A stretch of DNA of 64,000 bases from Microbacterium allomyrinae (GTDB lineage: Bacteria > Actinomycetota > Actinomycetes > Actinomycetales > Microbacteriaceae), in the NCBI RefSeq assembly GCF_020682705.1, contig NZ_JAGTTN010000001.1:1054001-1118000 (forward strand), given 5' to 3'. Position 1 is the stretch's first letter, and every line of letters starts with the position of its first letter. A model generated the notes under the pieces. That model did no database searches, was not told the DNA's origin, and was given only the letters and a program-made list of their open reading frames with translations. Shown here piece after piece: positions 1 to 64,000 of this stretch. A program made the translations under genes and the position numbers.

Positions 1-1
1 C

Positions 2-154
2 AACGACGAGATGGCCGACGCCATCGTCGAGGTGATGATGGCGCGGCTGTCGAGCCCGCTCCGACCTCGGGATCCACAGCGTGTCATGCCGGCGATCACA
101 CTCGTCGAGCGCGAGACGACGCTCTCGCGCGAGGTCGATTCCGTCGCATCCTGA
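2..154 (+). CDS. LacI-family transcriptional regulator, C-terminal fragment (partial)
   Basis: The reading frame is open from the window edge to a TGA and encodes about 50 residues. They fit the end of a LacI/GalR effector-binding domain: an acidic helix (NDEMADAIVEVMMARL) followed by the terminal strand VMPAITLVERETT, where the family usually has a P-x-L-V-x-R-x-S/T pattern. The DNA-binding head lies outside the window, so its target cannot be inferred. The assignment rests on this short tail only; another periplasmic-binding-protein-like fold is possible. Confidence 0.55.
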   Translation, partial: NDEMADAIVEVMMARLSSPLRPRDPQRVMPAITLVERETTLSREVDSVAS

Positions 155-160
155 ATCGGA

Positions 161-187
161 TGTCACATGCGGCCGCCGGCCGGTGTC
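161..187 (+). promoter_or_regulatory. ECF41-type promoter for the CMD gene
   Basis: TGTCACA (161-167), a 16-nt spacer and TGTC (184-187) match the published ECF41 promoter pattern (TGTCACA, about 16 nt, CGTC) except for one base in the -10 element. The site lies 43 bp before the start of the CMD gene, whose downstream neighbour encodes an ECF41 sigma factor, so it is a likely autologous target. Confidence 0.6.
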
Positions 188-230
188 TTCATGTCGAAGG
201 ATCACATCCATCGACGACATCGGAGCAGAC

Positions 231-821
231 ATGACCAGCCAGACCCGCGTTCCCCCGGCCGACGTCACCGGCGTGTACGGCACGCTCGTGAAGTTCGCCG
301 CCCGCAAGATGGTGGGCCGCGTTCCCGACTCGCTGGGCGTGCTGTGGCACAACCAGCGCGTCATGAAGGACGCCATGGGCATCGGCCGCAAGATCGAACG
401 CTGGCACGAGCTCGAACCCGACCTCGCCTCGTACGCCGCGATGGCGTCGGCGGCGACGGTCGGCTGCAGCTTCTGCCTCGACCTCAACTACTTCACGGCC
501 CACAACCACGGCCTCGACGAAGTGAAGGTCCGCGAGGTGCCGCGCTGGCGGGAGTCCTCGGTGTTCAGTCCGCGCGAGCGCAGGGTCATGGAGTACGCCG
601 AGGCCGCGAGCCAGACACCCCCGGCCGTGACGGACGAGCTCTCGGACGCACTCCTGGCCGATATCGGACCGGCCGCACTCGTCGAGCTCGCCGCCCGCGT
701 GGCGTTCATGAACATGTCGGCGCGCATGAACGTCGCGCTCGGCATCCGCTCGGAGGAGTTCGCCGCCGCATGCGGCCTGCCTCCGCTCGCCGCACGGTCG
801 AGCGTCTCCGGGTCCGCGTAG
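231..821 (+). CDS. Carboxymuconolactone decarboxylase (AhpD-like) family protein
   Basis: A 196-residue protein of the CMD/AhpD superfamily. Residues 79-93 carry the redox signature Cys-Ser-Phe-Cys (C79, C82) followed by a His-rich stretch (H91, H93), as in AhpD-like peroxidase-related proteins. The true substrate is unknown. The ATG at 231 is chosen because it gives a usual family length and follows the ECF41-type promoter. The sigma gene starts 9 nt downstream, and CMD genes are typical partners and targets of ECF41 sigma factors, which supports a stress or redox role. No signal peptide; presumably cytoplasmic. Confidence 0.82.
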   Translation: MTSQTRVPPADVTGVYGTLVKFAARKMVGRVPDSLGVLWHNQRVMKDAMGIGRKIERWHELEPDLASYAAMASAATVGCSFCLDLNYFTAHNHGLDEVKVREVPRWRESSVFSPRERRVMEYAEAASQTPPAVTDELSDALLADIGPAALVELAARVAFMNMSARMNVALGIRSEEFAAACGLPPLAARSSVSGSA

Positions 822-830
822 GCTCGCGCC

Positions 831-1724
831 ATGACCAGCGTCGGAGGCGCCGGCGACGATCCGTTCGTCGCCCACCGGGGCCTGCTCTTCACCGTCGCGT
901 ACGAGATGCTCGGCTCGGCCGCCGACGCGGAGGACGTCCTGCAGGAGTCATGGCTGCGCTGGGCGTCTATCGATCGGTCCGAGATCCGGGAACCCCGCGC
1001 GTACCTCGTGCGCATCGTCACCCGGCAGGCGCTCAATCATCTGCGCACCACGGCGCGCCGACGCGAGGACTACGTCGGCGAGTGGCTTCCGGAGCCCCTG
1101 CTGACCAGCCCCGACGTGGCCGAGGACGTCGAGTTCGCCGAGAACGTGTCGATCGCGATGCTCACGGTGCTCGAGACCCTCGGTCCCGCCGAGCGCGTGG
1201 TGTTCGTCCTGCGCGAGGTGTTCGACGTGCCGTACGAGGAGATCGCGGATGCCGTGGGCAAGTCGCCCGCGGCGGTGCGGCAGATCGCGCATCGCGCGAA
1301 GGAGCACGTCTCGGCGCGCCGTCCGGCGGTGAGTCTCGTCCGATCGGAGCAGGCGGACGTCGTCGAACGGCTGGTGAGCGCCCTCAACTCCGGCGATCTG
1401 CAGGGACTCATCGACGTGCTCGCGCCCGACGTCGTCTCGGTGGCCGATGGTGGCGGCAAGGCGCGCGGCGCGGCGCGGCGTCCGATCATCGGGGCCGAGA
1501 AGCTCGCCCGCTACCTCGTGGGCGGCATGGCGAAGGTCCAGGGCGTGCTGCGCGCGGCGGTGACCTGGATCAACGGCCAGCCGGGCATCCGGATGGAGCT
1601 GGACGGCCGCCTCGTCGGCGTCGTGAGCATCACCGTCGTCGACGGACTCGTGACGCGGATCTACTCGATGGCGAACCCCGACAAGCTCGGCGCACTCGAT
1701 CAGGAGGCGGCGCTCACCCGGTGA
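831..1724 (+). CDS. ECF41-group RNA polymerase sigma factor with SnoaL-like C-terminal domain
   Basis: A 297-residue sigma-70 family protein. Sigma region 2 covers about residues 10-75 and region 4 about 105-160. A WLPEP motif (85-89) lies in the linker. The C-terminal extension (about 175-297) has the SnoaL-like fold signature with DGGGK (206-210) and NPDKL (282-286). These three motifs are diagnostic of ECF41, where the C-terminal domain modulates sigma activity in place of a classical anti-sigma factor. It sits 9 nt after the CMD gene, the standard ECF41 arrangement. No anti-sigma gene is visible nearby. Confidence 0.92.
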   Translation: MTSVGGAGDDPFVAHRGLLFTVAYEMLGSAADAEDVLQESWLRWASIDRSEIREPRAYLVRIVTRQALNHLRTTARRREDYVGEWLPEPLLTSPDVAEDVEFAENVSIAMLTVLETLGPAERVVFVLREVFDVPYEEIADAVGKSPAAVRQIAHRAKEHVSARRPAVSLVRSEQADVVERLVSALNSGDLQGLIDVLAPDVVSVADGGGKARGAARRPIIGAEKLARYLVGGMAKVQGVLRAAVTWINGQPGIRMELDGRLVGVVSITVVDGLVTRIYSMANPDKLGALDQEAALTR

Positions 1725-1737
1725 GGTGCAACGACGA

Positions 1738-2910
1738 TCAGGCGTCGCCGGCGCCCACCGCGTCGAGGGCGTCGAAGAGGCCGGTGCGCCACCACGCGTA
1801 GTCGTGGCCGCCGCGGTAGCGCCGCGCCTCGACGTGCGCCCCACGCGCTCGCACGGCACCCGAGAACGCGTCGGCGAGCTCCCCCATCCCCGATTCCTCG
1901 GTCCCGGCGGTCACGACGAAGCGCGAGCCCGTGATCGACGGCGGCAGCGCGTCGACGAGGTCGCCGGTCTCGCCGCTCGGATGCCGCGGCACGGCTCCGG
2001 CGCGGAAGTGGAAAGACCCGGATTGCACGATCGCCGTGGCGGCGACGTCGGGCCGGAGAGCGGCGACGCTCGCCGCCGCGAGCCCGCCGTAGCTCTCGCC
2101 CGCGAAAACCACGCGGTCCGGTCGCAGGATGCCGAGCACCTCGGCCGCCGCCGGGAGAACGGCTCGATCGAGGTGCTCGAACAGCCGATCCGGATGCGGC
2201 AGCAGTGCCGACCGCCGCTCCAGCGACCCCGACGGCACGAGCACCACCGACCATTCGGCATCCGCTCGCCGCGAGAGCGCGCCCGCGATCCCGTGCTCGG
2301 CCCAGAGATCCCCGTCGAACAGGAACAGCACCCGCGATGCCCGAGGACGACGAAGGATCGTGAGCGGCGGGCCGTCGCCGATCGGGATCGTGAACTCGTC
2401 GAAGGCCGCGGCTGTCGCCGACTCCACCGCCTCCGCGCTCGTGTCCCACGCGGGGTGGATGCGACCGCCCGGCAGGACGAGCACGGAGGATTCACGACCC
2501 AGCGGGTTGCGCAGCGATCGCCCATTGCGGGCATCCGGACGCCCGGCCTCGTGGATCCGCAGCCAGCCTTCGCGGGTGCTGCCCGCTCGACGGTCGAGAT
2601 GAGCGCCGGCGACGAACCGGTAGCTCACGACGAGGTCGTCCGGAAGCAGATAGCTGATGACGTGCCGGTCGGTGCCGGGCACGCGCTCCAGCAGCGCGGG
2701 CGAGATGTCGGTGCGGTGGCTGTCGGTGATCCCGTTGAGGTGGATCATGACTTCGTCGCCGGGGGCGGCATCCGTCACGAACGTCACCTCGCGCATGCCG
2801 TCGCCGCCGCGCCGGCCGAACGCCGGCCACGTCGCCGAGACGTCGACGGGCGGCGCGCCGGCCATGAGGCGCCGATAGGCGTCGGCGTCGGCGCGACGCG
2901 GCCCGGTCAC
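1738..2910 (-). CDS. Enterochelin-esterase-like (Fes family) siderophore esterase
   Basis: A 390-residue alpha/beta hydrolase. The N-terminal region (about 1-145) resembles the Fes-type esterase N domain. The catalytic half carries the nucleophile elbow GESYGG (Ser273) and a late GGHD motif with the candidate catalytic His369. Such enzymes hydrolyse ferric siderophore esters or related trilactones in the cytoplasm to free iron after import. It is the last gene of the iron operon and overlaps the upstream ATPase gene by 4 nt. No signal peptide is seen, consistent with cytoplasmic action. The exact siderophore cannot be told from sequence. Confidence 0.82.
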   Translation of the reverse strand: MTGPRRADADAYRRLMAGAPPVDVSATWPAFGRRGGDGMREVTFVTDAAPGDEVMIHLNGITDSHRTDISPALLERVPGTDRHVISYLLPDDLVVSYRFVAGAHLDRRAGSTREGWLRIHEAGRPDARNGRSLRNPLGRESSVLVLPGGRIHPAWDTSAEAVESATAAAFDEFTIPIGDGPPLTILRRPRASRVLFLFDGDLWAEHGIAGALSRRADAEWSVVLVPSGSLERRSALLPHPDRLFEHLDRAVLPAAAEVLGILRPDRVVFAGESYGGLAAASVAALRPDVAATAIVQSGSFHFRAGAVPRHPSGETGDLVDALPPSITGSRFVVTAGTEESGMGELADAFSGAVRARGAHVEARRYRGGHDYAWWRTGLFDALDAVGAGDA

Positions 2911-3716
2911 CGCACCGCCTCCCAGCCGGCGAGCGGGACGACCAGCGGCGTGCCGGTGATCGGATCGGCGATGACCTGCGCGCGGAGCCCGAACACCCGC
3001 TCGACGAGTTCGGCGGTGATCAGCTCGGACGGCGGCCCCTCGGCGACGATCTCACCGTCGCGCATCGCGACGAGATGCGTCGCGTAGCGACAGGCCTGGT
3101 TGATGTCGTGCAGGACCGCCACGATCGTGCGTCCCTCGCCGTGCAGTTCGCGGCAGAGTTCCAGCACCTCGATCTGGTGGGTCATGTCGAGGAACGTCGT
3201 GGGTTCGTCCAGGAGCAGGATGTCGGTCTCCTGGGCGAGCGTCATCGCCAGGAGCACCCGCTGTCGCTGCCCGCCGGAAAGCTCGTCCACGCGCCGATCG
3301 GCGAGATCCGCGACGCCGGTCGCCGCGAGTGCCCGCTGCACGGCCTCGGCGTCGGACGTCGTCCACTGACGCAGCAGCCGCTGATGCGGGAAGCGCCCGC
3401 GCGCCACCAGGTCCATCACCGCGATCCCGTCGGGGGCGACGACCGCCTGCGGCAGCAGCGCGAGGGCGCGCGCCACCTCTTTGCTGCGGTATTCGCTCAG
3501 CGCACGCTCGTCCAGCAGCACGGTGCCGCGCTCCGGAGTCAGCAGGCGCGCGAGGGCGCGTAGCAGCGTCGACTTGCCGCAGGCATTGGGTCCGACGATG
3601 ACGGTGAACCCGCCGTCGGGGATGCGGACGTCGAGGTCGGGCACGACGACACGGCCCTCGTACGCGAGTCGGATGGATGCGGCGACCAGCCGGGAAGGGG
3701 GGTTCATGGGACTCAT
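2907..3716 (-). CDS. Siderophore ABC transporter ATP-binding protein (FecE/FepC type)
   Basis: A 269-residue ABC ATPase energising iron-siderophore import through the two FecCD permeases encoded just upstream. Walker A is GPNACGKST (42-50), the signature is LSGGQRQR, Walker B is ILLLDEPT, and the switch histidine lies in AVLHD. The segment LPQAVVAPDG with the following V-ARGR pattern is typical of the FepC/FhuC group. The start at 3716 is 10 nt after the permease stop. A second ATG at 3707 has a better spaced GGAATGAG and could be the real start. Confidence 0.9.
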   Translation of the reverse strand: MSPMNPPSRLVAASIRLAYEGRVVVPDLDVRIPDGGFTVIVGPNACGKSTLLRALARLLTPERGTVLLDERALSEYRSKEVARALALLPQAVVAPDGIAVMDLVARGRFPHQRLLRQWTTSDAEAVQRALAATGVADLADRRVDELSGGQRQRVLLAMTLAQETDILLLDEPTTFLDMTHQIEVLELCRELHGEGRTIVAVLHDINQACRYATHLVAMRDGEIVAEGPPSELITAELVERVFGLRAQVIADPITGTPLVVPLAGWEAVR

Positions 3717-3726
3717 TCCGTATCGT

Positions 3727-4761
3727 TCAGCGGCCCCGCGAGAGCAGCCACAGCAGGTAGACGCCGCCGAGCACCCCGGTCACCAGCCCGACGGGTGCCA
3801 TCAGCGAGAGGGGCAGGTGCTGCGAGAGCAGGTCGGCGCTCACGAGCAGCGCCGCGCCCATCGCCGCCGATCCCACGAGCGGTACCGAGGCAGCACGCCC
3901 GACCCGCGCGACCAGCTGGGGGGCGGCCAGCGCCACGAAGGCGATGGGGCCGGCAGTCGCGGTGGCGAAGGCCGCGAGCCCGACCGCCATCGCGATCGTC
4001 GCGAGCCGCACCACGGTGACGGGGGCGCCGACCTGGCGGGCCATGCCGTCGCCGAGTTCGAGGGCGGCGAGCCCGCGCCGCATCAGCAGCAGTGCGGGGA
4101 TCAGGATGACCACCGCGATGACGGTCGGCAGGACCTCGGGCCACCCGCGGCCGTTGAGGGTGCCCACGAGCCAGATCTGCGCGACGATCGCGTCGTCGCG
4201 CTGGCTGCGGGTCAGCAGCAGATCGTTGACCGCGCCGAGCAGGGCGCCGACGCCGATGCCGACCAGGACGAGCCGGTAGCCGCCCGCCGTTCCGCCGCGC
4301 AGCGAGAGGGCCCCGACGACCACGGCGGTCAGCATCCCGCTGCAGACCGCGGCCAGCGACACGATCCCCGGCGGCGCGTCGAAGACGAGGATCGCGACGA
4401 CCGCGCCGGTCGCGGCCCCGGTGACGAATCCGATGATGTCGGGCGAGCCCAGCGGGTTCCTCGAGATCGTCTGGAAGACGGCGCCGCTCACTCCCAGCGC
4501 CGCACCCACGACGATGCCGCCGACGTAGCGCGGCATCCGGATCGACCCGAGCACTCGCGCGACCGACGGCTCGCCCTGACCGGTCAGCGCACCCCACAGA
4601 TCGGCCGGGGTGATGTCGAACGAGCCGGTGAGGAGGGCGAGGATGCCCAGCGGCACGAGCAGCAGGATCAGGACACCCGCCGTCGCGACCGGACGGCGGT
4701 GCCAGCGCAGCGCGATGCGCTCGTTCCTGCTGCGCCAGACGCGCACGGTGCCGGTCGTCAT
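3727..4761 (-). CDS. FecCD-family siderophore ABC permease
   Basis: A 344-residue polytopic membrane protein of the FecCD/BtuC type with roughly nine to ten hydrophobic segments. Family hallmarks are present: RMPRYVGGIVVGAALGVSG near residues 70-90, NPLGSPDIIGF, and the conserved late GPIAFVALAAPQL that contacts the ATPase. It overlaps the preceding permease gene by 4 nt, so the two subunits are probably made in equal amounts and form a heterodimeric channel. Part of the iron-regulated operon that starts near 7644. Confidence 0.92.
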   Translation of the reverse strand: MTTGTVRVWRSRNERIALRWHRRPVATAGVLILLLVPLGILALLTGSFDITPADLWGALTGQGEPSVARVLGSIRMPRYVGGIVVGAALGVSGAVFQTISRNPLGSPDIIGFVTGAATGAVVAILVFDAPPGIVSLAAVCSGMLTAVVVGALSLRGGTAGGYRLVLVGIGVGALLGAVNDLLLTRSQRDDAIVAQIWLVGTLNGRGWPEVLPTVIAVVILIPALLLMRRGLAALELGDGMARQVGAPVTVVRLATIAMAVGLAAFATATAGPIAFVALAAPQLVARVGRAASVPLVGSAAMGAALLVSADLLSQHLPLSLMAPVGLVTGVLGGVYLLWLLSRGR

Positions 4762-5798
4762 AGCCGCATCAGCCTCCGGCGGCGCGCGAGGGCGATGAAG
4801 ACCGGGGCGCCGATGATGGCGGTGACGATGGATGTCTCCAGTTCGGCCGGGGGAAGCAGCACCCGGCCGATGATGTCGGCGCCGAGCACGAGCACGGCGG
4901 CGAACAGGGCCGACAGCGGAACGATCCAGCGATAGTCGGGACCGACGAGCAGACGCACCGCGAGAGGGGCGGTCAGCCCGACGAAGCCGATCGGTCCGGC
5001 CACGGCGGTCGCCGCCCCCGCGAGGAGCACGACGAGCACGGCTCCCACACCGAGCACGCTTCGCGGGTTCGCGCCGACCGAGCGCGCGACATCCTGCCCC
5101 ATGGCCACCGCGTTGAGCGAGCGGCCGAGGAGGGCCGCGAGCACGATAGCCGGCACGATGATCGCCACCGCGGGGAGCACGAGCTCGCCTCCTCGCCCCT
5201 GGACCGAGCCGACCGCCCAGTGCCGGAAGGTGTCGAACACCGACGGGAAGTTGATGAGGAGCGTCTGGGTGTAGGCACTGAGCGTCACCCCGAAGGCCAC
5301 GCCGGCCAGGGTCAGTCGCACCGGGTCCGCTCCGCGGCGGAAGATGCCGCCGAGCGCCGCGACGGCGAGTGCCGCGACCGCGGCGCCGGCGAACGAGAAG
5401 CCGAACAGCCCGAGCGTGCCGAACGCGCCCCCGGTGACCGCGATGCCGGTGGCCACGGCAGCGGCCGCGCCCGCGTTCACCCCCAGGATCCCCGGCTCCG
5501 CGAGCGGATTGCGTGTCAGCGCCTGCATGATCGCGCCCGCGACACCCAGCGCCGCTCCCACCACGATCGCAAGCGCCGTCCGCGGCAGTCGCAGCTCGGT
5601 CACGACGAGGTGGGCGTCATTCGTGGCGTCTGGGCGGGTGACCGCCGCCCACACCACCGCCGGGTCGATGGGGCGCGAGCCCACCAGCACGCTCAACACC
5701 GTGAGGACGACCAGGATCGCCACCCCCGCGATGACGGCGACCGCACGCCTCGAGCCCCGCCGGCGGATCGCCGACGGGGCCTCGAGCAGGGTGGTCAC
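4758..5798 (-). CDS. FecCD-family siderophore ABC permease (second subunit)
   Basis: A 346-residue FecCD permease, partner of the downstream permease. It shows LRLPRTALAIVVGAALGVAGA, NPLAEPGILGVNAGAA and the late GPIGFVGLTAPLAVRL motif. The start is a GTG at 5798 that overlaps the stop of the lipoprotein gene (GTGA), which points to translational coupling. Longer in-frame extensions upstream run through the lipoprotein gene and are not credible. It acts in the cytoplasmic membrane in iron-siderophore import. Confidence 0.9.
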   Translation of the reverse strand: MTTLLEAPSAIRRRGSRRAVAVIAGVAILVVLTVLSVLVGSRPIDPAVVWAAVTRPDATNDAHLVVTELRLPRTALAIVVGAALGVAGAIMQALTRNPLAEPGILGVNAGAAAAVATGIAVTGGAFGTLGLFGFSFAGAAVAALAVAALGGIFRRGADPVRLTLAGVAFGVTLSAYTQTLLINFPSVFDTFRHWAVGSVQGRGGELVLPAVAIIVPAIVLAALLGRSLNAVAMGQDVARSVGANPRSVLGVGAVLVVLLAGAATAVAGPIGFVGLTAPLAVRLLVGPDYRWIVPLSALFAAVLVLGADIIGRVLLPPAELETSIVTAIIGAPVFIALARRRRLMRL

Positions 5799-6784
5799 GC
5801 GAAGGTCGACTCGATGTAGTCGACGATCTGCGACGCGCTGTAGTAGTCGATCCGGAACGATGTCGGGCCGAGCGGGTACACCTGACCCGAGACGATCGCC
5901 GGCGCGGTGGCCAGGACCGGGGTCGTCAGCAGGTCGGACTCGGCCACGTCTCCCCCGTTGACGAGGAACACGGTCGAACCGGTGAGCGCCGTGGTGACGT
6001 TCTCGATCGCGAGGAACGCGAAGTCCTGGCGGGCCTGCTCGCTCGTGTCGAGCTCGTCCGGTGCGCCTTCGATCGTGAAGCCGAGCGACTCGAGCAGGTC
6101 GGCGTGGGCGCTTCCCTCCTTGGCGAAGGCGGTCGGGTTCTCGGTCCCGTTCCAGACGATCGCGTTGGCCGTGCCCTCGGGCACGGTGATGGCTGCCGCC
6201 ACCTCCGCGGTGCGCGCGTCGAAGTCCGCGACGACGGCATCCGCCTCGTCCTCGTGGCCGGTGGCCTCGCCGAGGATCGCGGCGAGCTCCTGCCAGGTCG
6301 TGTCGCCGTAGTTCAGCACGATGGTCGGCGCGATCGCCGACAGCTTCTCGTACTGGTCGGCCGTCGAGTCCGCCCCGCTGGAGGAGACCACGATCAGGTC
6401 GGGGGCTGCGGCGATGACCGCCTCCTCGTCGAACTCGAGGTTCGGGTAGAGCTCTTCCACGCCGGCCGCGGTCGCGACATCCGCCCACTGCGAGAAGAAG
6501 CCGTTCTCGTCGGTGACGTCGCTCACCGTGGTGGTGGCCGTCGCTGTGAGGGGCGCCTCGATGGCGAGCAGCGTGCCGGTGAGGGTGAGCGAGGTCGACA
6601 CGATGTTCTCGGGCTGGGCGGGGATCTCGGTGGTGCCCGCTTCGTGCACGATCGTGCGCGGCCAGTCGCCGGAGGCGGCATCGGCGGTGGATTCGGCCGG
6701 CACCGGGGAGGCGGCGCAGCCGCTCACCGCCAGGACCAGGGATGCCGCGGCGGCGGCGAGTGCGAGTTTCGAACGTGACGTCAT
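5795..6784 (-). CDS. Iron-siderophore binding lipoprotein (FhuD/FecB type)
   Basis: A 329-residue substrate-binding protein. Signal peptide residues 1-22 end in the lipobox VSGC, so Cys23 is probably lipidated. The mature protein has the class III binding-protein features: PENIVSTSLTLTGTLLA near the start, APDLIVVSSSG in the middle and a long connecting helix. It captures ferric siderophore outside the membrane for the two FecCD permeases. The ATG at 6784 follows GAAAGAAG at about 7 nt. It lies 47 nt after the reductase gene, in the same operon under the iron box. Confidence 0.9.
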   Translation of the reverse strand: MTSRSKLALAAAAASLVLAVSGCAASPVPAESTADAASGDWPRTIVHEAGTTEIPAQPENIVSTSLTLTGTLLAIEAPLTATATTTVSDVTDENGFFSQWADVATAAGVEELYPNLEFDEEAVIAAAPDLIVVSSSGADSTADQYEKLSAIAPTIVLNYGDTTWQELAAILGEATGHEDEADAVVADFDARTAEVAAAITVPEGTANAIVWNGTENPTAFAKEGSAHADLLESLGFTIEGAPDELDTSEQARQDFAFLAIENVTTALTGSTVFLVNGGDVAESDLLTTPVLATAPAIVSGQVYPLGPTSFRIDYYSASQIVDYIESTFA

Positions 6785-6831
6785 GCTGTGTCTTCTTTCA
6801 TGGGTGGAGCGTGGGAGACGAGGCGGTCGGG

Positions 6832-7644
6832 TCAGTCCTCGTCGAGCAGGTGGTGGTCGAGGCCCGCCACTCCGCTTCGCCAGTAGCCGTCGATGTCGAA
6901 CTGGTCGCGCGGGAATCCTCGGTCGCGCAGCGCGCGGCGCAGGGGCTTGAGCGTGTCGGCCTCGCCCGCGGCCCACACGAAGACATCGTCGGTAGCCGAG
7001 ATCCCGGCGGCCGCGGCGGTGATCGCCGCGGCGCGGGCGGGTCCGACCGGTTCCTCGATCCAGTGCACGCGCGCATCGGATCGTTCGGGCAGCGGGTACT
7101 CGTCGCGGCTCTGGACGAGCGCGAAGACGTCGACGGCGGCCGTCAAGCCCGGCTCGTCGAGCCAGCGACCGACGGCGGGCAGTGCGGTCTCGTCGGCGAT
7201 GAGGACGTAGCGGGCGTAGTCCCGCGGGTAGATGTGCGAGCCGCGGGGTCCGAGCACGCCGATCGGGTCTCCCACCGACGCGTTGATGGCCCACCGCCCG
7301 GCGGGACCGTGATCGTGCAGCACGAAGTCCACCACGAGACGCGAATCGTCGACCTCGCGCACGGTGTAGTCGCGCAACACCGGGCGCGGCCCCGCGCCCC
7401 GCGTGAGCCGGTCGTCCTCGATGACGGGCAACGGGATCTCACCGGTGACGGCATCCGGGATCACGAGCTTGACGTGGTCGGCGGGTGCGAACTCGGGCGC
7501 GGGGAATCCTCCGGAGAGGTCCGCTCCGCCGAGCGAGATGCGCTGCATCCGCGGTCCGATCCGCTCCGAGGACACGACCTGGAGGAGGCGTGCGCGCAGG
7601 GGATGCATGACGGTCTGAACGTTTCGTGGGGAGGCGATATCCAT
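6832..7644 (-). CDS. Siderophore-interacting protein (FAD-dependent ferric-chelate reductase, ViuB/SIP type)
   Basis: A 270-residue flavoprotein that would reduce Fe(III)-siderophore with NAD(P)H to release iron in the cytoplasm. The FAD-binding barrel (about 15-135) contains the R-x-Y-T-x-R motif (R91, Y93, T94, R96). The C-terminal SIP domain has the VLIADETALPAVGRWL nucleotide-side motif and ends with GYWRSG, typical of SIPs. The ATG at 7644 follows GAAGGAG by 4-5 nt and is preferred over a longer form. First gene of the operon, transcribed away from an iron box 52 bp upstream. Confidence 0.92.
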   Translation of the reverse strand: MDIASPRNVQTVMHPLRARLLQVVSSERIGPRMQRISLGGADLSGGFPAPEFAPADHVKLVIPDAVTGEIPLPVIEDDRLTRGAGPRPVLRDYTVREVDDSRLVVDFVLHDHGPAGRWAINASVGDPIGVLGPRGSHIYPRDYARYVLIADETALPAVGRWLDEPGLTAAVDVFALVQSRDEYPLPERSDARVHWIEEPVGPARAAAITAAAAGISATDDVFVWAAGEADTLKPLRRALRDRGFPRDQFDIDGYWRSGVAGLDHHLLDED

Positions 7645-7695
7645 GGGGCTCCTTCGGATCTGGCGTGGTGTCACACGCCGCAGCCGCGAGCCAGC

Positions 7696-7714
7696 TTAGG
7701 ATTGCCTAACCTCA
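7696..7714. promoter_or_regulatory. IdeR/DtxR iron box in a divergent promoter region
   Basis: The 19-mer starting TTAGGATTGCCTAACCT matches the DtxR/IdeR consensus TTAGGTTAGGCTAACCTAA at 15 of 19 positions. It sits between the divergent ferric-chelate reductase operon (start 7644) and the AraC gene (start about 7763), and could repress both when Fe(II) is plentiful. Confidence 0.8.
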
Positions 7715-7762
7715 TTGGATGGCTACTATGAGACAACCGATGTCGCTGAACGGACACCCTCG

Positions 7763-8476
7763 ATGACCCTCTCCACCGCCTCGTCAGTCGACATGTCCCA
7801 CGTGCGCCTGCTCTCCGAAGCCGTCCATCGCCACGATGTGGACGAGCTCACCTGGGTGGTGAGCGGATCGTGCACGATCGACGCGGATGGGCGCTCATGG
7901 CGGATCGACGAGCAGACCGCGCTGGTGATCCCCGCCGGGCTCGAGCACCGGGTCGTGCCGCGGCCCGACTCCATCGTCTTCCCGATCCTCTTTCCCGACG
8001 GGCTGACCTCCGAGCTCTCCCTCGTGCGCCGCTCCCCCTCGCTCGAGGCGTGCGCGCGCGTGCTCCTGCAGCCGGGACTGACGACACCCGCGGCTCTCGA
8101 CGCGGCGCGGCTCGCCGCATCCGAGTTGATCGGCACCAAGGGCGCGCTACGACGATTGAACGTGCCCGTCGACCCGCGCGCCGAGCATGTGGCTCAGGCC
8201 ATCCTCGCCGCACCGGCGAGCCCCACGGGCCTGGACGAATGGGGCCGGCGCGTGCACGCGAGCGGGCGCACCCTGCAGCGCTGCTTCGTCCGCGAGACCG
8301 GGCTCACGTTCGCCCAGTGGCGCACCGCGGCGCGGCTCGCCGACGCGTGCGAGCGGATCGACCAAGGGCAGAGCGTCGCCACCGTCGCCACGGCGGTCGG
8401 CTATCGCAGCTCGAGCGCGTTCATCGCGGCCTTCCGCCGGCATTACGGGGTCACCCCCGGGCGCAGGGCGAGCTGA
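7763..8476 (+). CDS. AraC-family transcriptional regulator
   Basis: About 237 residues. An N-terminal cupin-like sensing domain (about 1-100: HRHDVDELTWVVSG, VIPAGLEHRV) is followed by a C-terminal pair of helix-turn-helix motifs (about 150-237) ending in the AraC signature VATAVGYRSSSAFIAAFRRHYGVTP. It lies divergent to the siderophore operon across an iron box, so it probably controls iron uptake in response to a siderophore or related ligand. The start is uncertain: ATG at 7763 is chosen, but a TTG at 7715 lies in frame upstream and would overlap the iron box. The stop codon falls in a 19-bp tandem repeat. Confidence 0.85.
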   Translation: MTLSTASSVDMSHVRLLSEAVHRHDVDELTWVVSGSCTIDADGRSWRIDEQTALVIPAGLEHRVVPRPDSIVFPILFPDGLTSELSLVRRSPSLEACARVLLQPGLTTPAALDAARLAASELIGTKGALRRLNVPVDPRAEHVAQAILAAPASPTGLDEWGRRVHASGRTLQRCFVRETGLTFAQWRTAARLADACERIDQGQSVATVATAVGYRSSSAFIAAFRRHYGVTPGRRAS

Positions 8477-8524
8477 GCCGCGCCGGGCGAGCTGGGCCGC
8501 GCCGGGCGAGCTGAGCCGCGTCAG
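8468..8524. repeat. 19-bp tandem repeat, three copies
   Basis: Three head-to-tail copies of GCGAGCTGAGCCGCGCCGG at 8468-8486, 8487-8505 and 8506-8524. The second copy differs at one base and the third at two. The first copy includes the last codons and stop of the AraC gene. The rest of the short gap to 8560 is G/C-rich CGTC-GGCGGC sequence without further signals. Confidence 0.9.
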
Positions 8525-8559
8525 GCGGCCGCGTCGGCCGGTCTCGTCGGGCGGCCTCG

Positions 8560-9534
8560 TCAGGCGGCGGCGCGCAGTCGCATCATCACGGCGACCGCTT
8601 CCTGCACCAGCGCCACGCGTTCCGCGACGGGCGCGTCCTCGCGCGCACAGCCGACCTTGACACCCGCCCAGGCGAGCGGACCCGCCGCACGCAGCACATC
8701 CCTCACGTCCGAGGTCGTCATCAGCGAGCCGGGAGTCGTATGAGCCAGGCCGGGCTCGGGGGCGAACGGCAGATGCGCGTCGATCCACGCCGGCCCGAAA
8801 TCGGTGGGCGTCGCCGCCGCACCGGAAGCCATGAATCCTCGGAGGAGTCCCCGCCCCGCGGATGCCCGAGCGTGCGCCACCGCCGTCGCGGGCGTCCGCC
8901 CCTCGATGACCGACCTGCCCCAGTTGAGCGAGACGCCCAGGTCTGCGCCGGATCGCTCGATCGCATCCAGCTCCTCGTCCAGCGACAGGAACCCCTTCTC
9001 GGGAATCTGGCCTTCCCGCCACGCATCGCAGTGCTCGATGACGAGCTCCGCGCCGTCCCAGTCCCATCCGGCGATCTCGGTGAGCGACTTCGCCAGCGCA
9101 TCCGACGCGCCGCGCACGCCGCGCGGTGCGCTGTGCAGCTCGACCACGCCGACCACTCGGCGACCCTGTGCGTCGTCGAGGCCGCGCACGCCGTCGCGCA
9201 CTCGCCCGACATCCGCGACAGCCCGCTCACGCCCGCCCTCCTCCACCGACGCAAGTCCGTAGCCCGGGTCGCCGGCGATGCGCCCCATCGTGTACGGGAT
9301 GTCGGTGACGACCGCCCCGAGTGCCGTCGGGAAATGGCGGTGCAGCCACGCGTCGTCGTGCGGATGGATGCTGCCGAGCCACGGCAGCTCGAACGCGCCG
9401 ACATCGGGGATCTGCGCCAGCTGTTCGAAGAACTCCTCCTCGGCGGCGGGGTCCCATCGTCTGTGCGCGGGAGAGGCGGCATAGGCGCCGACGACGAGGC
9501 CGGTGAACGGGGTACGGGCGGGACGGCGTGACAT
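8560..9534 (-). CDS. DUF4862 family protein
   Basis: A 324-residue protein of a family I recognise as DUF4862, with a probable TIM-barrel-like fold and no established activity. Visible marks are GAYAASP near the N-terminus, WLGSIHPHDDAWL, VVTDIPYTMG, VELHSAP and a repeated alternation of hydrophobic strands and helices. It has no signal peptide and no membrane segment. The ATG at 9534 follows GAAGGAAGAAG by 7 nt and is preferred over the upstream TTG at 9558. It may form its own unit, since a 13-bp palindrome and a 156-bp gap separate it from the kinase-transketolase operon. Possible role in sugar metabolism is inferred only from context. Confidence 0.68.
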   Translation of the reverse strand: MSRRPARTPFTGLVVGAYAASPAHRRWDPAAEEEFFEQLAQIPDVGAFELPWLGSIHPHDDAWLHRHFPTALGAVVTDIPYTMGRIAGDPGYGLASVEEGGRERAVADVGRVRDGVRGLDDAQGRRVVGVVELHSAPRGVRGASDALAKSLTEIAGWDWDGAELVIEHCDAWREGQIPEKGFLSLDEELDAIERSGADLGVSLNWGRSVIEGRTPATAVAHARASAGRGLLRGFMASGAAATPTDFGPAWIDAHLPFAPEPGLAHTTPGSLMTTSDVRDVLRAAGPLAWAGVKVGCAREDAPVAERVALVQEAVAVMMRLRAAA

Positions 9535-9579
9535 CAGGATGCTTCTTCCTTCGTGCAAGGGGCACTGACGGAGACATTA

Positions 9580-9592
9580 GACATCAGATGTC
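9580..9592. promoter_or_regulatory. 13-bp palindrome upstream of DUF4862 gene
   Basis: GACATC-A-GATGTC is a perfect inverted repeat (6+1+6) lying 46 bp before the ATG at 9534. It has the size and symmetry of a GntR-type operator. No cognate regulator is adjacent, so its role is inferred. Confidence 0.45.
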
Positions 9593-9690
9593 CTCGCGTC
9601 AATCGCGGCCGGGCCGGATCGCGCCTGAATCCTCGACACCGTCACCGCGACGCCGACCCCCGCAGGACCCAGTCGTGGCCGACCCGCGGG

Positions 9691-10698
9691 TCAGTGCAGC
9701 GAAAGGCTGCGGAGCGGTGACTCGAGGCGGACCTCGACGTCCTCCACGTCGTTCGGGGTGATCGTCGGCGTGATGAGCCCGACCGCGGCGCGCCCCCAAC
9801 GCGTCGCACGGGTCATGGCCTGCTCCAACGACGACCCCTCGTCGCCATGCCACTGCGCCATCAGACCGGCGAGCGCGGCATCCCCCGCTCCGGTGGTGTT
9901 CACGACGCGCGTCGGCGGAGTGTGTGCCCAGAGCTGCTGAGTCGGAGTCACCATGACCGCTCCCAGGTGTCCGAGACTCACCATCACCGCACCCACGCCG
10001 CGGTCCACCACCCGCCGTGCCGCGTCGACCGCCTCCCCCAGCGTGCGGATCGGAGCGCGGTGCAGCTCTTCGAGTTCGTGGATGTTGGGCGAGATGAGAT
10101 CGAGCTTCGCCCCGCGCCGCAGCCAATCCCCGACGACGGCACCGGGCGAGTCGAGACAGAGCCGGGCGCCGTTCAGATGCGCAGCGCCGAACAGATCCGC
10201 GGGGTCGATCCCGTCGCTCGCAGACACGGCGGGCAGGCTGCCGCCCACCACGATCCAATCCGCGTCGATCCGCAGCGCCTCATAGCCCACCGTTGCGCGC
10301 AAGGCGCGCCAGTCGAGGCCCGTGAGTTCGTGTGCGGCCTGATTGATGTTGGTCGTCACACCGTCGGCGCCGATGAGCACCGTGTTGACGCGAATGGCTC
10401 GGGGAACCGACACCACGCGAAAGATGTCGTCACCCTCGGTCAGGGCGGCGGCGTCCTCGAAGCTGATCGGAACCACGGCCCGCACCACGTTTCCGGATGC
10501 GTGCAGGTCGCGGGCGAGGTTGACCCCGTTGCCCGCGACGTGGGCCTCGATATGACGCGCGCGATTGACACGACCCGCCTGCAGCCCGTCGATCATGTAC
10601 ACCCGGTCGATGGCAGGAGCGGGAGTCAGGGTGACGACGCGTGTTCGCGTTGCCGTGCCTTCAGCGATCTCTTGCACCGTGGTTGCCGTCAGCGACAT
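9691..10698 (-). CDS. PfkB-family sugar kinase (1-phosphofructokinase/LacC-like)
   Basis: A 335-residue ribokinase-fold kinase. The N-terminal VVTLTPAPAIDRVYMIDGL and the C-terminal NTTGAGDA motif (catalytic Asp of the anion hole) place it with FruK/LacC-like hexose-phosphate kinases. The usual GGKG(I/V)N substrate motif reads AGNGVN here, so substrate preference may differ. It starts 3 nt after the transketolase C-subunit stop, with GAGGTG 4 nt before the ATG, and is therefore co-transcribed with the split transketolase. It could phosphorylate a sugar or sugar phosphate feeding that enzyme; it does not look like a classical IolC. Confidence 0.8.
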   Translation of the reverse strand: MSLTATTVQEIAEGTATRTRVVTLTPAPAIDRVYMIDGLQAGRVNRARHIEAHVAGNGVNLARDLHASGNVVRAVVPISFEDAAALTEGDDIFRVVSVPRAIRVNTVLIGADGVTTNINQAAHELTGLDWRALRATVGYEALRIDADWIVVGGSLPAVSASDGIDPADLFGAAHLNGARLCLDSPGAVVGDWLRRGAKLDLISPNIHELEELHRAPIRTLGEAVDAARRVVDRGVGAVMVSLGHLGAVMVTPTQQLWAHTPPTRVVNTTGAGDAALAGLMAQWHGDEGSSLEQAMTRATRWGRAAVGLITPTITPNDVEDVEVRLESPLRSLSLH

Positions 10699-10701
10699 GG
10701 T

Positions 10702-11637
10702 TCACCTCGCGGTGGCGAACAGGCTCGCCTTCACGCTCTCCGCGACCCGCTCGGGCGAGAGTCCGTACTTGTCGAGGAGGAAGTCGTTGGGAGCGGATTC
10801 CGACCACCGGTCGTCCAGGCCGATCCGGGTCAAGGCCACGCGTCCGCCGGCCGACACCAGTTCGGCGACGAGGCCGCCGAGACCGCCGATGCGGCTGTGC
10901 TCTTCGACGGTGATGATGTGGTCGGCATCGCCGATCAGCCCGAGCAGTGCCGGCTCGTCGAGCGGCTTGAGTGTCGCGAGGTGGATCACGCGAGCGTCGA
11001 TGCCGTCCTGGGCGAGCAGGTTCGCCGCGTCGACGGTGCGGGATGTCTGCACCCCGGTCGAGATGAGCGTGATGCCCGTGCCCTCGCGCACGACGACCGG
11101 CTTGCCCGGCTCGAAGACGAAGTCCTCGGAGAAGACGGGCGTGACGGCATCTCGCGCGAAGCGCGCGTACACGGGGCCCGGGTGCTCCGCAGCCCACCGG
11201 ATCACGGCGGCGGCCTCGTACTCGTCGGCCGGTGCGATGACGGTGATGTTCGGCATCGCACGCATGATGGCGAAGTCCTCGATGTCCTGGTGCGTCTTGC
11301 CGCTCGAGCCGTTCAGCAGGCCGCTGTACGCCGCGGCGATCCGCACCGGCGCTTTGGTCTGCGACACGAGCATCCGGATCTGATCGATCGCGCGGTGCGT
11401 CAGGAACACGCCGAACGTCGACAGCCACGGGCGGTAGCCGAGGGTGCTCATGCCGAAGGCCATGCCGACCATGTTCTGCTCGGCGATGCCGATCTCGATG
11501 AACGCATCGGGCTGCGCGTCTGCGACGATGTCGGCGCGGGTCGAGGTGGCCAGGTCGCCGTCGAGCACGACCAGGGTGGGGTCGACGGCAGCGATCTCGG
11601 CGAGAGTCTCGCCCCAGACGACGCGTTGAGCCTTCAT
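10702..11637 (-). CDS. Transketolase C-terminal subunit
   Basis: A 311-residue protein containing the pyrimidine-binding and C-terminal domains of transketolase or DXS-like enzymes. The catalytic Glu region reads FIEIGIAEQNMVGMAFG, followed by a central YARFARD loop and a C-terminal Rossmann-like domain with IITVEEHSRIGGLG. It is only half a transketolase and must pair with the N-subunit encoded directly upstream, with which it overlaps by 4 nt. The pair would transfer two-carbon ketol groups between sugar phosphates. Confidence 0.9.
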   Translation of the reverse strand: MKAQRVVWGETLAEIAAVDPTLVVLDGDLATSTRADIVADAQPDAFIEIGIAEQNMVGMAFGMSTLGYRPWLSTFGVFLTHRAIDQIRMLVSQTKAPVRIAAAYSGLLNGSSGKTHQDIEDFAIMRAMPNITVIAPADEYEAAAVIRWAAEHPGPVYARFARDAVTPVFSEDFVFEPGKPVVVREGTGITLISTGVQTSRTVDAANLLAQDGIDARVIHLATLKPLDEPALLGLIGDADHIITVEEHSRIGGLGGLVAELVSAGGRVALTRIGLDDRWSESAPNDFLLDKYGLSPERVAESVKASLFATAR

Positions 11638-12533
11638 CGGTTCTGTCCTTCCTCAGCGAGCTCGGCGACGAGCTCTGCGCGGGCCACGTCGAGTTGCTCG
11701 GACGTGGCGATTCCGTTGTGCCACTTGTAGGTGCCGCTGGTGAAGGAGATGCCCTGCCCCTTCGTGGTGTTGGCGATGATCACGGTCGGCTTGCCCGAGA
11801 CGCCGCGCGCCTCGGTGACCGTCTGGTACGCCCCGAGAATCGCGTCCCAGTCGTGGCCGTCGATGGAAAGGGTGTTCCACCCGAAACCGCGGAAGACCGC
11901 GTCGAGATCGACGTGCCCCATCGGTTCGCTGCGATCGAACCGGTCGCTCTCGGCGGCGGGCCATCCGTACTGCTGCAGGCCGTTCAGGTCGATGATCAGC
12001 GTCAGGTTGTCGAGGTGGAATCGGGGCGCCGAGATGACGGTCTCCCACACCATGCCCTCTTCGATCTCGCCGTCGCCGACCATGACCCAGGTGTGGAAGT
12101 CCTTGCCGAGGCGCTTCGCGGCCAGCGCCATGCCGGCTCCGGCGGACAGCCCCTGCCCCAGCGACCCGGTGGACGAGTCGACGCCGGGCGTGATGAGCAT
12201 GTCGGGGTGGCCCTGCAGACGGGAGTCCCCGTGATCGAAGGTGGCGAGCTCGTCCTCGGGGAAGTAGCCGCGCAGCGCGAGCACCGTATAGAGCCCGATC
12301 GCCGAGTGGCCCTTGGAGAGGATGAAGCGGTCGCGATCCGGGTCCGACGGGTTGGTCGGATCGATGTTCAGCTGACGGAAGTACAGCGCGATCAGCAGGT
12401 CGGTGGCCGACAGCGGCCCCCCGATGTGGCCGGCCTTGCTCATTGCGACGGTGTTCAGGATGTGCCAGCGCGCGCGTCGAGCCAGAGCATCCAGCTCAGC
12501 CGACTCAACGGTGAGGTTCTCGACGATGGACAT
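11634..12533 (-). CDS. Transketolase N-terminal (thiamine diphosphate-binding) subunit
   Basis: A 299-residue ThDP-binding subunit. GHIGGPLSATDLLIALYF near residues 35-55 and the Mg-ThDP motif GDGEIEEGMVWE are clear. The downstream HDWDAI and TTKGQGISF motifs are typical of split actinobacterial transketolases. First gene of a three-gene operon (N-subunit, C-subunit, PfkB kinase), divergent from two IclR regulators with about 120 bp between starts, suggesting IclR control. Split transketolases usually belong to dedicated sugar pathways rather than the central pentose-phosphate enzyme. Confidence 0.9.
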   Translation of the reverse strand: MSIVENLTVESAELDALARRARWHILNTVAMSKAGHIGGPLSATDLLIALYFRQLNIDPTNPSDPDRDRFILSKGHSAIGLYTVLALRGYFPEDELATFDHGDSRLQGHPDMLITPGVDSSTGSLGQGLSAGAGMALAAKRLGKDFHTWVMVGDGEIEEGMVWETVISAPRFHLDNLTLIIDLNGLQQYGWPAAESDRFDRSEPMGHVDLDAVFRGFGWNTLSIDGHDWDAILGAYQTVTEARGVSGKPTVIIANTTKGQGISFTSGTYKWHNGIATSEQLDVARAELVAELAEEGQNR

Positions 12534-12653
12534 TGTTCCCCTTGCCTTGGACTGTAGGAAGTGAGTGCAAAGCTACCATGCAACGAACGTCGTGTCTACC
12601 TCGTGATATTTTCTGAATTGACTTCTTTGCGTCCGCCCCATGAGAATGAGGCC

Positions 12654-13439
12654 ATGACCGTGCCCACTGACGCCGCCGGAATGGAGATTCTCCAGAAGTC
12701 CGGCGCCGTGATCTCCGCGCTCGAGGAACTCGGCGAAGAGACGGCACAGGCGCTGGCCGCGCACGTCGGCGAACCCGTCAGCTCGACATACCGCCTACTC
12801 GCGTCGCTGACGAGCATCGGCTGGGTCGACGCCACGACACGTCGGGGCTACTTCCGGCTCGGCGTGCGCTTCGTACGCGTCGGCAGCCTGCTCGAGGACC
12901 AGCTCAGTGTCCGCGATGCGTGCCGGCCCGCCCTGGAGGCCCTGCGCTCGCACACCAACGCCACCACCTTCCTCTGCTTCCTGCGCAACGATGCGGCCGT
13001 CTGCGTGGAACGACTCGCGGGCCGCGACGTCCAATCGCTCGCGATGCGCCTCGGCGATTCACTCCCGCTCTTCCGGGGCGCCGCCCCGCTCGCGCTCTTC
13101 GCGTTCCTCCCCGATGGCGAACGAGACGCGACTCTGAAGCGATTCGCCGAACGGCGACGGCAGGGCGAGGCCATCCCGTCCGACAAATCGTTGCGGTCGA
13201 CCTTGCAGCTCGTCCGCGATCGCGGCTACTCGCTCTCGGACCAGGACGTGACCCCGGGCATCGCCGGCATCGGGGCGCCGGTCTTCAACCATCGCGGCGA
13301 GCTGGAGGGAGCGATCTCGGTGAGCGGATTGCGCAACCAGATCCTCTCCGGTGAGAACGACGTCGCCGAAGCGACCGTGCACGCGGCGGCCGAGGCGAGC
13401 CGAGCGCTCGGTGCGCAGATCCAGGGGGTGCGTGCATGA
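12654..13439 (+). CDS. IclR-family transcriptional regulator (first of two)
   Basis: A 261-residue IclR protein. The N-terminal winged helix-turn-helix (about 10-70: AQALAAHVGEPVSSTYRLLASLTSIGWV) is followed by the GAF-like effector domain (about 85-255) with the conserved FRGAAPLALFAFL and DVTPGIAGIGAPVF motifs. The ATG at 12654 gives the normal family length and follows GAATGAGG. Divergent from the transketolase/PfkB operon and overlapping the next IclR gene by 4 nt, so the two proteins are probably co-translated. The ligand is unknown. Confidence 0.88.
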   Translation: MTVPTDAAGMEILQKSGAVISALEELGEETAQALAAHVGEPVSSTYRLLASLTSIGWVDATTRRGYFRLGVRFVRVGSLLEDQLSVRDACRPALEALRSHTNATTFLCFLRNDAAVCVERLAGRDVQSLAMRLGDSLPLFRGAAPLALFAFLPDGERDATLKRFAERRRQGEAIPSDKSLRSTLQLVRDRGYSLSDQDVTPGIAGIGAPVFNHRGELEGAISVSGLRNQILSGENDVAEATVHAAAEASRALGAQIQGVRA

Positions 13440-14176
13440 AACCCATCAAGGTGCTCGTCAATGCCGATGACGTGATCGGACTGCTCAGCACGCAGGGGCC
13501 GCTGACACCCGCCGAGATCGCAGAGCGCGTGCAGATCCCCCGCCCGAGCGTCTACCGTCTCCTCGACGGCTTGAACGCGATCGGTCTCACCGAGCCTCTC
13601 CCCGATTCACGAACACAGCTGAGCCTGCGGTGGCTTCACCTGGCCGACCGCGCACGCGCATCGATGCGCGAATGGCGCGACGCGCACGGCGTGCTGGTCG
13701 ACCTCGTCGATCGCACCGGTCAGACGGCCTACCTCTCTGTGCTGCGCAAAGACGAAGCCGTCTGCATGGACTGGGAGCAGGGTCGCGGGATCGGCGTGCT
13801 CGTGCTCAAGCCCGGACGCACCCTCCCGTTGAACGCCGGTGCGGCCGGTCGCACCCTGCTCGCCTTCAGCGCCGACATCGACGCGTACCTCGAGAACTCC
13901 GACCGCCGGCGCTTCACGACGAAGACCCTGGTCGACGATGCCGAACTGCGAGCGGATGCCGCGGCCACCCGCGCGCGCGGCTTCGCGATCTCGGATGAGG
14001 ACGTCACCGACGGGATCGGCGCGGTGGGCATTCCCGTCAGAAGCGGCTCGGGCGCCGTCATCGGCGCACTGTCCCTCGCCGGGCTGGCTGACGACATCAC
14101 CGCGGAGCGCGATCGACTCGTCGCCGAACTGCGCCGCTCCGCGGATCAGCTGGAGCGCAACGTCGCCGACGCGTGA
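13436..14176 (+). CDS. IclR-family transcriptional regulator (second of two)
   Basis: A 246-residue IclR protein with helix-turn-helix (about 10-60: TPAEIAERVQIPRPSVYRLLDGL) and effector domain containing LPLNAGAAGRTLLAF and DVTDGIGAVGIPV. It overlaps the upstream IclR gene by ATGA. The two are diverged paralogues, which would allow heteromers or dual-ligand control of the divergent operon. A strong hairpin follows the stop directly. Confidence 0.88.
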   Translation: MKPIKVLVNADDVIGLLSTQGPLTPAEIAERVQIPRPSVYRLLDGLNAIGLTEPLPDSRTQLSLRWLHLADRARASMREWRDAHGVLVDLVDRTGQTAYLSVLRKDEAVCMDWEQGRGIGVLVLKPGRTLPLNAGAAGRTLLAFSADIDAYLENSDRRRFTTKTLVDDAELRADAAATRARGFAISDEDVTDGIGAVGIPVRSGSGAVIGALSLAGLADDITAERDRLVAELRRSADQLERNVADA

Positions 14177-14212
14177 ACGGCGGCCCCGGCGCTTTCACGT
14201 CGGGGCCGCCGT
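14177..14212. terminator. Hairpin between convergent genes
   Basis: ACGGCGGCCCCG pairs perfectly with CGGGGCCGCCGT (12-bp stem, 12-nt loop). It begins right after the IclR stop and lies before the end of the aldehyde dehydrogenase gene on the other strand. It lacks a clear U-run, but the position suits a bidirectional terminator. Confidence 0.7.
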
Positions 14213-14234
14213 CAATCCGCTGACCGGCTGGGCG

Positions 14235-15710
14235 CTACGCCCACGACACGGCGATGTACTGGCTCTCCATGTACTCCAGGAGTCCTTCCGCGCCGCCTTC
14301 GCGTCCGATGCCGCTCTGCTTCATGCCGCCGAAGGGAGCTGCGGGATCGGAGACCAGACCCCGGTTGATGCCCACCATGCCGGATTCGATCTGCTCGCTG
14401 ACCCGCAGGGCCCGACTCAAGTCCCCGCTGTACACGTAGGAGACCAGGCCGAAGGGTGTGCCGTTGGCCAGGTCGATCGCCTCCCGCTCGGTGCGGAAGG
14501 TGACGATCGGGGCGACGGGGCCGAACACCTCGTGCGCCAGGATGTCGGCATCCGCCCGTACTCCGGTGAGCACCGTCGCCGGGTAGAAGAAGCCGTCCCC
14601 CTCGGGCACCGTGCCGCCGACCAGCAGCGTCGCGCCCTCGTCGAGGGCGCCGGAGACCAGTCCGTGGATGTCTTCGCGGGCGCGCTCGTTGATGAGGGGC
14701 CCGAGCTTCGTCTCGGGATCGAGACCGTTGCCGAGCTGAAGTGCGCCCATCTGCGCAGCGAGCGCTGCGCTGAACTGCTCGGCAACCGCCTCCTGCACGT
14801 AGAAGCGGTTGGCCGCGGTGCACGCCTCGCCGCCGTTGCGCATCTTCGCGATCATCGCTCCGGCGACGGCCGCCTCGATGTCGGCGTCGTCGAACACGAC
14901 GAACGGCGCGTTCCCGCCGAGCTCCATCGATGTCTTGAGCACCGTGTCTGCGGCGAGCCTCATCAGATCCACTCCCACCTCGGTCGATCCGGTGAAGGAG
15001 AGCTTGCGGACGCGGGGGTCGTGGATCATCGCGCTGACCACGGGCCCGGAGCGCCGGCTCGGCACGACATTGATGACCCCGGCGGGCACGCCGGCCTGCT
15101 CGAAGATCGTCGCCAGGGCCAGCGCCGTGAGAGGAGTGTCGCTCGCGGGTTTCAGGATCACCGTGCAGCCGGCCGCCAATGCGGGACCGATCTTGCGCGT
15201 TGCCATCGCGGCGGGGAAGTTCCACGGCGTCACCAGGATGGCGATGCCGACCGGGCGGTGAGTGACCAGGATGCGGTTGGCCCCTGAGGGCGCCGTCTGC
15301 AGTGCGCCCGGAATGCGCACCGCCTCTTCGGAGTACCAGCGCAGGAATTCCGCCGCATAGACGACCTCGCCGCGCGCATCGGAGAAGACCTTTCCGTTCT
15401 CCGCGGTGATGAGCGCCGCCAGATCGTCGGCAGCGTCGATGATCAGCTGATACGCGCGCAGGAGGATCGTGGCGCGCACGCGCGGCGGCGTGGCCGCCCA
15501 GTCGGCAGCGGCAGCGTCGGCCGCATCGACCGCCGCGATCGCGTCGTCGACGCTCGCACTCGCCACGGTCGCCAGCACGGCGTTCGTGGACGGATCGCGC
15601 ACGTCGAAAGACTCGCCGTCGCTCGAGGGGCGCTCCACCCCGCCGATGATCAGGCCGGTCGGAACGCTCTGGAGGAAGGTCGCCACGGAGTCGGCGGAGG
15701 GAATCGTCAT
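14235..15710 (-). CDS. NAD(P)-dependent aldehyde dehydrogenase (succinate-semialdehyde dehydrogenase-like)
   Basis: A 491-residue ALDH. TPWNFPAAMATRKIGPALAAGC, the GSTEVG nucleotide motif, the catalytic Glu in MELGGNAP and the catalytic Cys in NGGEACTAANR are all present. The ELGGNAPFVVFDDAD segment is typical of GabD-type enzymes and not of the CoA-acylating IolA/MmsA group. ATG at 15710 follows GAAAGAG. It lies downstream of iolB and iolD on the same strand, so its substrate may be an aldehyde arising in inositol breakdown, though the sequence alone says only semialdehyde dehydrogenase. Confidence 0.85.
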   Translation of the reverse strand: MTIPSADSVATFLQSVPTGLIIGGVERPSSDGESFDVRDPSTNAVLATVASASVDDAIAAVDAADAAAADWAATPPRVRATILLRAYQLIIDAADDLAALITAENGKVFSDARGEVVYAAEFLRWYSEEAVRIPGALQTAPSGANRILVTHRPVGIAILVTPWNFPAAMATRKIGPALAAGCTVILKPASDTPLTALALATIFEQAGVPAGVINVVPSRRSGPVVSAMIHDPRVRKLSFTGSTEVGVDLMRLAADTVLKTSMELGGNAPFVVFDDADIEAAVAGAMIAKMRNGGEACTAANRFYVQEAVAEQFSAALAAQMGALQLGNGLDPETKLGPLINERAREDIHGLVSGALDEGATLLVGGTVPEGDGFFYPATVLTGVRADADILAHEVFGPVAPIVTFRTEREAIDLANGTPFGLVSYVYSGDLSRALRVSEQIESGMVGINRGLVSDPAAPFGGMKQSGIGREGGAEGLLEYMESQYIAVSWA

Positions 15711-15778
15711 GAGTTCTCTTTCACAGGTGAGGCAGGCGAAGGCGCCGGGGAGGCGACTGGTCCGCCTCCCCGTGCGAC

Positions 15779-17659
15779 TCAGAGATAGAGGTGCTGCGCG
15801 GCGCGCTTGTCTTCGTAGACCTTGCGGGCGATCTGCGTCGATTCGAGGGTGGAGACCTCCGCCACCGGCACATCCCACCACGCTCCCGATCCGCCGAAGC
15901 GGGCCTGGGCATCCACCTGCACGTAGACCACGCTGGTGCCGTCGTAGGCCTTCGCCTCTTCGAGCGCGCGCGTGAAGTCCGCGGCGTTGTCGGCAGTCCA
16001 GACCTTGGCCCCATAGCTGGCGGCGTTCGCCGCGAAGTCCACTTCGAGGCGGGCGCCGTTGTGCATAGAGCCGTCGCCGCGCTCATTGAAGCGTGTTCCG
16101 AACGTCTGCGATCCGAGGGTGTCCGAGAGGGCCGCGATCGACCCGTAGCCGTAGTTGTCGACGACCACGAAGGTGATCTTCAGGTGCTCCTGAACCGCCG
16201 TGAGGATCTCCTGCGAGAGCATCAGGTAGGTGCCGTCGCCGATCAGGCCGAAGACGTGGCGCGAGCGGTCTGCGAGAGCGTTTCCGATGGCTCCCGGGAT
16301 CTCGTAGCCCATGCAGGAGTTGCCGTACTCGATGTCGTAGCCCTTGCTCGAGCCCGGCCGCCACAGCCGGTGCAGGTCGCCGGGCATCGATCCGGCGGCG
16401 TTGACGATGACGTCGCGCTCGCCCGACGCGGCGTTCAGGATGCCGAGCATCTGCGCCTGAGACAGGGTGCCGGAATCATCGACCTCGATGATGCGGTCGA
16501 TCTCGGCACGCCACTCCGAGGCGTTGCCGACGGCGGCCGCACGCGTCTCGTCGTCGACGCTCCAGCCGCCCAGTGCCTCGAGCAGGTCGCCCAGCGTCTC
16601 GCGCGCGTCTCCGACGAGCGCGGTGGCCGCCTCTTTGAGCGCATCGATCTCAGCCACGTTGATGTTGACGAACTTCACGTCGGGGTTGTGGAAGAGCGTG
16701 TTGGACGCGGTCGTGAAGTCGGTGTAGCGGGTGCCGATGCCGATCACGACGTCCGCGTCACCGGCGATGTCGTTGGCGAAGCGCGAGCCGCTCGCGCCCA
16801 GCGCGCCCAGGGCGAGCGGGTGCTCATGGGGCATGGCGGCCTTTCCGGCCTGCGTCACTCCGACGCCGATACCGGTCGCATCCGCGAACTGCACGAGCTC
16901 GTCGATCGCGTCCGAGTAGATGACGCCGCCACCGGCGATGATCACCGGCTTGCGGGACGCCTTGATGATCTCGGCGGCACGCCCGATCGCCGCGCGATCG
17001 GCGCGATTGCGTGCGACGTGCCAGACCCGGTCGGCGAACAGCTCCTCGGGGAAGTCGAACGCCTCGGCCTGCACGTCCTGGGGCAGCGCGATGGTCACGG
17101 CCCCCGTGTCGGCGGGGCTGGTGAGCACCCGCATTCCCTCCAGCAGCGCGGAGGCGAGCTGCTCGGGACGCATCACCCGGTCGAAGTAGCGCGACACGGC
17201 ACGGAACGAGTCGTTCGCCGTCACATCCATCGAATAGGGCATCTCCTGCTGCTGCAGCACAGCGCCTGTCGCGCGCGTGGCGAACACGTCCGCCGGCAGG
17301 AGCAGAACGGGCAGGTGATTGACCGTCGCGGTGCCGGCGCCGGTCACCATGTTCGTCGCGCCGGGTCCGATCGAGGTCGACACCACGAGCGCGCCGAGCC
17401 TGTTGCGCATTTTCGCGTAGCCGATGCCGATATGCACCATGCCCTGTTCGTTGCGGCCCTGGTAGTACGGGAACTCGTCCTCGTACTGGAGCATCGCCTG
17501 GCCGAGGCCGGCGACGTTGCCGTGGCCGAAGATCCCGAAGCCGCCTCCGAAGAACTTCTCGGTGACGCCATCGCGCTCGACGTACTGCGCCTGCAGGAAG
17601 CGGACGACGGCCTGGCCGACGGTGAGGCGGACGGTGGGGTGAGAGGTGTTCTGCGTCAT
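15779..17659 (-). CDS. iolD: 3D-(3,5/4)-trihydroxycyclohexane-1,2-dione acylhydrolase IolD
   Basis: A 626-residue ThDP-dependent enzyme, close to the usual IolD length. It opens the ring of the diketo-inositol intermediate to give 5-deoxy-glucuronate in the cytoplasm. The N-terminal KFFGGGFGIFGHGNVAGLG and the ThDP-binding stretch GDGTYLML followed by VVVDNYGYGSI are characteristic. The ATG at 17659 lies 4 nt after the iolB stop, so iolB-iolD form a tight operon followed by the aldehyde dehydrogenase gene 68 nt further on. Confidence 0.95.
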   Translation of the reverse strand: MTQNTSHPTVRLTVGQAVVRFLQAQYVERDGVTEKFFGGGFGIFGHGNVAGLGQAMLQYEDEFPYYQGRNEQGMVHIGIGYAKMRNRLGALVVSTSIGPGATNMVTGAGTATVNHLPVLLLPADVFATRATGAVLQQQEMPYSMDVTANDSFRAVSRYFDRVMRPEQLASALLEGMRVLTSPADTGAVTIALPQDVQAEAFDFPEELFADRVWHVARNRADRAAIGRAAEIIKASRKPVIIAGGGVIYSDAIDELVQFADATGIGVGVTQAGKAAMPHEHPLALGALGASGSRFANDIAGDADVVIGIGTRYTDFTTASNTLFHNPDVKFVNINVAEIDALKEAATALVGDARETLGDLLEALGGWSVDDETRAAAVGNASEWRAEIDRIIEVDDSGTLSQAQMLGILNAASGERDVIVNAAGSMPGDLHRLWRPGSSKGYDIEYGNSCMGYEIPGAIGNALADRSRHVFGLIGDGTYLMLSQEILTAVQEHLKITFVVVDNYGYGSIAALSDTLGSQTFGTRFNERGDGSMHNGARLEVDFAANAASYGAKVWTADNAADFTRALEEAKAYDGTSVVYVQVDAQARFGGSGAWWDVPVAEVSTLESTQIARKVYEDKRAAQHLYL

Positions 17660-17663
17660 TGCT

Positions 17664-18530
17664 TCAGTCCAGTTCGCTCGCGGCGGAGGTCTCGGGGTAT
17701 CGGGGGATGAACGGCACCCGCGCATCGAGACCGAGCTCGGGCCATTCGTTCTGCAGCGGTGCGAGCGCGGGGTCCTGGAATGCCTGGAGGGTGCGCTCGG
17801 GCGCCGGCCCGGCGAGCACGTTCAGGTAGTAGAGGTCGTGACCGTGCGCGGCGACCGTCGTGTGGTACGACCAGGGAAGGACGCAGATGTCGCCGTCTCG
17901 GACCGTCTCGACGAGGTCGAAGTCGCGCTCGGGCGAATAAGCCCGCTGCACCGCCCAACCCTTCTCGGGGTCGCGCAGACGGTAGTAGTACGTCTCTTCC
18001 AGCTCTGCTTCGCCATCGTGATCGTGCTCATGCTTGTGAGGGGGAAAGCTCGACCAGTTGCCGCCCGGGGTCCACACCTCGACGACGAGCAGCCGGTCGG
18101 CGGGGAAGCCGGGAGGAATCGGGGTCGCGACCTGACGGGTCGCGTTTCCGCCACCTCGAGCCTCGACACCGAGATCGTCGGGAGTGACGAGTCGCACCGC
18201 GTGCTTGGTCGTCGCGAGAGCCGAGGCGATCGCGACCTCGGCACCGTCGGCCGAGGTGATGGTGACCTCGGTGTCTCGCGGGACGTAGAGGGTGTATCCG
18301 AGTCCGTCGAACACGCTCGCGCGCCCGCCGAAGACGATCTCCTCGCCGTCGACGATCGCTGTCACGATGCCCGAGAGCGGTGTGAACGATCGCTCCTGGT
18401 CGTCCGCGGCGATGACGATCGTCTCGCCCGCGGCGAACTGCTTCACCGAGAAGCTGACGTACGTCCAGCCGGCCAGCTCGGGCGTGATGGTGTCCCACTC
18501 GCCGGCCTTGAAAATGCGAGGCTGCGCCAT
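17664..18530 (-). CDS. iolB: 5-deoxy-glucuronate isomerase IolB
   Basis: A 288-residue bicupin isomerase converting 5-deoxy-glucuronate to 5-keto-2-deoxygluconate in myo-inositol catabolism. Markers are the PPHKHEHDH metal-binding cluster, EETYYYRL, DLVETVRDGDICVLPWSYH and the final PDPRI-like region. ATG at 18530 follows GAAAGGG. It heads the iolB-iolD-aldehyde dehydrogenase operon and has its own promoter with a palindrome over the -35 region. The next pathway enzymes, IolC kinase and IolJ aldolase, are not recognised in the window. Confidence 0.94.
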   Translation of the reverse strand: MAQPRIFKAGEWDTITPELAGWTYVSFSVKQFAAGETIVIAADDQERSFTPLSGIVTAIVDGEEIVFGGRASVFDGLGYTLYVPRDTEVTITSADGAEVAIASALATTKHAVRLVTPDDLGVEARGGGNATRQVATPIPPGFPADRLLVVEVWTPGGNWSSFPPHKHEHDHDGEAELEETYYYRLRDPEKGWAVQRAYSPERDFDLVETVRDGDICVLPWSYHTTVAAHGHDLYYLNVLAGPAPERTLQAFQDPALAPLQNEWPELGLDARVPFIPRYPETSAASELD

Positions 18531-18556
18531 TGCGTACCCTTTCGTTGTTGTCTTGA

Positions 18557-18590
18557 ATATTACCAGGTGGACGATGCGTCTGCTAGACGC
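18557..18590 (-). promoter_or_regulatory. iolB promoter with overlapping operator-like palindrome
   Basis: On the minus strand a TAATAT -10 box (18557-18562) lies 27 bp before the iolB start. The perfect palindrome GCGTCT-GCT-AGACGC (18576-18590) covers where the -35 element would be. This layout suggests repression by a dimeric regulator. The palindrome differs from the TGGACCGGTCCA sites nearby. Confidence 0.5.
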
Positions 18591-18620
18591 GAACTTCGCA
18601 ACGTTCGGTCGATCAGGAAC

Positions 18621-18646
18621 GGGCGCCGCTCTTGCGAGCGGCGCCC
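18621..18646 (-). terminator. Hairpin after the sugar-binding lipoprotein gene
   Basis: GGGCGCCGCTC-TTGC-GAGCGGCGCCC forms an 11-bp perfect stem with a 4-nt loop, 22 bp beyond the stop of the minus-strand lipoprotein gene. The tail is not U-rich but the position fits the end of the four-gene transporter operon. Confidence 0.65.
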
Positions 18647-18667
18647 ACCCGAATCAGTCCTCGGACG

Positions 18668-19648
18668 TCACCACTCCGGGGTGACGTCCGGGTCGCTCGC
18701 GTTCTCGGCAGTGACCTTGATGGACGGCATCAGCAGGTCATCCACCGCGTCGCCCGCGAGCACCTGCTCTGCGAAGACCATCGAGTTCTCGCCATCCCAT
18801 GACGACGACTGGAAGATCGTTCCGTCCAGCTCGCCCGAGATCACCAGCGGGTTGCCCAGCTTGGTGTTGCCGATCGACGTGATGAACAGCGACGCGGGAT
18901 CGATGTCGCGCGCCTTCAGGGCGTCGATGGCACCGGCGACCATCGTGTCGTCGGCGGCGTAGATGCCCTTCACGTTGGCAGCGCCCACCGACGTCAGCAT
19001 CTCAGATACCGCGATCTGCGAGTCGTCCTTGCTCCAGTTGCCCGGCTGCTCGGCGAGGATCGTGACGTTGGGGCAGCTCTCCTCGATGGTGTCGACGAAC
19101 CCGCCACGGCGCGTCGTCGCGGTCGAGTTGCCGGTCAGACCGTTCACCATCAGGATCCCGACCTCTTCGTCACCGGCGAGCTCGCACATGATCTCGGCCG
19201 AAGCCACGCCCTGGCCGTAGGTGTCGGGACCGGAGAAGCCCGCGGTCAGATCCTTGTCCTCCGGGTTGACGTCCGAGTTCGTGACCGTGACGGGGATGCC
19301 GGCGGCCTGCGCGGCCGCCAGGCACGGACGCACGGTGTCGCCGACGGCGGGCCACAGCACGATGAGATCCGGCTGCGCGGCGACGGCGACCTCGCACTCG
19401 CTCGCCTGCTGATCGGCGTCGTACTTCGAGTTCGTGATGGTCAGCTCGATGCCGAGTTCATCGGCCTTGGCCTGCATGGCGGGCAGGTACGACGTGCCGT
19501 ACGGCTGGTCGGTGCCCTGGGGAAGAAGCGCGTAGATCTGGTATGACGCTTCGTCGCCGCCCGAGTCGCTCCCCGCCCCACAGCCGGTGAAGGCGAGGGT
19601 GGCCACGGCGAGTGCTCCGACGAGCGTCAGTGCTCGAGATGATCGCAT
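18668..19648 (-). CDS. Ribose/inositol-type ABC transporter substrate-binding lipoprotein
   Basis: A 326-residue class I periplasmic-binding-like protein. The signal peptide ends in the lipobox FTGC, with Cys23 as lipidation site. The mature part shows the two-lobed ribose-binding fold: YQIYALLPQGTDQPYG, AAQPDLIVLWPAVGDTV and MVNGLTGNSTATTRRGGF. It would bind a sugar or cyclitol and deliver it to the two permeases encoded upstream in the same operon. The setting between iolB and the LacI/iolG genes suggests inositol or a related polyol. Confidence 0.88.
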   Translation of the reverse strand: MRSSRALTLVGALAVATLAFTGCGAGSDSGGDEASYQIYALLPQGTDQPYGTSYLPAMQAKADELGIELTITNSKYDADQQASECEVAVAAQPDLIVLWPAVGDTVRPCLAAAQAAGIPVTVTNSDVNPEDKDLTAGFSGPDTYGQGVASAEIMCELAGDEEVGILMVNGLTGNSTATTRRGGFVDTIEESCPNVTILAEQPGNWSKDDSQIAVSEMLTSVGAANVKGIYAADDTMVAGAIDALKARDIDPASLFITSIGNTKLGNPLVISGELDGTIFQSSSWDGENSMVFAEQVLAGDAVDDLLMPSIKVTAENASDPDVTPEW

Positions 19649-19677
19649 TTTCTACTCTTTCGTTCGGGTGATGGTGG

Positions 19678-20712
19678 TCAGGATGCGGATGCGGGGGGCC
19701 GGGCTCTGTCGCGCCCTTGGAAGGACAGCCGGAGCCCGTTGATGGCGGCACGGAGATTCGCCGGATCGGTGATGATCGCGAGGAACAGCACGACGCCGAC
19801 GAAGATGTCCTGCACGTCGACCTGCACGCCCGACAGGGTGAGCGTGACCTGCAGCATCCCGAGTGCGAACGCCCCGATCAGGGTGCCGAGGATCGAGCCG
19901 CGCCCGCCGGTGAGTGCGACGCCGCCGATGATGGCGGCCGCGATGCTCGCCAGGAGCACAGTCGAGCCGGCGGTCGGGTCGGCCGCGGTGCGCTCGAGCG
20001 TGTTGATCACGCCGGCGAGAGCCGCCACGAAGCCCGAGATCACGAATGCCGTGACCAGGCGTCGTTTGACGGGGATGCCGGCATCCACCGCCGCCTGACG
20101 ATTGCCGCCGACCGCATAGAACTCACGGCCGGACTTGACACGGGTCAAGAACAGCTGCAGCACGACGAATGCGAGGAAGAAGAGCAGCACCCGAGGAGTC
20201 AGCGGCCCGAGGATCGGAGTGCCGAAGGCCAGGCCGAAGTCGATGTTGGTGAGCCGGACCGGTTCCTCGTTCGACAGCACGAACGCCAGACCGCGCAGGG
20301 CGAAGAGCATGCCGAGGGTCGCGATGAAGGAGTTGATTCCGACGACGACCACGAAGAACGCGTTGATCAGTCCGATGACCACCCCGGTCACCAGGGCGGC
20401 GACGATGCCGAGCCCGATGTCGGGGATGGATGCCATCACGACTCCCGAGACGGCGAGCGTGCTCGCCACGCTCAGGTCGAGCTCGCCGACGAGGATCACC
20501 ACCGTCAGGCCCAGTGCGACGAGGCCGACGAGCGCCACACGGCCCAGGGTCACCTGGAACGACGTGAAGACGACGGGCTCGACGATCGCCGCGAACGTGC
20601 CGACGAGAACGAGGAGGATGACTGCGCGGCCCTCCGTGCGGCGCGCGATGAACACGCGGACACGGTCGAGCAGGGTTACCGGCTGGGTGTCCAGCCTCAT
20701 TGTCTGCGTCAC
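19678..20712 (-). CDS. Ribose/inositol-type ABC transporter permease
   Basis: A 344-residue RbsC-like permease with eight to ten hydrophobic segments. Family marks are VILVGELDLSVASTLAVSG, GINSFIATLGMLFALRGLA and GGRGSILGTLIGAFALGML. The GTG at 20712 overlaps the stop of the preceding permease gene (GTGA), which decides the start. Together with the neighbouring permease it forms the membrane channel of the importer. Confidence 0.9.
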   Translation of the reverse strand: MTQTMRLDTQPVTLLDRVRVFIARRTEGRAVILLVLVGTFAAIVEPVVFTSFQVTLGRVALVGLVALGLTVVILVGELDLSVASTLAVSGVVMASIPDIGLGIVAALVTGVVIGLINAFFVVVVGINSFIATLGMLFALRGLAFVLSNEEPVRLTNIDFGLAFGTPILGPLTPRVLLFFLAFVVLQLFLTRVKSGREFYAVGGNRQAAVDAGIPVKRRLVTAFVISGFVAALAGVINTLERTAADPTAGSTVLLASIAAAIIGGVALTGGRGSILGTLIGAFALGMLQVTLTLSGVQVDVQDIFVGVVLFLAIITDPANLRAAINGLRLSFQGRDRARPPASAS

Positions 20713-21734
20713 CGCTGTGCCGCCCTTCGTGCGATTACGTCGATGGAGACGGCGAAGACGATCAGTGCGCCGATGGCCATCTGCTGGAAGCCGAATCCGA
20801 TGCCGGACAGGACGAGGATGTTCGTGAGCACGCTGACGAAGATGACGCCCAGGAGGGTGCGCATCACGCTCCCCTTGCCGCCGAAGACGCTCGTGCCGCC
20901 GATGATCACCGCGGCCAACGCCCGGAAGTCGTAGCCGACCGACATGGACGACACCGCGGTGTTGGAGAACGCCGCCAGCGCGAATCCCGCGATCGTGGCG
21001 GTGACCGCCGTGATCAGGAACGCGCCGATGACCACTCGTCCGGTCGCGACGCCGGCGAGCCTGGTCGCCTCCTTGTTCGAGCCGAATGCGCGGACGGTGA
21101 ATCCGAACGGGGTGCGGCTCATGATGAACCAGAGGATGACCGCGATCACGAGCATCAGAAGCGCGGAGAGCGGGATCGGTCCGAGCTTGGCCTGGCCGAA
21201 TGCCCGGATCGGGCCCCCGTCGGGGCCGAACACGATGCTGCCGCCCGAGAGCCAGCGCAGCACGCCGAGCCCGATGAAGGTCGTCGAGAGCGTGACGATC
21301 ACGGCGTTGGCCTTGAAGAAGCCGACGGCCAGGCCGTTGACGAGGCCGTAGACGAGGGCCACCAGCAGGGCGAGCCCGATCGCCGGGATCAGCCCGATCT
21401 GGTTGCTCACCCCGATCAGGATCACGGCGGATGTCGCGACCTGGGCGACGACCGAGAGGTCGAGGTAGTTGCCGCTGACGACGACGAACGTCATGCCGAG
21501 GGCCACGATGCCGATGGGAGCCGCGCGGTAGAACACATCGGTGATGTTCTCCAACGAGGCGAATCCGTCGACGAAGATCACCGCTCCGAGGATCAGCAGG
21601 ATCGTGAAGACGATCACTCCCTGCTGGGACAGCCAGAGGAGTGCGCGCAGGCCCGGCTTCCTCGGCGTGACATCCGGCGTCGTGGCCTCGGTCTTCACCA
21701 GCTCGGTGTGCGTGGGGGTGGGTGTCGACATCAT
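20709..21734 (-). CDS. Ribose/inositol-type ABC transporter permease (second subunit)
   Basis: A 341-residue RbsC-like permease. VVVSGNYLDLSVVAQVATSAVI and GGTSVFGGKGSVMRTLLGVI match the family core. Its ATG at 21734 overlaps the ATPase gene stop by ATGA. Having two distinct permease genes implies a heterodimeric channel, in contrast to the single permease in the transporter at 30.6-34.2 kb. Confidence 0.9.
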   Translation of the reverse strand: MMSTPTPTHTELVKTEATTPDVTPRKPGLRALLWLSQQGVIVFTILLILGAVIFVDGFASLENITDVFYRAAPIGIVALGMTFVVVSGNYLDLSVVAQVATSAVILIGVSNQIGLIPAIGLALLVALVYGLVNGLAVGFFKANAVIVTLSTTFIGLGVLRWLSGGSIVFGPDGGPIRAFGQAKLGPIPLSALLMLVIAVILWFIMSRTPFGFTVRAFGSNKEATRLAGVATGRVVIGAFLITAVTATIAGFALAAFSNTAVSSMSVGYDFRALAAVIIGGTSVFGGKGSVMRTLLGVIFVSVLTNILVLSGIGFGFQQMAIGALIVFAVSIDVIARRAAQR

Positions 21735-23254
21735 GCGCCTACCATCCGTTCTCCTGATGCCAGTGACATGACCGACTTCTCCGTCGCTTCCTCCGGGGAA
21801 AGCGTTCCGACGATGCGACCGTCACGGATGACGTGGATCAGATCCGAGAGCTCGAGGAGTTCGGGCAGGTCCGAGCTCACGACCAGCACCGCCGCGCCGT
21901 CGTCGGCGAGAGCGCGGACGAGCCGGTGGATCTCCGCCTTCGCACCGACGTCGACGCCGCGCGTGGGCTCGTCGAGGATGATCAGCTTGGGATTGCGGCC
22001 CAGCCACTTCGCGATGACGACCTTCTGCTGATTGCCGCCCGAGAACTCCCCGACCTCGCGGGTGATCCTCGGGGGTCGGAGACCGACGTCGCCGGCGAGC
22101 TGCCGCACGTACTCGACGATGCGCTTCTTCTGGAGGACTCCCCACCGGGACAGTTCCCACCGGTTGGGCAGGGCGACGTTGTCGATGACGGTCATGGTCA
22201 GCGCGGCGCCATCCGTTCGACGCTCCTCGGGGACGTAGCCGATGCCCGCGTTCACGGCGGATCGGTAGCTGCCGATGCGGCGTGTGCGGTCGCCCGCTGT
22301 CATCGTGACCGTGCCGCCCGTTCGCGTGTCGGCACCGACGATGGCGCGGACCAGTTCGGTGCGACCCGCCCCGACCAGGCCGCCGAGTCCTACGATCTCG
22401 CCTTCGCGTACGGTGAGGTCGACATCGTGGACCTTCTTGGCGCGGATGCCGCGAGCATCGAGGACCACGTTGCCGGGGTGCGCCTCGCGGCGGATCGCCA
22501 AGTCCTTGGCGAGTTCCCGCCCTACCATCGCGTCGATGACGGCGCCGGGCGTGGTCTGGTCGAGCCGCCCGCTGGTGACGAGGCGACCGTCGCGGAGGAT
22601 CGTGACATTCGTTCCGATCCGGAAGACTTCGGGGATGCGGTGCGAGATGTAGATGATGGCCATTCCCGCAGCCGCCAGCCGCTGAAGCATGTCCAGCAGG
22701 TAATCGGTCTCGGCCGGCGTGAGGGTCGCCGTCGGCTCATCGAGGATCAAGACCTTCGGCTTGCGGGCGACCGCGCGAGCGATCTCGACGAATTGGCGCA
22801 GCGACACCGAGAGCCGCGCGACGCGCTCGTCGAGGTCGACCTCGACGCCGATCTCCGCCAGCGCGCTGCCGGCGATCCGCGCCATCTCGCGTCGGTCGAT
22901 GAATCCTGCATTCGACGGGGTCGTGCCCAGGACGATGTTCTCGGCGACGGTCATCTCGGGAACGAGGCTGAGTTCCTGATGCACGAGCGCGACACCCGCT
23001 TCGAGTGCGGCGCGCGGGCCGCCGCTGAGTGGCGCGCCCTCCACGAGCACTTCTCCGCCGTCCGGTGTGAGCACTCCGGCGAGCATGCGCATGAGCGTCG
23101 ACTTGCCGGCCCCGTTCTCGCCCACGACCGCGTGGATCTCGCCTCGCTGGACATCGACAGAGACCCGATCGACGGCGATCGCGCCGCCGAAGCGCTTCAC
23201 GACCTCGACCGCGCGGATGACCGGAGCGGATGCTGGATCTGCGGCGTTTGTCAC
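21731..23254 (-). CDS. Sugar ABC transporter ATP-binding protein (RbsA/MglA type, two ABC domains)
   Basis: About 507 residues with two fused nucleotide-binding domains. Domain 1 has a canonical Walker A (GENGAGKST), Walker B LILDEPT and a weak signature (LSVSLRQ). Domain 2 has the degenerate Walker A GLVGAGRTE and signature FSGGNQQK, the normal RbsA pattern. GTG at 23254 is preferred because AGGTGG lies 5 nt before it; a GTG at 23263 is also in frame. First gene of the ATPase-permease-permease-lipoprotein operon, with a LacI operator just downstream of its promoter. Confidence 0.92.
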   Translation of the reverse strand: MTNAADPASAPVIRAVEVVKRFGGAIAVDRVSVDVQRGEIHAVVGENGAGKSTLMRMLAGVLTPDGGEVLVEGAPLSGGPRAALEAGVALVHQELSLVPEMTVAENIVLGTTPSNAGFIDRREMARIAGSALAEIGVEVDLDERVARLSVSLRQFVEIARAVARKPKVLILDEPTATLTPAETDYLLDMLQRLAAAGMAIIYISHRIPEVFRIGTNVTILRDGRLVTSGRLDQTTPGAVIDAMVGRELAKDLAIRREAHPGNVVLDARGIRAKKVHDVDLTVREGEIVGLGGLVGAGRTELVRAIVGADTRTGGTVTMTAGDRTRRIGSYRSAVNAGIGYVPEERRTDGAALTMTVIDNVALPNRWELSRWGVLQKKRIVEYVRQLAGDVGLRPPRITREVGEFSGGNQQKVVIAKWLGRNPKLIILDEPTRGVDVGAKAEIHRLVRALADDGAAVLVVSSDLPELLELSDLIHVIRDGRIVGTLSPEEATEKSVMSLASGERMVGA

Positions 23255-23329
23255 CGTAACCACCTAAACGTCGTTGTTGTACTGGCTTGCTCGGACAAAG
23301 CAGCGCGTCTGTGCGCCTGCGGCCCAATT

Positions 23330-23341
23330 TGGACCGGTCCA
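23330..23341. promoter_or_regulatory. LacI operator TGGACCGGTCCA at the inositol-type importer
   Basis: A perfect 12-bp palindrome lying about 17 bp downstream of the -10 box of the importer promoter. Identical cores occur at 24578 and 43007, with a one-mismatch copy at 24487. The adjacent LacI gene is the obvious candidate regulator. Confidence 0.75.
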
Positions 23342-23358
23342 TTTTGTGGAGTGACTAA

Positions 23359-23388
23359 ACCGTAGGCGACCATCGCTGACAGTGTCAA
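23359..23388 (-). promoter_or_regulatory. Promoter of the inositol-type importer operon
   Basis: On the minus strand TTGACA (23383-23388) and TACGGT (23359-23364) are separated by 18 bp. The predicted start of transcription near 23352 leaves a leader of about 100 nt that contains the TGGACCGGTCCA operator. Confidence 0.6.
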
Positions 23389-23409
23389 GTGCCAGAGGAC
23401 GATCTGCCC

Positions 23410-24453
23410 TCAGGGACGGCTGGACCGCCGGACGACCAGACGGGGCTCGATCAACTGGGATTCCTCGTCGGCCCGGTCGGCGTTCAGGAGGAATTTCACG
23501 GCGGTCGCACCGATCTCGCGATTGTGGGGATCGATCGAGGTGAGCGAGATCCGGTGGAACGCCGCCAGGAACGTGTTGTCGTAGCCGGTGAGGGCGAGGT
23601 CCTCCGGCACCGACAGCCGAAGATCGTCCGCGGCCGCCAGTGCACCCAGAGCCGCGAGGTCGTTGACCGCCGTGATGGCGGTCGGTTTCTGTCCCGGCCG
23701 GGTCAAGAGGTTCCGGGCGGCCGTATAGCCGCTCGCCTCGCTGAAGTCCGCGCTCTCGACGCGCACCTCGGCGTCGAGTCCGTGCGCCTTCATCGCCGCT
23801 CGATAGGCCTCGGCCCGCTTCGTCGAGACCGGACCGCCGAGGCCTCCGATATGGGCGATCCGGGAATGGCCCTGCTCGACCAGGTGATCGACGACCAGCG
23901 CCATCCCGAGCATCTCGTTGCTTCGCACCGAGCGCGCCAGAGGAAGATCCTCGGCGATCGCGCTCGCGACCACGATGGGGAGCTGGTACGCGAGCTGCGA
24001 CAGGGATGCCATCTCGGGCACCGACCCGACCAGGAGGACGCTGCTCGGCCTCAGGTCGCCGAACGCGGCGAGGATGCGGGTGTCGAGCTGGGCGACGCCG
24101 CCGTCACTGGGAAGGACGGCGCTGGTCATCAGGCTGAAGCGTCCTGCTCGCGCGAGCTCGAGTCGGGCGGCGTCGACCACCTCGGCGAGGACGGGGTTGT
24201 GAAGGTCGGCCACGAGGATGCCGATGAAGTTGCCGTCATCGGCGGCAAGGGACCTCGCCACCCAGTTCGGGCGGAAGTCGAGCGTGGCGGCGGCGGCGAG
24301 CACGCGCTCCCGCCGGACAGCGCTCACGCTGTCGGGGTTGCTGAAGACGAGTGAGACCAAGGACTTCGATACCCCCGCTGCCGCGGCGACATCCCTGATC
24401 GTGGGCCGCTTGGGCCCCGCGTTCGCGCCGTTGCTGGGCAATCTCTGTACCAC
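23410..24453 (-). CDS. LacI-family transcriptional regulator of the inositol/polyol genes
   Basis: A 347-residue LacI protein. The N-terminal helix-turn-helix and hinge (about 17-70: TIRDVAAAAGVSKSLVSLVFSNPDSVS, WVARSLAA) precede a periplasmic-binding-like effector domain. Three TGGACCGGTCCA-type palindromes surround it: at the importer promoter, at its own upstream region and at the dehydrogenase operon. Autoregulated repression lifted by inositol or an early intermediate is the natural reading. The start is a GTG at 24453; a TTG five codons in has a comparable ribosome site. Confidence 0.9.
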   Translation of the reverse strand: MVQRLPSNGANAGPKRPTIRDVAAAAGVSKSLVSLVFSNPDSVSAVRRERVLAAAATLDFRPNWVARSLAADDGNFIGILVADLHNPVLAEVVDAARLELARAGRFSLMTSAVLPSDGGVAQLDTRILAAFGDLRPSSVLLVGSVPEMASLSQLAYQLPIVVASAIAEDLPLARSVRSNEMLGMALVVDHLVEQGHSRIAHIGGLGGPVSTKRAEAYRAAMKAHGLDAEVRVESADFSEASGYTAARNLLTRPGQKPTAITAVNDLAALGALAAADDLRLSVPEDLALTGYDNTFLAAFHRISLTSIDPHNREIGATAVKFLLNADRADEESQLIEPRLVVRRSSRP

Positions 24454-24486
24454 CTATCTGCCGGAGTCAGACTAGCGGAACGGGCC

Positions 24487-24498
24487 TGGACCGGTCCC
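24487..24498. promoter_or_regulatory. LacI operator variant TGGACCGGTCCC upstream of the LacI gene
   Basis: It matches the TGGACCGGTCCA palindrome at 11 of 12 positions and lies 34 bp before the LacI start, consistent with autoregulation. Confidence 0.65.
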
Positions 24499-24548
24499 GA
24501 TCCCGTTTTACGGCGCCTCGAATTCGCATGCGGCTTCGTGATCTGCAC

Positions 24549-24578
24549 TTGACAGCGGTGGTCGCCGCGGCATATTTT
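24549..24578 (+). promoter_or_regulatory. Promoter of the polyol dehydrogenase operon
   Basis: TTGACA (24549-24554), 18 bp, TATTTT (24573-24578). The -10 box abuts the LacI operator that starts at 24578, so repressor binding would block initiation. The leader to the ATG at 24699 is about 115 nt. Confidence 0.65.
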
Positions 24579-24589
24579 GGACCGGTCCA
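24578..24589. promoter_or_regulatory. LacI operator TGGACCGGTCCA at the dehydrogenase operon
   Basis: A perfect 12-bp palindrome at the transcription start region of the plus-strand operon, identical to the sites at 23330 and 43007. Confidence 0.75.
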
Positions 24590-24698
24590 GACCAGAGAAC
24601 ACGGTTGGTGGGCGCAGTGTTGCGCAGAGAACGCACGCGGTTCTCCGTCACCCTGCGGCTGCGCAGCAACGGCGTTCGCAACTCAGCCAGGAGACGAC

Positions 24699-25916
24699 AT
24701 GACCGACTCCCCCACGTCCGCACGCTCGATCGGCATCGGTCTTGTCAGCGTCGGCTGGATGGGGCGGCTCCACAGCCGCGCTTACAGCAACCTTCCGATC
24801 GTGTATCCCGAGCTGGGCATCGCGCCCCGGCTCGTACACGCCGCAGACACCGCCGAAGCAGGGCGCGACTTCGCTCGCGATGTGCTCGGCTACGAGCGCG
24901 CGAGCGCCGACTATCGCGCCGTCCTCGCCGACCCCGAGGTCGACGTCGTCTCGATCTGCGCTCCGAACTTCCTGCACGCCGAGATCGGGATCGCGGCGGC
25001 CCAGGCCGGAAAGCCGTTCTGGATCGAAAAGCCCGTCGGGCGCTCCGCGGTCGACACCGCCGCCGTGCGCGACGCCGCGATCGCGGCGGGGGTCGCGACA
25101 TCCATCGGGTTCAACTATCGGCAGCCGCCCGCGATCCAGCTGGCCCGCCAGCTGATCCTCGACGGCTCGCTCGGGACCATCACCAACGTTCGCGGCCGCT
25201 TCTTCGGCGGCTTCAACGCCGACCCCGAAGCGCCTCTCGCGTGGCGATTCATCCGCGAACTCGGAGGAAGCGGAGTGCTGGGCGACCTCATGGGTCACCT
25301 CGTGGACCTCGTGCAGTTCCTGCTCGGCCCGATCGGCTCCGTCACCGCGACCACCGGCACCTACATCACCGAGCGTCCCGCACTGCCGGGCAGCCCGGAC
25401 GCGGGTCGGAAGCTCCCGGTCGAGAACGAGGACTACGCCAACATGCTCATCCGCTTCGACGATTCGGCTCTCGCGTCGGGCGCCCTCGGCACGCTGGACG
25501 CCTCATGGATCGCGGTCGGACCGAAGGCGGAGTACGCACTCGAGATCTTCGGCACCGAGGGCTCCCTCCGCTGGAACTTCGAGCACCTCAACGACCTCGA
25601 ACTCGCCACCCGAGGTGCCGGCGGGCGCGTCGGCTACACCCGCCTCGTCGCCGATGACACCTTCCCCGAGTACGCCCGCTTCCAGCCCGGGTCCGGCACC
25701 CCGATGGGCTACGACGACCTGAAGACGATCGAGGCGAAGAAGTTCCTCCTCGCCGTGCTCGGGGAATCGTCCGAGAACTCCAACATCCACGACGCGCTCG
25801 CCTCGGCCCAGGTACTCACCGCTGCAGAAGAGTCCGCGATCACCGGAGAATGGGTCGCACTACCCGTCATCCCCGGCCACACAGGCAACACCCGAGTCAC
25901 GGAGGTAGTCCGATGA
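24699..25916 (+). CDS. Gfo/Idh/MocA family oxidoreductase
   Basis: A 405-residue NAD(P)-dependent sugar or polyol dehydrogenase. The N-terminal Rossmann domain begins IGIGLVSVGWMGRLHSRAY, and the family Lys motif EKP occurs in FWIEKPVGRS. The C-terminal alpha/beta domain includes ELGGSGVLGDLMGHLVDL with the probable catalytic His. The ATG at 24699 follows AGGAG by 6 nt. First gene of a five-gene operon with two further Gfo/Idh/MocA enzymes. It is longer than typical IolG and its substrate (an inositol isomer, an inosose or a sugar) cannot be fixed. Confidence 0.88.
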   Translation: MTDSPTSARSIGIGLVSVGWMGRLHSRAYSNLPIVYPELGIAPRLVHAADTAEAGRDFARDVLGYERASADYRAVLADPEVDVVSICAPNFLHAEIGIAAAQAGKPFWIEKPVGRSAVDTAAVRDAAIAAGVATSIGFNYRQPPAIQLARQLILDGSLGTITNVRGRFFGGFNADPEAPLAWRFIRELGGSGVLGDLMGHLVDLVQFLLGPIGSVTATTGTYITERPALPGSPDAGRKLPVENEDYANMLIRFDDSALASGALGTLDASWIAVGPKAEYALEIFGTEGSLRWNFEHLNDLELATRGAGGRVGYTRLVADDTFPEYARFQPGSGTPMGYDDLKTIEAKKFLLAVLGESSENSNIHDALASAQVLTAAEESAITGEWVALPVIPGHTGNTRVTEVVR

Positions 25917-26809
25917 GCGTTCCCAAGATCGCAGGCGCACCCATCAGCTGGGGGATCAGCGAAGTTCCCGATTGGGGCTACCAGTTCACGCCGGAGCGCG
26001 TCCTCGGTGAGATGCGAGAGCTCGGATACACCGCGACAGAACTCGGACCCGACGGATTCCTTCCGCCCGAGCCCGCGGCGAAGGCGACGGAACTCGCGAA
26101 GTTCGGGCTCTCCGCCATCGGCAGCTTCGTGCCCGTCGTCCTCCACGACGCCGACAGCGACCCGCTCCCCCGGCTCGCCCGAGAGCTCGACGACTACGAG
26201 GCTGCCGGCGCAGACGTCCTGGTGGTCGCTGCGGTGACCGGCCAGGACGGCTATGACGTCCAGCGCGAGGAGCTGACCGAGCAGCAGTGGGCGACGTTGT
26301 TCCAGAACCTCGACGCCATCCGCGAGCTGGCCGCGTCCCGCGGCGTGACCGCTGCGCTGCACCCGCACGTGGGTACGGTCGTCGAGACCGCATCCGACGT
26401 GCAGCGCGTCGTGGACGGCTCGTCCGCGCTGTTCTGCTTCGACACCGGTCACCTCATGATCGGCGGCACGGATCCCGTCGCCTTCGCCCGTGACAACGCC
26501 GACCGGATCGCCCACACCCACCTCAAGGACGTGTCGCTCGCCGGGATGCACCGCGTCAAGGACGGCGAGATCAGCTACTTCGATGCCATCGTGGCCGACA
26601 GCCTCTACCGGCCGCTCGGGCAGGGCGACGTGGACGTCAAGGCGATCGTGAAGAGCCTCGTCGACTCCGGGTACACCGGCTGGTTCGTCCTCGAGCAGGA
26701 CAAGGTCGTATTCGACGAGCCGGGCGCCGGAAAGGGACCGATCGAGGATGCGCGCGCGAGTGTCACGTTCCTGCGAGCCGTCCTGGACGAACTCGACGGC
26801 GAAGGCTGA
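25913..26809 (+). CDS. Sugar phosphate isomerase/epimerase family protein, IolE-like
   Basis: A 298-residue TIM-barrel protein of the xylose-isomerase-like superfamily. APISWGISEVPDWG at the start, LHPHVGT in the middle, FDTGHL and IAHTHLKDV later supply the metal-binding His, Asp and Glu residues expected for inosose dehydratase (IolE)-like enzymes. The start overlaps the previous stop by ATGA and has GGAGG just upstream. In this operon it would dehydrate scyllo-inosose or act on a related keto-cyclitol, which fits the need for an IolE between the dehydrogenases and IolD. Confidence 0.83.
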   Translation: MSVPKIAGAPISWGISEVPDWGYQFTPERVLGEMRELGYTATELGPDGFLPPEPAAKATELAKFGLSAIGSFVPVVLHDADSDPLPRLARELDDYEAAGADVLVVAAVTGQDGYDVQREELTEQQWATLFQNLDAIRELAASRGVTAALHPHVGTVVETASDVQRVVDGSSALFCFDTGHLMIGGTDPVAFARDNADRIAHTHLKDVSLAGMHRVKDGEISYFDAIVADSLYRPLGQGDVDVKAIVKSLVDSGYTGWFVLEQDKVVFDEPGAGKGPIEDARASVTFLRAVLDELDGEG

Positions 26810-26814
26810 CGCGG

Positions 26815-27867
26815 ATGCGTGTCGGTGTCGCCGGCCTCGGCCGGATCGGGATGATGCACGCTCGCAATCTGGCGCAGTCCGAGGGCGTGAGCGAGGTCGT
26901 CCTGCTCAGCCGCGACAGCTCTCGGCTGAAGCCGGCGCAGGTCCTCCTCGAAGAGGCGCTCGCCCCCGACGCACCGGTCGAGGTCGCCGGCGAGTTCGCT
27001 CCGCGCGGGCGCACCGCGGACGTTCGGATCGGTGCCGGGTGGGACGCCGAGATCGAAGCGCTCGACGGTGTGATCATCTCCACGATCACGAGCACTCATC
27101 CCGAACTGACCCGAAGCGCTGCTCGGGCCGGAGTGCCCGCGCTCGTGGAGAAGCCGCTCGCGCTCGACCTCGGTGAGCTCGAGCGGCTCGCGGATGAACT
27201 CGACGACCTCGGCACCGAGGTGATGGTCGCCTTCCATCGACGCTACGATCCCGCGCATCAGGAACTGCACCGTCTCATTCAGGCGGGCGAGGCGGGAACC
27301 GTCCGGGCGATCACGGCGACCAACCACGATCGCCTCCCGCTCTCGACGGCGTACATCCCCGTGTCGGGCGGCATCTGGCTCGACATGCTGATCCACGACT
27401 TCGACATGATTCCGTGGGTGAGCGGGCAGCGCGTCAAGAGCGTCTGGGCCACCGGGTCGGTGCTGGATGCCCCGGCGCACGCCGAGTACGGAGACGTCGA
27501 CTCGGCGCTGGCGGTGTTGACCCTGGAATCGGGAGCCGTCGCGACCGTCAGCGGGCTGCGTCGCAACGGCGCGGGGCAGGATTCCCGCCTCGAGGTGTTC
27601 GGATCGCTCAACTCCTACGGCGCAGGCCTCGAGGAGCGCACTCCGATGACCTCGACCGAGCCCGACGCCTCCGCACCGGCGGCGCCCTATCAGCAGTTCA
27701 TCGAGAGGTTCGAGCGCGCATTCCGCGCCGAGATCTCCGCTTTCATCGACGTGGCGAAGGGAACGGGTGAGAATCTCACCCCGCCCCGCGAAGGCCTCGC
27801 CGCCATTCGCATCGCCCTCGCCGCAGACGAGTCCCGGCGCACGGGCGAGACCGTCGATCTGTTCTGA
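26815..27867 (+). CDS. Gfo/Idh/MocA family oxidoreductase (inositol dehydrogenase-like)
   Basis: A 350-residue NAD-dependent dehydrogenase. The Rossmann start is VGVAGLGRIGMMHARNLA, the family Lys lies in VEKPLALDL, and SGGIWLDMLIHDFDMIPW carries the Asp and His residues typical of inositol 2-dehydrogenases. It begins 5 nt after the IolE-like gene. Together with the next gene it may oxidise different inositol stereoisomers. Confidence 0.86.
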   Translation: MRVGVAGLGRIGMMHARNLAQSEGVSEVVLLSRDSSRLKPAQVLLEEALAPDAPVEVAGEFAPRGRTADVRIGAGWDAEIEALDGVIISTITSTHPELTRSAARAGVPALVEKPLALDLGELERLADELDDLGTEVMVAFHRRYDPAHQELHRLIQAGEAGTVRAITATNHDRLPLSTAYIPVSGGIWLDMLIHDFDMIPWVSGQRVKSVWATGSVLDAPAHAEYGDVDSALAVLTLESGAVATVSGLRRNGAGQDSRLEVFGSLNSYGAGLEERTPMTSTEPDASAPAAPYQQFIERFERAFRAEISAFIDVAKGTGENLTPPREGLAAIRIALAADESRRTGETVDLF

Positions 27868-27905
27868 CCCACCGGCATCCCTTCATCCATCGAAAAGGAA
27901 AACCC

Positions 27906-28916
27906 ATGACCTCCCCCGCGAAAATCGGCCTCATCGGCACGGGCCGCATCGGCAAAGTACACGCGGCCAGCATCGCTGCGCTTCCGGAGACGACCCTCCA
28001 ATGGGTGTGCGACCCGTTCATCGAGGGTGCCGAGGCGACCGCGCAGCTCTTCGGCGGCGTGCACGTCACCGCCGACCCGAGAGACGTCATCTCATCAGGC
28101 GACGTGGACGCCGTGGTCATCGCGGCGCCGACACCGACGCACGTCGACCTGATCGACCTCGCCATCGACGCCGGCGTGCCGGTGCTGTGCGAGAAGCCCA
28201 TCGACCTCGACATCCTGCGGGTGGATGCCCTCCGCGAAAAGGCGCGCGCGGCATCCACTCTCATCTCCCTCGGGTTCAACCGCCGATTCGATCCTCATTT
28301 CGCGGAGCTGCACCGACGCGTGAGCGCCGGCGAGATCGGCGCACTGGAGCAGCTGATCATCACGAGCCGCGACCCCGAGCCTCCGCCCGCGGCGTATGTC
28401 GCCGTCTCGGGGGGAATCTTCCGCGACATGACGATCCACGACTTCGACATGGCCCGCTTCTTCGTGCCGAACATCGTGGAGGTCACCGCCCACGGCGGGA
28501 ACCAGTTCAGCGGGATGATCGCGGATGCCGACGACTACGACTCCGCTGTCGTGGTGCTCCGGGGCGCCGACGGAGAGTTCGTGACGATCACCAACTCGCG
28601 GCACAGCGTGTACGGCTACGACCAGCGCCTCGAGGCGTTCGGCGACGAGGGGCTGCTGCAGGTCGGCAACATCGGGCCGTCGAACGTGCGGTCCTCCACG
28701 TCGGCGGGAATCGACACCGGTTCCGAGATCTACGGCAACATCGTGCGCTACACCGACGCGTACCGGCTCGAGCTCGCGGCATTCGTCGAGGCGCTGCGCG
28801 GCGGCGAGGACCGTACTCCCGGATTCGAAGACGGTCGCGCCGCACTGATCCTCGCCGATGCCGCTCTCCTGTCGGCCAAGGAGAACATCACCGTCGCCGT
28901 GGACCTGAGCGCATGA
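27906..28916 (+). CDS. iolG: Inositol 2-dehydrogenase (IolG)
   Basis: A 336-residue NAD-dependent dehydrogenase oxidising myo-inositol to scyllo-inosose. IGLIGTGRIGKVHAASIA opens the Rossmann fold, CEKPIDLD supplies the catalytic Lys, LGFNRRFDPHF follows, and SGGIFRDMTIHDFDMARF is the textbook IolG Asp/His motif. Of the three paralogues in this operon it looks closest to canonical IolG. The start follows AAAAGGAAAAC at a usual distance and the end overlaps the next gene by 4 nt. Confidence 0.87.
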   Translation: MTSPAKIGLIGTGRIGKVHAASIAALPETTLQWVCDPFIEGAEATAQLFGGVHVTADPRDVISSGDVDAVVIAAPTPTHVDLIDLAIDAGVPVLCEKPIDLDILRVDALREKARAASTLISLGFNRRFDPHFAELHRRVSAGEIGALEQLIITSRDPEPPPAAYVAVSGGIFRDMTIHDFDMARFFVPNIVEVTAHGGNQFSGMIADADDYDSAVVVLRGADGEFVTITNSRHSVYGYDQRLEAFGDEGLLQVGNIGPSNVRSSTSAGIDTGSEIYGNIVRYTDAYRLELAAFVEALRGGEDRTPGFEDGRAALILADAALLSAKENITVAVDLSA

Positions 28917-29767
28917 GCACGCCCGAACTCGTCGCCACGTGCTGGACGAGTGCCGGCGATGTGGCTCCGCTGGACGTGCCCGAGGTGAGCCCGTTCCCGA
29001 TCGAGGAGCGGGTGCGCGCCATCGCCGATGCCGGGTGGGTGGGAATCGGACTCGGTCAGGACGACCTCCGGCACGTGCGCGACACCATCGGGTTCGCGGC
29101 CCTGCGGTCCTTGATCGATGACGTGGGACTTCGCCATGTCGAGGTCGAGCTGGCCTCGGGATGGTGGCGCTCCGACCTGAAGTGGCGGGGCACGTGGGAG
29201 CTGCTGCTGGATGCCTCGACGCAGCTGAAGGCCGAGTTCATCAAGATCGGCGCCGCGATCGAGACCCCGCTCGACGACATCACGCCTCTCGTCGAACCGC
29301 TTCGCCGGCTCGCCGATGAAGCGGCCGCCGTCGGCGCCCGGGTCGCACTCGAACCCCTGCCCTTCGGGCTCGTGGGGACGATCCCGAAGGGAGCGGAGCT
29401 GATCCGCGCGGTCGCGCACCCGGCCGCCGGGCTCCTGGTCGACTACTGGCACGTCTTCCGCGCCGACACCACGCTGCCCGAACTGGTGGCGTCGCTCGAT
29501 GCCGGCATCGTCTTCGGCGTCGAGCTCAGCGATGCTGCGACCGACATCTCGGGCACGCTCTTCGAGGACACGATCCACAATCGGCGGTTGATCGGTCGCG
29601 GCGATCAGGACGTCGAAGGGTTCATCCGCGCGATGCGAGAGGTCGGCTTCGACGGCCCGTGGGGAGTGGAGATCATCTCCGCCGAGCATCGTCAGCGGTC
29701 GCTCGTCGATGCCCTGACGGCCGCGCACGACTCGACGCTCGAGACGTTCGCGCGGGCGGAGTCCTGA
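28913..29767 (+). CDS. TIM-barrel sugar phosphate isomerase/epimerase family protein
   Basis: A 284-residue xylose-isomerase-like TIM-barrel protein. ALEPLPFG, LLVDYWHVFR, FGVELSDA and WGVEIIS contain the expected metal ligands. It differs clearly from the IolE-like protein in the same operon and may act as an isomerase or epimerase on an inosose or a sugar intermediate. It overlaps iolG by 4 nt (ATGA) and is the last gene before a strong terminator. Confidence 0.82.
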   Translation: MSTPELVATCWTSAGDVAPLDVPEVSPFPIEERVRAIADAGWVGIGLGQDDLRHVRDTIGFAALRSLIDDVGLRHVEVELASGWWRSDLKWRGTWELLLDASTQLKAEFIKIGAAIETPLDDITPLVEPLRRLADEAAAVGARVALEPLPFGLVGTIPKGAELIRAVAHPAAGLLVDYWHVFRADTTLPELVASLDAGIVFGVELSDAATDISGTLFEDTIHNRRLIGRGDQDVEGFIRAMREVGFDGPWGVEIISAEHRQRSLVDALTAAHDSTLETFARAES

Positions 29768-29790
29768 CAGCCGCCCGGTGAGACCGGTAA

Positions 29791-29832
29791 GCGTGAGCCG
29801 AGACCCGAACAGGGTCTCGGCTCACGCTTTTT
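29791..29832 (+). terminator. Rho-independent terminator of the polyol dehydrogenase operon
   Basis: GCGTGAGCCGAGACCC pairs perfectly over 16 bp with its inverted copy around a GAACA loop and is followed by five T residues on the plus strand. It is 23 bp beyond the last stop. It may also help end the convergent minus-strand gene at 29847. Confidence 0.95.
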
Positions 29833-29846
29833 GCTCAGGGACCAGG

Positions 29847-30323
29847 TCAGGCTCGGCCTCGGGCGTAGAGCTCTATCGCCTCGGCAGCCGTCGCGTGATC
29901 GACGACGTCCGGCTCGCCCGACATGGTCAGGGTTCCCACGACCGCATCGCCGACCATGAGCGGGATCGCGCCGCCGGCCGCGCGCAGGGTCACCCCTTCC
30001 ACCTCTCGCTCTACGAAGTCGACGCCCTCTTCTTCGAATCTCAGCCGCACGAGCAGCGAGGGCACGCCGTACTCGCGCGCGGTCGCCGCCTTGCCCGCGA
30101 GCCACGGATCGTTGCCGGGTCCCGTCGATCCGAGCTTTGCCCGGAACACGAGGTCCTCGCCCACCGTGATGTCCACGGCGAGGTTCAATCCCCGTTGCTT
30201 GATGAGCTCGACTGCGAGGAGTCCCAGCTCTACCGCGTCGTCGTTGGAGAACGAGTCGAACTGCGGATTGGGTGTCGCGTCCAGGTCGGCGAGCACGTCG
30301 CGGATGTCGGCGTTGTCAGGCAT
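29847..30323 (-). CDS. UPF0303/DUF336-type heme-degrading-domain family protein
   Basis: A 158-residue small cytoplasmic protein of the GlcG/HbpS-like fold, UPF0303 subgroup. FDSFSNDDAVELGLLAVELIKQRG, GNDPWLAGKAATAREYGV and LRAAGGAIPL fit that family. The biochemical role is not established, although members are often annotated as heme-binding or heme-degrading and occur beside sugar transport genes. It stands alone, convergent with the dehydrogenase operon and divergent from the ribose-type importer. Confidence 0.78.
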   Translation of the reverse strand: MPDNADIRDVLADLDATPNPQFDSFSNDDAVELGLLAVELIKQRGLNLAVDITVGEDLVFRAKLGSTGPGNDPWLAGKAATAREYGVPSLLVRLRFEEEGVDFVEREVEGVTLRAAGGAIPLMVGDAVVGTLTMSGEPDVVDHATAAEAIELYARGRA

Positions 30324-30515
30324 GGGACTCCTCTTCGTATGGATCGATCAGGGGTGCGGGGTGAAGCTCGGCGCCGCATGAATCGGCGGAGCGGCGTCGA
30401 CCTCGACGTCGACGGGGGCGACTGCCCCGGAGTCGGCCCAGGCCGTGCAGCTCCCCATGGCATGCCGCCGCGAGTATTCGAGGGATGCCGCCTATATTTC
30501 CACACAGCAGACGAT

Positions 30516-30544
30516 TTGTCTGTTCTGTAGGACATGCGTTACAG
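30516..30544 (+). promoter_or_regulatory. Promoter of the second ribose-type importer
   Basis: TTGTCT (30516-30521), 17 bp, TTACAG (30539-30544), 31 bp before the GTG start. TGTC (30517-30520) and GACA (30531-30534) form a short inverted repeat between the boxes that might be an operator. The rest of the 30324-30575 gap shows no further signal. Confidence 0.5.
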
Positions 30545-30575
30545 TCGCTCCCGAACGGATGAGCGAGGAGAAGCC

Positions 30576-31616
30576 GTGGCCCTCAATGGCGAGAACACCG
30601 ACTCGATGGTTCAGGCAACAGCCGAACCTCCAGCGACAGCTGTGGTGCGGGTGCGGCCGACCGCGAGCCCGACGGCGCTCGGCCGCATCCGGTCATTCGC
30701 GATTCACAACGCCCTATGGTTCGGTCTCGCCGGCCTGGTGCTGGCGATGTGCATCGCCTCGCCGACATTCCGATCGCTGGTCAATCTCCAGAACGTGCTG
30801 TCGCAGAACGCGGTCATCGGCGTGGTCGCTTGCGGAATGCTCGTCGTGATGATCTCGGGCGGTTTCGACATGTCCGTCGGAGCATCCGGCGGTCTGATCG
30901 TCGTGACCGTCGCCTTCCTGTCCGGGGTGATCGGCATCGTTCCCGCCATACTCGCCGGCATCGTGATCGGACTCATCGTCGGTGTTCTGAACGGCCTGAT
31001 CGTCGCGAAGCTGGGCATCAACTCGTTCATATCGACCCTGGCCGTGGGCAGCGTCATCACCGGTGTCACGCTGGTTCTGACCAACGCCGCTCCCGCGCAG
31101 GGCGACATCGGCTTTCTCACCGGCATCGCGTTCGGCAAGATCATGGGCGTCCCGTGGCTGTTCGTCATCTTCCTGTCCTTCGCCGCGATCACGCACCTCA
31201 CCCTTCGGCGCACCAAGCTCGGCCACTGGATCTTCGCCACCGGAGCGAACGCCAGCGCGTCGTATCTCTCCGGCGTGCCGACCAGCCTCGTTCGCGTCGC
31301 CGCCTTCACGTTCGGCGGACTCGCAGTGGCGATCGCCGCAGTCATGCTCCTCAGCCAGAGCGCCGTGGGTCAGCCTTCCGCCGGCACCGCCTGGCCGCTC
31401 AACGCCATCGCCATCTGCGTCATCGGCGGCACGTCGCTCTCCGGCGGAGTCGGGCGCGTGTCCAACGTCATCGCCGCCGCGCTGATCCTGGGCGTCGTCT
31501 CGAACGCCCTCAATCAATTGGGCATCTCGCCGTATTGGCAGCCGGCGGTCAGCGGTCTGGTGATCCTCATCGCCGTGATCGTCGACCGGACCACCTCCGG
31601 GCGTCAGCTGCGCTGA
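30576..31616 (+). CDS. Ribose-type ABC transporter permease
   Basis: A 346-residue RbsC-like permease with about nine membrane segments. GMLVVMISGGFDMSVGASGGLIV, LGINSFISTLAVGSVITGV and GGTSLSGGVGRVSNVIAAALILG are family marks. The GTG at 30576 is chosen because GAGGAG lies 5 nt before it; an ATG at 30534 overlaps the promoter and is unlikely. It heads a permease-lipoprotein-ATPase operon with a single permease, so the channel is probably a homodimer. Confidence 0.88.
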   Translation: MALNGENTDSMVQATAEPPATAVVRVRPTASPTALGRIRSFAIHNALWFGLAGLVLAMCIASPTFRSLVNLQNVLSQNAVIGVVACGMLVVMISGGFDMSVGASGGLIVVTVAFLSGVIGIVPAILAGIVIGLIVGVLNGLIVAKLGINSFISTLAVGSVITGVTLVLTNAAPAQGDIGFLTGIAFGKIMGVPWLFVIFLSFAAITHLTLRRTKLGHWIFATGANASASYLSGVPTSLVRVAAFTFGGLAVAIAAVMLLSQSAVGQPSAGTAWPLNAIAICVIGGTSLSGGVGRVSNVIAAALILGVVSNALNQLGISPYWQPAVSGLVILIAVIVDRTTSGRQLR

Positions 31617-31679
31617 CTCGACCCGATCCCGCGCATCCTTGTGCACCCCCACAGCTCACTTCAAAGAATGGAATGAACA

Positions 31680-32672
31680 ATGTCGTTGACTTCACGCACC
31701 CGCCGTGCCGGCACTTTCGCCGCTGCCGCCATCACGCTGGGGCTCGCCGCCGGCGCACTGACCGCGTGCAGCTCGGATGCCTCCGCCACAGGCGACGATG
31801 ACGGCTCGTTGTCGATCGCTCTGCTCGCCTTCGACACCACCAACCCCTGGGTCGCGACGCTGGTCTCGGGCGCAGAGAGCAAGGCCGACGAGCTCGACAT
31901 CGACCTGACCGTCTCGAACGCGAACTACGACAACGCTGCACAGATCGCACAGGTGCAGGATGCGGTTGCGAAGGGTGTCGACGCGATCATCATCCAAGCC
32001 GCGGACGCCGACGGCATCGTCCCGGCCGTCAACCAGGCGACCGAGGCGGGCATCGCCGTCTTCGCGGTGAACGCGAACGTCGGCGACGGCGCCGAGGTGG
32101 TCAGCTTCGTGGGCGCTGATCAGTCGCAGATGGGCGTCGGGGCGGCCGAGCTGGTCAAGGAGGCGGTTCCCGACGGAGGCGCGGTCGCCCTGATCCAGGG
32201 CGCGGTCGGCAACCCCATCTCGACCGTCCGCACCGAGGGCTTCACCGAGACGCTGGGCGAATGGCCCGAGTACGAGATCGTCGCAACGGTGACCGACAAC
32301 TTCACCAGCGACGAGAATCTCGCTGTCGTGCAGGATCTGCTGGCCAAGTACCCGGCAGGACAGCTCGACGCGATCGTCGCGCAGGGCGGGCAGCTGTACG
32401 TGGGAGCCGAGTACGCCGCGAGCATCGGCCGGGACGATGTGGCATTCATCGCCAACGACTATCCGATCCAGGTGCGCGACGCGATCGTGGCCGGGCAGAT
32501 CTTCGGAACGGTCAATCAGGACGGCGCCCTGCAGGGCTCGTCGGCGGTGGAGGCCGCCTTCAACTGGCTCACCGGCAACCAGGATGCGGTCCAGCGCCCG
32601 ACGCAGTACATCGACCTCCCGCTGGTCACGCAGGACAACGTCGCCGACTTCGACACGACCTGGCGCAGCTGA
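31680..32672 (+). CDS. Ribose-type ABC transporter substrate-binding lipoprotein
   Basis: A 330-residue class I binding protein. The signal peptide ends in the lipobox LTAC with Cys30. LSIALLAFDTTNPWVATLVSG and QDAVAKGVDAIIIQAADADGI are typical of ribose/galactose/inositol binding proteins, and DAIVAQGGQLYVGAEYA lines the ligand cleft. It lies 63 nt after the permease gene; a 10-bp-stem hairpin follows its stop. The ligand is unknown. Confidence 0.9.
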   Translation: MSLTSRTRRAGTFAAAAITLGLAAGALTACSSDASATGDDDGSLSIALLAFDTTNPWVATLVSGAESKADELDIDLTVSNANYDNAAQIAQVQDAVAKGVDAIIIQAADADGIVPAVNQATEAGIAVFAVNANVGDGAEVVSFVGADQSQMGVGAAELVKEAVPDGGAVALIQGAVGNPISTVRTEGFTETLGEWPEYEIVATVTDNFTSDENLAVVQDLLAKYPAGQLDAIVAQGGQLYVGAEYAASIGRDDVAFIANDYPIQVRDAIVAGQIFGTVNQDGALQGSSAVEAAFNWLTGNQDAVQRPTQYIDLPLVTQDNVADFDTTWRS

Positions 32673-32678
32673 TCACTC

Positions 32679-32705
32679 AGAGCCGGGGTCTGCGGCCCCG
32701 GCTCT
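32679..32705 (+). terminator. Intra-operon hairpin after the lipoprotein gene
   Basis: AGAGCCGGGG and CCCCGGCTCT form a 10-bp stem around a 7-nt loop, 7 bp after the lipoprotein stop and without a U-run. Such hairpins often protect the abundant binding-protein mRNA and reduce read-through to the ATPase gene. Confidence 0.6.
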
Positions 32706-32732
32706 GCCGAACGCCAGGAAAGGGCGACACGG

Positions 32733-34241
32733 ATGACACATGCAGCTTCGGCGCACCGCTTGCGCATGAGGGAGATCAGCAAGTCCTTCGGACCGGCGAC
32801 GGTCCTTGACCGAGTGAGCCTGGAACTCGCTCCCGGAGAGATCCACGGCCTGGTCGGTCAGAACGGCGCAGGCAAGTCGACACTCATGAAGGTGCTCGGC
32901 GGGGTCTACCCCGACCACGGGGGCACGATCGAGATCGACGACGAGAGCATCGTCATGTCGACCCCCCGTGCGGCGCTTGCCGCGGGGATCGCAGTCATCT
33001 ATCAGGAACTGAGCCTCATCCCGTCGATGACGGTCGCCGAGAACATCGTTCTCGGCATCGAGCCGGGGCGCGTGGGTTATGACCGAAGCCGCAGCGAGGA
33101 CCTCGCCCGAGAGGTGATCTCCCGTTCCTCGGCCCTGAGCGCACTACCGCTGAACCGTCTGGTCGGCTCACTCGGTGCCGGGACGCAGCAGATGGTGGAG
33201 ATCGCCAAGGCGCTCGCGCGGAATGCGAAGGTGCTCGTCCTGGATGAGCCGACTGCGCGACTGTCCGGCCCCGAGCGAGATCAGCTGCACGCACTCACGC
33301 GCGAACTGGCCTCCCACGGCACCTCCGTGGTCTACATCTCGCACTTTCTGGAAGATGTTCTCGATGTCACGTCCCGTCTTACCGTCCTTCGAAACGGCGC
33401 GGTCGTGACCACAGCCGACACAGCGACGTTCACCCGCGACTCCCTCGTCCGTGCGCTGCTCAGCAGGGCGTTGCTCGAAGACGAGTTCTCGGCACGGGAC
33501 GTGCCGCCGCGCGCATCCGCCATCGCGCTCCGCGCCGAATCCATCAGCGCACCGGGTTTCACCGACATCGATATCGACCTGCGCGAGGGAGAGATTTTCG
33601 CCATCGCCGGCCTCGTCGGTTCCGGGCGCACGCGCCTGGCTCGCGCGCTTTCGGGGGCTGCGCGCATACGCCAGGGTCGACTCGAGGTCGGCGGACGCCG
33701 CGCCGCATTCCGCTCACCGCGCGCTGCGGCCGCCGCGGGAGTCGTGCTCGTTCCCGAAGACCGCAAGTCGGACGGCATCATCGCGAGCGCGACCGCGCAG
33801 GAGAACCTGCTTCTGCGGGCGCTCGATTCGTCGCTCGCCCCCGGTGGCATCGTCCGCATCGGCGCAGCTCGTCGAATCGCTCAGGAACGCATCGAGGAAC
33901 TGCAGGTGCACCCTCCTCTGCCTCAGCTTCTGGGCTCCGGCTTCTCCGGCGGAAACCAGCAGAAGCTGCTGATCGGCCGAGCACTGCTCGCCCGGCCGAA
34001 GGTGCTGATCACCGACCAGCCCACCGCGGGCGTCGACGTCGGAGCGAAGGCGCAGATTCACGCCCTCATCCGGGATGCTGCCGCCGCCGGCACCGCCGTG
34101 ATCGTCATCTCGGACGACCTCGACGAGTTGCTTGCGCTGGCGCACACCGTGGCGATCGTGGACCACGGGCGTATCACGAGCGTCTTGCGCCGCGACCAGA
34201 TCGACCACGACCAGTTGGTGGAGCGCATCTCTGCGGCGTAG
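32733..34241 (+). CDS. Sugar ABC transporter ATP-binding protein (RbsA/MglA type)
   Basis: A 502-residue double ABC ATPase. Domain 1: Walker A GQNGAGKST, signature-like GSLGAGTQQMVEIAKAL, Walker B LVLDEPT. Domain 2: degenerate Walker A GLVGSGRTR, signature FSGGNQQK, and ITDQPTAGVDVG where RbsA proteins usually read LDEPTRGVDVG. The second catalytic site is therefore weak, as in the family, and the E-to-Q change makes it more so. Last gene of the second ribose-type importer. Confidence 0.9.
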   Translation: MTHAASAHRLRMREISKSFGPATVLDRVSLELAPGEIHGLVGQNGAGKSTLMKVLGGVYPDHGGTIEIDDESIVMSTPRAALAAGIAVIYQELSLIPSMTVAENIVLGIEPGRVGYDRSRSEDLAREVISRSSALSALPLNRLVGSLGAGTQQMVEIAKALARNAKVLVLDEPTARLSGPERDQLHALTRELASHGTSVVYISHFLEDVLDVTSRLTVLRNGAVVTTADTATFTRDSLVRALLSRALLEDEFSARDVPPRASAIALRAESISAPGFTDIDIDLREGEIFAIAGLVGSGRTRLARALSGAARIRQGRLEVGGRRAAFRSPRAAAAAGVVLVPEDRKSDGIIASATAQENLLLRALDSSLAPGGIVRIGAARRIAQERIEELQVHPPLPQLLGSGFSGGNQQKLLIGRALLARPKVLITDQPTAGVDVGAKAQIHALIRDAAAAGTAVIVISDDLDELLALAHTVAIVDHGRITSVLRRDQIDHDQLVERISAA

Positions 34242-34273
34242 GGAGCCCTCGGTGCACGGGACTCAGGGCTCCC
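34241..34273. terminator. Hairpin between convergent ABC and SDR genes
   Basis: GGGAGCCCT (starting on the last base of the ATPase stop) pairs perfectly with AGGGCTCCC across a 15-nt loop. It lies 14 bp before the end of the minus-strand SDR gene, so it can serve both transcripts. Confidence 0.65.
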
Positions 34274-34286
34274 CACCGTTCTGGGG

Positions 34287-35027
34287 TCAGGGCGCGCTCG
34301 AGATCTCCGAACGAGGGCGCACGTGAAGGTGCGTGAGCTGGGCGTCGGGTGAAGCATCCACCACCGCCCGGATCGCTGCCGCGATACTCGCCGGCTCTAT
34401 GTAGCGCTCGGGCTCCCACACCGCGCCTCGGGCCGCACGATCGCTGTGCAGCATCGGCGTTGCCGTCTCACCCGGGTACACCGTCGCGACCCGCACGCCC
34501 GACGCCCCCTCTTCACCACGGAATGCGTCCGCGAGCCCGTTGAGCGCGAACTTCGACGCGGTGTAGACGCTCGTGGTCGGAACGGCGCGCACTCCGGCGC
34601 CGCTGTTCACGAACACCACCTGCCCACGGACGTCGCGGAGGCGGCCGAGGAGCGTCTGGGTGAGCATGGCCGGCGCGATCACGTTGATGTCGAGATGGCT
34701 GCGCCATGCGTCGAGGGGTGCGGCCTCGAGCGTGAAACGCTCCGAGACCGCAGCGGCGTGCACGAGGACGTCCACACGGTCGAGGTGCGCAAGCGCGGCG
34801 GCGTACCGGTCGAAGTCGGCGAGGTCGAGCTCGACGCACTCCACGCCGGCGACGTCCCGCAGCCGCTCGGCGAGGCGCTCGGCGTTCCTGCCGATCGCCA
34901 CGACGCGATGCGTCCGAGCGAGATCGCGCACCACCGAGGTGCCGATGCCGCCGGCTGCCGCTCCTGTCACGACGGCGACCCGCTCGGGGCCGGATGCCGT
35001 ACCTCTCGTCGTCGACTGCTCGTTCAT
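34287..35027 (-). CDS. Short-chain dehydrogenase/reductase (module copy 1)
   Basis: A 246-residue classical SDR. The NAD(P)-binding motif is TGAAAGGIG, the catalytic Ser lies in VNSGAG and YTASK gives Tyr and Lys. ATG at 35027 follows AGAGGA. It is a clear paralogue of the SDR at 44661: both end EPERYI...V/A-RA(V)-D(A)...HL-V-RPR-E. Each sits close to one of the two FAD/NAD(P)-binding proteins. Substrate unknown; a xenobiotic-like alcohol or ketone is possible. A 59-bp tandem repeat lies directly upstream. Confidence 0.86.
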   Translation of the reverse strand: MNEQSTTRGTASGPERVAVVTGAAAGGIGTSVVRDLARTHRVVAIGRNAERLAERLRDVAGVECVELDLADFDRYAAALAHLDRVDVLVHAAAVSERFTLEAAPLDAWRSHLDINVIAPAMLTQTLLGRLRDVRGQVVFVNSGAGVRAVPTTSVYTASKFALNGLADAFRGEEGASGVRVATVYPGETATPMLHSDRAARGAVWEPERYIEPASIAAAIRAVVDASPDAQLTHLHVRPRSEISSAP

Positions 35028-35062
35028 CACTGGGTCCTCTCGGGAGTATGGGTAGTAATAGC

Positions 35063-35264
35063 GGTGCCCCGGGGCGGATTTGTCACGCTGGGACGGGGAT
35101 ATCCCGCCCCACCGTGGGCTGGGTGCCCCGGGGCGGATTTGTCACGTTTCGGCCGGGATATCCCACCCCGCGGTGGGGGCGGTGCCCCGGGGCGGATTTG
35201 TCACGCTGGGACGGGGATATCCCGCCCCACCGTGGGCTGGGCGCCCCGGGGCGGATCTGTCACG
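35063..35264. repeat. 59-bp tandem repeat, three full copies and a partial fourth
   Basis: Units start at 35063, 35122, 35181 and 35240 with an exact 59-bp period. Copies 1 and 3 are identical; copy 2 keeps the first 25 bases (GGTGCCCCGGGGCGGATTTG then TCACG) and the GGGATATCCC palindrome but diverges elsewhere. Copy 4 is cut off after about 25 bases. Copies 3 and 4 form the 3' end and stop codon of the minus-strand FAD/NAD(P) gene. Confidence 0.95.
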
Positions 35265-37213
35265 CGGATGAAGGCGAGTGCGGCGCGCGTCGCGGCATCC
35301 GCTTCGCGCAGGAAGGTTCCCCCGCTGCCGGGGATCGGACTCGCCGTGCCGTTTCCGCGCACCTCTTCGGCGGGAATGCCGAGGAGGAAGACGGGGGCGC
35401 GAACGGAACCGTCCGCAGCCACGATGCGACTCTCGGCCTCGGTGATCTCCACCCCGCCGGTGATGTGGTCCGTGCCGTCGCGGCCAGACACGCGGAAGGG
35501 TCGGGCCATTCCGGTCTCGATCAGCGAGCGGAGCAGCGGACTGGTCGTGCCGGTCGCGCGCGGCATCTGCATCCATGCGTCGACGAGCACGGTGGCTTCG
35601 ACGCGCGAGCCGGGCACCGCGGGGGATTCGGCCACGATCACACCCGATGACTCACGCGATTCGACGTGCACCCGCATCCGCGGCCCGACGAGGTTCACGA
35701 CGCCGGCCGCGATGAGAGCGCGCAGCTGCTGCATCCGGAACGCGGGCGGACCGCTCCCGAGCATGTTGCCGAGCGCGACGAACTCCAGAAAGTCGCGCGC
35801 GTGCGACTCGCCCCAGAGGCCCCCGAACCCGGCGACGTCCCACGCGAGACCGCGAGCGCAGCCGATCGACCAGGCGGCGGCCTTGAGCGCGCTGGCACTT
35901 CCTCGATGTCCCTCGGCGAGATCCTCATCGATGTACTCGGTCACCCAGTCTCGCCAGGCACCCGCATCGATGTACTCCCCGTCCGGCCGTGCCGGATCGA
36001 GAAGTCGTTTCAGATCCAAGCGACTGCGCGGGTCCGGGACATGACGCGCGAGGGAATCCAGCCATTCGTCCGAGTCGAGGTCGTGCGTCCACAGCAATCC
36101 GAGAAGGTCCTCGACCCGACCTCGCACGGCGCCGGGCGACTCTCGTGCCAGCGTCGTGTAGTACGCACTCACGGCATCTTTCCGAATCAGCGGCATCGCG
36201 TCGGCGGCGAAGTCGATCCTGCGCGCGGCAGCGAGCGTGCGCAGTCCACCGAGATGCGCCTGGGGCGTCGACGGAGCGAATCCGGCGTACAGCGGCTTGG
36301 AGCGGAAGGGAACGCCGCGGCGTGAACCCACGTGCAGTCGCGGCTCGCGACCGGACGGCTCATACCGCAGCCCGCCCTTCGGGTCGGCCTCGATGAATCG
36401 GCCACCGCGACCGACCGTCACCAGCGCCATCATGTCGAAGAAGCCCATGCCGAGGCCGCGCACGACGACGTGCTCACCGGCGCCGATCGCATCGAGGTCC
36501 TGTTCGATCGGGCTCGCCGGTTCGATCCACGTGAGGCCACGATTCCGGATGCCGCGCCCGAGTTCGACGTCGGCCGACGGCGCCTGCGAGCCGAGCCACC
36601 CCAGCGCGAGGATCGCCGCATCGACATCCAGGCGGACGCCGTCGCCGAGCTCCACCGTCAGGGCGGGATGCCCGTCCGCGGCCTCTTCGGCGGTCGCCTC
36701 CGCCAGGGCGACGGCGGCGCACTCGTGGCGATGAACGGTGACGCCGGCGGGCAGCGTGCGGATCGCGCGCTGCAGGCACCACTCGAGGTAGCGGCCGTAG
36801 AGCACTCGGGTGGGGTGCGACCAGGGCCGCAGCTGCGCGATCTCGGCTCGAAGTTCGGGGTCGAGCGCCGTGCCGGCGTCGTGCTCGGCGAGCACGGCGG
36901 CGACCGGGGCGCTCACGGCGAGGTCGCCGGATCTGCCTCCGGCGTGAAGACTCCACTCGTACAGGTTCGGGCCCACGACGATGGGCCCGTCGATGGTCGA
37001 GGTCGCATCGGTGAAGAGTCCGATCTCGCCCGCGACCGTGTTCATCACCAGTTCGCGTGACTGCGCATCATGCCAGATCCGTCCTGGGCCGTGCGGGTGA
37101 GGATCGATCAGGTGCAGTTCCCACTCCCGATCGTCCGCCGACCCGAGATTCGCGGCCATGCGCTCGACCACCGCAGTGCCGCGCGGACCCATCCCGATCA
37201 CGGCGATGCGCAT
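35201..37213 (-). CDS. FAD/NAD(P)-binding protein, ~670 residues (module copy 1)
   Basis: A 670-residue cytoplasmic protein with an N-terminal dinucleotide-binding motif (IAVIGMGPRGTAVVERM) and conserved blocks ELVMNTVAGEIGLFTD, VVRGLGMGFFDMMAL and SRRGVPFRSKPLYAG. It belongs to the FAD-NAD(P)-binding group (NAD_binding_9-like) with no defined reaction. Strongly similar along its length to the protein at 46679-48697. The last ~18 residues (DPPRGAQPTVGRDIPVPA) come from the 59-bp repeat and replace the tail seen in the paralogue. ATG at 37213. It lies with an SDR, a redoxin and an ABC importer on the same strand. Confidence 0.8.
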   Translation of the reverse strand: MRIAVIGMGPRGTAVVERMAANLGSADDREWELHLIDPHPHGPGRIWHDAQSRELVMNTVAGEIGLFTDATSTIDGPIVVGPNLYEWSLHAGGRSGDLAVSAPVAAVLAEHDAGTALDPELRAEIAQLRPWSHPTRVLYGRYLEWCLQRAIRTLPAGVTVHRHECAAVALAEATAEEAADGHPALTVELGDGVRLDVDAAILALGWLGSQAPSADVELGRGIRNRGLTWIEPASPIEQDLDAIGAGEHVVVRGLGMGFFDMMALVTVGRGGRFIEADPKGGLRYEPSGREPRLHVGSRRGVPFRSKPLYAGFAPSTPQAHLGGLRTLAAARRIDFAADAMPLIRKDAVSAYYTTLARESPGAVRGRVEDLLGLLWTHDLDSDEWLDSLARHVPDPRSRLDLKRLLDPARPDGEYIDAGAWRDWVTEYIDEDLAEGHRGSASALKAAAWSIGCARGLAWDVAGFGGLWGESHARDFLEFVALGNMLGSGPPAFRMQQLRALIAAGVVNLVGPRMRVHVESRESSGVIVAESPAVPGSRVEATVLVDAWMQMPRATGTTSPLLRSLIETGMARPFRVSGRDGTDHITGGVEITEAESRIVAADGSVRAPVFLLGIPAEEVRGNGTASPIPGSGGTFLREADAATRAALAFIRVTDPPRGAQPTVGRDIPVPA

Positions 37214-37266
37214 CACGTGCGCTCACCCGTCGATCGGTCCGCGCGAAGCGGCAGCGGCGTCATCGA

Positions 37267-37524
37267 TCAGGCCCGCAGTTCCAGGACTTTCGTGCGGAGC
37301 GCGAGCTCGCTAGGCTCCACGAGGTGTTCGCCGTCGGGGAAGACGATCACGGGGATCCGCTTGGCACCGCTGATCTCCTGCGCTCGGACGGATGCCGCGT
37401 CGTCGGCCTCGATGTCGATGTAGACGAAGTCCTCGCCGAGGCGGCGAAGAGCCGCTTTGGAGCGCGTGCAGTCCCCGCACCAGCCGGTGCCGTACATGAT
37501 GATGGCGTTCGCGTCGGTTGTCAT
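37267..37524 (-). CDS. Mycoredoxin/glutaredoxin-like protein with CGDC active site
   Basis: An 85-residue thioredoxin-fold protein. IIMYGTGWCGDCTRSK carries a C-x-x-C active site (CGDC), and the cis-Pro motif IPVIVF and the DIEADD strand complete the glutaredoxin pattern. Actinobacterial mycoredoxins reduce mycothiol-mixed disulfides with a CGYC or related centre. It lies between the FAD/NAD(P) gene and the ABC ATPase gene on the same strand and may supply thiol reducing power to this pathway or be a general redoxin. Confidence 0.86.
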   Translation of the reverse strand: MTTDANAIIMYGTGWCGDCTRSKAALRRLGEDFVYIDIEADDAASVRAQEISGAKRIPVIVFPDGEHLVEPSELALRTKVLELRA

Positions 37525-37555
37525 GATCTTGTTCCTGTTCGTGTTCCTGCGGCGG

Positions 37556-39259
37556 CTATCGCTGCAGTCCGATGGACGGCGTCAGCGCGCGATGGCCCGG
37601 GATCGCATCGAGCAGCGCCCGGGTATAGGGATGCTGCGGCGACGCGAAGACCTCCTCGGTGATGCCCGACTCGACTGCGCAGCCGCGCTGCAGGACGGTC
37701 ACCGTCTGGGCCACCTGCCGGACGACGGCCAGATCGTGCGAGATGAAGAGGTAGCTCGTGCCCGACTCGCGCTGGATATCGGACAACAGCTGCAGGATGC
37801 TCGCCTGCACGGTGACGTCGAGAGCGGACACCGCTTCGTCCAGCACCACGACGGCCGGGTCGAGCACGAGTGCGCGCGCGATCGCGACACGCTGGCGCTG
37901 CCCTCCCGACATCTCGCGTGGCCGCTTCGCCGCAGCAGACGCGGGCAGGCTCACGCGCTCGAGCGCCTCGCGAGCCTTCGCGGCGCGTTCCCGTCGCGAG
38001 CCGAGCCCGTAGTTGCGCAGCGGTTCTTCGATGATCTCCGCGACGCTCTGGCGGGGATCGAGGCTTCCGAACGGGTTCTGGTAGACCATCTGCAGATGGC
38101 GACGGGCCGCGCGCAGCGCCGCACCGCGTTGCGCGCCGATGTCGTCCGTGCCGACCGTCACGCGACCGGATGTCGGGCGCTGGAAGCCCATCACGGCGCG
38201 CGCAGTGGTCGACTTCCCCGACCCGGACTCGCCCACGATCGCGTGTGTCATTCCGGCTCCGACCGTGAACGACACGTCGTCGACGGCCCGGAATCCCTCG
38301 GTCCTGCCCCCTCGGGAGAAGGCGACCACGAGGTTCTCGACCGCGACGACGGGTGGCCGTCGCGCCGCAACGGCGAGTTGCGAGCGCACGTCCTCGGCGT
38401 CGCGCACCGAGGTGCTCAGAGCGGGCGCGTTCGCCACGAGGGAGCGCGTGTACTCGGATGCCGGGGTCTGGAGGACCGCGGCGCTCTCGCCGTGCTCCTG
38501 GACGCTGCCGTCCTTGAGCACGACCACATGGGTCGCGCGATCGGCGGCTACGGCGAGGTCGTGCGTGACCAGCAGCACAGCGGTGCCGCTCTCGGCGCGG
38601 AGCTCGTCGATCAGGTCGAGGATGGTCTTCTGGACGGTGACGTCGAGGGCGCTCGTCGCTTCGTCGGCGATGATCAGCGCCGGCCGGAGTGCGATCGCGC
38701 TCGCGATCAGCACGCGCTGCTTCATCCCTCCGGACAGCTGATGCGGGTACTGCCGCGCCCGTACCTCGGGCTCGGGGATGTCGACGCGCTCGAGGAGTTC
38801 GATCACCCGGCGGCGGATCGCCGGGGCGTCGCCCGCGCGATGGATGCGAAGCACCTCGGCGAGGCTCTCACCGATGCGCTTGACCGGGTTGAGCGAGTTG
38901 TGCGGGTCCTGGGGGACGAGGCCCACGTGGCTGCCGCGGACGCGCCGCCATTCATCGGGCGTCCAGTCGGTGACATCGAGACCGCCGAGCCGGATCCGGC
39001 CTCCGGTGATTCGCCCGTTGGCGGCCAGCAGCCCGATCAGCGATTGGGCGGTGGTGGTCTTGCCCGACCCGGACTCCCCCACCAGTGCGATCGTGTCGCC
39101 GCGGTCGAGCGAGAAGGACACGCCGTGCACGACCGGCACTTCGCCGGAACGCGTGCCGTACGCGATCGAGAGCTGGTCCGCCTCGACGACCGGAGCGGAG
39201 GCATCCCATCCGATGGCTGGCTGCGTGCGTCCTGCTCGGGATGAACGGAAGAGATTCAT
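37556..39259 (-). CDS. Peptide/opine-type ABC transporter ATP-binding protein, DppD-DppF fusion
   Basis: A 567-residue protein with two complete ABC domains fused in one chain. Walker A motifs are GESGSGKTT and GESGSGKST; signatures are LSGGMKQR and MSGGQRQR; Walker B motifs are LIIADEATSALD and VVVLDEAVSALD. The second switch region is LFISHDLAVV. This is the DppDF/OppDF arrangement for di- or oligopeptides, opines, nickel complexes or similar. ATG at 39259 overlaps the DppC-like stop (ATGA). Confidence 0.92.
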   Translation of the reverse strand: MNLFRSSRAGRTQPAIGWDASAPVVEADQLSIAYGTRSGEVPVVHGVSFSLDRGDTIALVGESGSGKTTTAQSLIGLLAANGRITGGRIRLGGLDVTDWTPDEWRRVRGSHVGLVPQDPHNSLNPVKRIGESLAEVLRIHRAGDAPAIRRRVIELLERVDIPEPEVRARQYPHQLSGGMKQRVLIASAIALRPALIIADEATSALDVTVQKTILDLIDELRAESGTAVLLVTHDLAVAADRATHVVVLKDGSVQEHGESAAVLQTPASEYTRSLVANAPALSTSVRDAEDVRSQLAVAARRPPVVAVENLVVAFSRGGRTEGFRAVDDVSFTVGAGMTHAIVGESGSGKSTTARAVMGFQRPTSGRVTVGTDDIGAQRGAALRAARRHLQMVYQNPFGSLDPRQSVAEIIEEPLRNYGLGSRRERAAKAREALERVSLPASAAAKRPREMSGGQRQRVAIARALVLDPAVVVLDEAVSALDVTVQASILQLLSDIQRESGTSYLFISHDLAVVRQVAQTVTVLQRGCAVESGITEEVFASPQHPYTRALLDAIPGHRALTPSIGLQR

Positions 39260-40227
39260 GCGTTGCTCCGCTCTGCGATCGCGCTCGAGAACCGGTTGGC
39301 GGCGAGCACGGTGAAGACGACGATCAGTCCCGGGATGGTCGTGAGCCACCACGCGGTCGCGACGTAGTTGCGTCCCTCGGCGATCATGAGACCCCACTCC
39401 GGGGTGGGCGGGGGTGCGCCGTACCCGAGGAATCCGAGCGCGGAGATCGCGAGGATCGCCGTACCGAACTGCAGTGCGCCGAGCGCGACGACCGGCGTGA
39501 GCGAATTGGGGAGCACGTGCCGGAACATCACCGAGAAGAAGGTCCCCCCGCTCGCGAACGCCGCTTCGACGTAGTCGGTCGAGCGCACGCGCAGCACCTC
39601 GGCGCGTGCCAGCCGCGAGAACGCGGCGATGCTGGTGACGCCGACGGCGATGGCGATCTGCGCGGTTCCGAAGCCGAGGATGATGACGATCGAGAGCGAC
39701 AGCAGAAGGCTCGGGATCGCGAGCAGGACGTCGACGATGCGCATCGCACCGGCGTCGATCCAGCCGCCCAGCGAACCGGCGATGAGGCCGATGAACGTGC
39801 CGATCACCAGGCCGAGCCCGACGGCGATCAGCGCACTCGAGAGCGTGTGCACCGACCCGTGGACGACGCGGCTGTACACGTCGCGTCCGGTGGCGTCCGT
39901 GCCGAACCAATGGATCGCGCTCGGCCCCTGGAGGGCGTCGCTCGCGATGCCCACCGTCGGATCGAGGGGTGCGAAGACCTGCGGGATGATCGCCCAGGCG
40001 ATCACGAGAAGCAGGAACAGCCCGGCGAGCAGCAGCCCCGGTCGCACCCGCCACCGCGGCCCGGATCGTCCGGTCCTGCGGCGTGGCCGGACCGCGCCGG
40101 GAGTGAGCGCCGCGCCGGCGTCAGAAGACACGCCCGGGGAGGCTGCCGCGGCGGCGGCCAGGCTTGCGGTGGCGGCGGATTCCGCCTCGGCGTAGGGAGC
40201 GAGCGGGGCAATCGTGGTCTCGGTCAT
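39256..40227 (-). CDS. Peptide-type ABC transporter permease (DppC-like)
   Basis: A 323-residue permease. A proline-rich, charged N-terminal tail (about 1-55) precedes six membrane segments. GTDATGRDVYSRVVHGSVHTL and the cytoplasmic EAA loop (YVEAAFASGGTFFSVMFRHVLPN) identify the DppC/OppC family. It overlaps both neighbours by 4 nt, so stoichiometric expression with DppB and the fused ATPase is likely. Confidence 0.92.
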   Translation of the reverse strand: MTETTIAPLAPYAEAESAATASLAAAAAASPGVSSDAGAALTPGAVRPRRRTGRSGPRWRVRPGLLLAGLFLLLVIAWAIIPQVFAPLDPTVGIASDALQGPSAIHWFGTDATGRDVYSRVVHGSVHTLSSALIAVGLGLVIGTFIGLIAGSLGGWIDAGAMRIVDVLLAIPSLLLSLSIVIILGFGTAQIAIAVGVTSIAAFSRLARAEVLRVRSTDYVEAAFASGGTFFSVMFRHVLPNSLTPVVALGALQFGTAILAISALGFLGYGAPPPTPEWGLMIAEGRNYVATAWWLTTIPGLIVVFTVLAANRFSSAIAERSNA

Positions 40228-41165
40228 GATCTCGCCTTCGCGGTCGGGGAGAGCCGGGGGTCCAGGAGCGGGTATACGAGGTCGACGATGAGGTTCACGA
40301 GCACGAACACGGCGGCCGAGACGATGACCACGGCGAGGAGCACCGGGGTGTCCTGGTTGGTGACGGCCTGTTCGGTGACGCGGCCGATGCCCGTGCGTCC
40401 GAAGACCGTTTCAGTGATCACCGCCCCGCCGATCAGCTCTCCGAAGAGCAGTCCCGCGATCGTCAGCGCAGGAAGGACGGCGTTGCGGGCCACATTGCGG
40501 GTGAGGATCCATCCCTCGGTGGCGCCCTTGGCCCTCACCACCGTGATGAACGGCTGGAGCGTGACGTCGTCGATGGAGCGGATGAGGATCTGGGCGATCG
40601 GCGCCGCGATCGGGAGTGCGAGCGCGATCACCGGCAGGATCAGGCCCTGGATCGGTCCTGGATTGACGACCGGAACCCATCCGAGGCGGAAGGAGAACAC
40701 CTGGATCAACACGATTCCGAGCCAGAAGACCGGAATCGACACGAACAGTGAAGGAAGCGACCGAAGCGCGTTGCGCAGCCACGTCAGGCGGCGGAACTGC
40801 GAGAGGCCTGCGAGTGCCACGGCGAGCACGACAGCCGAGACGAAGCCGGCCGCGGCGAGGACGAGGGTCTCGGGAAGAGCCGTGGCCAGCACTTCCCGCA
40901 CCGGCGTCCCCGATTGGATCGAGTGCCCGAAGTTGCCGACGAGGAACCCGCCGAGGACGTCGAAATACTGTGTGAGGGCCGGGACGTCGGCCCCCAGGGT
41001 GTCGCGCAGGAGGGCGATCTCGGCCGGACTCAGGCCCGCTTCGGGATTCTCGAACTTGATGAGGAGGGCATCGCCGGGAAGTGCCTGAAGGAGGGTGTAT
41101 GCGGCGGTGAAAGCGATCAGCAGAACGATGGCCGCTTGGGCGATTCGCCCGAGAACGTATCTCAC
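40224..41165 (-). CDS. Peptide-type ABC transporter permease (DppB-like)
   Basis: A 313-residue permease with about six membrane segments. The N-terminal RYVLGRIAQAAIVLLIAF and the ETVFGRTGIGRVTEQAV motif are typical of DppB/OppB. The GTG at 41165 is chosen because AAAGGAAG lies about 6 nt before it. It forms the channel with the DppC-like protein. Confidence 0.92.
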   Translation of the reverse strand: MRYVLGRIAQAAIVLLIAFTAAYTLLQALPGDALLIKFENPEAGLSPAEIALLRDTLGADVPALTQYFDVLGGFLVGNFGHSIQSGTPVREVLATALPETLVLAAAGFVSAVVLAVALAGLSQFRRLTWLRNALRSLPSLFVSIPVFWLGIVLIQVFSFRLGWVPVVNPGPIQGLILPVIALALPIAAPIAQILIRSIDDVTLQPFITVVRAKGATEGWILTRNVARNAVLPALTIAGLLFGELIGGAVITETVFGRTGIGRVTEQAVTNQDTPVLLAVVIVSAAVFVLVNLIVDLVYPLLDPRLSPTAKARS

Positions 41166-41261
41166 GATGCACTTCCTTTCTGTTCTCCGGTGACGGATGT
41201 CCGTACCGGTCGACGGCGGGATGCCGGTCGGGGCCCGCGAGCGAACCCCGACCGGCACGCG

Positions 41262-42923
41262 TTACTTCGAGGTCCAGACCTCGTAGAAGGACGGACGCGC
41301 GACCGACTCGTAGGACATGTCGTGGATGTACGGGGCGATGCCGTACACCTGCGGGTCCTCGTAGAACGGAACGACGTAGGCCTGTTCCGCGATGTACTGC
41401 TGGGCTGCCTGGCTGGCGAGAACGCGAGCCTCGGGATCGGGGGTCGACGCGACGGCGGCGAGAAGCTCCTCGAGCTTCGGGTCCCCGATGCTCGAGTCCT
41501 CGCGGTCGAGGTTCAGCACGATGTTGCGATTGGTCGAGTAGTACTGCGACTTGATCACGTCCATGTCGGCGCGACCGACAAGGGAGTGCTGAACCTGGAT
41601 CCGGTCCGAGTCGAGGATCGCGGCGGCGTAGTCACCGGTCCCTTCACGCATGATCGTCATCTCGATGCCGACCTCGCCCAGCTGCTGACTGACGAGCGTG
41701 AGCGTGTCGAACGAGCGGGTCTGGGCGGATGCCTCACTCGCGACGAGTGAGAGCCTGACTCCGTCCTTGCTCCGCACCCCGTCCGCCCCGAGGGTCCAGC
41801 CGGCCTCGTCGAGCAGATCGGCCGCCTTCTCCGGGTCGTAGACGTAGTACTCCGACGTGTCGATGTACCCCGGGGCGGTGCTGGCGATGGTCGAGGTGGC
41901 GATCGGATAGTTCTCGCCGAACAGGGCATCCACCAGACCCTCGCGGTCGACCGCTGCGACGATCGCCTGGCGAACCCGGATGTCGGAGAGGAGCTCGTTG
42001 CGGAAGCGGAGGTTGAGAGCGTTGTTCACGCCGTTCGTCTTCGGAGCGTCGAGCGTGTAGCCCGCGGATGTGACGAGCGCTTCGTCCTGCGGCTCGATCA
42101 CGCGCGCGACATCGCCCTGACCCGAGACGAGGGACCCGGCGCGCACCGCGGACTCGGGTGTCACGACGATCTGCACCGTGTCGATCCGCGCACGGCCGGA
42201 GTGGTCCATGCTCTCGGGGGCCCAATCGTAGTCCTCACGTGCGGTGAGCGTGAGCTGGGAGCCCAGCTCCTCGGCGGTCACCGTGAAGGGGCCGGATCCG
42301 ATGATCTCCTGCGCCGACCCGGCGCCGAATCCCTCGAGATTCTTGTCCAGGGTCTCGGAGGAGAGCAGACCCGAGTTGATCGTCGAGGTCGCCTGGAGGA
42401 AGCCCGGCGCGGGTGCAGAGAAGTGGAAGATCACCGTGTCGTCGTCCACGACCTCGCTCGAGGCGTAGTTGTTGACCGCCTCGGAGACGGTGAGGGATCG
42501 ATCGGCGTCGCCGAGTCCGAAGAGGTCGAAGTTCTTCGCCACGACCTCTGCATCCAGCGGCGATCCGTCGGAGAAGGTCACGTCATCCCGGAGTTCGAAT
42601 GTGTACTGCGTCGCGTCCGCGTTGACCTCCCACGAGGTCGCGACCCACGGCTCGAACTCGAGGGTCTCGGGATTCTGGTAGACCAGGCGATCCGCGACGT
42701 TGTTGATGATGGCGCCGTTCGGATAGAAGCCGGCAGCAGGCGGGTAGAGGTTCGTGAACGGCTGGTGCTCGAGGTAGACGAGCGTGCCGCCCTCAACAGG
42801 CTCTCCGGTCGCGGCCGACTCGGTCGCCGCCGGCGACGCGCAGGCGGACAGCAGCAATGCGCCGGCGAGGCCGATCGCGCCTACCGCGAGCGCTCGCCGC
42901 GGGATGGGGGTGTGCAGGATCAT
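41262..42923 (-). CDS. Peptide-type ABC transporter substrate-binding lipoprotein
   Basis: A 553-residue class II (SBP_bac_5) binding protein. The signal peptide ends with lipobox LSAC and Cys28. GGTLVYLEHQPFTNLYPP, WVATSWEVNADATQYTFELRDDVTFSDG and FRNELLSDIRVRQAIVAAVDRE are the family blocks. It resembles the binding proteins that I recall occurring with CMD-domain proteins (KPN_01854-like group), and two CMD genes lie immediately upstream here. ATG at 42923 follows GAAGGAAGAG. A TGGACCGGTCCA operator sits 84 bp upstream of the start. Confidence 0.9.
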   Translation of the reverse strand: MILHTPIPRRALAVGAIGLAGALLLSACASPAATESAATGEPVEGGTLVYLEHQPFTNLYPPAAGFYPNGAIINNVADRLVYQNPETLEFEPWVATSWEVNADATQYTFELRDDVTFSDGSPLDAEVVAKNFDLFGLGDADRSLTVSEAVNNYASSEVVDDDTVIFHFSAPAPGFLQATSTINSGLLSSETLDKNLEGFGAGSAQEIIGSGPFTVTAEELGSQLTLTAREDYDWAPESMDHSGRARIDTVQIVVTPESAVRAGSLVSGQGDVARVIEPQDEALVTSAGYTLDAPKTNGVNNALNLRFRNELLSDIRVRQAIVAAVDREGLVDALFGENYPIATSTIASTAPGYIDTSEYYVYDPEKAADLLDEAGWTLGADGVRSKDGVRLSLVASEASAQTRSFDTLTLVSQQLGEVGIEMTIMREGTGDYAAAILDSDRIQVQHSLVGRADMDVIKSQYYSTNRNIVLNLDREDSSIGDPKLEELLAAVASTPDPEARVLASQAAQQYIAEQAYVVPFYEDPQVYGIAPYIHDMSYESVARPSFYEVWTSK

Positions 42924-43006
42924 CAGGTTCTCTTCCTTCGACTGAAGCTCTCGGGTGGGGCGTACAGGGGACGTGGAGCGAGATGGAGGGTGATGGCCGA
43001 TCGCTT

Positions 43007-43018
43007 TGGACCGGTCCA
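43007..43018. promoter_or_regulatory. LacI operator TGGACCGGTCCA upstream of the peptide-type importer
   Basis: A perfect copy of the palindrome found around the LacI gene 18 kb away. It lies between the CMD genes and the binding-protein gene, 84 bp before the latter, and implies shared LacI control or a second regulator of identical specificity. Confidence 0.7.
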
Positions 43019-43102
43019 TCGTCAGGATATGTCGAGCGCTATTTCCTCCGCATTTCATGACGCTGGGTTGCGGGATGCTGAATCAGTGGGGGTGCGGGCT
43101 CA

Positions 43103-43777
43103 TCACGCGGATGCCGCCGACAGTGCCGCTTCCGCCTCCATCGCCGCTCGTGCGCGAGGGGGCACGGTCGGCTCGCCGAGCGACAGCATGAGCCGATTGG
43201 CCCAGTTGAAGAAGGCCGCGCCGGCGATCGCGTCGGCGATGTCGAGGTCGTTCAGACCGGCATCCGACAGCGCTCGCACGTGCTCGATCGAGAACTCCGA
43301 CGGCGTGACGGTGAGAGCCCGCGCCGCCTCGACGATCGCATCCCAGCGCTCATCGACCGGCGCGGAGACTCCTTCATCGAGCAGGCGCTGCACGTCCGCC
43401 GTGCGCTCCGACATCCGCGACGCATTCTTGGCGTGCACCGACGCGCAGAAGACGCACCCGTTGACTCTCGAGGCGGCCGTGGCGGCAAGCTCGCGCTCCC
43501 ACTGCGGAAGGCCGCCTTCGGTGTTCTGGAAGACGTCGAAGTCGGTGAGAGTCCGCGCCCGCAGAATCTCGGGCTCTCGCACGAGGAGCGCGAAGTACGG
43601 CATCTTCGCCCGCTCTGCTTCGACGAGGCCGTCGTAGTGACGGTCGGTCATCTGCTCGATCGGCAGCGGGGGCAGCCAGGGCTGCCAGCCCAATCCGATC
43701 TGCGTGAAGCTGAAGGGTTCGTGGACGTCGGGCCGCAGCACCTGCTCGGTGTCGAGAGGGCTCATCTGGCTGTTCAT
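43103..43777 (-). CDS. Alkylhydroperoxidase/CMD-domain protein
   Basis: A 224-residue AhpD-like protein. The redox motif is CVFCASVHAKNASRM (C-x-x-C...H). FTQIGLGWQPWLPPLP at the N-terminus and MPYFALLVREPEILRARTLTDFDVF precede it. I recall this type as the alkylhydroperoxidase-domain family that pairs with another CMD protein. The start overlaps the upstream CMD gene stop (ATGA). A role in removing peroxides or in an oxidative step of this pathway is inference. Confidence 0.82.
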   Translation of the reverse strand: MNSQMSPLDTEQVLRPDVHEPFSFTQIGLGWQPWLPPLPIEQMTDRHYDGLVEAERAKMPYFALLVREPEILRARTLTDFDVFQNTEGGLPQWERELAATAASRVNGCVFCASVHAKNASRMSERTADVQRLLDEGVSAPVDERWDAIVEAARALTVTPSEFSIEHVRALSDAGLNDLDIADAIAGAAFFNWANRLMLSLGEPTVPPRARAAMEAEAALSAASA

Positions 43778-44382
43778 GCGTGTACATCCCAACTTGCTCG
43801 CAGCACGGAGAGCCCGGCTGCCAGGCGGATCTGGAAGGTCAGGAATGCGACGAGCTGCGACACGGTCACGACGTCGTCTACGCTCCATCCCTCGTCGAGC
43901 AGGACCTGCAGCGCGTCGGCATTCGCTTCGCGAGGCCGGAAGACGAGGAGATGCACATACTCGAAGAGCGCAGCAAGCTCGTCGCCCAAGACCTCGCGGG
44001 CAGCGTGAGGAACGCGAAAGCGCGGGCCCTCGACGGACTGGCCGCTCAGACCGGTCTCGCGGTACACGCCATACGGTCCACTGGTCGTTCCCGCCAGCGC
44101 GACCTCACGGAGCGCGTCGATGACCGCGGGACGGGTCTCGCTTCCGGCAAACGCGGCCTCGTAGTGCGCCGAAAGGAGATTCTCACCGTGAAAGCGGGTC
44201 GCGACCACGGCGAGACCGAAGCGCTCCGCGACAGAGAGGTTGGTCGGGTGCGTGGGCTCGAACACCGCCTCGTAGCTGAGCTGGGCGTTGGCCTTGGTGC
44301 CGGGGCGGGCCTCACGCACGGCGTCGAGACGATCACCCGGCTGCACCCCCAGCGCGTGGTCGAGAATGTCGGGTCGGGACAC
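43774..44382 (-). CDS. CMD-domain protein paired with the AhpD-like protein
   Basis: A 202-residue protein that lacks the C-x-x-C redox motif but has the helical CMD-type fold pattern. It begins MSRPDILDHALGVQPGDRL, and contains LSVAERFGLAVVATRFHG and VDDVVTVSQLVAFLTFQIRLAAGL. It is probably the non-catalytic or divergent partner of the downstream AhpD-like protein, with which it overlaps by 4 nt. The two-gene unit runs towards the peptide-type importer genes on the same strand and may be co-transcribed with them. Confidence 0.75.
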   Translation of the reverse strand: MSRPDILDHALGVQPGDRLDAVREARPGTKANAQLSYEAVFEPTHPTNLSVAERFGLAVVATRFHGENLLSAHYEAAFAGSETRPAVIDALREVALAGTTSGPYGVYRETGLSGQSVEGPRFRVPHAAREVLGDELAALFEYVHLLVFRPREANADALQVLLDEGWSVDDVVTVSQLVAFLTFQIRLAAGLSVLRASWDVHA

Positions 44383-44417
44383 GATTCCTCCGGTCTGTGG
44401 TCGGTCTGAGATGGGGC

Positions 44418-44434
44418 GAACCGCCGGGCGGTTC
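44418..44434. promoter_or_regulatory. 17-bp palindrome upstream of the CMD gene pair
   Basis: GAACCGCC-G-GGCGGTTC is a perfect inverted repeat (8+1+8), 36 bp before the CMD start at 44382. It may be an operator for the CMD pair or a leader hairpin. Confidence 0.45.
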
Positions 44435-44526
44435 TCGAGGCGACAGGTCGGGTCCCGCCGTCACGACTGATGCTGACAGCCGGGGATTACCCCACTGTTA
44501 CGTCTCATCCGCTCACCTCATGAAGA

Positions 44527-44555
44527 GGGATGCGAGAGGTTATGCCTCTCATCCC
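44527..44555. other. Hairpin in the CMD/SDR divergent region
   Basis: GGGAT-GC-GAGAGG pairs with CCTCTC-ATCCC around TTATG, leaving a 2-nt bulge. The loop contains GGTTATGC, shared with the LysR-type sites at 48749 and 49876. It may be a regulatory site or an mRNA structure ahead of the SDR gene. Confidence 0.4.
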
Positions 44556-44601
44556 GGCGCACGCTCCCGCGGTCTGGACGGGTATACCTGTCACATGCCG
44601 A

Positions 44602-44620
44602 GCGCGGGCGTTGCCCGCGC
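44602..44620 (+). other. Stable hairpin in the leader of the SDR gene
   Basis: GCGCGGGC-GTT-GCCCGCGC forms an 8-bp GC-only stem with a 3-nt loop, 40 bp before the SDR ATG. A GGTATACC palindrome lies just before it (44581-44588) and could serve as a -10 element (TATACC). Confidence 0.45.
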
Positions 44621-44660
44621 CCGCAGCATCCTTCCGATCCCCGCACCGAGAGAAGTCCCC

Positions 44661-45383
44661 ATGCCTGACACCACACGTACGTCGCCGCCGCTGTCCAGCG
44701 ATCGCCCCGTCGCGATCGTCGCCGGGGCGACGAGCGGCATGGGGCTCGCGATCGCGCTGGACCTCTCGACAACGCACGATGTCCTCGCCGTCGGCCGCAC
44801 GGCCGCGACCCTTCCCGAACTGCGCGTGCCCGGCATCCGTCCTGTCGCGGCCGACCTCACCGACCCGCAGGCACGCGCGATGATCGCCGCCCAGGCCGAA
44901 CGGGTCGATGTCGTGGTGCATGCCGCCGCGCTCGGACAGGCGCGGGCGATCGATGACACCACTCCCGACGTCTGGCAGGACTACCTCGCCCTCAACCTCG
45001 TCGCGCCCAGCGACCTCACCCGGCTCCTGCTGCCCCAGCTTCGCCTCGCGCGCGGCACGGTCGTCTTCATCGGCTCGGGAGCCAGCACGAAGCCCGTCCC
45101 GGGGAGCGCGGTGTACACCGCGACGAAGCACGCGCTGCGCGGGTTCGCGGATGTGCTGCGAATCGACGAGGCGGCCCACGGCATCCGTGTCGCGACCGTC
45201 GCACCCGGGCAGACCGATACGCCGATGCTGCGCCAGTCGATCAATCGCAGCGGCACCCCGTACGAACCCGAGCGCTACATCACGGTGCAGTCGGTGGCAC
45301 GCGCGGTGCGCTTCGTCGTCGATGCGGGCGAAGACGTCCACCTCACCGACGTCGCCGTCCGCCCGCGAACCGAACTCGGCTGA
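44661..45383 (+). CDS. Short-chain dehydrogenase/reductase (module copy 2)
   Basis: A 240-residue SDR. AGATSGMG is the cofactor motif, the catalytic Ser is in FIGSGAS, and YTATK gives Tyr/Lys. ATG at 44661 follows GAGAGAAG. It shares with the SDR at 34287 the VPGSAVYTATK/VPTTSVYTASK core, the PG-T-TPML stretch and the EPERYI ending, so the two are paralogues. Divergent from the CMD gene pair and convergent with the MalY-like gene, from which a long palindrome separates it. Confidence 0.85.
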   Translation: MPDTTRTSPPLSSDRPVAIVAGATSGMGLAIALDLSTTHDVLAVGRTAATLPELRVPGIRPVAADLTDPQARAMIAAQAERVDVVVHAAALGQARAIDDTTPDVWQDYLALNLVAPSDLTRLLLPQLRLARGTVVFIGSGASTKPVPGSAVYTATKHALRGFADVLRIDEAAHGIRVATVAPGQTDTPMLRQSINRSGTPYEPERYITVQSVARAVRFVVDAGEDVHLTDVAVRPRTELG

Positions 45384-45403
45384 CGGGCCGCGGTCTCGGG
45401 AAG

Positions 45404-45434
45404 CGCTGGCGGAGCGCTCAGCGCTCCGCCAGCG
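45404..45434. terminator. 31-bp perfect palindrome between convergent SDR and MalY-like genes
   Basis: CGCTGGCGGAGCGCT and its exact inverted copy flank a single C. The right arm encodes the last residues and stop of the minus-strand aminotransferase gene. It is a bidirectional terminator candidate, or a cruciform-forming site, although there is almost no loop and no U-run. Confidence 0.65.
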
Positions 45435-46686
45435 GCCGCGACGCCAGCGCACGCCCGAGCGACTCGACCGCGCGCGTCAGGAGTTCGGGCGCCATCGCGA
45501 AGTTGAATCGCACCCACTTCTCATATCCGACGCCGGAGTCCGCGCCCTCCGACGTCACGACGCGTGCGTGCTGCGCGAGGTACTCGGCCGGCCGCGACGG
45601 CAGGTCGTAGGCGCTGAGGTCGATCCAGGCGAGGTAGGTCGCCTCCGGCTCGTGGTAGCGCGCGTGCGGGGCGTGCACGCGCAGGAGCTCGGTCAGCAGA
45701 CGTCGGTTGCGGTCGAAGCGCTGGATCGTCTCATCGAGCCACTCCGCGCTGTCGCGATACGCCGCGATCGCACCGATGGCGCCGAGAATGCTCCCGTTCT
45801 GCGACGGGACGATGTCGCGTTCCACCCATAGCTGCTGGTCCGCGTCGGACGTCAGGATCAGCTGCGCCGCCTTCAGCCCCGGGATGTTCCATCCCTTCGA
45901 CGTCGCCGTCGCCGTGACGGTGTGCTGCGCGGCGATCTCGGATGTCGACGCGTAGGGGATGTGATGGGCGCCGGCATAGACGACGGGCGCGTGGATCTCG
46001 TCGGAGAAGACGCGGGAGCCCGTCCGATCGACCACCTCGGCGAGCAGCACCATCTCGGCCTCCCGCATCACCTGTCCGAGCGGATTGTGCGGATTGCACA
46101 GCACCAGGACGCCGCCTCCCGACAGCGCGCGCTCGATCCCGTCGAGATCGAGCTGCCACCGGCCGTCCGCCTGGACGGAGGGCACCTCGATGACCGCGCG
46201 GCCCAGCTTGCGCGGCGTCGACAGGAAGGGTGCATAGCACGGGGTGGGAACGACCACCGGCTGACCGGGAGCCGCGAAGTTGCGCAGCATCACGCGCAGG
46301 CCCTCCACGACATCGGCGACCAGATGCACGCGTTCCACCGGCACATCCCATGCGAATCGCCGCTTCAGGAAGGCCGCGCACTCGCGCTCCGCCTCGGCCG
46401 CGGTGTGCTGCGGCAGGTAGGTCAGGAACCCCGCATCGACGGCGTCGTGCAGCGCCCGCGTCACGGCGGGGGCCGTGCCGAAATCGGACTCGGCGATCCA
46501 GGCGCCCACGTGGTCCGGGGCGACCTCCCACTTTCGCGTGGTCCAGCGGTGATCGTGGCGCGAGGTGGGAGACCCGACGGACGCGGTGAGCGCTGCGCTC
46601 CCGGTGCGCAGGAGCATCCCCTGATCGGTGGCGTTCACGATCTGGGCCGTCGCGGCGTGCGTGCTCAGCGGCGTGTACTCAGACAT
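45418..46686 (-). CDS. MalY/PatB-type PLP aminotransferase (putative C-S lyase)
   Basis: A 422-residue fold-type I PLP enzyme. ATATSKGWNIPGLK contains the Schiff-base Lys264; NPHNPLGQV, FSDEIHAPVVY (Asp229) and the end VRFNFA complete the class I/II pattern of MalY/PatB. Family members cleave C-S bonds of cystathionine or cysteine conjugates or act as aminotransferases. The ~30 extra N-terminal residues are unremarkable. It overlaps the upstream FAD/NAD(P) gene by 8 nt, so the two are translationally linked. Confidence 0.87.
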   Translation of the reverse strand: MSEYTPLSTHAATAQIVNATDQGMLLRTGSAALTASVGSPTSRHDHRWTTRKWEVAPDHVGAWIAESDFGTAPAVTRALHDAVDAGFLTYLPQHTAAEAERECAAFLKRRFAWDVPVERVHLVADVVEGLRVMLRNFAAPGQPVVVPTPCYAPFLSTPRKLGRAVIEVPSVQADGRWQLDLDGIERALSGGGVLVLCNPHNPLGQVMREAEMVLLAEVVDRTGSRVFSDEIHAPVVYAGAHHIPYASTSEIAAQHTVTATATSKGWNIPGLKAAQLILTSDADQQLWVERDIVPSQNGSILGAIGAIAAYRDSAEWLDETIQRFDRNRRLLTELLRVHAPHARYHEPEATYLAWIDLSAYDLPSRPAEYLAQHARVVTSEGADSGVGYEKWVRFNFAMAPELLTRAVESLGRALASRPLAER

Positions 46687-48697
46687 GGCTCACTGCACTC
46701 TCAGACGGCTGGCGCCGCGCGCTGACGCTCGATCGACGAAGCGTGTCGAGGGCGGCACGGGCGACGCCGTCGGCCTCCTGCAGGAAAGTCGCATCGGCGC
46801 GCGGCATCGGGCTGATGATCGTGTCGCCGCGGTTGTCGCTCACCGGGATGCCCACCAGCTGGATGCAGTCGACGGCGGTACCCGACGCATCGATCACGCG
46901 ACTCGTGCCTCGCTCGATGTCGACGCCCATGCCGGGGGTCGGCTCACCGGCCACCGAGACACGATGGTGCGAGCGGATCACGCCGTCGTCGCGCAGACCC
47001 CGGATGACCGGATCGGCGCTGCGGGCGACGTCGTGCATGTGCATCCACGCGTCGATCAGAGCGTGCGCCCGCACTTCGGACCCTTCCACGTTCGCAGATG
47101 CCGACACGAACTCACCGGAACGCAGATCGACCTCCAGCGAGGCGGACGGACCGATGAAGTGAACGATGCCCGCCTCGGTCAATGCGAGCAGCTGCGCGCT
47201 TCGGAACGCGGGAGGTCCGCTGCCGACCATTCCTCCGAATGCCATGAAATCGCGATGCGCACGGCCGAGGTAGCTGTCGGCCGTCGTTCCGTCGAACGCG
47301 AGGAGCTTCGAGACGGCCTTGCGGGCGGAGCCGAAGACCCACAACGCCGCCTTGAGCGGACTCCGCTCCCCGCGCGCGGATTCGTGCAGGTCGCGCCGGA
47401 GGTAGTCCGCGACCCACGCGTCGAAGTGCTCGGGCGAGTCGTGGAAGCCTCCGACGGGGTTCATCGCGGCTGCCAGATCGAAGCGATGTTCGGGCGCCGG
47501 CACGAGCGAGCGCAGCCGCGCGTCGATGCCGGCCAGATCCTCGCACTCGTCCAGCGCCGCCGAGAGCTCGTCCAGCGATACGTCGAACACCTCGGGTGAC
47601 TGCGCGTGGAGGCAGCGGTACCAGGCCTCGTGAGCGTCGAGCACGATCGGGCGCCACAACTGACGCTCGAAATCGACAGGCGCGGTGTCGCCGGCGGCCG
47701 CACGATCCGCGACGAACGCGTCGAGGCGCGGCATCCGAGCCTGCGGCGGCAGTCCGCCATAGAGCGACTTGGCTCGAAACGGCACACCCCGGCGCGAGGT
47801 GACGTGCAGGATGGGCTCGGATCCCGAGGGGTGGTAGCGGAGCCCGTCCTCGACGCTCTCGAAGCGGCCGCCCCGCCCGACGGTCAGCAGCGCCATCGTG
47901 TCGAAGAAGCCCATGCCCATTCCGCGTACGATCGCGTGCCGGCCCGCCGGCACCGCCGACAGAACCTGATCCACCGGGCTGTCCGCGCGCACCCAGGCGA
48001 AACGACTGTCGCCCTCGATGAGGCGCGAGATCGCCGCATCCGTCTCGGTGTCCTGGCGTGCGAGCCATCCCGGCGACAGCACCACGTCGTCGACGGACAG
48101 TGTGCGGCCGTCGCTGAGATCGACCTGCGGCGCTCCATCGACGAGGCGGACACCCGTCGCCCGGGCGCGATGGAACCGGACCGACACGTTCGGAGGAAGC
48201 CGGGTGAGGGCGTGCGCGAGCACCCACGTCGAGTAGGCACCGTACAGCGCGCGACTCGGATGGCTCTCAGGACGCACGCGCACCAGCTCGTCGACGAGCG
48301 CGGGACGCTCGTGAAGGACCTGCGGGAGGTCCGCTGCCTGGAAGACGGCCCGCCGCACGGCGGCCACCTTTTCCGCATCCTCGCTGCGTTCGCCGCGCAG
48401 CGCATGGGCGGCCAGCACGCACCACTCGTAGAGGTCGGGCCCCTCGTGAACAGGCCCGGCCATCGTGACGTACGGGTCGGTGAAGAGGGTGACAGCACCG
48501 GCGAGTGTGTTCATGCACAGTTCGAGCGTCTGATCGGTTCGCCAGACCCGGCCGGCTCCGAATTCGGAGTCGTCGACGAGGTGCAGCGTCCATTCCACGC
48601 CGCCATCCAGCGACGCGTTCGCTCCGAGTCGCTCGACGATGGAGGTTCCACGCGGACCGACGCCGACGAGGCAGATGGCAGACGTTGGGTATGGCAT
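46679..48697 (-). CDS. FAD/NAD(P)-binding protein, ~670 residues (module copy 2)
   Basis: A 672-residue paralogue of the protein at 35201-37213. ICLVGVGPRGTSIVERL is the dinucleotide motif; ELCMNTLAGAVTLFTD, IVRGMGMGFFDTMALLTVGRGG, SRRGVPFRAKSLYGG and GMVGSGPPAFRSAQLLAL match the other copy block by block. It ends normally (SESAVSHV) without repeat-derived residues. Divergent from the LysR gene and followed by the MalY-like gene, so the operon could oxidise a substrate before or after C-S cleavage. The reaction is unknown. Confidence 0.8.
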   Translation of the reverse strand: MPYPTSAICLVGVGPRGTSIVERLGANASLDGGVEWTLHLVDDSEFGAGRVWRTDQTLELCMNTLAGAVTLFTDPYVTMAGPVHEGPDLYEWCVLAAHALRGERSEDAEKVAAVRRAVFQAADLPQVLHERPALVDELVRVRPESHPSRALYGAYSTWVLAHALTRLPPNVSVRFHRARATGVRLVDGAPQVDLSDGRTLSVDDVVLSPGWLARQDTETDAAISRLIEGDSRFAWVRADSPVDQVLSAVPAGRHAIVRGMGMGFFDTMALLTVGRGGRFESVEDGLRYHPSGSEPILHVTSRRGVPFRAKSLYGGLPPQARMPRLDAFVADRAAAGDTAPVDFERQLWRPIVLDAHEAWYRCLHAQSPEVFDVSLDELSAALDECEDLAGIDARLRSLVPAPEHRFDLAAAMNPVGGFHDSPEHFDAWVADYLRRDLHESARGERSPLKAALWVFGSARKAVSKLLAFDGTTADSYLGRAHRDFMAFGGMVGSGPPAFRSAQLLALTEAGIVHFIGPSASLEVDLRSGEFVSASANVEGSEVRAHALIDAWMHMHDVARSADPVIRGLRDDGVIRSHHRVSVAGEPTPGMGVDIERGTSRVIDASGTAVDCIQLVGIPVSDNRGDTIISPMPRADATFLQEADGVARAALDTLRRSSVSARRQPSESAVSHV

Positions 48698-48748
48698 TTC
48701 ATGTTTCTACCGCGGCCACCGCCCGCCGCTGGCATCGCATCAACCCCC

Positions 48749-48765
48749 GTTATGCACGGGATAAC
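48749..48765. promoter_or_regulatory. LysR-type binding site between divergent FAD/NAD(P) and lysR genes
   Basis: GTTAT-N7-ATAAC is an interrupted dyad containing the T-N11-A core of LysR boxes. It lies 52 bp from the FAD/NAD(P) start and 81 bp from the LysR start. A close relative occurs inverted at 49876. Confidence 0.6.
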
Positions 48766-48845
48766 CGCAGCCGCTCGAGTGCCGAACCGCGGGCGAGGTT
48801 CGTAGACTGAACGCATCTACGTGGCAGCGAGCGGGAGGTCAGGCG

Positions 48846-49829
48846 ATGAGCGAGCTCCCCTCGCCCGCGAGCGGGCCCGCACCGGGACCCGACCTCAACA
48901 TCGACGTTCAGACGCTGCGGATCGTGAAGGCCATCCACGAGTCCGGGTCGATCACGGGCGCCGCCAAAGCCCTGGGAACGACGCAGCCGGCGATCAGCCA
49001 GTACCTGCAGCGCGCCGAACGGCGACTGGCGATCTCACTCATCGTCCACCGCGGCAGGACGATCGAGCTCACCGAGGCGGGGCAGGTGCTCAGCCAGCAC
49101 GCTCAGGGCGTCCTCGACGCGCTGGCGGTGGCGGGGAGCGAGCTGGCGGGCCTGGCGAGCCTGCGCTCAGGGCGCATCCGCATCGCCGGGTTCCCCTCCG
49201 TATCGGCGACGATCGTGCCTCACCTGATCGCGCGGATTCAGGACCGTCACCAAGGGCTGAGCGTCAACTACACCGAGGCGGAGCCGCCCGAGGCGACCGA
49301 GATGGTCGTATCGGGGCAGTGCGACCTGGCATTCGTCTTCAGCTATCAAGGAGAGGCGAACGGGGCCCACCACCCCGACGCGATGGCGGGCCTCACTCTG
49401 ATCCCGCTCTTCATCGACCCCCTCTTCCTTCTGGTCCCGGCCGATCACCCTCTGGCGGCCGAAGAGAGCATCGACGTCGACACGCTCGAGGACGATCAGT
49501 GGATCGCCGGATGCCCGCGGTGCCGCACCCACCTGCTTCGCCTCTGCGAGGAGTACGGCTACGCTCCCGAGATCACGTACGAGACCGACAACTTCGCCGC
49601 CACCGTCGGGATGGTGGACGCCGGGCTCGGGATCTCGCTCATCCCGCGGCTGGCGCTCGGCACCGCGGCGCTTCCGTCGGGCGTCGCCGTGAAGAAGCTC
49701 AGCACCGACGCGAGCCGATTGATCAGCATCCTCGTCCCGACCGAGAAGCACGATCTGCCGGCCATCGCTGCCGCCGTCTCCACCATCCGCGCCATCGACG
49801 GCACGCGCTGGCGTCTCCGGCAGGCGTAG
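48846..49829 (+). CDS. LysR-family transcriptional regulator
   Basis: A 327-residue LysR protein. The N-terminal winged helix-turn-helix (about 15-75: LRIVKAIHESGSITGAAKALGTTQPAISQYLQRAERRL) is followed by a two-lobed effector domain with IRIAGFPSVSATIVPHLIARI and the late LGISLIPRLAL. ATG at 48846 follows GGGAGG. Divergent from the FAD/NAD(P)-MalY operon and upstream of the DUF3500-HupE pair; related T-N11-A sites occur in front of both, so it probably governs both units. Confidence 0.9.
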   Translation: MSELPSPASGPAPGPDLNIDVQTLRIVKAIHESGSITGAAKALGTTQPAISQYLQRAERRLAISLIVHRGRTIELTEAGQVLSQHAQGVLDALAVAGSELAGLASLRSGRIRIAGFPSVSATIVPHLIARIQDRHQGLSVNYTEAEPPEATEMVVSGQCDLAFVFSYQGEANGAHHPDAMAGLTLIPLFIDPLFLLVPADHPLAAEESIDVDTLEDDQWIAGCPRCRTHLLRLCEEYGYAPEITYETDNFAATVGMVDAGLGISLIPRLALGTAALPSGVAVKKLSTDASRLISILVPTEKHDLPAIAAAVSTIRAIDGTRWRLRQA

Positions 49830-49875
49830 CGCAGGCTCCGGGCGCCGCGGCTCGCCGATGCCGACCCGACGGGTC

Positions 49876-49890
49876 ATATCCGATGCATAA
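49876..49890. promoter_or_regulatory. LysR-type site upstream of the DUF3500 gene
   Basis: Read on the minus strand it is TTATGCATCGGATAT, matching TTATGCACGGGATAA at 48750-48764 in 12 of 15 positions. It lies 45 bp before the DUF3500 start. Confidence 0.55.
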
Positions 49891-49934
49891 GCGACGCCGT
49901 GTTCTCGCATCGACAGGCTGCCTAAGTTCGCCCT

Positions 49935-51086
49935 ATGAACACGATCCGATCCGGCACTCTGCGCCGCAAGCGCAGGACCCTCACCTGGCTCGGTGCGTCG
50001 AGCGTCCTCGCGCTCAGCATCACGCTCGCCAGCTGCGCCGGCACCCCGACCACCACCGCGACAGAAGAGCCTGCCGCGTCGTCATCCACCTCCACATCCA
50101 CGACCGGCTCCAGTAGCGAGGTCGTCGCTCTCGCAGAAGCGTTCGCCGCAACGCTGTCCGACGATCAGAAGGCGTCGCTGTACCAGGACTACTCGCTGGA
50201 GAACGCCGAGAACTGGTCGAACTTCCCGAATGCACTGCTGGCCGGCGGCGGCCCCGGCGCGCAGAGCAGCGGCGGCGGCCGTGTCGGCCTGCAGACCGAT
50301 TCCCTCACCGACGAGCAGTGGACGGCGTTGGAAGCGCTGCTGAGCGCGGTGACCGGCTCCGCCGAGAACGAAGGCTTCGACGAGATCATGCAGCATCTCG
50401 CCGCGGACGACTACCTCGCCGACAACGGCGGCGGGTCCGACTACGGCACCGGGAACTTCTTCATCGCCTTCCTCGGCACCCCCTCCGACTCCGGCACCTG
50501 GGAACTCCAGTTCGGCGGCCACCACCTCGCCCTGGCGAACACGTACGTCGACGGCGCTCTCGCCGGAGCGACTCCGTCGTTCCGCGGCATCGAGCCCTTC
50601 GAGACGGTCGAGCAGGACGGCACGACCGTCCAGGCCGAGCAGCAGGAGCAGGAGGCGTTCGCGGCGCTGCTCGCGTCGTTGACCACCGAACAGCTCGCGA
50701 CGGCGGAGCTCTCCGAATCGTTCAACGACATCCTTCTCGGACCGGGCAACGACTGGGCGTTCCCCACCACGTCCGAAGGCATCAAGGGCTCGGACCTGAC
50801 CGACGAGCAGAAGGCGCTCGTCCTCGCGGCGATTGCGACCTACGTCGGTGATGTCGACGATGCGGATGCCGCTGCCATCCTCGCCGAGTACGAGAGCGAA
50901 CTCGACGAGACGTACATCTCCTTCAGCGGCTCGACATCGATGGCTGAGGAGGGCGACTACATCCGCATCGACGGTCCCTCCGTCTGGATCGAGTCCTCGA
51001 TGCAGCACGGCATCGTCCTTTCCGGCGCGCACCCGCACTCGGTGTGGCGCGACAAGCAGAACGACTACGGCGGCACGACCTCCTGA
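49935..51086 (+). CDS. DUF3500 domain lipoprotein
   Basis: A 383-residue exported protein. The signal peptide ends in lipobox LASC (Cys34), followed by a Ser/Thr-rich linker. The DUF3500 domain has GGHHLALANTYVDG, ATPSFRGIEPFETV and HPHSVWRDKQNDYGG, rich in His residues that could bind metal. Its function is not established. It overlaps the HupE/UreJ-like gene by one base (TGATG), and the pair could handle a metal or a small ligand at the membrane. Confidence 0.85.
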   Translation: MNTIRSGTLRRKRRTLTWLGASSVLALSITLASCAGTPTTTATEEPAASSSTSTSTTGSSSEVVALAEAFAATLSDDQKASLYQDYSLENAENWSNFPNALLAGGGPGAQSSGGGRVGLQTDSLTDEQWTALEALLSAVTGSAENEGFDEIMQHLAADDYLADNGGGSDYGTGNFFIAFLGTPSDSGTWELQFGGHHLALANTYVDGALAGATPSFRGIEPFETVEQDGTTVQAEQQEQEAFAALLASLTTEQLATAELSESFNDILLGPGNDWAFPTTSEGIKGSDLTDEQKALVLAAIATYVGDVDDADAAAILAEYESELDETYISFSGSTSMAEEGDYIRIDGPSVWIESSMQHGIVLSGAHPHSVWRDKQNDYGGTTS

Positions 51087-52447
51087 TGCGCCGGGCTCTC
51101 CTCGCCGCGCTCGCTGTGCTCCTCGCGTGCGCGGCGAGCCTGCTCGTCGCGGCCCCTGCGTCCGCGCACGTCGTGCCATCGACGGTGATCGCTCTGGATG
51201 TCCACGAAAGCGACATCACCGCGTCGATGACCCTGCCGGCCTCCGATCTGTCCATCGCCAGCGGAATCGAGATCACGGATGCCGTCGACGCGACGACCGC
51301 GGAGGAGATCGAGCAGTATCTCGAGGAGCATTTCGCCGTGACCTCCGACAACGCAGGCTGGACGGTCGCGGTCGATGACGTCTCGGTCGCCGACACCGAG
51401 CAGTGGGGCACCGGCGAGTTCGCCGCGGTGACGGCGACCGCCACGTTGACGCCACCCGCCACGGCTGATCTGCGGGCGTTCACGCTGGACTACGACGCGA
51501 TCATCCATCAGGTGGTCACGGCCGACATCTACGTGACGCTTCACACCGACTGGGCGTCGGGCGAACTCGAGTCGGCTCGCGACCTCGGCACGATAACGAC
51601 CGACACGGTGTCGGGCGCCGTTGCTCCGCTGAGCATCGACCTCGACGACGGCAGCCTGTGGCAGGGGTTCGCCGGCATGGTCGGGCTGGGCATCTCGCAC
51701 ATCGCCGAGGGAACGGACCACCAGCTGTTCCTGCTGACCCTGCTGCTTCCGGCTCCGCTGATCGCGCTGCGCGGGCGCTGGCGAGGCGTCGCGCGTCCTC
51801 GCACCACGATCCGGCGGATCCTTACGATCACACTGGCGTTCACGATCGGGCACTCGGCGACCCTCGCGCTGGGTACTCTCGGACTGCCGGTTCCCCAGCA
51901 AGCGGTCGAGGCGCTCATCGCGGTGAGCATCCTCGTCGCGGCGGCACACGCCATCCGCCCGCTCTTCCCCGGTCGCGAAGCGCTCGTAGCCGGACTGTTC
52001 GGGCTGATCCACGGCATGGCCTTCTCGACCACGCTCACGGCGCTCGACCTGAACGGCGGTCAGCTCGCGCTGAGCCTGCTCGGGTTCAACATCGGCATCG
52101 AGCTCATGCAGCTGCTGGTCGTCGCGCTGGTGCTGCCACCGCTCGTGCTGCTGGCGCGAACGCGCATCTACACGCCGCTGCGGATCATCGCCGCGTCGAT
52201 CACGGCCCTCGCGGCCGTGGGGTGGCTGGTCGATCGCCTCGGGGTGCCGAATGCGATCGGCGAGGCAGCAGATGCTCTCGGGGTCATCGGGCCCGCTCTG
52301 GTTCTCGCTCTGTGGCTCGCCGGGATCGTCGTCGCCGTGCGGCGGCTGGTACCGCGAACCGGGCGGTCGTCGGCACGCGACGACCCGCGGGCGCTCGCGC
52401 CGCTGGTCGACGGCACCAGCGAGAGGGAATCGGTCGTCAGGCTCTGA
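51086..52447 (+). CDS. HupE/UreJ-2-like membrane protein
   Basis: A 453-residue protein. A signal peptide ending near ASAHVV leads to an extracytoplasmic N-terminal domain (about 28-190). Six or more membrane segments follow, with GLGISHIAEGTDHQLFLLTLLL, FTIGHSATLALGTLGL and FGLIHGMAFSTTL; these His-containing motifs mark the HupE/UreJ-2 group. HupE/UreJ proteins are thought to be nickel or metal permeases, but no urease or hydrogenase is in the window. The strict coupling with the DUF3500 lipoprotein suggests a two-part system. Confidence 0.84.
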   Translation: MRRALLAALAVLLACAASLLVAAPASAHVVPSTVIALDVHESDITASMTLPASDLSIASGIEITDAVDATTAEEIEQYLEEHFAVTSDNAGWTVAVDDVSVADTEQWGTGEFAAVTATATLTPPATADLRAFTLDYDAIIHQVVTADIYVTLHTDWASGELESARDLGTITTDTVSGAVAPLSIDLDDGSLWQGFAGMVGLGISHIAEGTDHQLFLLTLLLPAPLIALRGRWRGVARPRTTIRRILTITLAFTIGHSATLALGTLGLPVPQQAVEALIAVSILVAAAHAIRPLFPGREALVAGLFGLIHGMAFSTTLTALDLNGGQLALSLLGFNIGIELMQLLVVALVLPPLVLLARTRIYTPLRIIAASITALAAVGWLVDRLGVPNAIGEAADALGVIGPALVLALWLAGIVVAVRRLVPRTGRSSARDDPRALAPLVDGTSERESVVRL

Positions 52448-52480
52448 GGTGGCCAGGTGCACGACGCACGATCTGCCGGC

Positions 52481-53224
52481 TCAGAAGGTCGCGAGGAGCC
52501 CGCCGTCCACGGGCAGCACCGCACCGGTGATGTAGGTGTTCGCCTCGGACACCAGGAAGGACGCAGCCACGGCGATCTCCTCAGGGCGCGCGGGGCGGCG
52601 CAGCGGGATGCGGGCATGCTCCACGTAGACGGTCTGAAACCAGTCGGTGTCATACTCGCTGCGCCCGTCGGCGAGCAGCGCCATGGGTGTGTCGACGAAT
52701 CCCGGCGCCAACGCGTTGACGAGGATTCCTGATGCCGCGAGATCGACGGCGAGAGCACGGGTGAGGGCGTGCACCGCTCCCTTGCTCGTCGCATACGCCG
52801 AACCGCCGGCGCCGGCCGCAAGGCCCTGCACCGAGCCGATGTTGAGGATCCTCGCGGACGGAGACCGCCGCAGGTGCGGCAGGAAGCACGCGACGACCCG
52901 CGAGATCCCGATGACGTTGACATCCAGCACCCGGCTCATCGTGACCCCGATGTCGACGGCGTCGGGTGGGACGTCGGCCGGCACCGCGGCGGAGTTCACC
53001 AGCACGTCCACTCGCTCGATCTCGGCGGCACGGTCGAGATCGCGCTGGTTCCCGACGTCGAGCAGCATCGGCTCGGCCCCCAGCCGCTCCGCCACGGCGA
53101 CGACGCTCGCACTGCGATCGGCGATCACGACCCGCAGCCCCTGATCGATGAGGCGCGCGGCGATCGCTGCGCCGATCCCACTGGCACCGCCGGTCACCAC
53201 CGCGGTGCGCTCCGATGACGTCAT
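52481..53224 (-). CDS. Short-chain dehydrogenase/reductase (sugar or polyol type)
   Basis: A 247-residue classical SDR. TGGASGIGAAIA is the cofactor motif, NIGSVQG provides Ser, YATSKGAVHALTRALA has Tyr/Lys and ITGAVLPVDGGLLA is the usual end. ATG at 53224 follows GGAGAG. It resembles sugar 1-dehydrogenases and 3-oxoacyl-ACP-reductase-like enzymes. It lies divergent from the PucR-type regulator over three AATCGATT-like sites, so it probably belongs to the galactoside/acid-sugar island rather than the FAD/NAD(P) system. Confidence 0.84.
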   Translation of the reverse strand: MTSSERTAVVTGGASGIGAAIAARLIDQGLRVVIADRSASVVAVAERLGAEPMLLDVGNQRDLDRAAEIERVDVLVNSAAVPADVPPDAVDIGVTMSRVLDVNVIGISRVVACFLPHLRRSPSARILNIGSVQGLAAGAGGSAYATSKGAVHALTRALAVDLAASGILVNALAPGFVDTPMALLADGRSEYDTDWFQTVYVEHARIPLRRPARPEEIAVAASFLVSEANTYITGAVLPVDGGLLATF

Positions 53225-53250
53225 TTCTCTCCGCTCGCGTAGGGGTTTCA

Positions 53251-53262
53251 TAAATCGATTCA
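53251..53262. promoter_or_regulatory. Operator-like palindrome TAAATCGATTCA (1)
   Basis: A copy with core AATCGATT in the SDR/PucR divergent region, identical to the site at 59066. Confidence 0.6.
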
Positions 53263-53292
53263 GTAGCCTGCATACCCGACCTACACGCCTCA

Positions 53293-53304
53293 GAATCAAG
53301 ATTC
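53293..53304. promoter_or_regulatory. Operator-like palindrome GAATCAAGATTC
   Basis: An inverted repeat GAATC-AA-GATTC in the same divergent region. It may be a degenerate member of the AATCGATT family, with two bases in place of the central pair. Confidence 0.4.
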
Positions 53305-53317
53305 ACATCGTTTTGAA

Positions 53318-53329
53318 TGAAACCATTCA
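53318..53329. promoter_or_regulatory. Operator-like site TGAAACCATTCA
   Basis: It resembles TGAAACGATTCA at 54532 (one mismatch) and lies 46 bp before the PucR-type GTG start. Confidence 0.5.
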
Positions 53330-53374
53330 CTAGGCTATCCCCCAACGGCGAGACTCAGATCGGAGAATCGGATA

Positions 53375-54499
53375 GTGGATGCCTCCGGACCCGACATCTC
53401 GCCGTTCGGCGACATCACCACGACGATGAACATGCTCGCCGGCTGGCTCGGGCATCCGGTCGCGCTCGTCGACACGGAGTGGCGGGTGCTCGCGTTCTCG
53501 GCGATCGACCCCGCGACCGCGGATGATCTGCAGCGCGACGCGATCCTCTCCCAGTCCGTGCCGGCGGTCCATGCGCGCACCGACTCCCGCGACCGGATCC
53601 TCCGCTCACCGGGCCCGGTCGCCTTCCCGGCCGGACGCACCGCGACGGGCGAGGAGGTGTCCGCGCGCATCGGGATCCGGGTGAGGCACGCCGATCGCCC
53701 TCTCGGCATGCTCTGGATCCTCGGAGACGCCGACGCGCTCACCCTCGGCGGCCAGGCGCACCTGCGACGCGTCTCCGACGCGGTCGCAGCCCATCTGGAA
53801 TGGGAACGGATCTCACGCACGGCCGATCGTGCACGCTCGGCGGCACTCGTGCGCGCGGCCGTGGACGGCAGCGATGCGAGCGCGAGTGGTCGCCTCGGCT
53901 TCTCCCCGGAGCGAGGGATGCGTATCGCCGCCATCGTCGGTGAAGGATCGATCGTCGATCTTCGCGACACGTTCGATCGTGAGCTGACCGGATTGGGGGT
54001 CGCGGCCGCCACCACGGTGATCGGCGACCGGATGATCGTGCTCGGCGATTCAGGACTGCACGGCGCACTCTCACGCCTGATGTGCACACTGCCGGTCCTC
54101 GCGGGTACGCGTGCCGGGGTGGGCGGTACCGTCCGTCGAGCGGCCGACCTCCCCGAGTCCGCTCGCGAGGCGGGGGCCGCCCTGACGGCCAATGCTCACG
54201 CCGGTACCGCACGCGAGATCGACGAAGTGCTGGTCGAGGCCGCGGTGCGCGAGATCGCCGGTCTCGTAAAATCCGACCCCGGGCTGCTCGTGCACCGCCT
54301 GAGCCCGGCCCTGGACGACGGAGTCCGCGCCTACGTCGATTCGGGCGCGGATGCGCGCCGCGCGGCCGAGGTGCTGCACGTCCACCCGAACACCGTGCGG
54401 TACCGGGTGCGTGCGCTGCGCGATCGCGGGACGGATCTCGATGACGCGGATACGCGCCTGCTCCTCGCCCTGCTCGTCCGTGCGACGGCGGAGGGGTGA
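53375..54499 (+). CDS. PucR/CdaR-type transcriptional regulator
   Basis: A 374-residue regulator. An N-terminal sensing region (about 10-130: LAGWLGHPVALVDTEWRVLAFS) and a middle GGDEF-like PucR domain precede the C-terminal helix-turn-helix (about 310-372) AEVLHVHPNTVRYRVRALRDRG, the hallmark of the PucR_HTH group. GTG at 53375 follows CGGAG. Family members activate purine, sugar-acid or polyol catabolism. It lies next to the SDR and the HpcH aldolase and may be the local activator. LacI-type palindromes around it belong to another, unseen repressor or to it. Confidence 0.83.
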   Translation: MDASGPDISPFGDITTTMNMLAGWLGHPVALVDTEWRVLAFSAIDPATADDLQRDAILSQSVPAVHARTDSRDRILRSPGPVAFPAGRTATGEEVSARIGIRVRHADRPLGMLWILGDADALTLGGQAHLRRVSDAVAAHLEWERISRTADRARSAALVRAAVDGSDASASGRLGFSPERGMRIAAIVGEGSIVDLRDTFDRELTGLGVAAATTVIGDRMIVLGDSGLHGALSRLMCTLPVLAGTRAGVGGTVRRAADLPESAREAGAALTANAHAGTAREIDEVLVEAAVREIAGLVKSDPGLLVHRLSPALDDGVRAYVDSGADARRAAEVLHVHPNTVRYRVRALRDRGTDLDDADTRLLLALLVRATAEG

Positions 54500-54530
54500 C
54501 CGCGTTCGCGGGTATGGTGTGAATGGCGTT

Positions 54531-54544
54531 GTGAAACGATTCAC
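54531..54544. promoter_or_regulatory. Operator-like site GTGAAACGATTCAC before the aldolase gene
   Basis: A near-perfect inverted repeat 32 bp before the aldolase ATG, related to the sites at 53251-53329 and 59066-59178. Confidence 0.6.
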
Positions 54545-54576
54545 TGACGCGATCCGCCTGGGGAAGAGAGGCTCTC

Positions 54577-55371
54577 ATGACAGACGCACACGACCCGATC
54601 GGACCCTCACCGTCGTGGCACGCCTGGCGTGACAGCGCGGGTCTCGGGCTCTGGAGCTGCCTGGACTCGGAGTCGGCGGTCGCGTCCTTCACCGCTGCCG
54701 GCTTCGACTACCTCGCGATCGATCTGCAGCACGGGATGCTTCCGCCCAGTGCCGTGCACCGGATCGCGCGGGTCCTGCGCGCGACACCGACGACGTGCGT
54801 GGTGCGCGTCGCGTGGAACCGCCCCGAGCTGGTGATGCAGGCGCTGGACTTCGGTGCGGAGCTCGTCGTGGTGCCCATGGTGGAGTCCGCCGCCGAAGCA
54901 GCGGCCGCGGTGCATGCCGCGTCGTACCCGCCCGACGGCGCGCGGAGCTGGGGACCGTTGTGGCCCGACACGGCGCGCCGGCCCGGCGATGCGAACGCGA
55001 TCGTCGGATGCCTCGCCATGGTCGAGACCCGGAGGGGCCTCGATCGAGTCGAGGAGATCGCCGCGACGCCCGGGCTCGCGGGAATCTACGTCGGGCCGAA
55101 CGATCTGGCGCTCGGGCTCGGCCGAGGACGGGCGACCTACTCGGACGACGACGTCGTGCACGATGCCCTTCAGTCCGTGGCGAACGTCTGCGACCGCCAC
55201 GGCATCCTCGCCGGACTGCACTGCTCCTCGCTCGAGATGGCCCGCTACTGGCAGCCGCGCGGCTTCCAGATGCTGACCATCGGCACCGACACGTCGCTGC
55301 TCTCGGATGCCGCCCTCGCACTCGCCGCGCGCTCCCGGGCTGAACCCGCCCCCGTGGTGCGCGGGTACTGA
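54577..55371 (+). CDS. HpcH/HpaI-family aldolase
   Basis: A 264-residue TIM-barrel class II aldolase that cleaves 2-keto-3-deoxy sugar acids or similar to pyruvate and an aldehyde. AIDLQHGMLPP (DxxHG motif), VVPMVESAAEAAAAVHAASYPP, the metal ligands in MVETRRGLDRV and IYVGPNDLALGLG fit the family. It shares operator-like sites with the SDR and ABC genes, and its function fits an oxidative sugar-acid route. The gap of ~80 bp to the ABC gene shows no clear terminator. Confidence 0.86.
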   Translation: MTDAHDPIGPSPSWHAWRDSAGLGLWSCLDSESAVASFTAAGFDYLAIDLQHGMLPPSAVHRIARVLRATPTTCVVRVAWNRPELVMQALDFGAELVVVPMVESAAEAAAAVHAASYPPDGARSWGPLWPDTARRPGDANAIVGCLAMVETRRGLDRVEEIAATPGLAGIYVGPNDLALGLGRGRATYSDDDVVHDALQSVANVCDRHGILAGLHCSSLEMARYWQPRGFQMLTIGTDTSLLSDAALALAARSRAEPAPVVRGY

Positions 55372-55451
55372 TCCGCCCGGGATCGGGATCTTCGCGGGTC
55401 AGTCGCCGCGCGGTAGATCGGCGCCGGCTCGGCGCGTGCAGGCCCCGGTGC

Positions 55452-57191
55452 TCACCGCGTCTGGGCGGCGTGGAGGCGCGCGTACGAACCTCCGTCGGCC
55501 AGAAGGCGCCCGTGCGTACCGATCTCGACGATCCGCCCCCGCTCCATGACGACGATCCGATCGGCATCCCGCACGGTCGAGAGGCGGTGGGCCACGACGA
55601 GCGACGTCCGGCCTCGCCGCAACACCGCGAGCGCGGTCTGGATCTGGGCCTCGGACGTACTGTCGAGGGCGCTGGTCGCCTCGTCGAGCAGCAGGATCCG
55701 CGGGTCTCGGATCAGCGCGCGCGCGATCGCCAGTCGCTGTCGTTGCCCACCCGAGAGCCGCGCGCCGCGCGGGCCGACGCGCGTATGCCAGCCATCGGGG
55801 AGGTTCTCGACGATCTCCATCGCCTGCGCGTCGCGGAGGGCGGCCTCGACCCGTTCGTCGGTCACATCGACGAGACCGAACGTGACGTTGTCGCGAATAC
55901 TCCCCTCGAACAGGACCGATTCCTGCGGCACGACCGACATGAAGCGCCGCACCGTCCGCATGTCCAAGGTCTCGGCATCCGCACCGTCGATCAGGAGCCG
56001 TCCGGTCGTCGGACGGATGAAGCCCAGCACGAGGTTGAGCGTCGTCGACTTGCCCGACCCGGAAGGTCCGACGAACGCGATGGTCTCGCCCGGCTCGATC
56101 TCGAGGTCGAGACCGTCGAGCGCGACTCGGTCGTCGTCGGGGAACGAGTACGTGACCCCCTCGAAGCGGATCGTGCCGCTCACCGAATCCACGCCGCGCT
56201 TTCCGTCGTTGCGCTCGATGTCGGGGTCCTCGACGATCTCTGCGATCGACTTCATCGACTCGAGGCCTTTGCTCAGGACGGGCGTGAGGCCGACGAGCTG
56301 CGAGACGGCTGTCGTGAGCGTGGCGAAGTAGGTGCTCAGCAGCACGACCTGACCGGGGCTGATGGGCAGGATGCCCGACATCGCGGCGTACCCCGCGAAG
56401 CCGAGGCACAGCATCGAGAGGATGTTGAAGGCGACCCACGAGGTCGTCTCGAATCGGCCGTTCAGACGGTCCAGCGCCATCCCCGCCGTCTTCACCCGTT
56501 GCGCCGTCGCTGAGACCCTTTCGGTCGCGGTCCGTTCGAGGCCGTGGGCCCGGGTGATCGGGATGAGACTCGCCATCTCGCTGACGGTCGACGACAACTG
56601 CTCGACCTCCGCACGGAAGCGTTCGTTGCGCCGCGCCGCGCGCGTGCGCATCCCGGCGACGAGGCCCGCGGCGATCGGCACGGTCAGCGCGTAGACGAGC
56701 AGGAACGCCGGCGCCTGCACCGCGGTCACCGCGATCGACCCGATCAGGATGCTGCCGGCCACCGCGACGACCGGGAACACCTGCTGCATCAGCAGCTCGA
56801 TGTTCTCGACGTCACGCACCATCTTCGTCTGGATGATCGAGGCGCTGCGCCGCGAGTGGTAGCCGATCGAGAGCCCCTGCAGACGTTCGGTGAGGGCGTT
56901 GCGGATGTCCGCGCCCACGGATCGGTAGACCCGGCTGTAGAGGCGGACGTAGATCAGATGATTGGGGTAGTTCTGAAGGAGCACGAGGCTCGCGGCGGCG
57001 ACCAGGATCATCAGCCTCGGGATGTCGTCGCCGGCCACGACGGTATCGATGATCATCGCCGTGAATACCGGGATGACCCACAGCGGCGCATCCTTGAGGA
57101 CGTGGAAGAACGCGGCTGCGATCACCCTGCCCCGGTAGGGACGGAGCATCGCGAACAGCGACCGGACGGGCGCGGCGGCGCGAACCTCCAT
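55452..57191 (-). CDS. ABC transporter with fused membrane and ATPase domains (exporter type)
   Basis: A 579-residue half-transporter. Six membrane helices (about 20-300) are followed by one ABC domain with Walker A GPSGSGKST, signature LSGGQRQRLAIARAL and Walker B ILLLDEATSALDS. The layout is that of MsbA/MDR-like homodimeric exporters. ATG at 57191 overlaps the sugar permease stop by one base (TGATG), so it is translationally coupled to two import-type permeases. No MalK-like ATPase or binding protein is in that operon, which makes the combination unusual. Confidence 0.88.
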   Translation of the reverse strand: MEVRAAAPVRSLFAMLRPYRGRVIAAAFFHVLKDAPLWVIPVFTAMIIDTVVAGDDIPRLMILVAAASLVLLQNYPNHLIYVRLYSRVYRSVGADIRNALTERLQGLSIGYHSRRSASIIQTKMVRDVENIELLMQQVFPVVAVAGSILIGSIAVTAVQAPAFLLVYALTVPIAAGLVAGMRTRAARRNERFRAEVEQLSSTVSEMASLIPITRAHGLERTATERVSATAQRVKTAGMALDRLNGRFETTSWVAFNILSMLCLGFAGYAAMSGILPISPGQVVLLSTYFATLTTAVSQLVGLTPVLSKGLESMKSIAEIVEDPDIERNDGKRGVDSVSGTIRFEGVTYSFPDDDRVALDGLDLEIEPGETIAFVGPSGSGKSTTLNLVLGFIRPTTGRLLIDGADAETLDMRTVRRFMSVVPQESVLFEGSIRDNVTFGLVDVTDERVEAALRDAQAMEIVENLPDGWHTRVGPRGARLSGGQRQRLAIARALIRDPRILLLDEATSALDSTSEAQIQTALAVLRRGRTSLVVAHRLSTVRDADRIVVMERGRIVEIGTHGRLLADGGSYARLHAAQTR

Positions 57192-58048
57192 CAATGCGAA
57201 CCGGGCATGCCGCCCTGCATTCCCGCAAGGAAGTACCGCGAGAAGAAGACGAAGAGGATCACCAGGGGCAGGCTCGCCAGCAGATAGCCGGCGAACATCG
57301 GGCCGAACTGCGTGGCCGACTGCCCTTGGAAGAAGAGCAGGCCGATCGACACGGTGCGAAGGCTGTTGTCGGTCACGGTGAGCAGCGGCCAGAAGAAGTC
57401 GTTCCACACCGCCTGCACCGTGATCAACGCGACCGTGCCGATGACCGGCAGCGCCAGCGGCAGCATGAGCGAGACGAACAGGCGGAAGGGTCCGGCGCCG
57501 TCGAGCTGAGCGGCCTCGAACAGCGTCTCGGGGATGCCGTCGATATAGCTGCGCATCAGGATGATGCCGAGGATCGCGCCACCCGCGATCTGCGGGAGGA
57601 TCAGCACCGCGTAGGTGTTGAGGATCCCGAGATCGCGCATCATCAGGAAGAGCGGGATGAGGCTCGCGATGCTCGGAACCATCATCAGCGCCGCGACGCA
57701 GGCATAGAGCGCATTGCGGCCCGGGAAGCGGAAGCGCGAGAAGACGAACCCGGCCACCAGCGACACGATGACGATGCCCGCCACGGATGCGATGGCGACC
57801 ACGATCGAGGCGATCAGGTACGGCGCGATCTGCGCCAACGCGGTGCCGTAGTTCTCCCAGTGCAGCGGCCACGCCGGTGCCCAGAAGCTCTCGGCGTACT
57901 GCTGGTTCGTCTTCAGCGAGGTCACGATCATGAACAGGTACGGCGCCAGGCTGAGGAACACGAACGTGATCAGACCGACGTGCAGGCCGATCTGAGGGCG
58001 CCGCCCGGTGCGGCGGCGGATCGGCGGGGCTTCTACGGTGGCGATCAT
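57191..58048 (-). CDS. Sugar ABC transporter permease (MalG/UgpE type)
   Basis: A 285-residue permease with about six membrane segments. LYACVAALMMVPSIASLIPLF and the EAA motif (ETLFEAAQLDGAGPFRLFVSLMLPLALP) identify the carbohydrate ABC family. The N-terminal IRRRTGRRPQIGLHVGL is typical. It overlaps both neighbours by one base (TGATG), so expression is tightly coupled. Confidence 0.9.
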   Translation of the reverse strand: MIATVEAPPIRRRTGRRPQIGLHVGLITFVFLSLAPYLFMIVTSLKTNQQYAESFWAPAWPLHWENYGTALAQIAPYLIASIVVAIASVAGIVIVSLVAGFVFSRFRFPGRNALYACVAALMMVPSIASLIPLFLMMRDLGILNTYAVLILPQIAGGAILGIILMRSYIDGIPETLFEAAQLDGAGPFRLFVSLMLPLALPVIGTVALITVQAVWNDFFWPLLTVTDNSLRTVSIGLLFFQGQSATQFGPMFAGYLLASLPLVILFVFFSRYFLAGMQGGMPGSH

Positions 58049-59037
58049 CAGTGCTTCTCCTCGACGGCGACGGACTTGGCGGGGCGGGAACGGCCGACGA
58101 AGACGACCAGGACGCTGATGAAGAGGGTGATGGCGAACAGCGTGGTCGACAGCGCCGCGGCATAACCCCAGTTCTGTGTCTGGAAAGCCACCGTCAGCAC
58201 ACGCAGGATGGGCACGACCGTGGCGTTGTCGGGACCGCCGCCCGTGAGGATGTAGGCGGTGAATCCGTACTGCAGGGTGCCGACGACGGCGAGGAAGAAC
58301 AGGATGCGGAACTGCGACGCCATGAGGGGCAGATCGATCTGCAGGATGCGCCGGATGCCGGTCGCGCCGTCGAGCGCTGCGGCCTCGAACAGTTCCTTGG
58401 GGATGTTCTGCAGCGCCGAGTACATGATGAGGAAGGGAAGTCCGGCGATGAAGGGGAAGCCGACGAAGAGCAGCGAGATCAGCGCCCAGTTCGGATCCCC
58501 CGTCCAGTTGTGTGCGAGATCGCCCAACCCGACCGCCTTCAGCACCTCATTGATGACACCGTTGTTGGGGTCGTAGAAGAACTGCCAGACGAGAGCGGTG
58601 ACCACTCCGGGAAAGGCCATGGGGATGATGAGGAGCGTGCGATAGGCGAAGGCGGATCGTGCACCGCGCAGGGCGATCAGCATCTCGGCGGCGATGAGCG
58701 GGAAGACCCACATGACGACGCCGAAGACGAAGATGATGCCGAGATTGCGGAACGACGACCACCAGACCTCATCGCCGAACATCCGCACGTAGTTGTCGAA
58801 CCCGAGGAACTCGCTCTGCCCCGACGGCTTCCAGTTCCAGAACGAGAACCAGATCCCGCTGATGGCCGGCCAGTACTGGAAGATGCCGAGGAACGCGAAC
58901 ACCGGCAGGAGTGCGAGAAGCGGAGCCCACCATCGACGACGCAGACGGCGCGGCGCGGCCGCGGCGCCAGCAGGGATCTCGGTCTGCGACCGAACGGGCG
59001 GGCTCTCCACGACCTCGCGGTCTTTTACGACTGTCAA
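58048..59037 (-). CDS. Sugar ABC transporter permease (MalF/UgpA type)
   Basis: A 329-residue permease. FQYWPAISGIWFSFWNW, the EAA loop ELFEAAALDGATGIRRILQIDLPLM and PNNGVINEVLKAVGLG match MalF-like permeases. The TTG at 59037 is preferred: AAGGAG lies 5 nt before it, whereas longer starts cross the operator-like sites. First gene of the permease-permease-exporter operon. Two AATCGATT-type sites lie upstream. Confidence 0.88.
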   Translation of the reverse strand: MTVVKDREVVESPPVRSQTEIPAGAAAAPRRLRRRWWAPLLALLPVFAFLGIFQYWPAISGIWFSFWNWKPSGQSEFLGFDNYVRMFGDEVWWSSFRNLGIIFVFGVVMWVFPLIAAEMLIALRGARSAFAYRTLLIIPMAFPGVVTALVWQFFYDPNNGVINEVLKAVGLGDLAHNWTGDPNWALISLLFVGFPFIAGLPFLIMYSALQNIPKELFEAAALDGATGIRRILQIDLPLMASQFRILFFLAVVGTLQYGFTAYILTGGGPDNATVVPILRVLTVAFQTQNWGYAAALSTTLFAITLFISVLVVFVGRSRPAKSVAVEEKH

Positions 59038-59065
59038 CGCTTCTCCTTGACGGCAAGATGAGGAG

Positions 59066-59077
59066 TAAATCGATTCA
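59066..59077. promoter_or_regulatory. Operator-like palindrome TAAATCGATTCA (2)
   Basis: Identical to 53251-53262. It lies 29 bp before the TTG start of the MalF-like permease gene. Confidence 0.65.
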
Positions 59078-59166
59078 CTTGCCGGATGAGTATTCTCCCG
59101 AACCAGGTACGCTTCGACTCTTTCACGTGTTGATTTCACGGGGATTTCAGGTCGCGTCCATTGCGG

Positions 59167-59178
59167 TGAATTGATTCA
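59167..59178. promoter_or_regulatory. Operator-like palindrome TGAATTGATTCA
   Basis: A member of the same family (GTGAAT-TG-ATTCAC), about 100 bp upstream of the site at 59066. It overlaps the stop codon of the alpha-galactosidase gene. Two sites at this spacing could allow looping by a tetrameric repressor. Confidence 0.55.
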
Positions 59179-61269
59179 CTCTTGCAGGCGAAAGACAACG
59201 GCATCCGGGCCATCCAGACGCACAACGAGGTCACCGCCGTCGATGCGCCACGACGCCGGCCGCGGAGGGAAGAGCTGCTCGACGATCACGGGTGCATCTG
59301 CGCTCACGCGCAACCGGGTCAACGGGATGCGCTGCTCGGCGACCGTCTCCTCGAAGCGATGCACGATACTCACCAGCGTCGACGACGCGCAGCACAGCGC
59401 CCAGGTGACCCACGGGTCGTCCCATCCCGGCAGCCCTGTCGGCCAGACCGGCTCTGCGGTCGCGATCTCGTCGCGCAGACCCCGGTGCACATCGACGAAG
59501 GTCGCTACCAGGGCGAGCTCCTTCTCGTCCATGCGATCGAGGTGGCCCGAGAGGATGGGCCGGCGGAGCAGGCTGTTCACCAGCGTCGTGTGCACAGCGC
59601 CGGGACTCATCCCCGCCTGGGGGTAGGACCACACTCCCGCGATCTCTGGCGGAACGACCAGCGGTGCATTGGCCGAGATCGGCGGCACTCTCGATTCGTC
59701 CTGCTGATCGCTCGTGGCCAGCAGGGCGAAATGAGAGAGCGTCTGCCAATCGCAGCGCATACCGCCGGAGGCGCAGTTCTCGATGATGAGATCCGGATGC
59801 CGGGCGTGAAGCGCGTCGATCCAGTCCAGCCACGCCACCGCGGTGCGTCGCAGACCTTCGATGGGATTCAGCCCGCCGACATCGGTGCCCGGCGTGGGAT
59901 TGAGGTTCGCGTCGAACTTCACGTAGCGCAGACCGTAATCCGCGATCAGGCGATCCATGACGGCGTCCATGTGCGCGACGGCGGCAGGGTGCCGGAAGTC
60001 GAGGACGTGGCGGCCGTCTTCGACGAGTCGTACGCCGCCGCGCTGCAGGAAGGCCTCGGCCGGGAGCTCCTCGCAGATCGGGCTCCTTACTCCCACCGCC
60101 TCCGGTTCCAGCCACAGCCCCGGGAGCATGCCCGCGGCACGAATCGCGTCGAACACCTCGCGGAATCCGCCGGGGAAGCGGGTGGCGGACTCCTGCCACT
60201 CCCCCACCGTGTGCCACCAGCCCGGCTCGCCGCTGTACCAGCCGGCGTCGACGCAGAAGACGTCCGCGCGCACGCGACCGACTGCGGCGATGAGCGGCAG
60301 AAGCCGGTCGGTCGTCGGCTCGGCCATCAGCGTGTTCATGTAGTCGTTGTAGACGACGGCGACCGGCCGGTCCGTGCGATAGACGGCTCGCTCGCGGCGT
60401 CTATGCGCCGTGAGCGCAGCGACAGCCGGTTCGAGTCCGGAGGTGCTCCACGCGAAGGTCGCGTCGGGGGCTGCATGGCTCTCTCCGGGCGCCAGGACGC
60501 GAGACCAGCCATGCGTGAGCGCGTCCGCACCGGCCAGGACGAGGCGCAGGGCGCCACCGTCCCGCGTGGGCGATTCGGCCACCCGCCACGACCACCCCGC
60601 GTTCGCCTCGAGCTGCCACAGCAGAGTGCCGCCGCCCGGAGCCTCGAATGCTCCCATCGGCAGGTTCTCCGACGTCGACCAGGTGCCCGTTCCGACGATG
60701 CACTGCGCGCTGCGGGTGGACGCGCCGCCATGGGCCCGCATCGCGACGTCCACGCCGCCGCGCTCGCGATAGGTCAAGGTCTGCCAGCGGAACTCCGACA
60801 GCCACGTGTTCGCTGCGCTGTGGACGGTGGTGTCATCGGCGTCCCAGCGCGCGTCGCCCAGCGCGACGGAACTGACGAACAGCAGCTCGTGCCGACGAGT
60901 CGGGTGCTCGTTGACGACGGTGGTCGACACCGTCACCACCTCGCTGCCGGGTACGGTGCTCCAGGTGACGGTCGCGGCGAGGCCGGTCTCGGCATCCGCC
61001 AGATCCACCTCGAACACATCCCGTTCGCCCTCGGCACGGTGCCGGTGCGAGCGGTAGCGCAGCCGTGCGCCCAGCTCGGTATCGTCGAAGCGGGTGCCCG
61101 CGCGCTTGCTGCATGTCGTGGTGACGATCTCCACGAGCGGCAGCGCGATCGCCACATCTGCAGCGCGATCCCCGAGCATCCGAGTGAGGCGTGGTCGGCC
61201 GGCATCGTCGACGTCCACCCGCAGGGCGAAGGGCGCCGCGTGCCATTCCAGCGTGTGCGGCTCAGTCAT
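59176..61269 (-). CDS. GH36 alpha-galactosidase
   Basis: About 697 residues. An N-terminal beta-sandwich (about 1-290) precedes a TIM barrel with CVDAGWYS, GMLPGLWLEPEAVG, the nucleophile Asp453 in RYVKFDANLN, ENCASGGMRCDW and the acid/base region SDQQDES (Asp521/Asp524). These are GH36 motifs; KFD replaces the common KWD. No signal peptide is visible, so it acts in the cytoplasm on imported alpha-galactosides. ATG at 61269 overlaps the GntR stop by 8 nt; an ATG at 61278 is also in frame. Confidence 0.88.
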   Translation of the reverse strand: MTEPHTLEWHAAPFALRVDVDDAGRPRLTRMLGDRAADVAIALPLVEIVTTTCSKRAGTRFDDTELGARLRYRSHRHRAEGERDVFEVDLADAETGLAATVTWSTVPGSEVVTVSTTVVNEHPTRRHELLFVSSVALGDARWDADDTTVHSAANTWLSEFRWQTLTYRERGGVDVAMRAHGGASTRSAQCIVGTGTWSTSENLPMGAFEAPGGGTLLWQLEANAGWSWRVAESPTRDGGALRLVLAGADALTHGWSRVLAPGESHAAPDATFAWSTSGLEPAVAALTAHRRRERAVYRTDRPVAVVYNDYMNTLMAEPTTDRLLPLIAAVGRVRADVFCVDAGWYSGEPGWWHTVGEWQESATRFPGGFREVFDAIRAAGMLPGLWLEPEAVGVRSPICEELPAEAFLQRGGVRLVEDGRHVLDFRHPAAVAHMDAVMDRLIADYGLRYVKFDANLNPTPGTDVGGLNPIEGLRRTAVAWLDWIDALHARHPDLIIENCASGGMRCDWQTLSHFALLATSDQQDESRVPPISANAPLVVPPEIAGVWSYPQAGMSPGAVHTTLVNSLLRRPILSGHLDRMDEKELALVATFVDVHRGLRDEIATAEPVWPTGLPGWDDPWVTWALCCASSTLVSIVHRFEETVAEQRIPLTRLRVSADAPVIVEQLFPPRPASWRIDGGDLVVRLDGPDAVVFRLQE

Positions 61270-61993
61270 CGTGCTCATCGCCCGCATCCGCACCGTCGAG
61301 CACGACCGCGCGCATGGCGCGCGCGGCCGCGGCGCCATCCCTCGCGCGCATCGCCGCGACGACCGCATCATGGCGTCGCGCGTCGGCGGCGAGATCCTCG
61401 TGCGCCGAACGTGCGCGAACCTGCTGGTCGTCGAAGACCCGCAGCATGACGCCCGCGACGAGATCGCCGAACTGCGCCAGCACCGGATTGCCGGTCGAAC
61501 GGTACACCGCGACGTGGAACGCGACGTCGGCGTGCGCGTAGGCGTCCTCGTCGAGTCGGGCATGCATGTCGGCGACGGCGCCCTCCATGGCGTCGAGGTC
61601 ATCGGGAGTCGCTCGCAGCGCGGCGAGACGCGCCGCATCGGGCTCGACGATCAACCGGAGCTCCAGGAATGCGGTCGCCAGCGCGGCGCCTTCCGCGCCG
61701 TCCAGCGACCAGCGCAGCACCGCCGGGTCGAACGATGCCCACTCCGAGGCGGCGAGTACGCGCGTTCCCACCTTGGGTCTCATCTCGATCAATCCCTTGG
61801 CTGCCAGCACGGTCAGAGCGCTGCGCAGCGTCGTGCGGCTCACGCGATAGCGATCGATCAGGTCCTCCTCGCGAGGCAGGGCCTCGCCGGCCTGCAGCTC
61901 GCCGACGACGATGGACCGGCCGAGCTCCTCGACGATCCGCTCCGTCAGACCTCGCCCGACGTAGCCCGACGCGGGCGTCCGGTGCGCGGTCAT
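61262..61993 (-). CDS. GntR-family transcriptional regulator (FadR/FCD subfamily)
   Basis: A 243-residue regulator. The N-terminal winged helix (about 15-75: GRGLTERIVEELGRSIVVGELQAGEALPREEDLIDRYRVSRTTLRSAL) is followed by an all-helical FCD domain (about 90-230) with the metal-ligand Asp/His residues (DVAFHVAVYRS). It overlaps the enolase-like gene by 4 nt and the alpha-galactosidase gene at its end, so all three share an operon. It probably represses its own operon and the divergent binding-protein gene through the site at 63234. Confidence 0.9.
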   Translation of the reverse strand: MTAHRTPASGYVGRGLTERIVEELGRSIVVGELQAGEALPREEDLIDRYRVSRTTLRSALTVLAAKGLIEMRPKVGTRVLAASEWASFDPAVLRWSLDGAEGAALATAFLELRLIVEPDAARLAALRATPDDLDAMEGAVADMHARLDEDAYAHADVAFHVAVYRSTGNPVLAQFGDLVAGVMLRVFDDQQVRARSAHEDLAADARRHDAVVAAMRARDGAAAARAMRAVVLDGADAGDEHDD

Positions 61994-63174
61994 GCCGCCA
62001 CCTCGACCGACGCGCTCGTGTAGACCGGCTGCCCGTCGATCACGATCTCGACGACACGCTCGTAGCGGCCAATCGCATCCAGGTCGACGCGGATGCCCAA
62101 GCCGGGCGCATCGCCGAGCGTCACCCGCCCATCCACCAGGGGGAGGTGATCCGCGGTGATGTCGTGGGCGACGGACTTCGGCTCGGCAGGGAACTCCGAC
62201 AGATCGAACTGCGCGATTCCCGCGTAGGGCGCGAGCGAGGCCGCGAGGGCGAGATGCGAGGTGAACGTGTGGTTCACGTAGGTCACTCCGCGGCTCAGCG
62301 CACGTTGCGCCACGCGCGCGGACGGCCCGATTCCTCCGATTCGCCCGGCATCGATCTGCACGAACGAGACGGCGGCGTGCTCCATCAGCAGGTAGGCCAT
62401 CTCTTCGCTGTGCGACGCCTCGCCTGCCGCGACGCCCACGGTGCTCAGGGCGCCCGCGAGCCGCGCGGATTCGGCGAACTGGAGCGGTCCGAACGGCTCC
62501 TCGATCCACTCCGCGTTCATCTTCTCGAGGGCCGCCACCCGCGAGAGCGCTGCCGCGGGATCATCGGCCCAGATCTGACCGGCATCGACGAACAGGCGGC
62601 TCCCCCACCCGATCGCCTCTCGGGCAGCGGCGAGCTGTTCGACGTCATCTGCCGTGGTCCCCGCACCGAACGGCCCCCAGCCGAACTTGACTGCCCGAAA
62701 GCCTCTCTCGGCGAACGCACGCCCCTTGCGGAAGGTCTCCTGCGGGTCGGCACCGAACAGTGCCGACGCGTATGCGGTCTTCGCGTGCGGCCGGTCGAAT
62801 CCGAGAAGGCGCCACACCGGTTCCCCGCGTGCGATTCCGAGCAGATCCCACAGTGCGATCTCGATGCCCGAGAACGTGTGCGGCGCCTGGAGAAGGTCCA
62901 TGCTCATCCGCTTCACCCGTGTCGAGATCGCGGAGATGTCTTCGGGAGAGTCGATGCGCTCGCCGAGCACCGCGGCTGAGACCGGCTGACATGCTCCGTG
63001 CGATGGAGGCGTCACGAAGGCCGCGATGGAGGTGAGCGGCGAAGCCTCGCATTCACCCCAGCCCTCGTATCCACCGGCGCGGACCCGGACCAGGAGCGCA
63101 TCCTGGCTGCCGTCCCCCTCCAGGGTGATGACGGGCATGCTCACGTAGAAGAAGTCGACGGATTCGACGCGCAT
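61990..63174 (-). CDS. Mandelate racemase/muconate lactonizing enzyme family dehydratase (enolase superfamily)
   Basis: A 394-residue enolase-superfamily enzyme. RAVKFGWGPFG carries the Lys of the acid/base pair. VDAGQIW, EEPFG and GEASHSEEMAYL are positioned as the metal-ligand Asp/Glu/Glu blocks, and NHTFTSHLALAASL contains the late His. Family members dehydrate acid sugars such as galactonate or fuconate. ATG at 63174 follows GAGGAG. First gene of an operon with GntR and alpha-galactosidase. Confidence 0.85.
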   Translation of the reverse strand: MRVESVDFFYVSMPVITLEGDGSQDALLVRVRAGGYEGWGECEASPLTSIAAFVTPPSHGACQPVSAAVLGERIDSPEDISAISTRVKRMSMDLLQAPHTFSGIEIALWDLLGIARGEPVWRLLGFDRPHAKTAYASALFGADPQETFRKGRAFAERGFRAVKFGWGPFGAGTTADDVEQLAAAREAIGWGSRLFVDAGQIWADDPAAALSRVAALEKMNAEWIEEPFGPLQFAESARLAGALSTVGVAAGEASHSEEMAYLLMEHAAVSFVQIDAGRIGGIGPSARVAQRALSRGVTYVNHTFTSHLALAASLAPYAGIAQFDLSEFPAEPKSVAHDITADHLPLVDGRVTLGDAPGLGIRVDLDAIGRYERVVEIVIDGQPVYTSASVEVAA

Positions 63175-63233
63175 GCGTGCTCCTCGGGGGGTCGGAGTCA
63201 CCTCGGCGAGGCAACATTCGTGAATCAAGCATA

Positions 63234-63244
63234 TGGTATGACTA
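63234..63244. promoter_or_regulatory. GntR/FadR-type operator TGGTATGACTA
   Basis: It fits the FCD-GntR half-symmetric consensus TNGTNNNACNA exactly. It lies between the divergent enolase-like gene (60 bp away) and the binding-protein gene (80 bp away). Confidence 0.55.
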
Positions 63245-63323
63245 ATGCATTCGCCTCCCCGGGCGATGAGCAGCACCCGATCCACTACTCCCTTCCAGCC
63301 CCACCGAGCTCACAAGGAGCACC

Positions 63324-64000
63324 ATGTCGCGCACCACCACGCGTCGCCGCCACCTCCGAGCGGCCGCAGTCGCCGCCACCTCCGTCCTCCTCCTCTCCGG
63401 CTGCGCGAGCGGCACGGCGGCCGACGGAAAGACCGTCATCACTCTCGCCGGGCCCAACCAGTGGAACTCGAACACCACGTCGTTCGGACCCGCATGGGAA
63501 GAGCTCGTCGCCGCGTTCGAAAAGGCCGAGCCCGACATCGAGGTGCAGACGACGGTTCTGCCTATCGGGAGCGCCTACGACACCCTCTCCACTCAGCTGG
63601 CGGCCGGAACGGCGCCGGCGCTCGTCTTCAATCAGGCGTCGTACACACCCGAGCAGATCGTCCCGCTGGACCCCTATCTGGCCGAGCCCAACCCCTACGT
63701 CGAAGGCAATGAGCGCTGGCTCGACCTCTTCAATCCCGACTCATACGGCGATGCGCAGCGCAACGGCAATGGCGAACTGGAGTTCATCCCCTTGAACCTG
63801 GTGCTGCCGGGTCTCTTCTTCAACGAAGACGCCTTCGCCGAGGCCGGCGTCTCGGCACCCATCGAGTCGGTCGGCGATCTGCTCGACGCGTGCGCGGCGC
63901 TCAGCGAAGCGGGATACACGCCGTTGGCGATGGACAGCAACCAGCTGGGGAGCAGCTGGACGAGCACCACGCTGCTCAGCATGTTGATGAACCCGCTCGC
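63324..64000 (+). CDS. Sugar ABC transporter substrate-binding lipoprotein (partial, cut by window end)
   Basis: The first 226 residues of a family 1 extracellular binding protein. The signal peptide with RRRH ends in lipobox LSGC (Cys27). ITLAGPNQWNSNTTSFGPAWEELVAAFEKAEPDIEVQT begins the mature fold. ATG at 63324 follows AAGGAG by 4 nt. It faces away from the enolase-GntR-alpha-galactosidase operon, and may supply the missing binding protein for a galactoside importer or for permeases beyond the window. Confidence 0.86.
   Translation, partial: MSRTTTRRRHLRAAAVAATSVLLLSGCASGTAADGKTVITLAGPNQWNSNTTSFGPAWEELVAAFEKAEPDIEVQTTVLPIGSAYDTLSTQLAAGTAPALVFNQASYTPEQIVPLDPYLAEPNPYVEGNERWLDLFNPDSYGDAQRNGNGELEFIPLNLVLPGLFFNEDAFAEAGVSAPIESVGDLLDACAALSEAGYTPLAMDSNQLGSSWTSTTLLSMLMNPL

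Follow-up and report, generated by a model that had tools for sequence, protein, structure and literature searches.

Title: A 59-bp tandem palindromic array in Microbacterium allomyrinae and a candidate nuclease-paired palindrome family in Actinomycetota

The window analysed here, a 64,000-nucleotide stretch of the Microbacterium allomyrinae genome, contains a gene for an FAD/NAD(P)-binding protein and an SDR gene on the same strand, with a tandem repeat at their junction (Table 1). TRF gives this repeat a score of 315, the top of 17 rows for the window. The initial annotation had described an exact 59-bp tandem array in A-B-A order, and this is borne out: the first and third copies agree at all 59 positions, the second matches them over the first 25 bp and is diverged in its second half, and a partial fourth copy is present. 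It had also noted a near-palindromic GC-rich flank in each repeat; the natural unit is an imperfect palindrome of approximately 70 bp rather than the 59-bp period. Alignment of 37 units reveals four GGGGCG-like boxes arranged forward-forward-inverted-inverted; half a unit comprises an outer GCCCCGGGGC, a linker of 7 nt, CAC and a stem with a GGGRCGGG end, and beyond a short loop the same elements recur in mirror image. The period is 59 bp because successive units overlap by a common outer GCCCCGGGGC. Elsewhere in the window (8461-8572) there are GC-rich short tandem repeats with periods of 19 and 13 bp.

Table 1. Features of the array and its flanking genes (window coordinates).
Feature	Position	Strand	Evidence or remark
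Tandem palindromic array, 59-bp period, 3.4 copies	35063..35265	.	TRF; profile matches on both strands
Palindrome unit 1	35064..35136	.	Outer GCCCCGGGGC boxes, inner GGGACGGG..CCCGCCCC
Palindrome unit 2	35123..35195	.	Second half diverged
Palindrome unit 3	35182..35254	.	Equal to unit 1 across the 59-bp period
Partial unit 4	35242..35265	.	Outer box and GATCTGTCACG
FAD/NAD(P)-binding protein gene (Pfam NAD_binding_9)	35201..37216	-	Final ~20 codons and stop within the array
Repeat-encoded C-terminal tail and TGA stop	35201..35265	-	Stop in CGTGAC
SDR (adh_short) gene	34287..35030	-	Directly 3′ of the FAD gene in relatives

As had been proposed, the array lies on the 5′ side of the SDR gene, roughly 32 bp from the start of that reading frame, and the FAD frame ends inside it; the repeat-encoded tail is, however, about 20 residues long (62 nt before the stop) and not 18, and reads ...RVTDPPRGAQPTVGRDIPVPA. 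The conserved part of the FAD protein stops at ...AALAFIR, past which the tails of homologues differ, and thus the suggestion that the repeat replaced an existing tail holds only in that the present tail is repeat-encoded, since it lies beyond the conserved core in a part that is variable in homologues anyway. An insertion-derived C-terminus is upheld: homologues stop shortly past the same helix with unrelated tails, and at 11 of 14 relatives' loci there is no room for the array between the two genes. The idea of a captured stop codon fails, the stop being instead the TGA of the repeat family's own CGTGAC motif; at L010 the stop of another gene likewise falls inside a GTGAC boundary motif.

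At 11 of the 14 best relatives' loci no spacer separates the SDR gene from the FAD gene that it follows; at 10 an in-frame SDR start overlaps the FAD stop by 4 nt, at one (L056) the SDR similarity overlaps that stop, and at three the locus holds no SDR match. These loci are homologues and not proven orthologues (41-46% identity for FAD, 47-51% for SDR), and the naming of an FAD orthologue was abandoned, the best relatives of the FAD protein being 41-48% identical and none having been found in a scan of named genomes. The array would have entered an operon at the FAD-SDR junction, after which the FAD frame would run some 20 codons into it and stop at the TGA of CGTGAC.

A search of the genome with blastn yields 34 places at E<=0.001, more than expected by chance. 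A covariance model returns 70 strand-wise matches, equivalent to 35 distinct units, and three further units are detected by the profile alone, giving 38 units in 18 clusters. A single genomic occurrence is thereby excluded, and the supposition of a dispersed REP-like palindrome family is confirmed. By reading, 11 clusters are co-directional intergenic, five convergent, one divergent and one inside hutI; their neighbours include what we take, from sequence, to be ftsW-murG, the fructose-bisphosphate aldolase gene, asd and purC.

Within the genus, a half-site pattern (whose reversed form gave 0 matches among the rows listed) detects related palindromes in at least 78 of 366 genomes, and the covariance model, with 13 candidates scored per genome, does so in at least 61 of 366, the own genome included. 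A species-only repeat, as blastn would have it with 5 of 366 genus genomes, was rejected on these counts. The sequence boxes scarcely vary inside one species but are different from one species to another. Presence and absence are seen at three orthologous junctions: ftsW-murG, hutI and FAD-SDR. At ftsW-murG, 11 of 29 close relatives carry the hairpin (by eye) and the others have short or unlike spacers, and in one pair of loci, with and without the hairpin, the sequences to either side align at 85-91%. The hutI unit (L080:1501-1573, equal to C1:302054-302126) is in frame and adds residues around 59-83; of 26 relatives examined at this site, 12 lack any additional segment, one (G110) has the GGTTTGGGGCG type in this position, and in several the hairpin is of a different sequence. 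In the hutI linker of L293, L295, L297, L301 and L302 there is a second hairpin family of similar size (CCGCGAGAGTGCA..GACGAGA type). Two related loci, L149 and L237, hold two units and one, respectively, suggesting a change in copy number. Target-site duplications were unreadable at the with/without pairs, the flanks being too diverged, and neither a transposition event nor cleavage was seen. From the dispersal of the units and their presence or absence at orthologous places, we infer that the palindromes are probably mobile.

On contig C14 (81763-82710) the genome carries a solitary gene for an AbiEi-Vsr-like nuclease, with two palindrome units on each side. Its product is predicted to consist of an AbiEi-like N-terminal half fused to a Vsr/homing-type C-terminal domain. 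The AlphaFold2 model, built from 42 sequences, has a pLDDT of 93.9; a first model from five sequences (pLDDT 45.6) was set aside. The model has structural matches to the AbiEi antitoxin 6y8q (Z 11.3, 171 aligned residues, rmsd 7.4) and, for the C-terminal domain, to the catalytic domain of I-Bth0305I (3r3p; Z 9.8, 96 aligned, rmsd 3.1) and Vsr (1cw0; Z 8.3), Vsr-type values of 8-10 being only moderately above what the tool typically returns for unrelated folds. PADLOC AbiEi models match six of six proteins; Pfam gives a weak AbiEi_4 match only, above cut-off in one of four. Residues E209, D241, E252, D254 and K258 are invariant across the 42 nuclease sequences. Pfam DUF559 exceeds its cut-off only in L473 (Tsukamurella), one of four plasmid homologues, and in none of the Microbacterium proteins tried. 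A sequence search of solved structures produced chance matches only, and no phage record matched the nuclease. Since the same neighbour gene stands beside the nuclease gene at 23 of 30 loci, the gene looks vertically inherited and seems not to hop. One paralogue in the genome (L386; C16:56090-56963) is matched in two pieces and is possibly a broken gene.

The association between nuclease and palindrome extends across the genus. GGGGCG-box palindromes lie on both sides of 21 of 30 best-match nuclease loci (L332-L352, by eye), including that of the genome under study (L336) and that of G055. When 30 palindrome-bearing genomes, this one included, were compared with 30 lacking the GGTTYGGGGCG half-site, 26 of the former and one of the latter contained a nuclease match at E<=1e-99 (Fisher 1.9e-11), a figure to be read with the cut set after the values were seen, with shared ancestry ignored by the statistic, and with A3 made solely from palindrome-bearing genomes. 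All 60 genomes have some nuclease profile match. The sole strong match in the half-site-free set, that of G055, lies between copies of a variant GTTTTGGGGCG palindrome; the four palindrome-bearing genomes with no strong match are G070, G308, G273 and G099, the last with a remnant only. In G006, G165, G193 and G279 the palindromes that bracket the best match belong to another subtype, and other paralogues of the nuclease have different palindromes of their own on either side. At the G099 locus (L325 / L389; C1:2024514-2025630) hairpins bracket a 58-residue nuclease remnant together with an acetyltransferase-like gene.

A left-right flank score was obtained for 54 of 58 fetched nuclease loci (L361, L386, L388 and L389 were excluded as cut, split, distant or remnant). 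Fifty-one exceed the 95th percentile of the controls and 46 the 99th; the median is 46, versus 16 at 152 control genes, and no clear bracketing repeat is present at three loci (L364, L367 and L378). The four listed control outliers comprise two nuclease family genes, L414:9226 and one unrelated gene. By eye, L414:9226-10137 (C12 of this genome) is DUF559-like and possibly a further relative; it has no Pfam match, and TCGAGAGTGCAC-type hairpins lie nearby. Over 42 loci, nuclease identity correlates with palindrome similarity (Mantel r 0.69, equalled in 0 of 2000 permutations). In the stretches sampled from three genomes (864 kb of this one, 400 kb each of G050 and G048) no palindrome type turned up in a genome other than that of its matching gene, and there were no cross matches. 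The clade-A type of this genome occupies 12 places and its other types 4-6, the G050 type four and the G048 type three; the cognate palindromes in all three genomes thus have further copies besides the bracketing pair. Outside the genus, all four homologues on plasmid records are bracketed (scores 60, 83, 60 and 47), namely three from Tsukamurella, whose records represent one strain, and one from Collinsella. Open-licence PMC text contained no report tying AbiEi/DUF559 nucleases to flanking palindromes, which is weak evidence of absence.

The array in the window probably arose by tandem expansion from a single species-specific member of this nuclease-paired palindrome family. More broadly, with a probability that we put at about one half, the data reflect a previously undescribed mobile palindrome system of Actinomycetota, in which a solitary AbiEi-Vsr-type nuclease recognises, cuts and copies a clade-specific four-box palindrome. 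The nuclease would be the agent that spreads the palindromes. Its AbiEi-like winged helix would bind the boxes, much as an AbiEi antitoxin recognises inverted repeats of its own promoter (PMC7319586). The Vsr/homing-type domain would then cut at or near the boxes, in either duplex or folded-strand form, after which the palindrome would be copied by repair or strand transfer to new, mostly intergenic sites, the nuclease gene itself remaining in place. Since the self-complementary outer GCCCCGGGGC can be common to neighbours, tandem growth at a 59-bp spacing would be favoured.

The placement and pairing of the units invite another explanation, namely that they are conserved 3′-end hairpins (terminators or mRNA-stabilising elements, acting in both directions where genes converge) spread by duplication and selection, the nuclease link being incidental. 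Of 58 relatives' loci (L083 excluded), 32 are co-directional, 19 convergent, two divergent and five called within a gene (convergent versus divergent, p 0.0002), and many units begin 11-15 nt past a stop codon. Stem pairs covary between genomes: in a set that drew a single unit from each of 29 loci of relatives and four from the own genome, the long hairpin has 21 two-sided pairs versus 16.2 in shuffles, and 140 two-sided cells versus 64.6. Because those loci had been picked with a paired model, covariation was retested on 30 loci selected by the left arm only (the two sets overlap in at least one locus, G049); there the right arm is complementary at a single spacing (77% at 69 nt, against 32-55% at other lengths), and the middle stem retains an excess of pairing, for example 20 of 30 versus 11.6 shuffled. 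Against this, the copies within the own genome reveal no covariation of stem pairs above shuffles, and selection on RNA, judged from those copies alone, was rejected. An intrinsic terminator T tract is absent at the 38 own units, where T in the 10 nt on either side averages 1.4 and 2.0 with a maximum of 4, and at 28 relatives' units. Nor would conserved 3′-end hairpins be expected to have boxes that are fixed within a species and different between species, to bracket both ends of a nuclease gene with cognate sequence, or to lie inside hutI. No Rfam match reached the gathering score in the stretches given, where matches were sub-threshold only. On balance we consider this explanation unlikely.

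It is less likely still that the palindromes are operators, through which the AbiEi-like domain autoregulates its own gene while the dispersed copies serve as regulon sites. The promoter binding of AbiEi antitoxins cited above (PMC7319586) fits this, and two forward plus two inverted boxes resemble a multimer site, but there are copies on the downstream side of the nuclease gene as well, and the tandem arrays, the post-stop copies and the hutI copy are unlike promoter operators. That the units are a classical REP or MITE moved by a yet unidentified Y1 (HUH) or DDE transposase is highly improbable: they are palindromic, intergenic and species-specific, as REPs are, but Y1_Tnp (PF01797), which the same search finds in five of 14 control genomes, has no match in this one, and a Y1 transposase was dismissed as the driver, a result that speaks to the Y1 family only.

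Were the nuclease indeed to recognise and copy the palindromes, an unrelated enzyme would be doing for them what RAYT does for REPs, several such pairs with mutually exclusive specificities could coexist in one genome, and insertions could rewrite gene ends, as in the FAD protein and HutI. A second, chemically unrelated pairing of enzyme and palindrome would mean that this life style has more than one origin. It would also account for hypothetical genes of the "AbiEi / DUF559" class, which are common in Actinomycetota, and would provide testable protein-DNA pairs with orthogonal specificities, along with concrete examples of repeats turned coding sequence.

Among known systems, the Vsr-like (EDxHD) homing endonucleases such as I-Bth0305I and DUF559 proteins are predicted to share the C-terminal fold at the Z scores given above, whereas the present nuclease lies outside an intron, is fused to an AbiEi-like half and is bracketed by palindromes. 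AbiE type IV toxin-antitoxin systems resemble it in the AbiEi fold of the N-terminal half and in the PADLOC matches; the protein described here differs in carrying its own predicted nuclease domain. Integron attC sites and the subterminal hairpins of IS200-IS605 resemble the present units in being imperfect palindromes with paired boxes, conserved in structure but variable in sequence; their enzyme families are tyrosine recombinases and Y1, respectively, and no cassettes or integrase were seen here.

The layout resembles that of the REP/RAYT system as described in two accounts (PMC3733652, PMC8266576): species-specific palindromes, mostly intergenic, after or between genes, and a solitary enzyme gene that seems to be inherited vertically and has its cognate palindrome on both sides, with repeats and enzyme co-varying. 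The enzyme of a REPtron is, by the same accounts, a Y1/HUH transposase, whereas here it is an AbiEi and Vsr-like nuclease; the unit is approximately 70 bp with four boxes, versus 20-40 bp for REPs; the consensus of 37 aligned units is without the GTAG end, and no CGTC tag was seen; and the 38 dispersed, intergenic units fall below the more than 100 given as typical of REPs in PMC2817692. Other palindrome families, for example the CGTC REPs, have no known enzyme, according to PMC3733652. Because the enzyme and the unit size fall outside the REPtron class, the system is not filed there, but it may still work like one.
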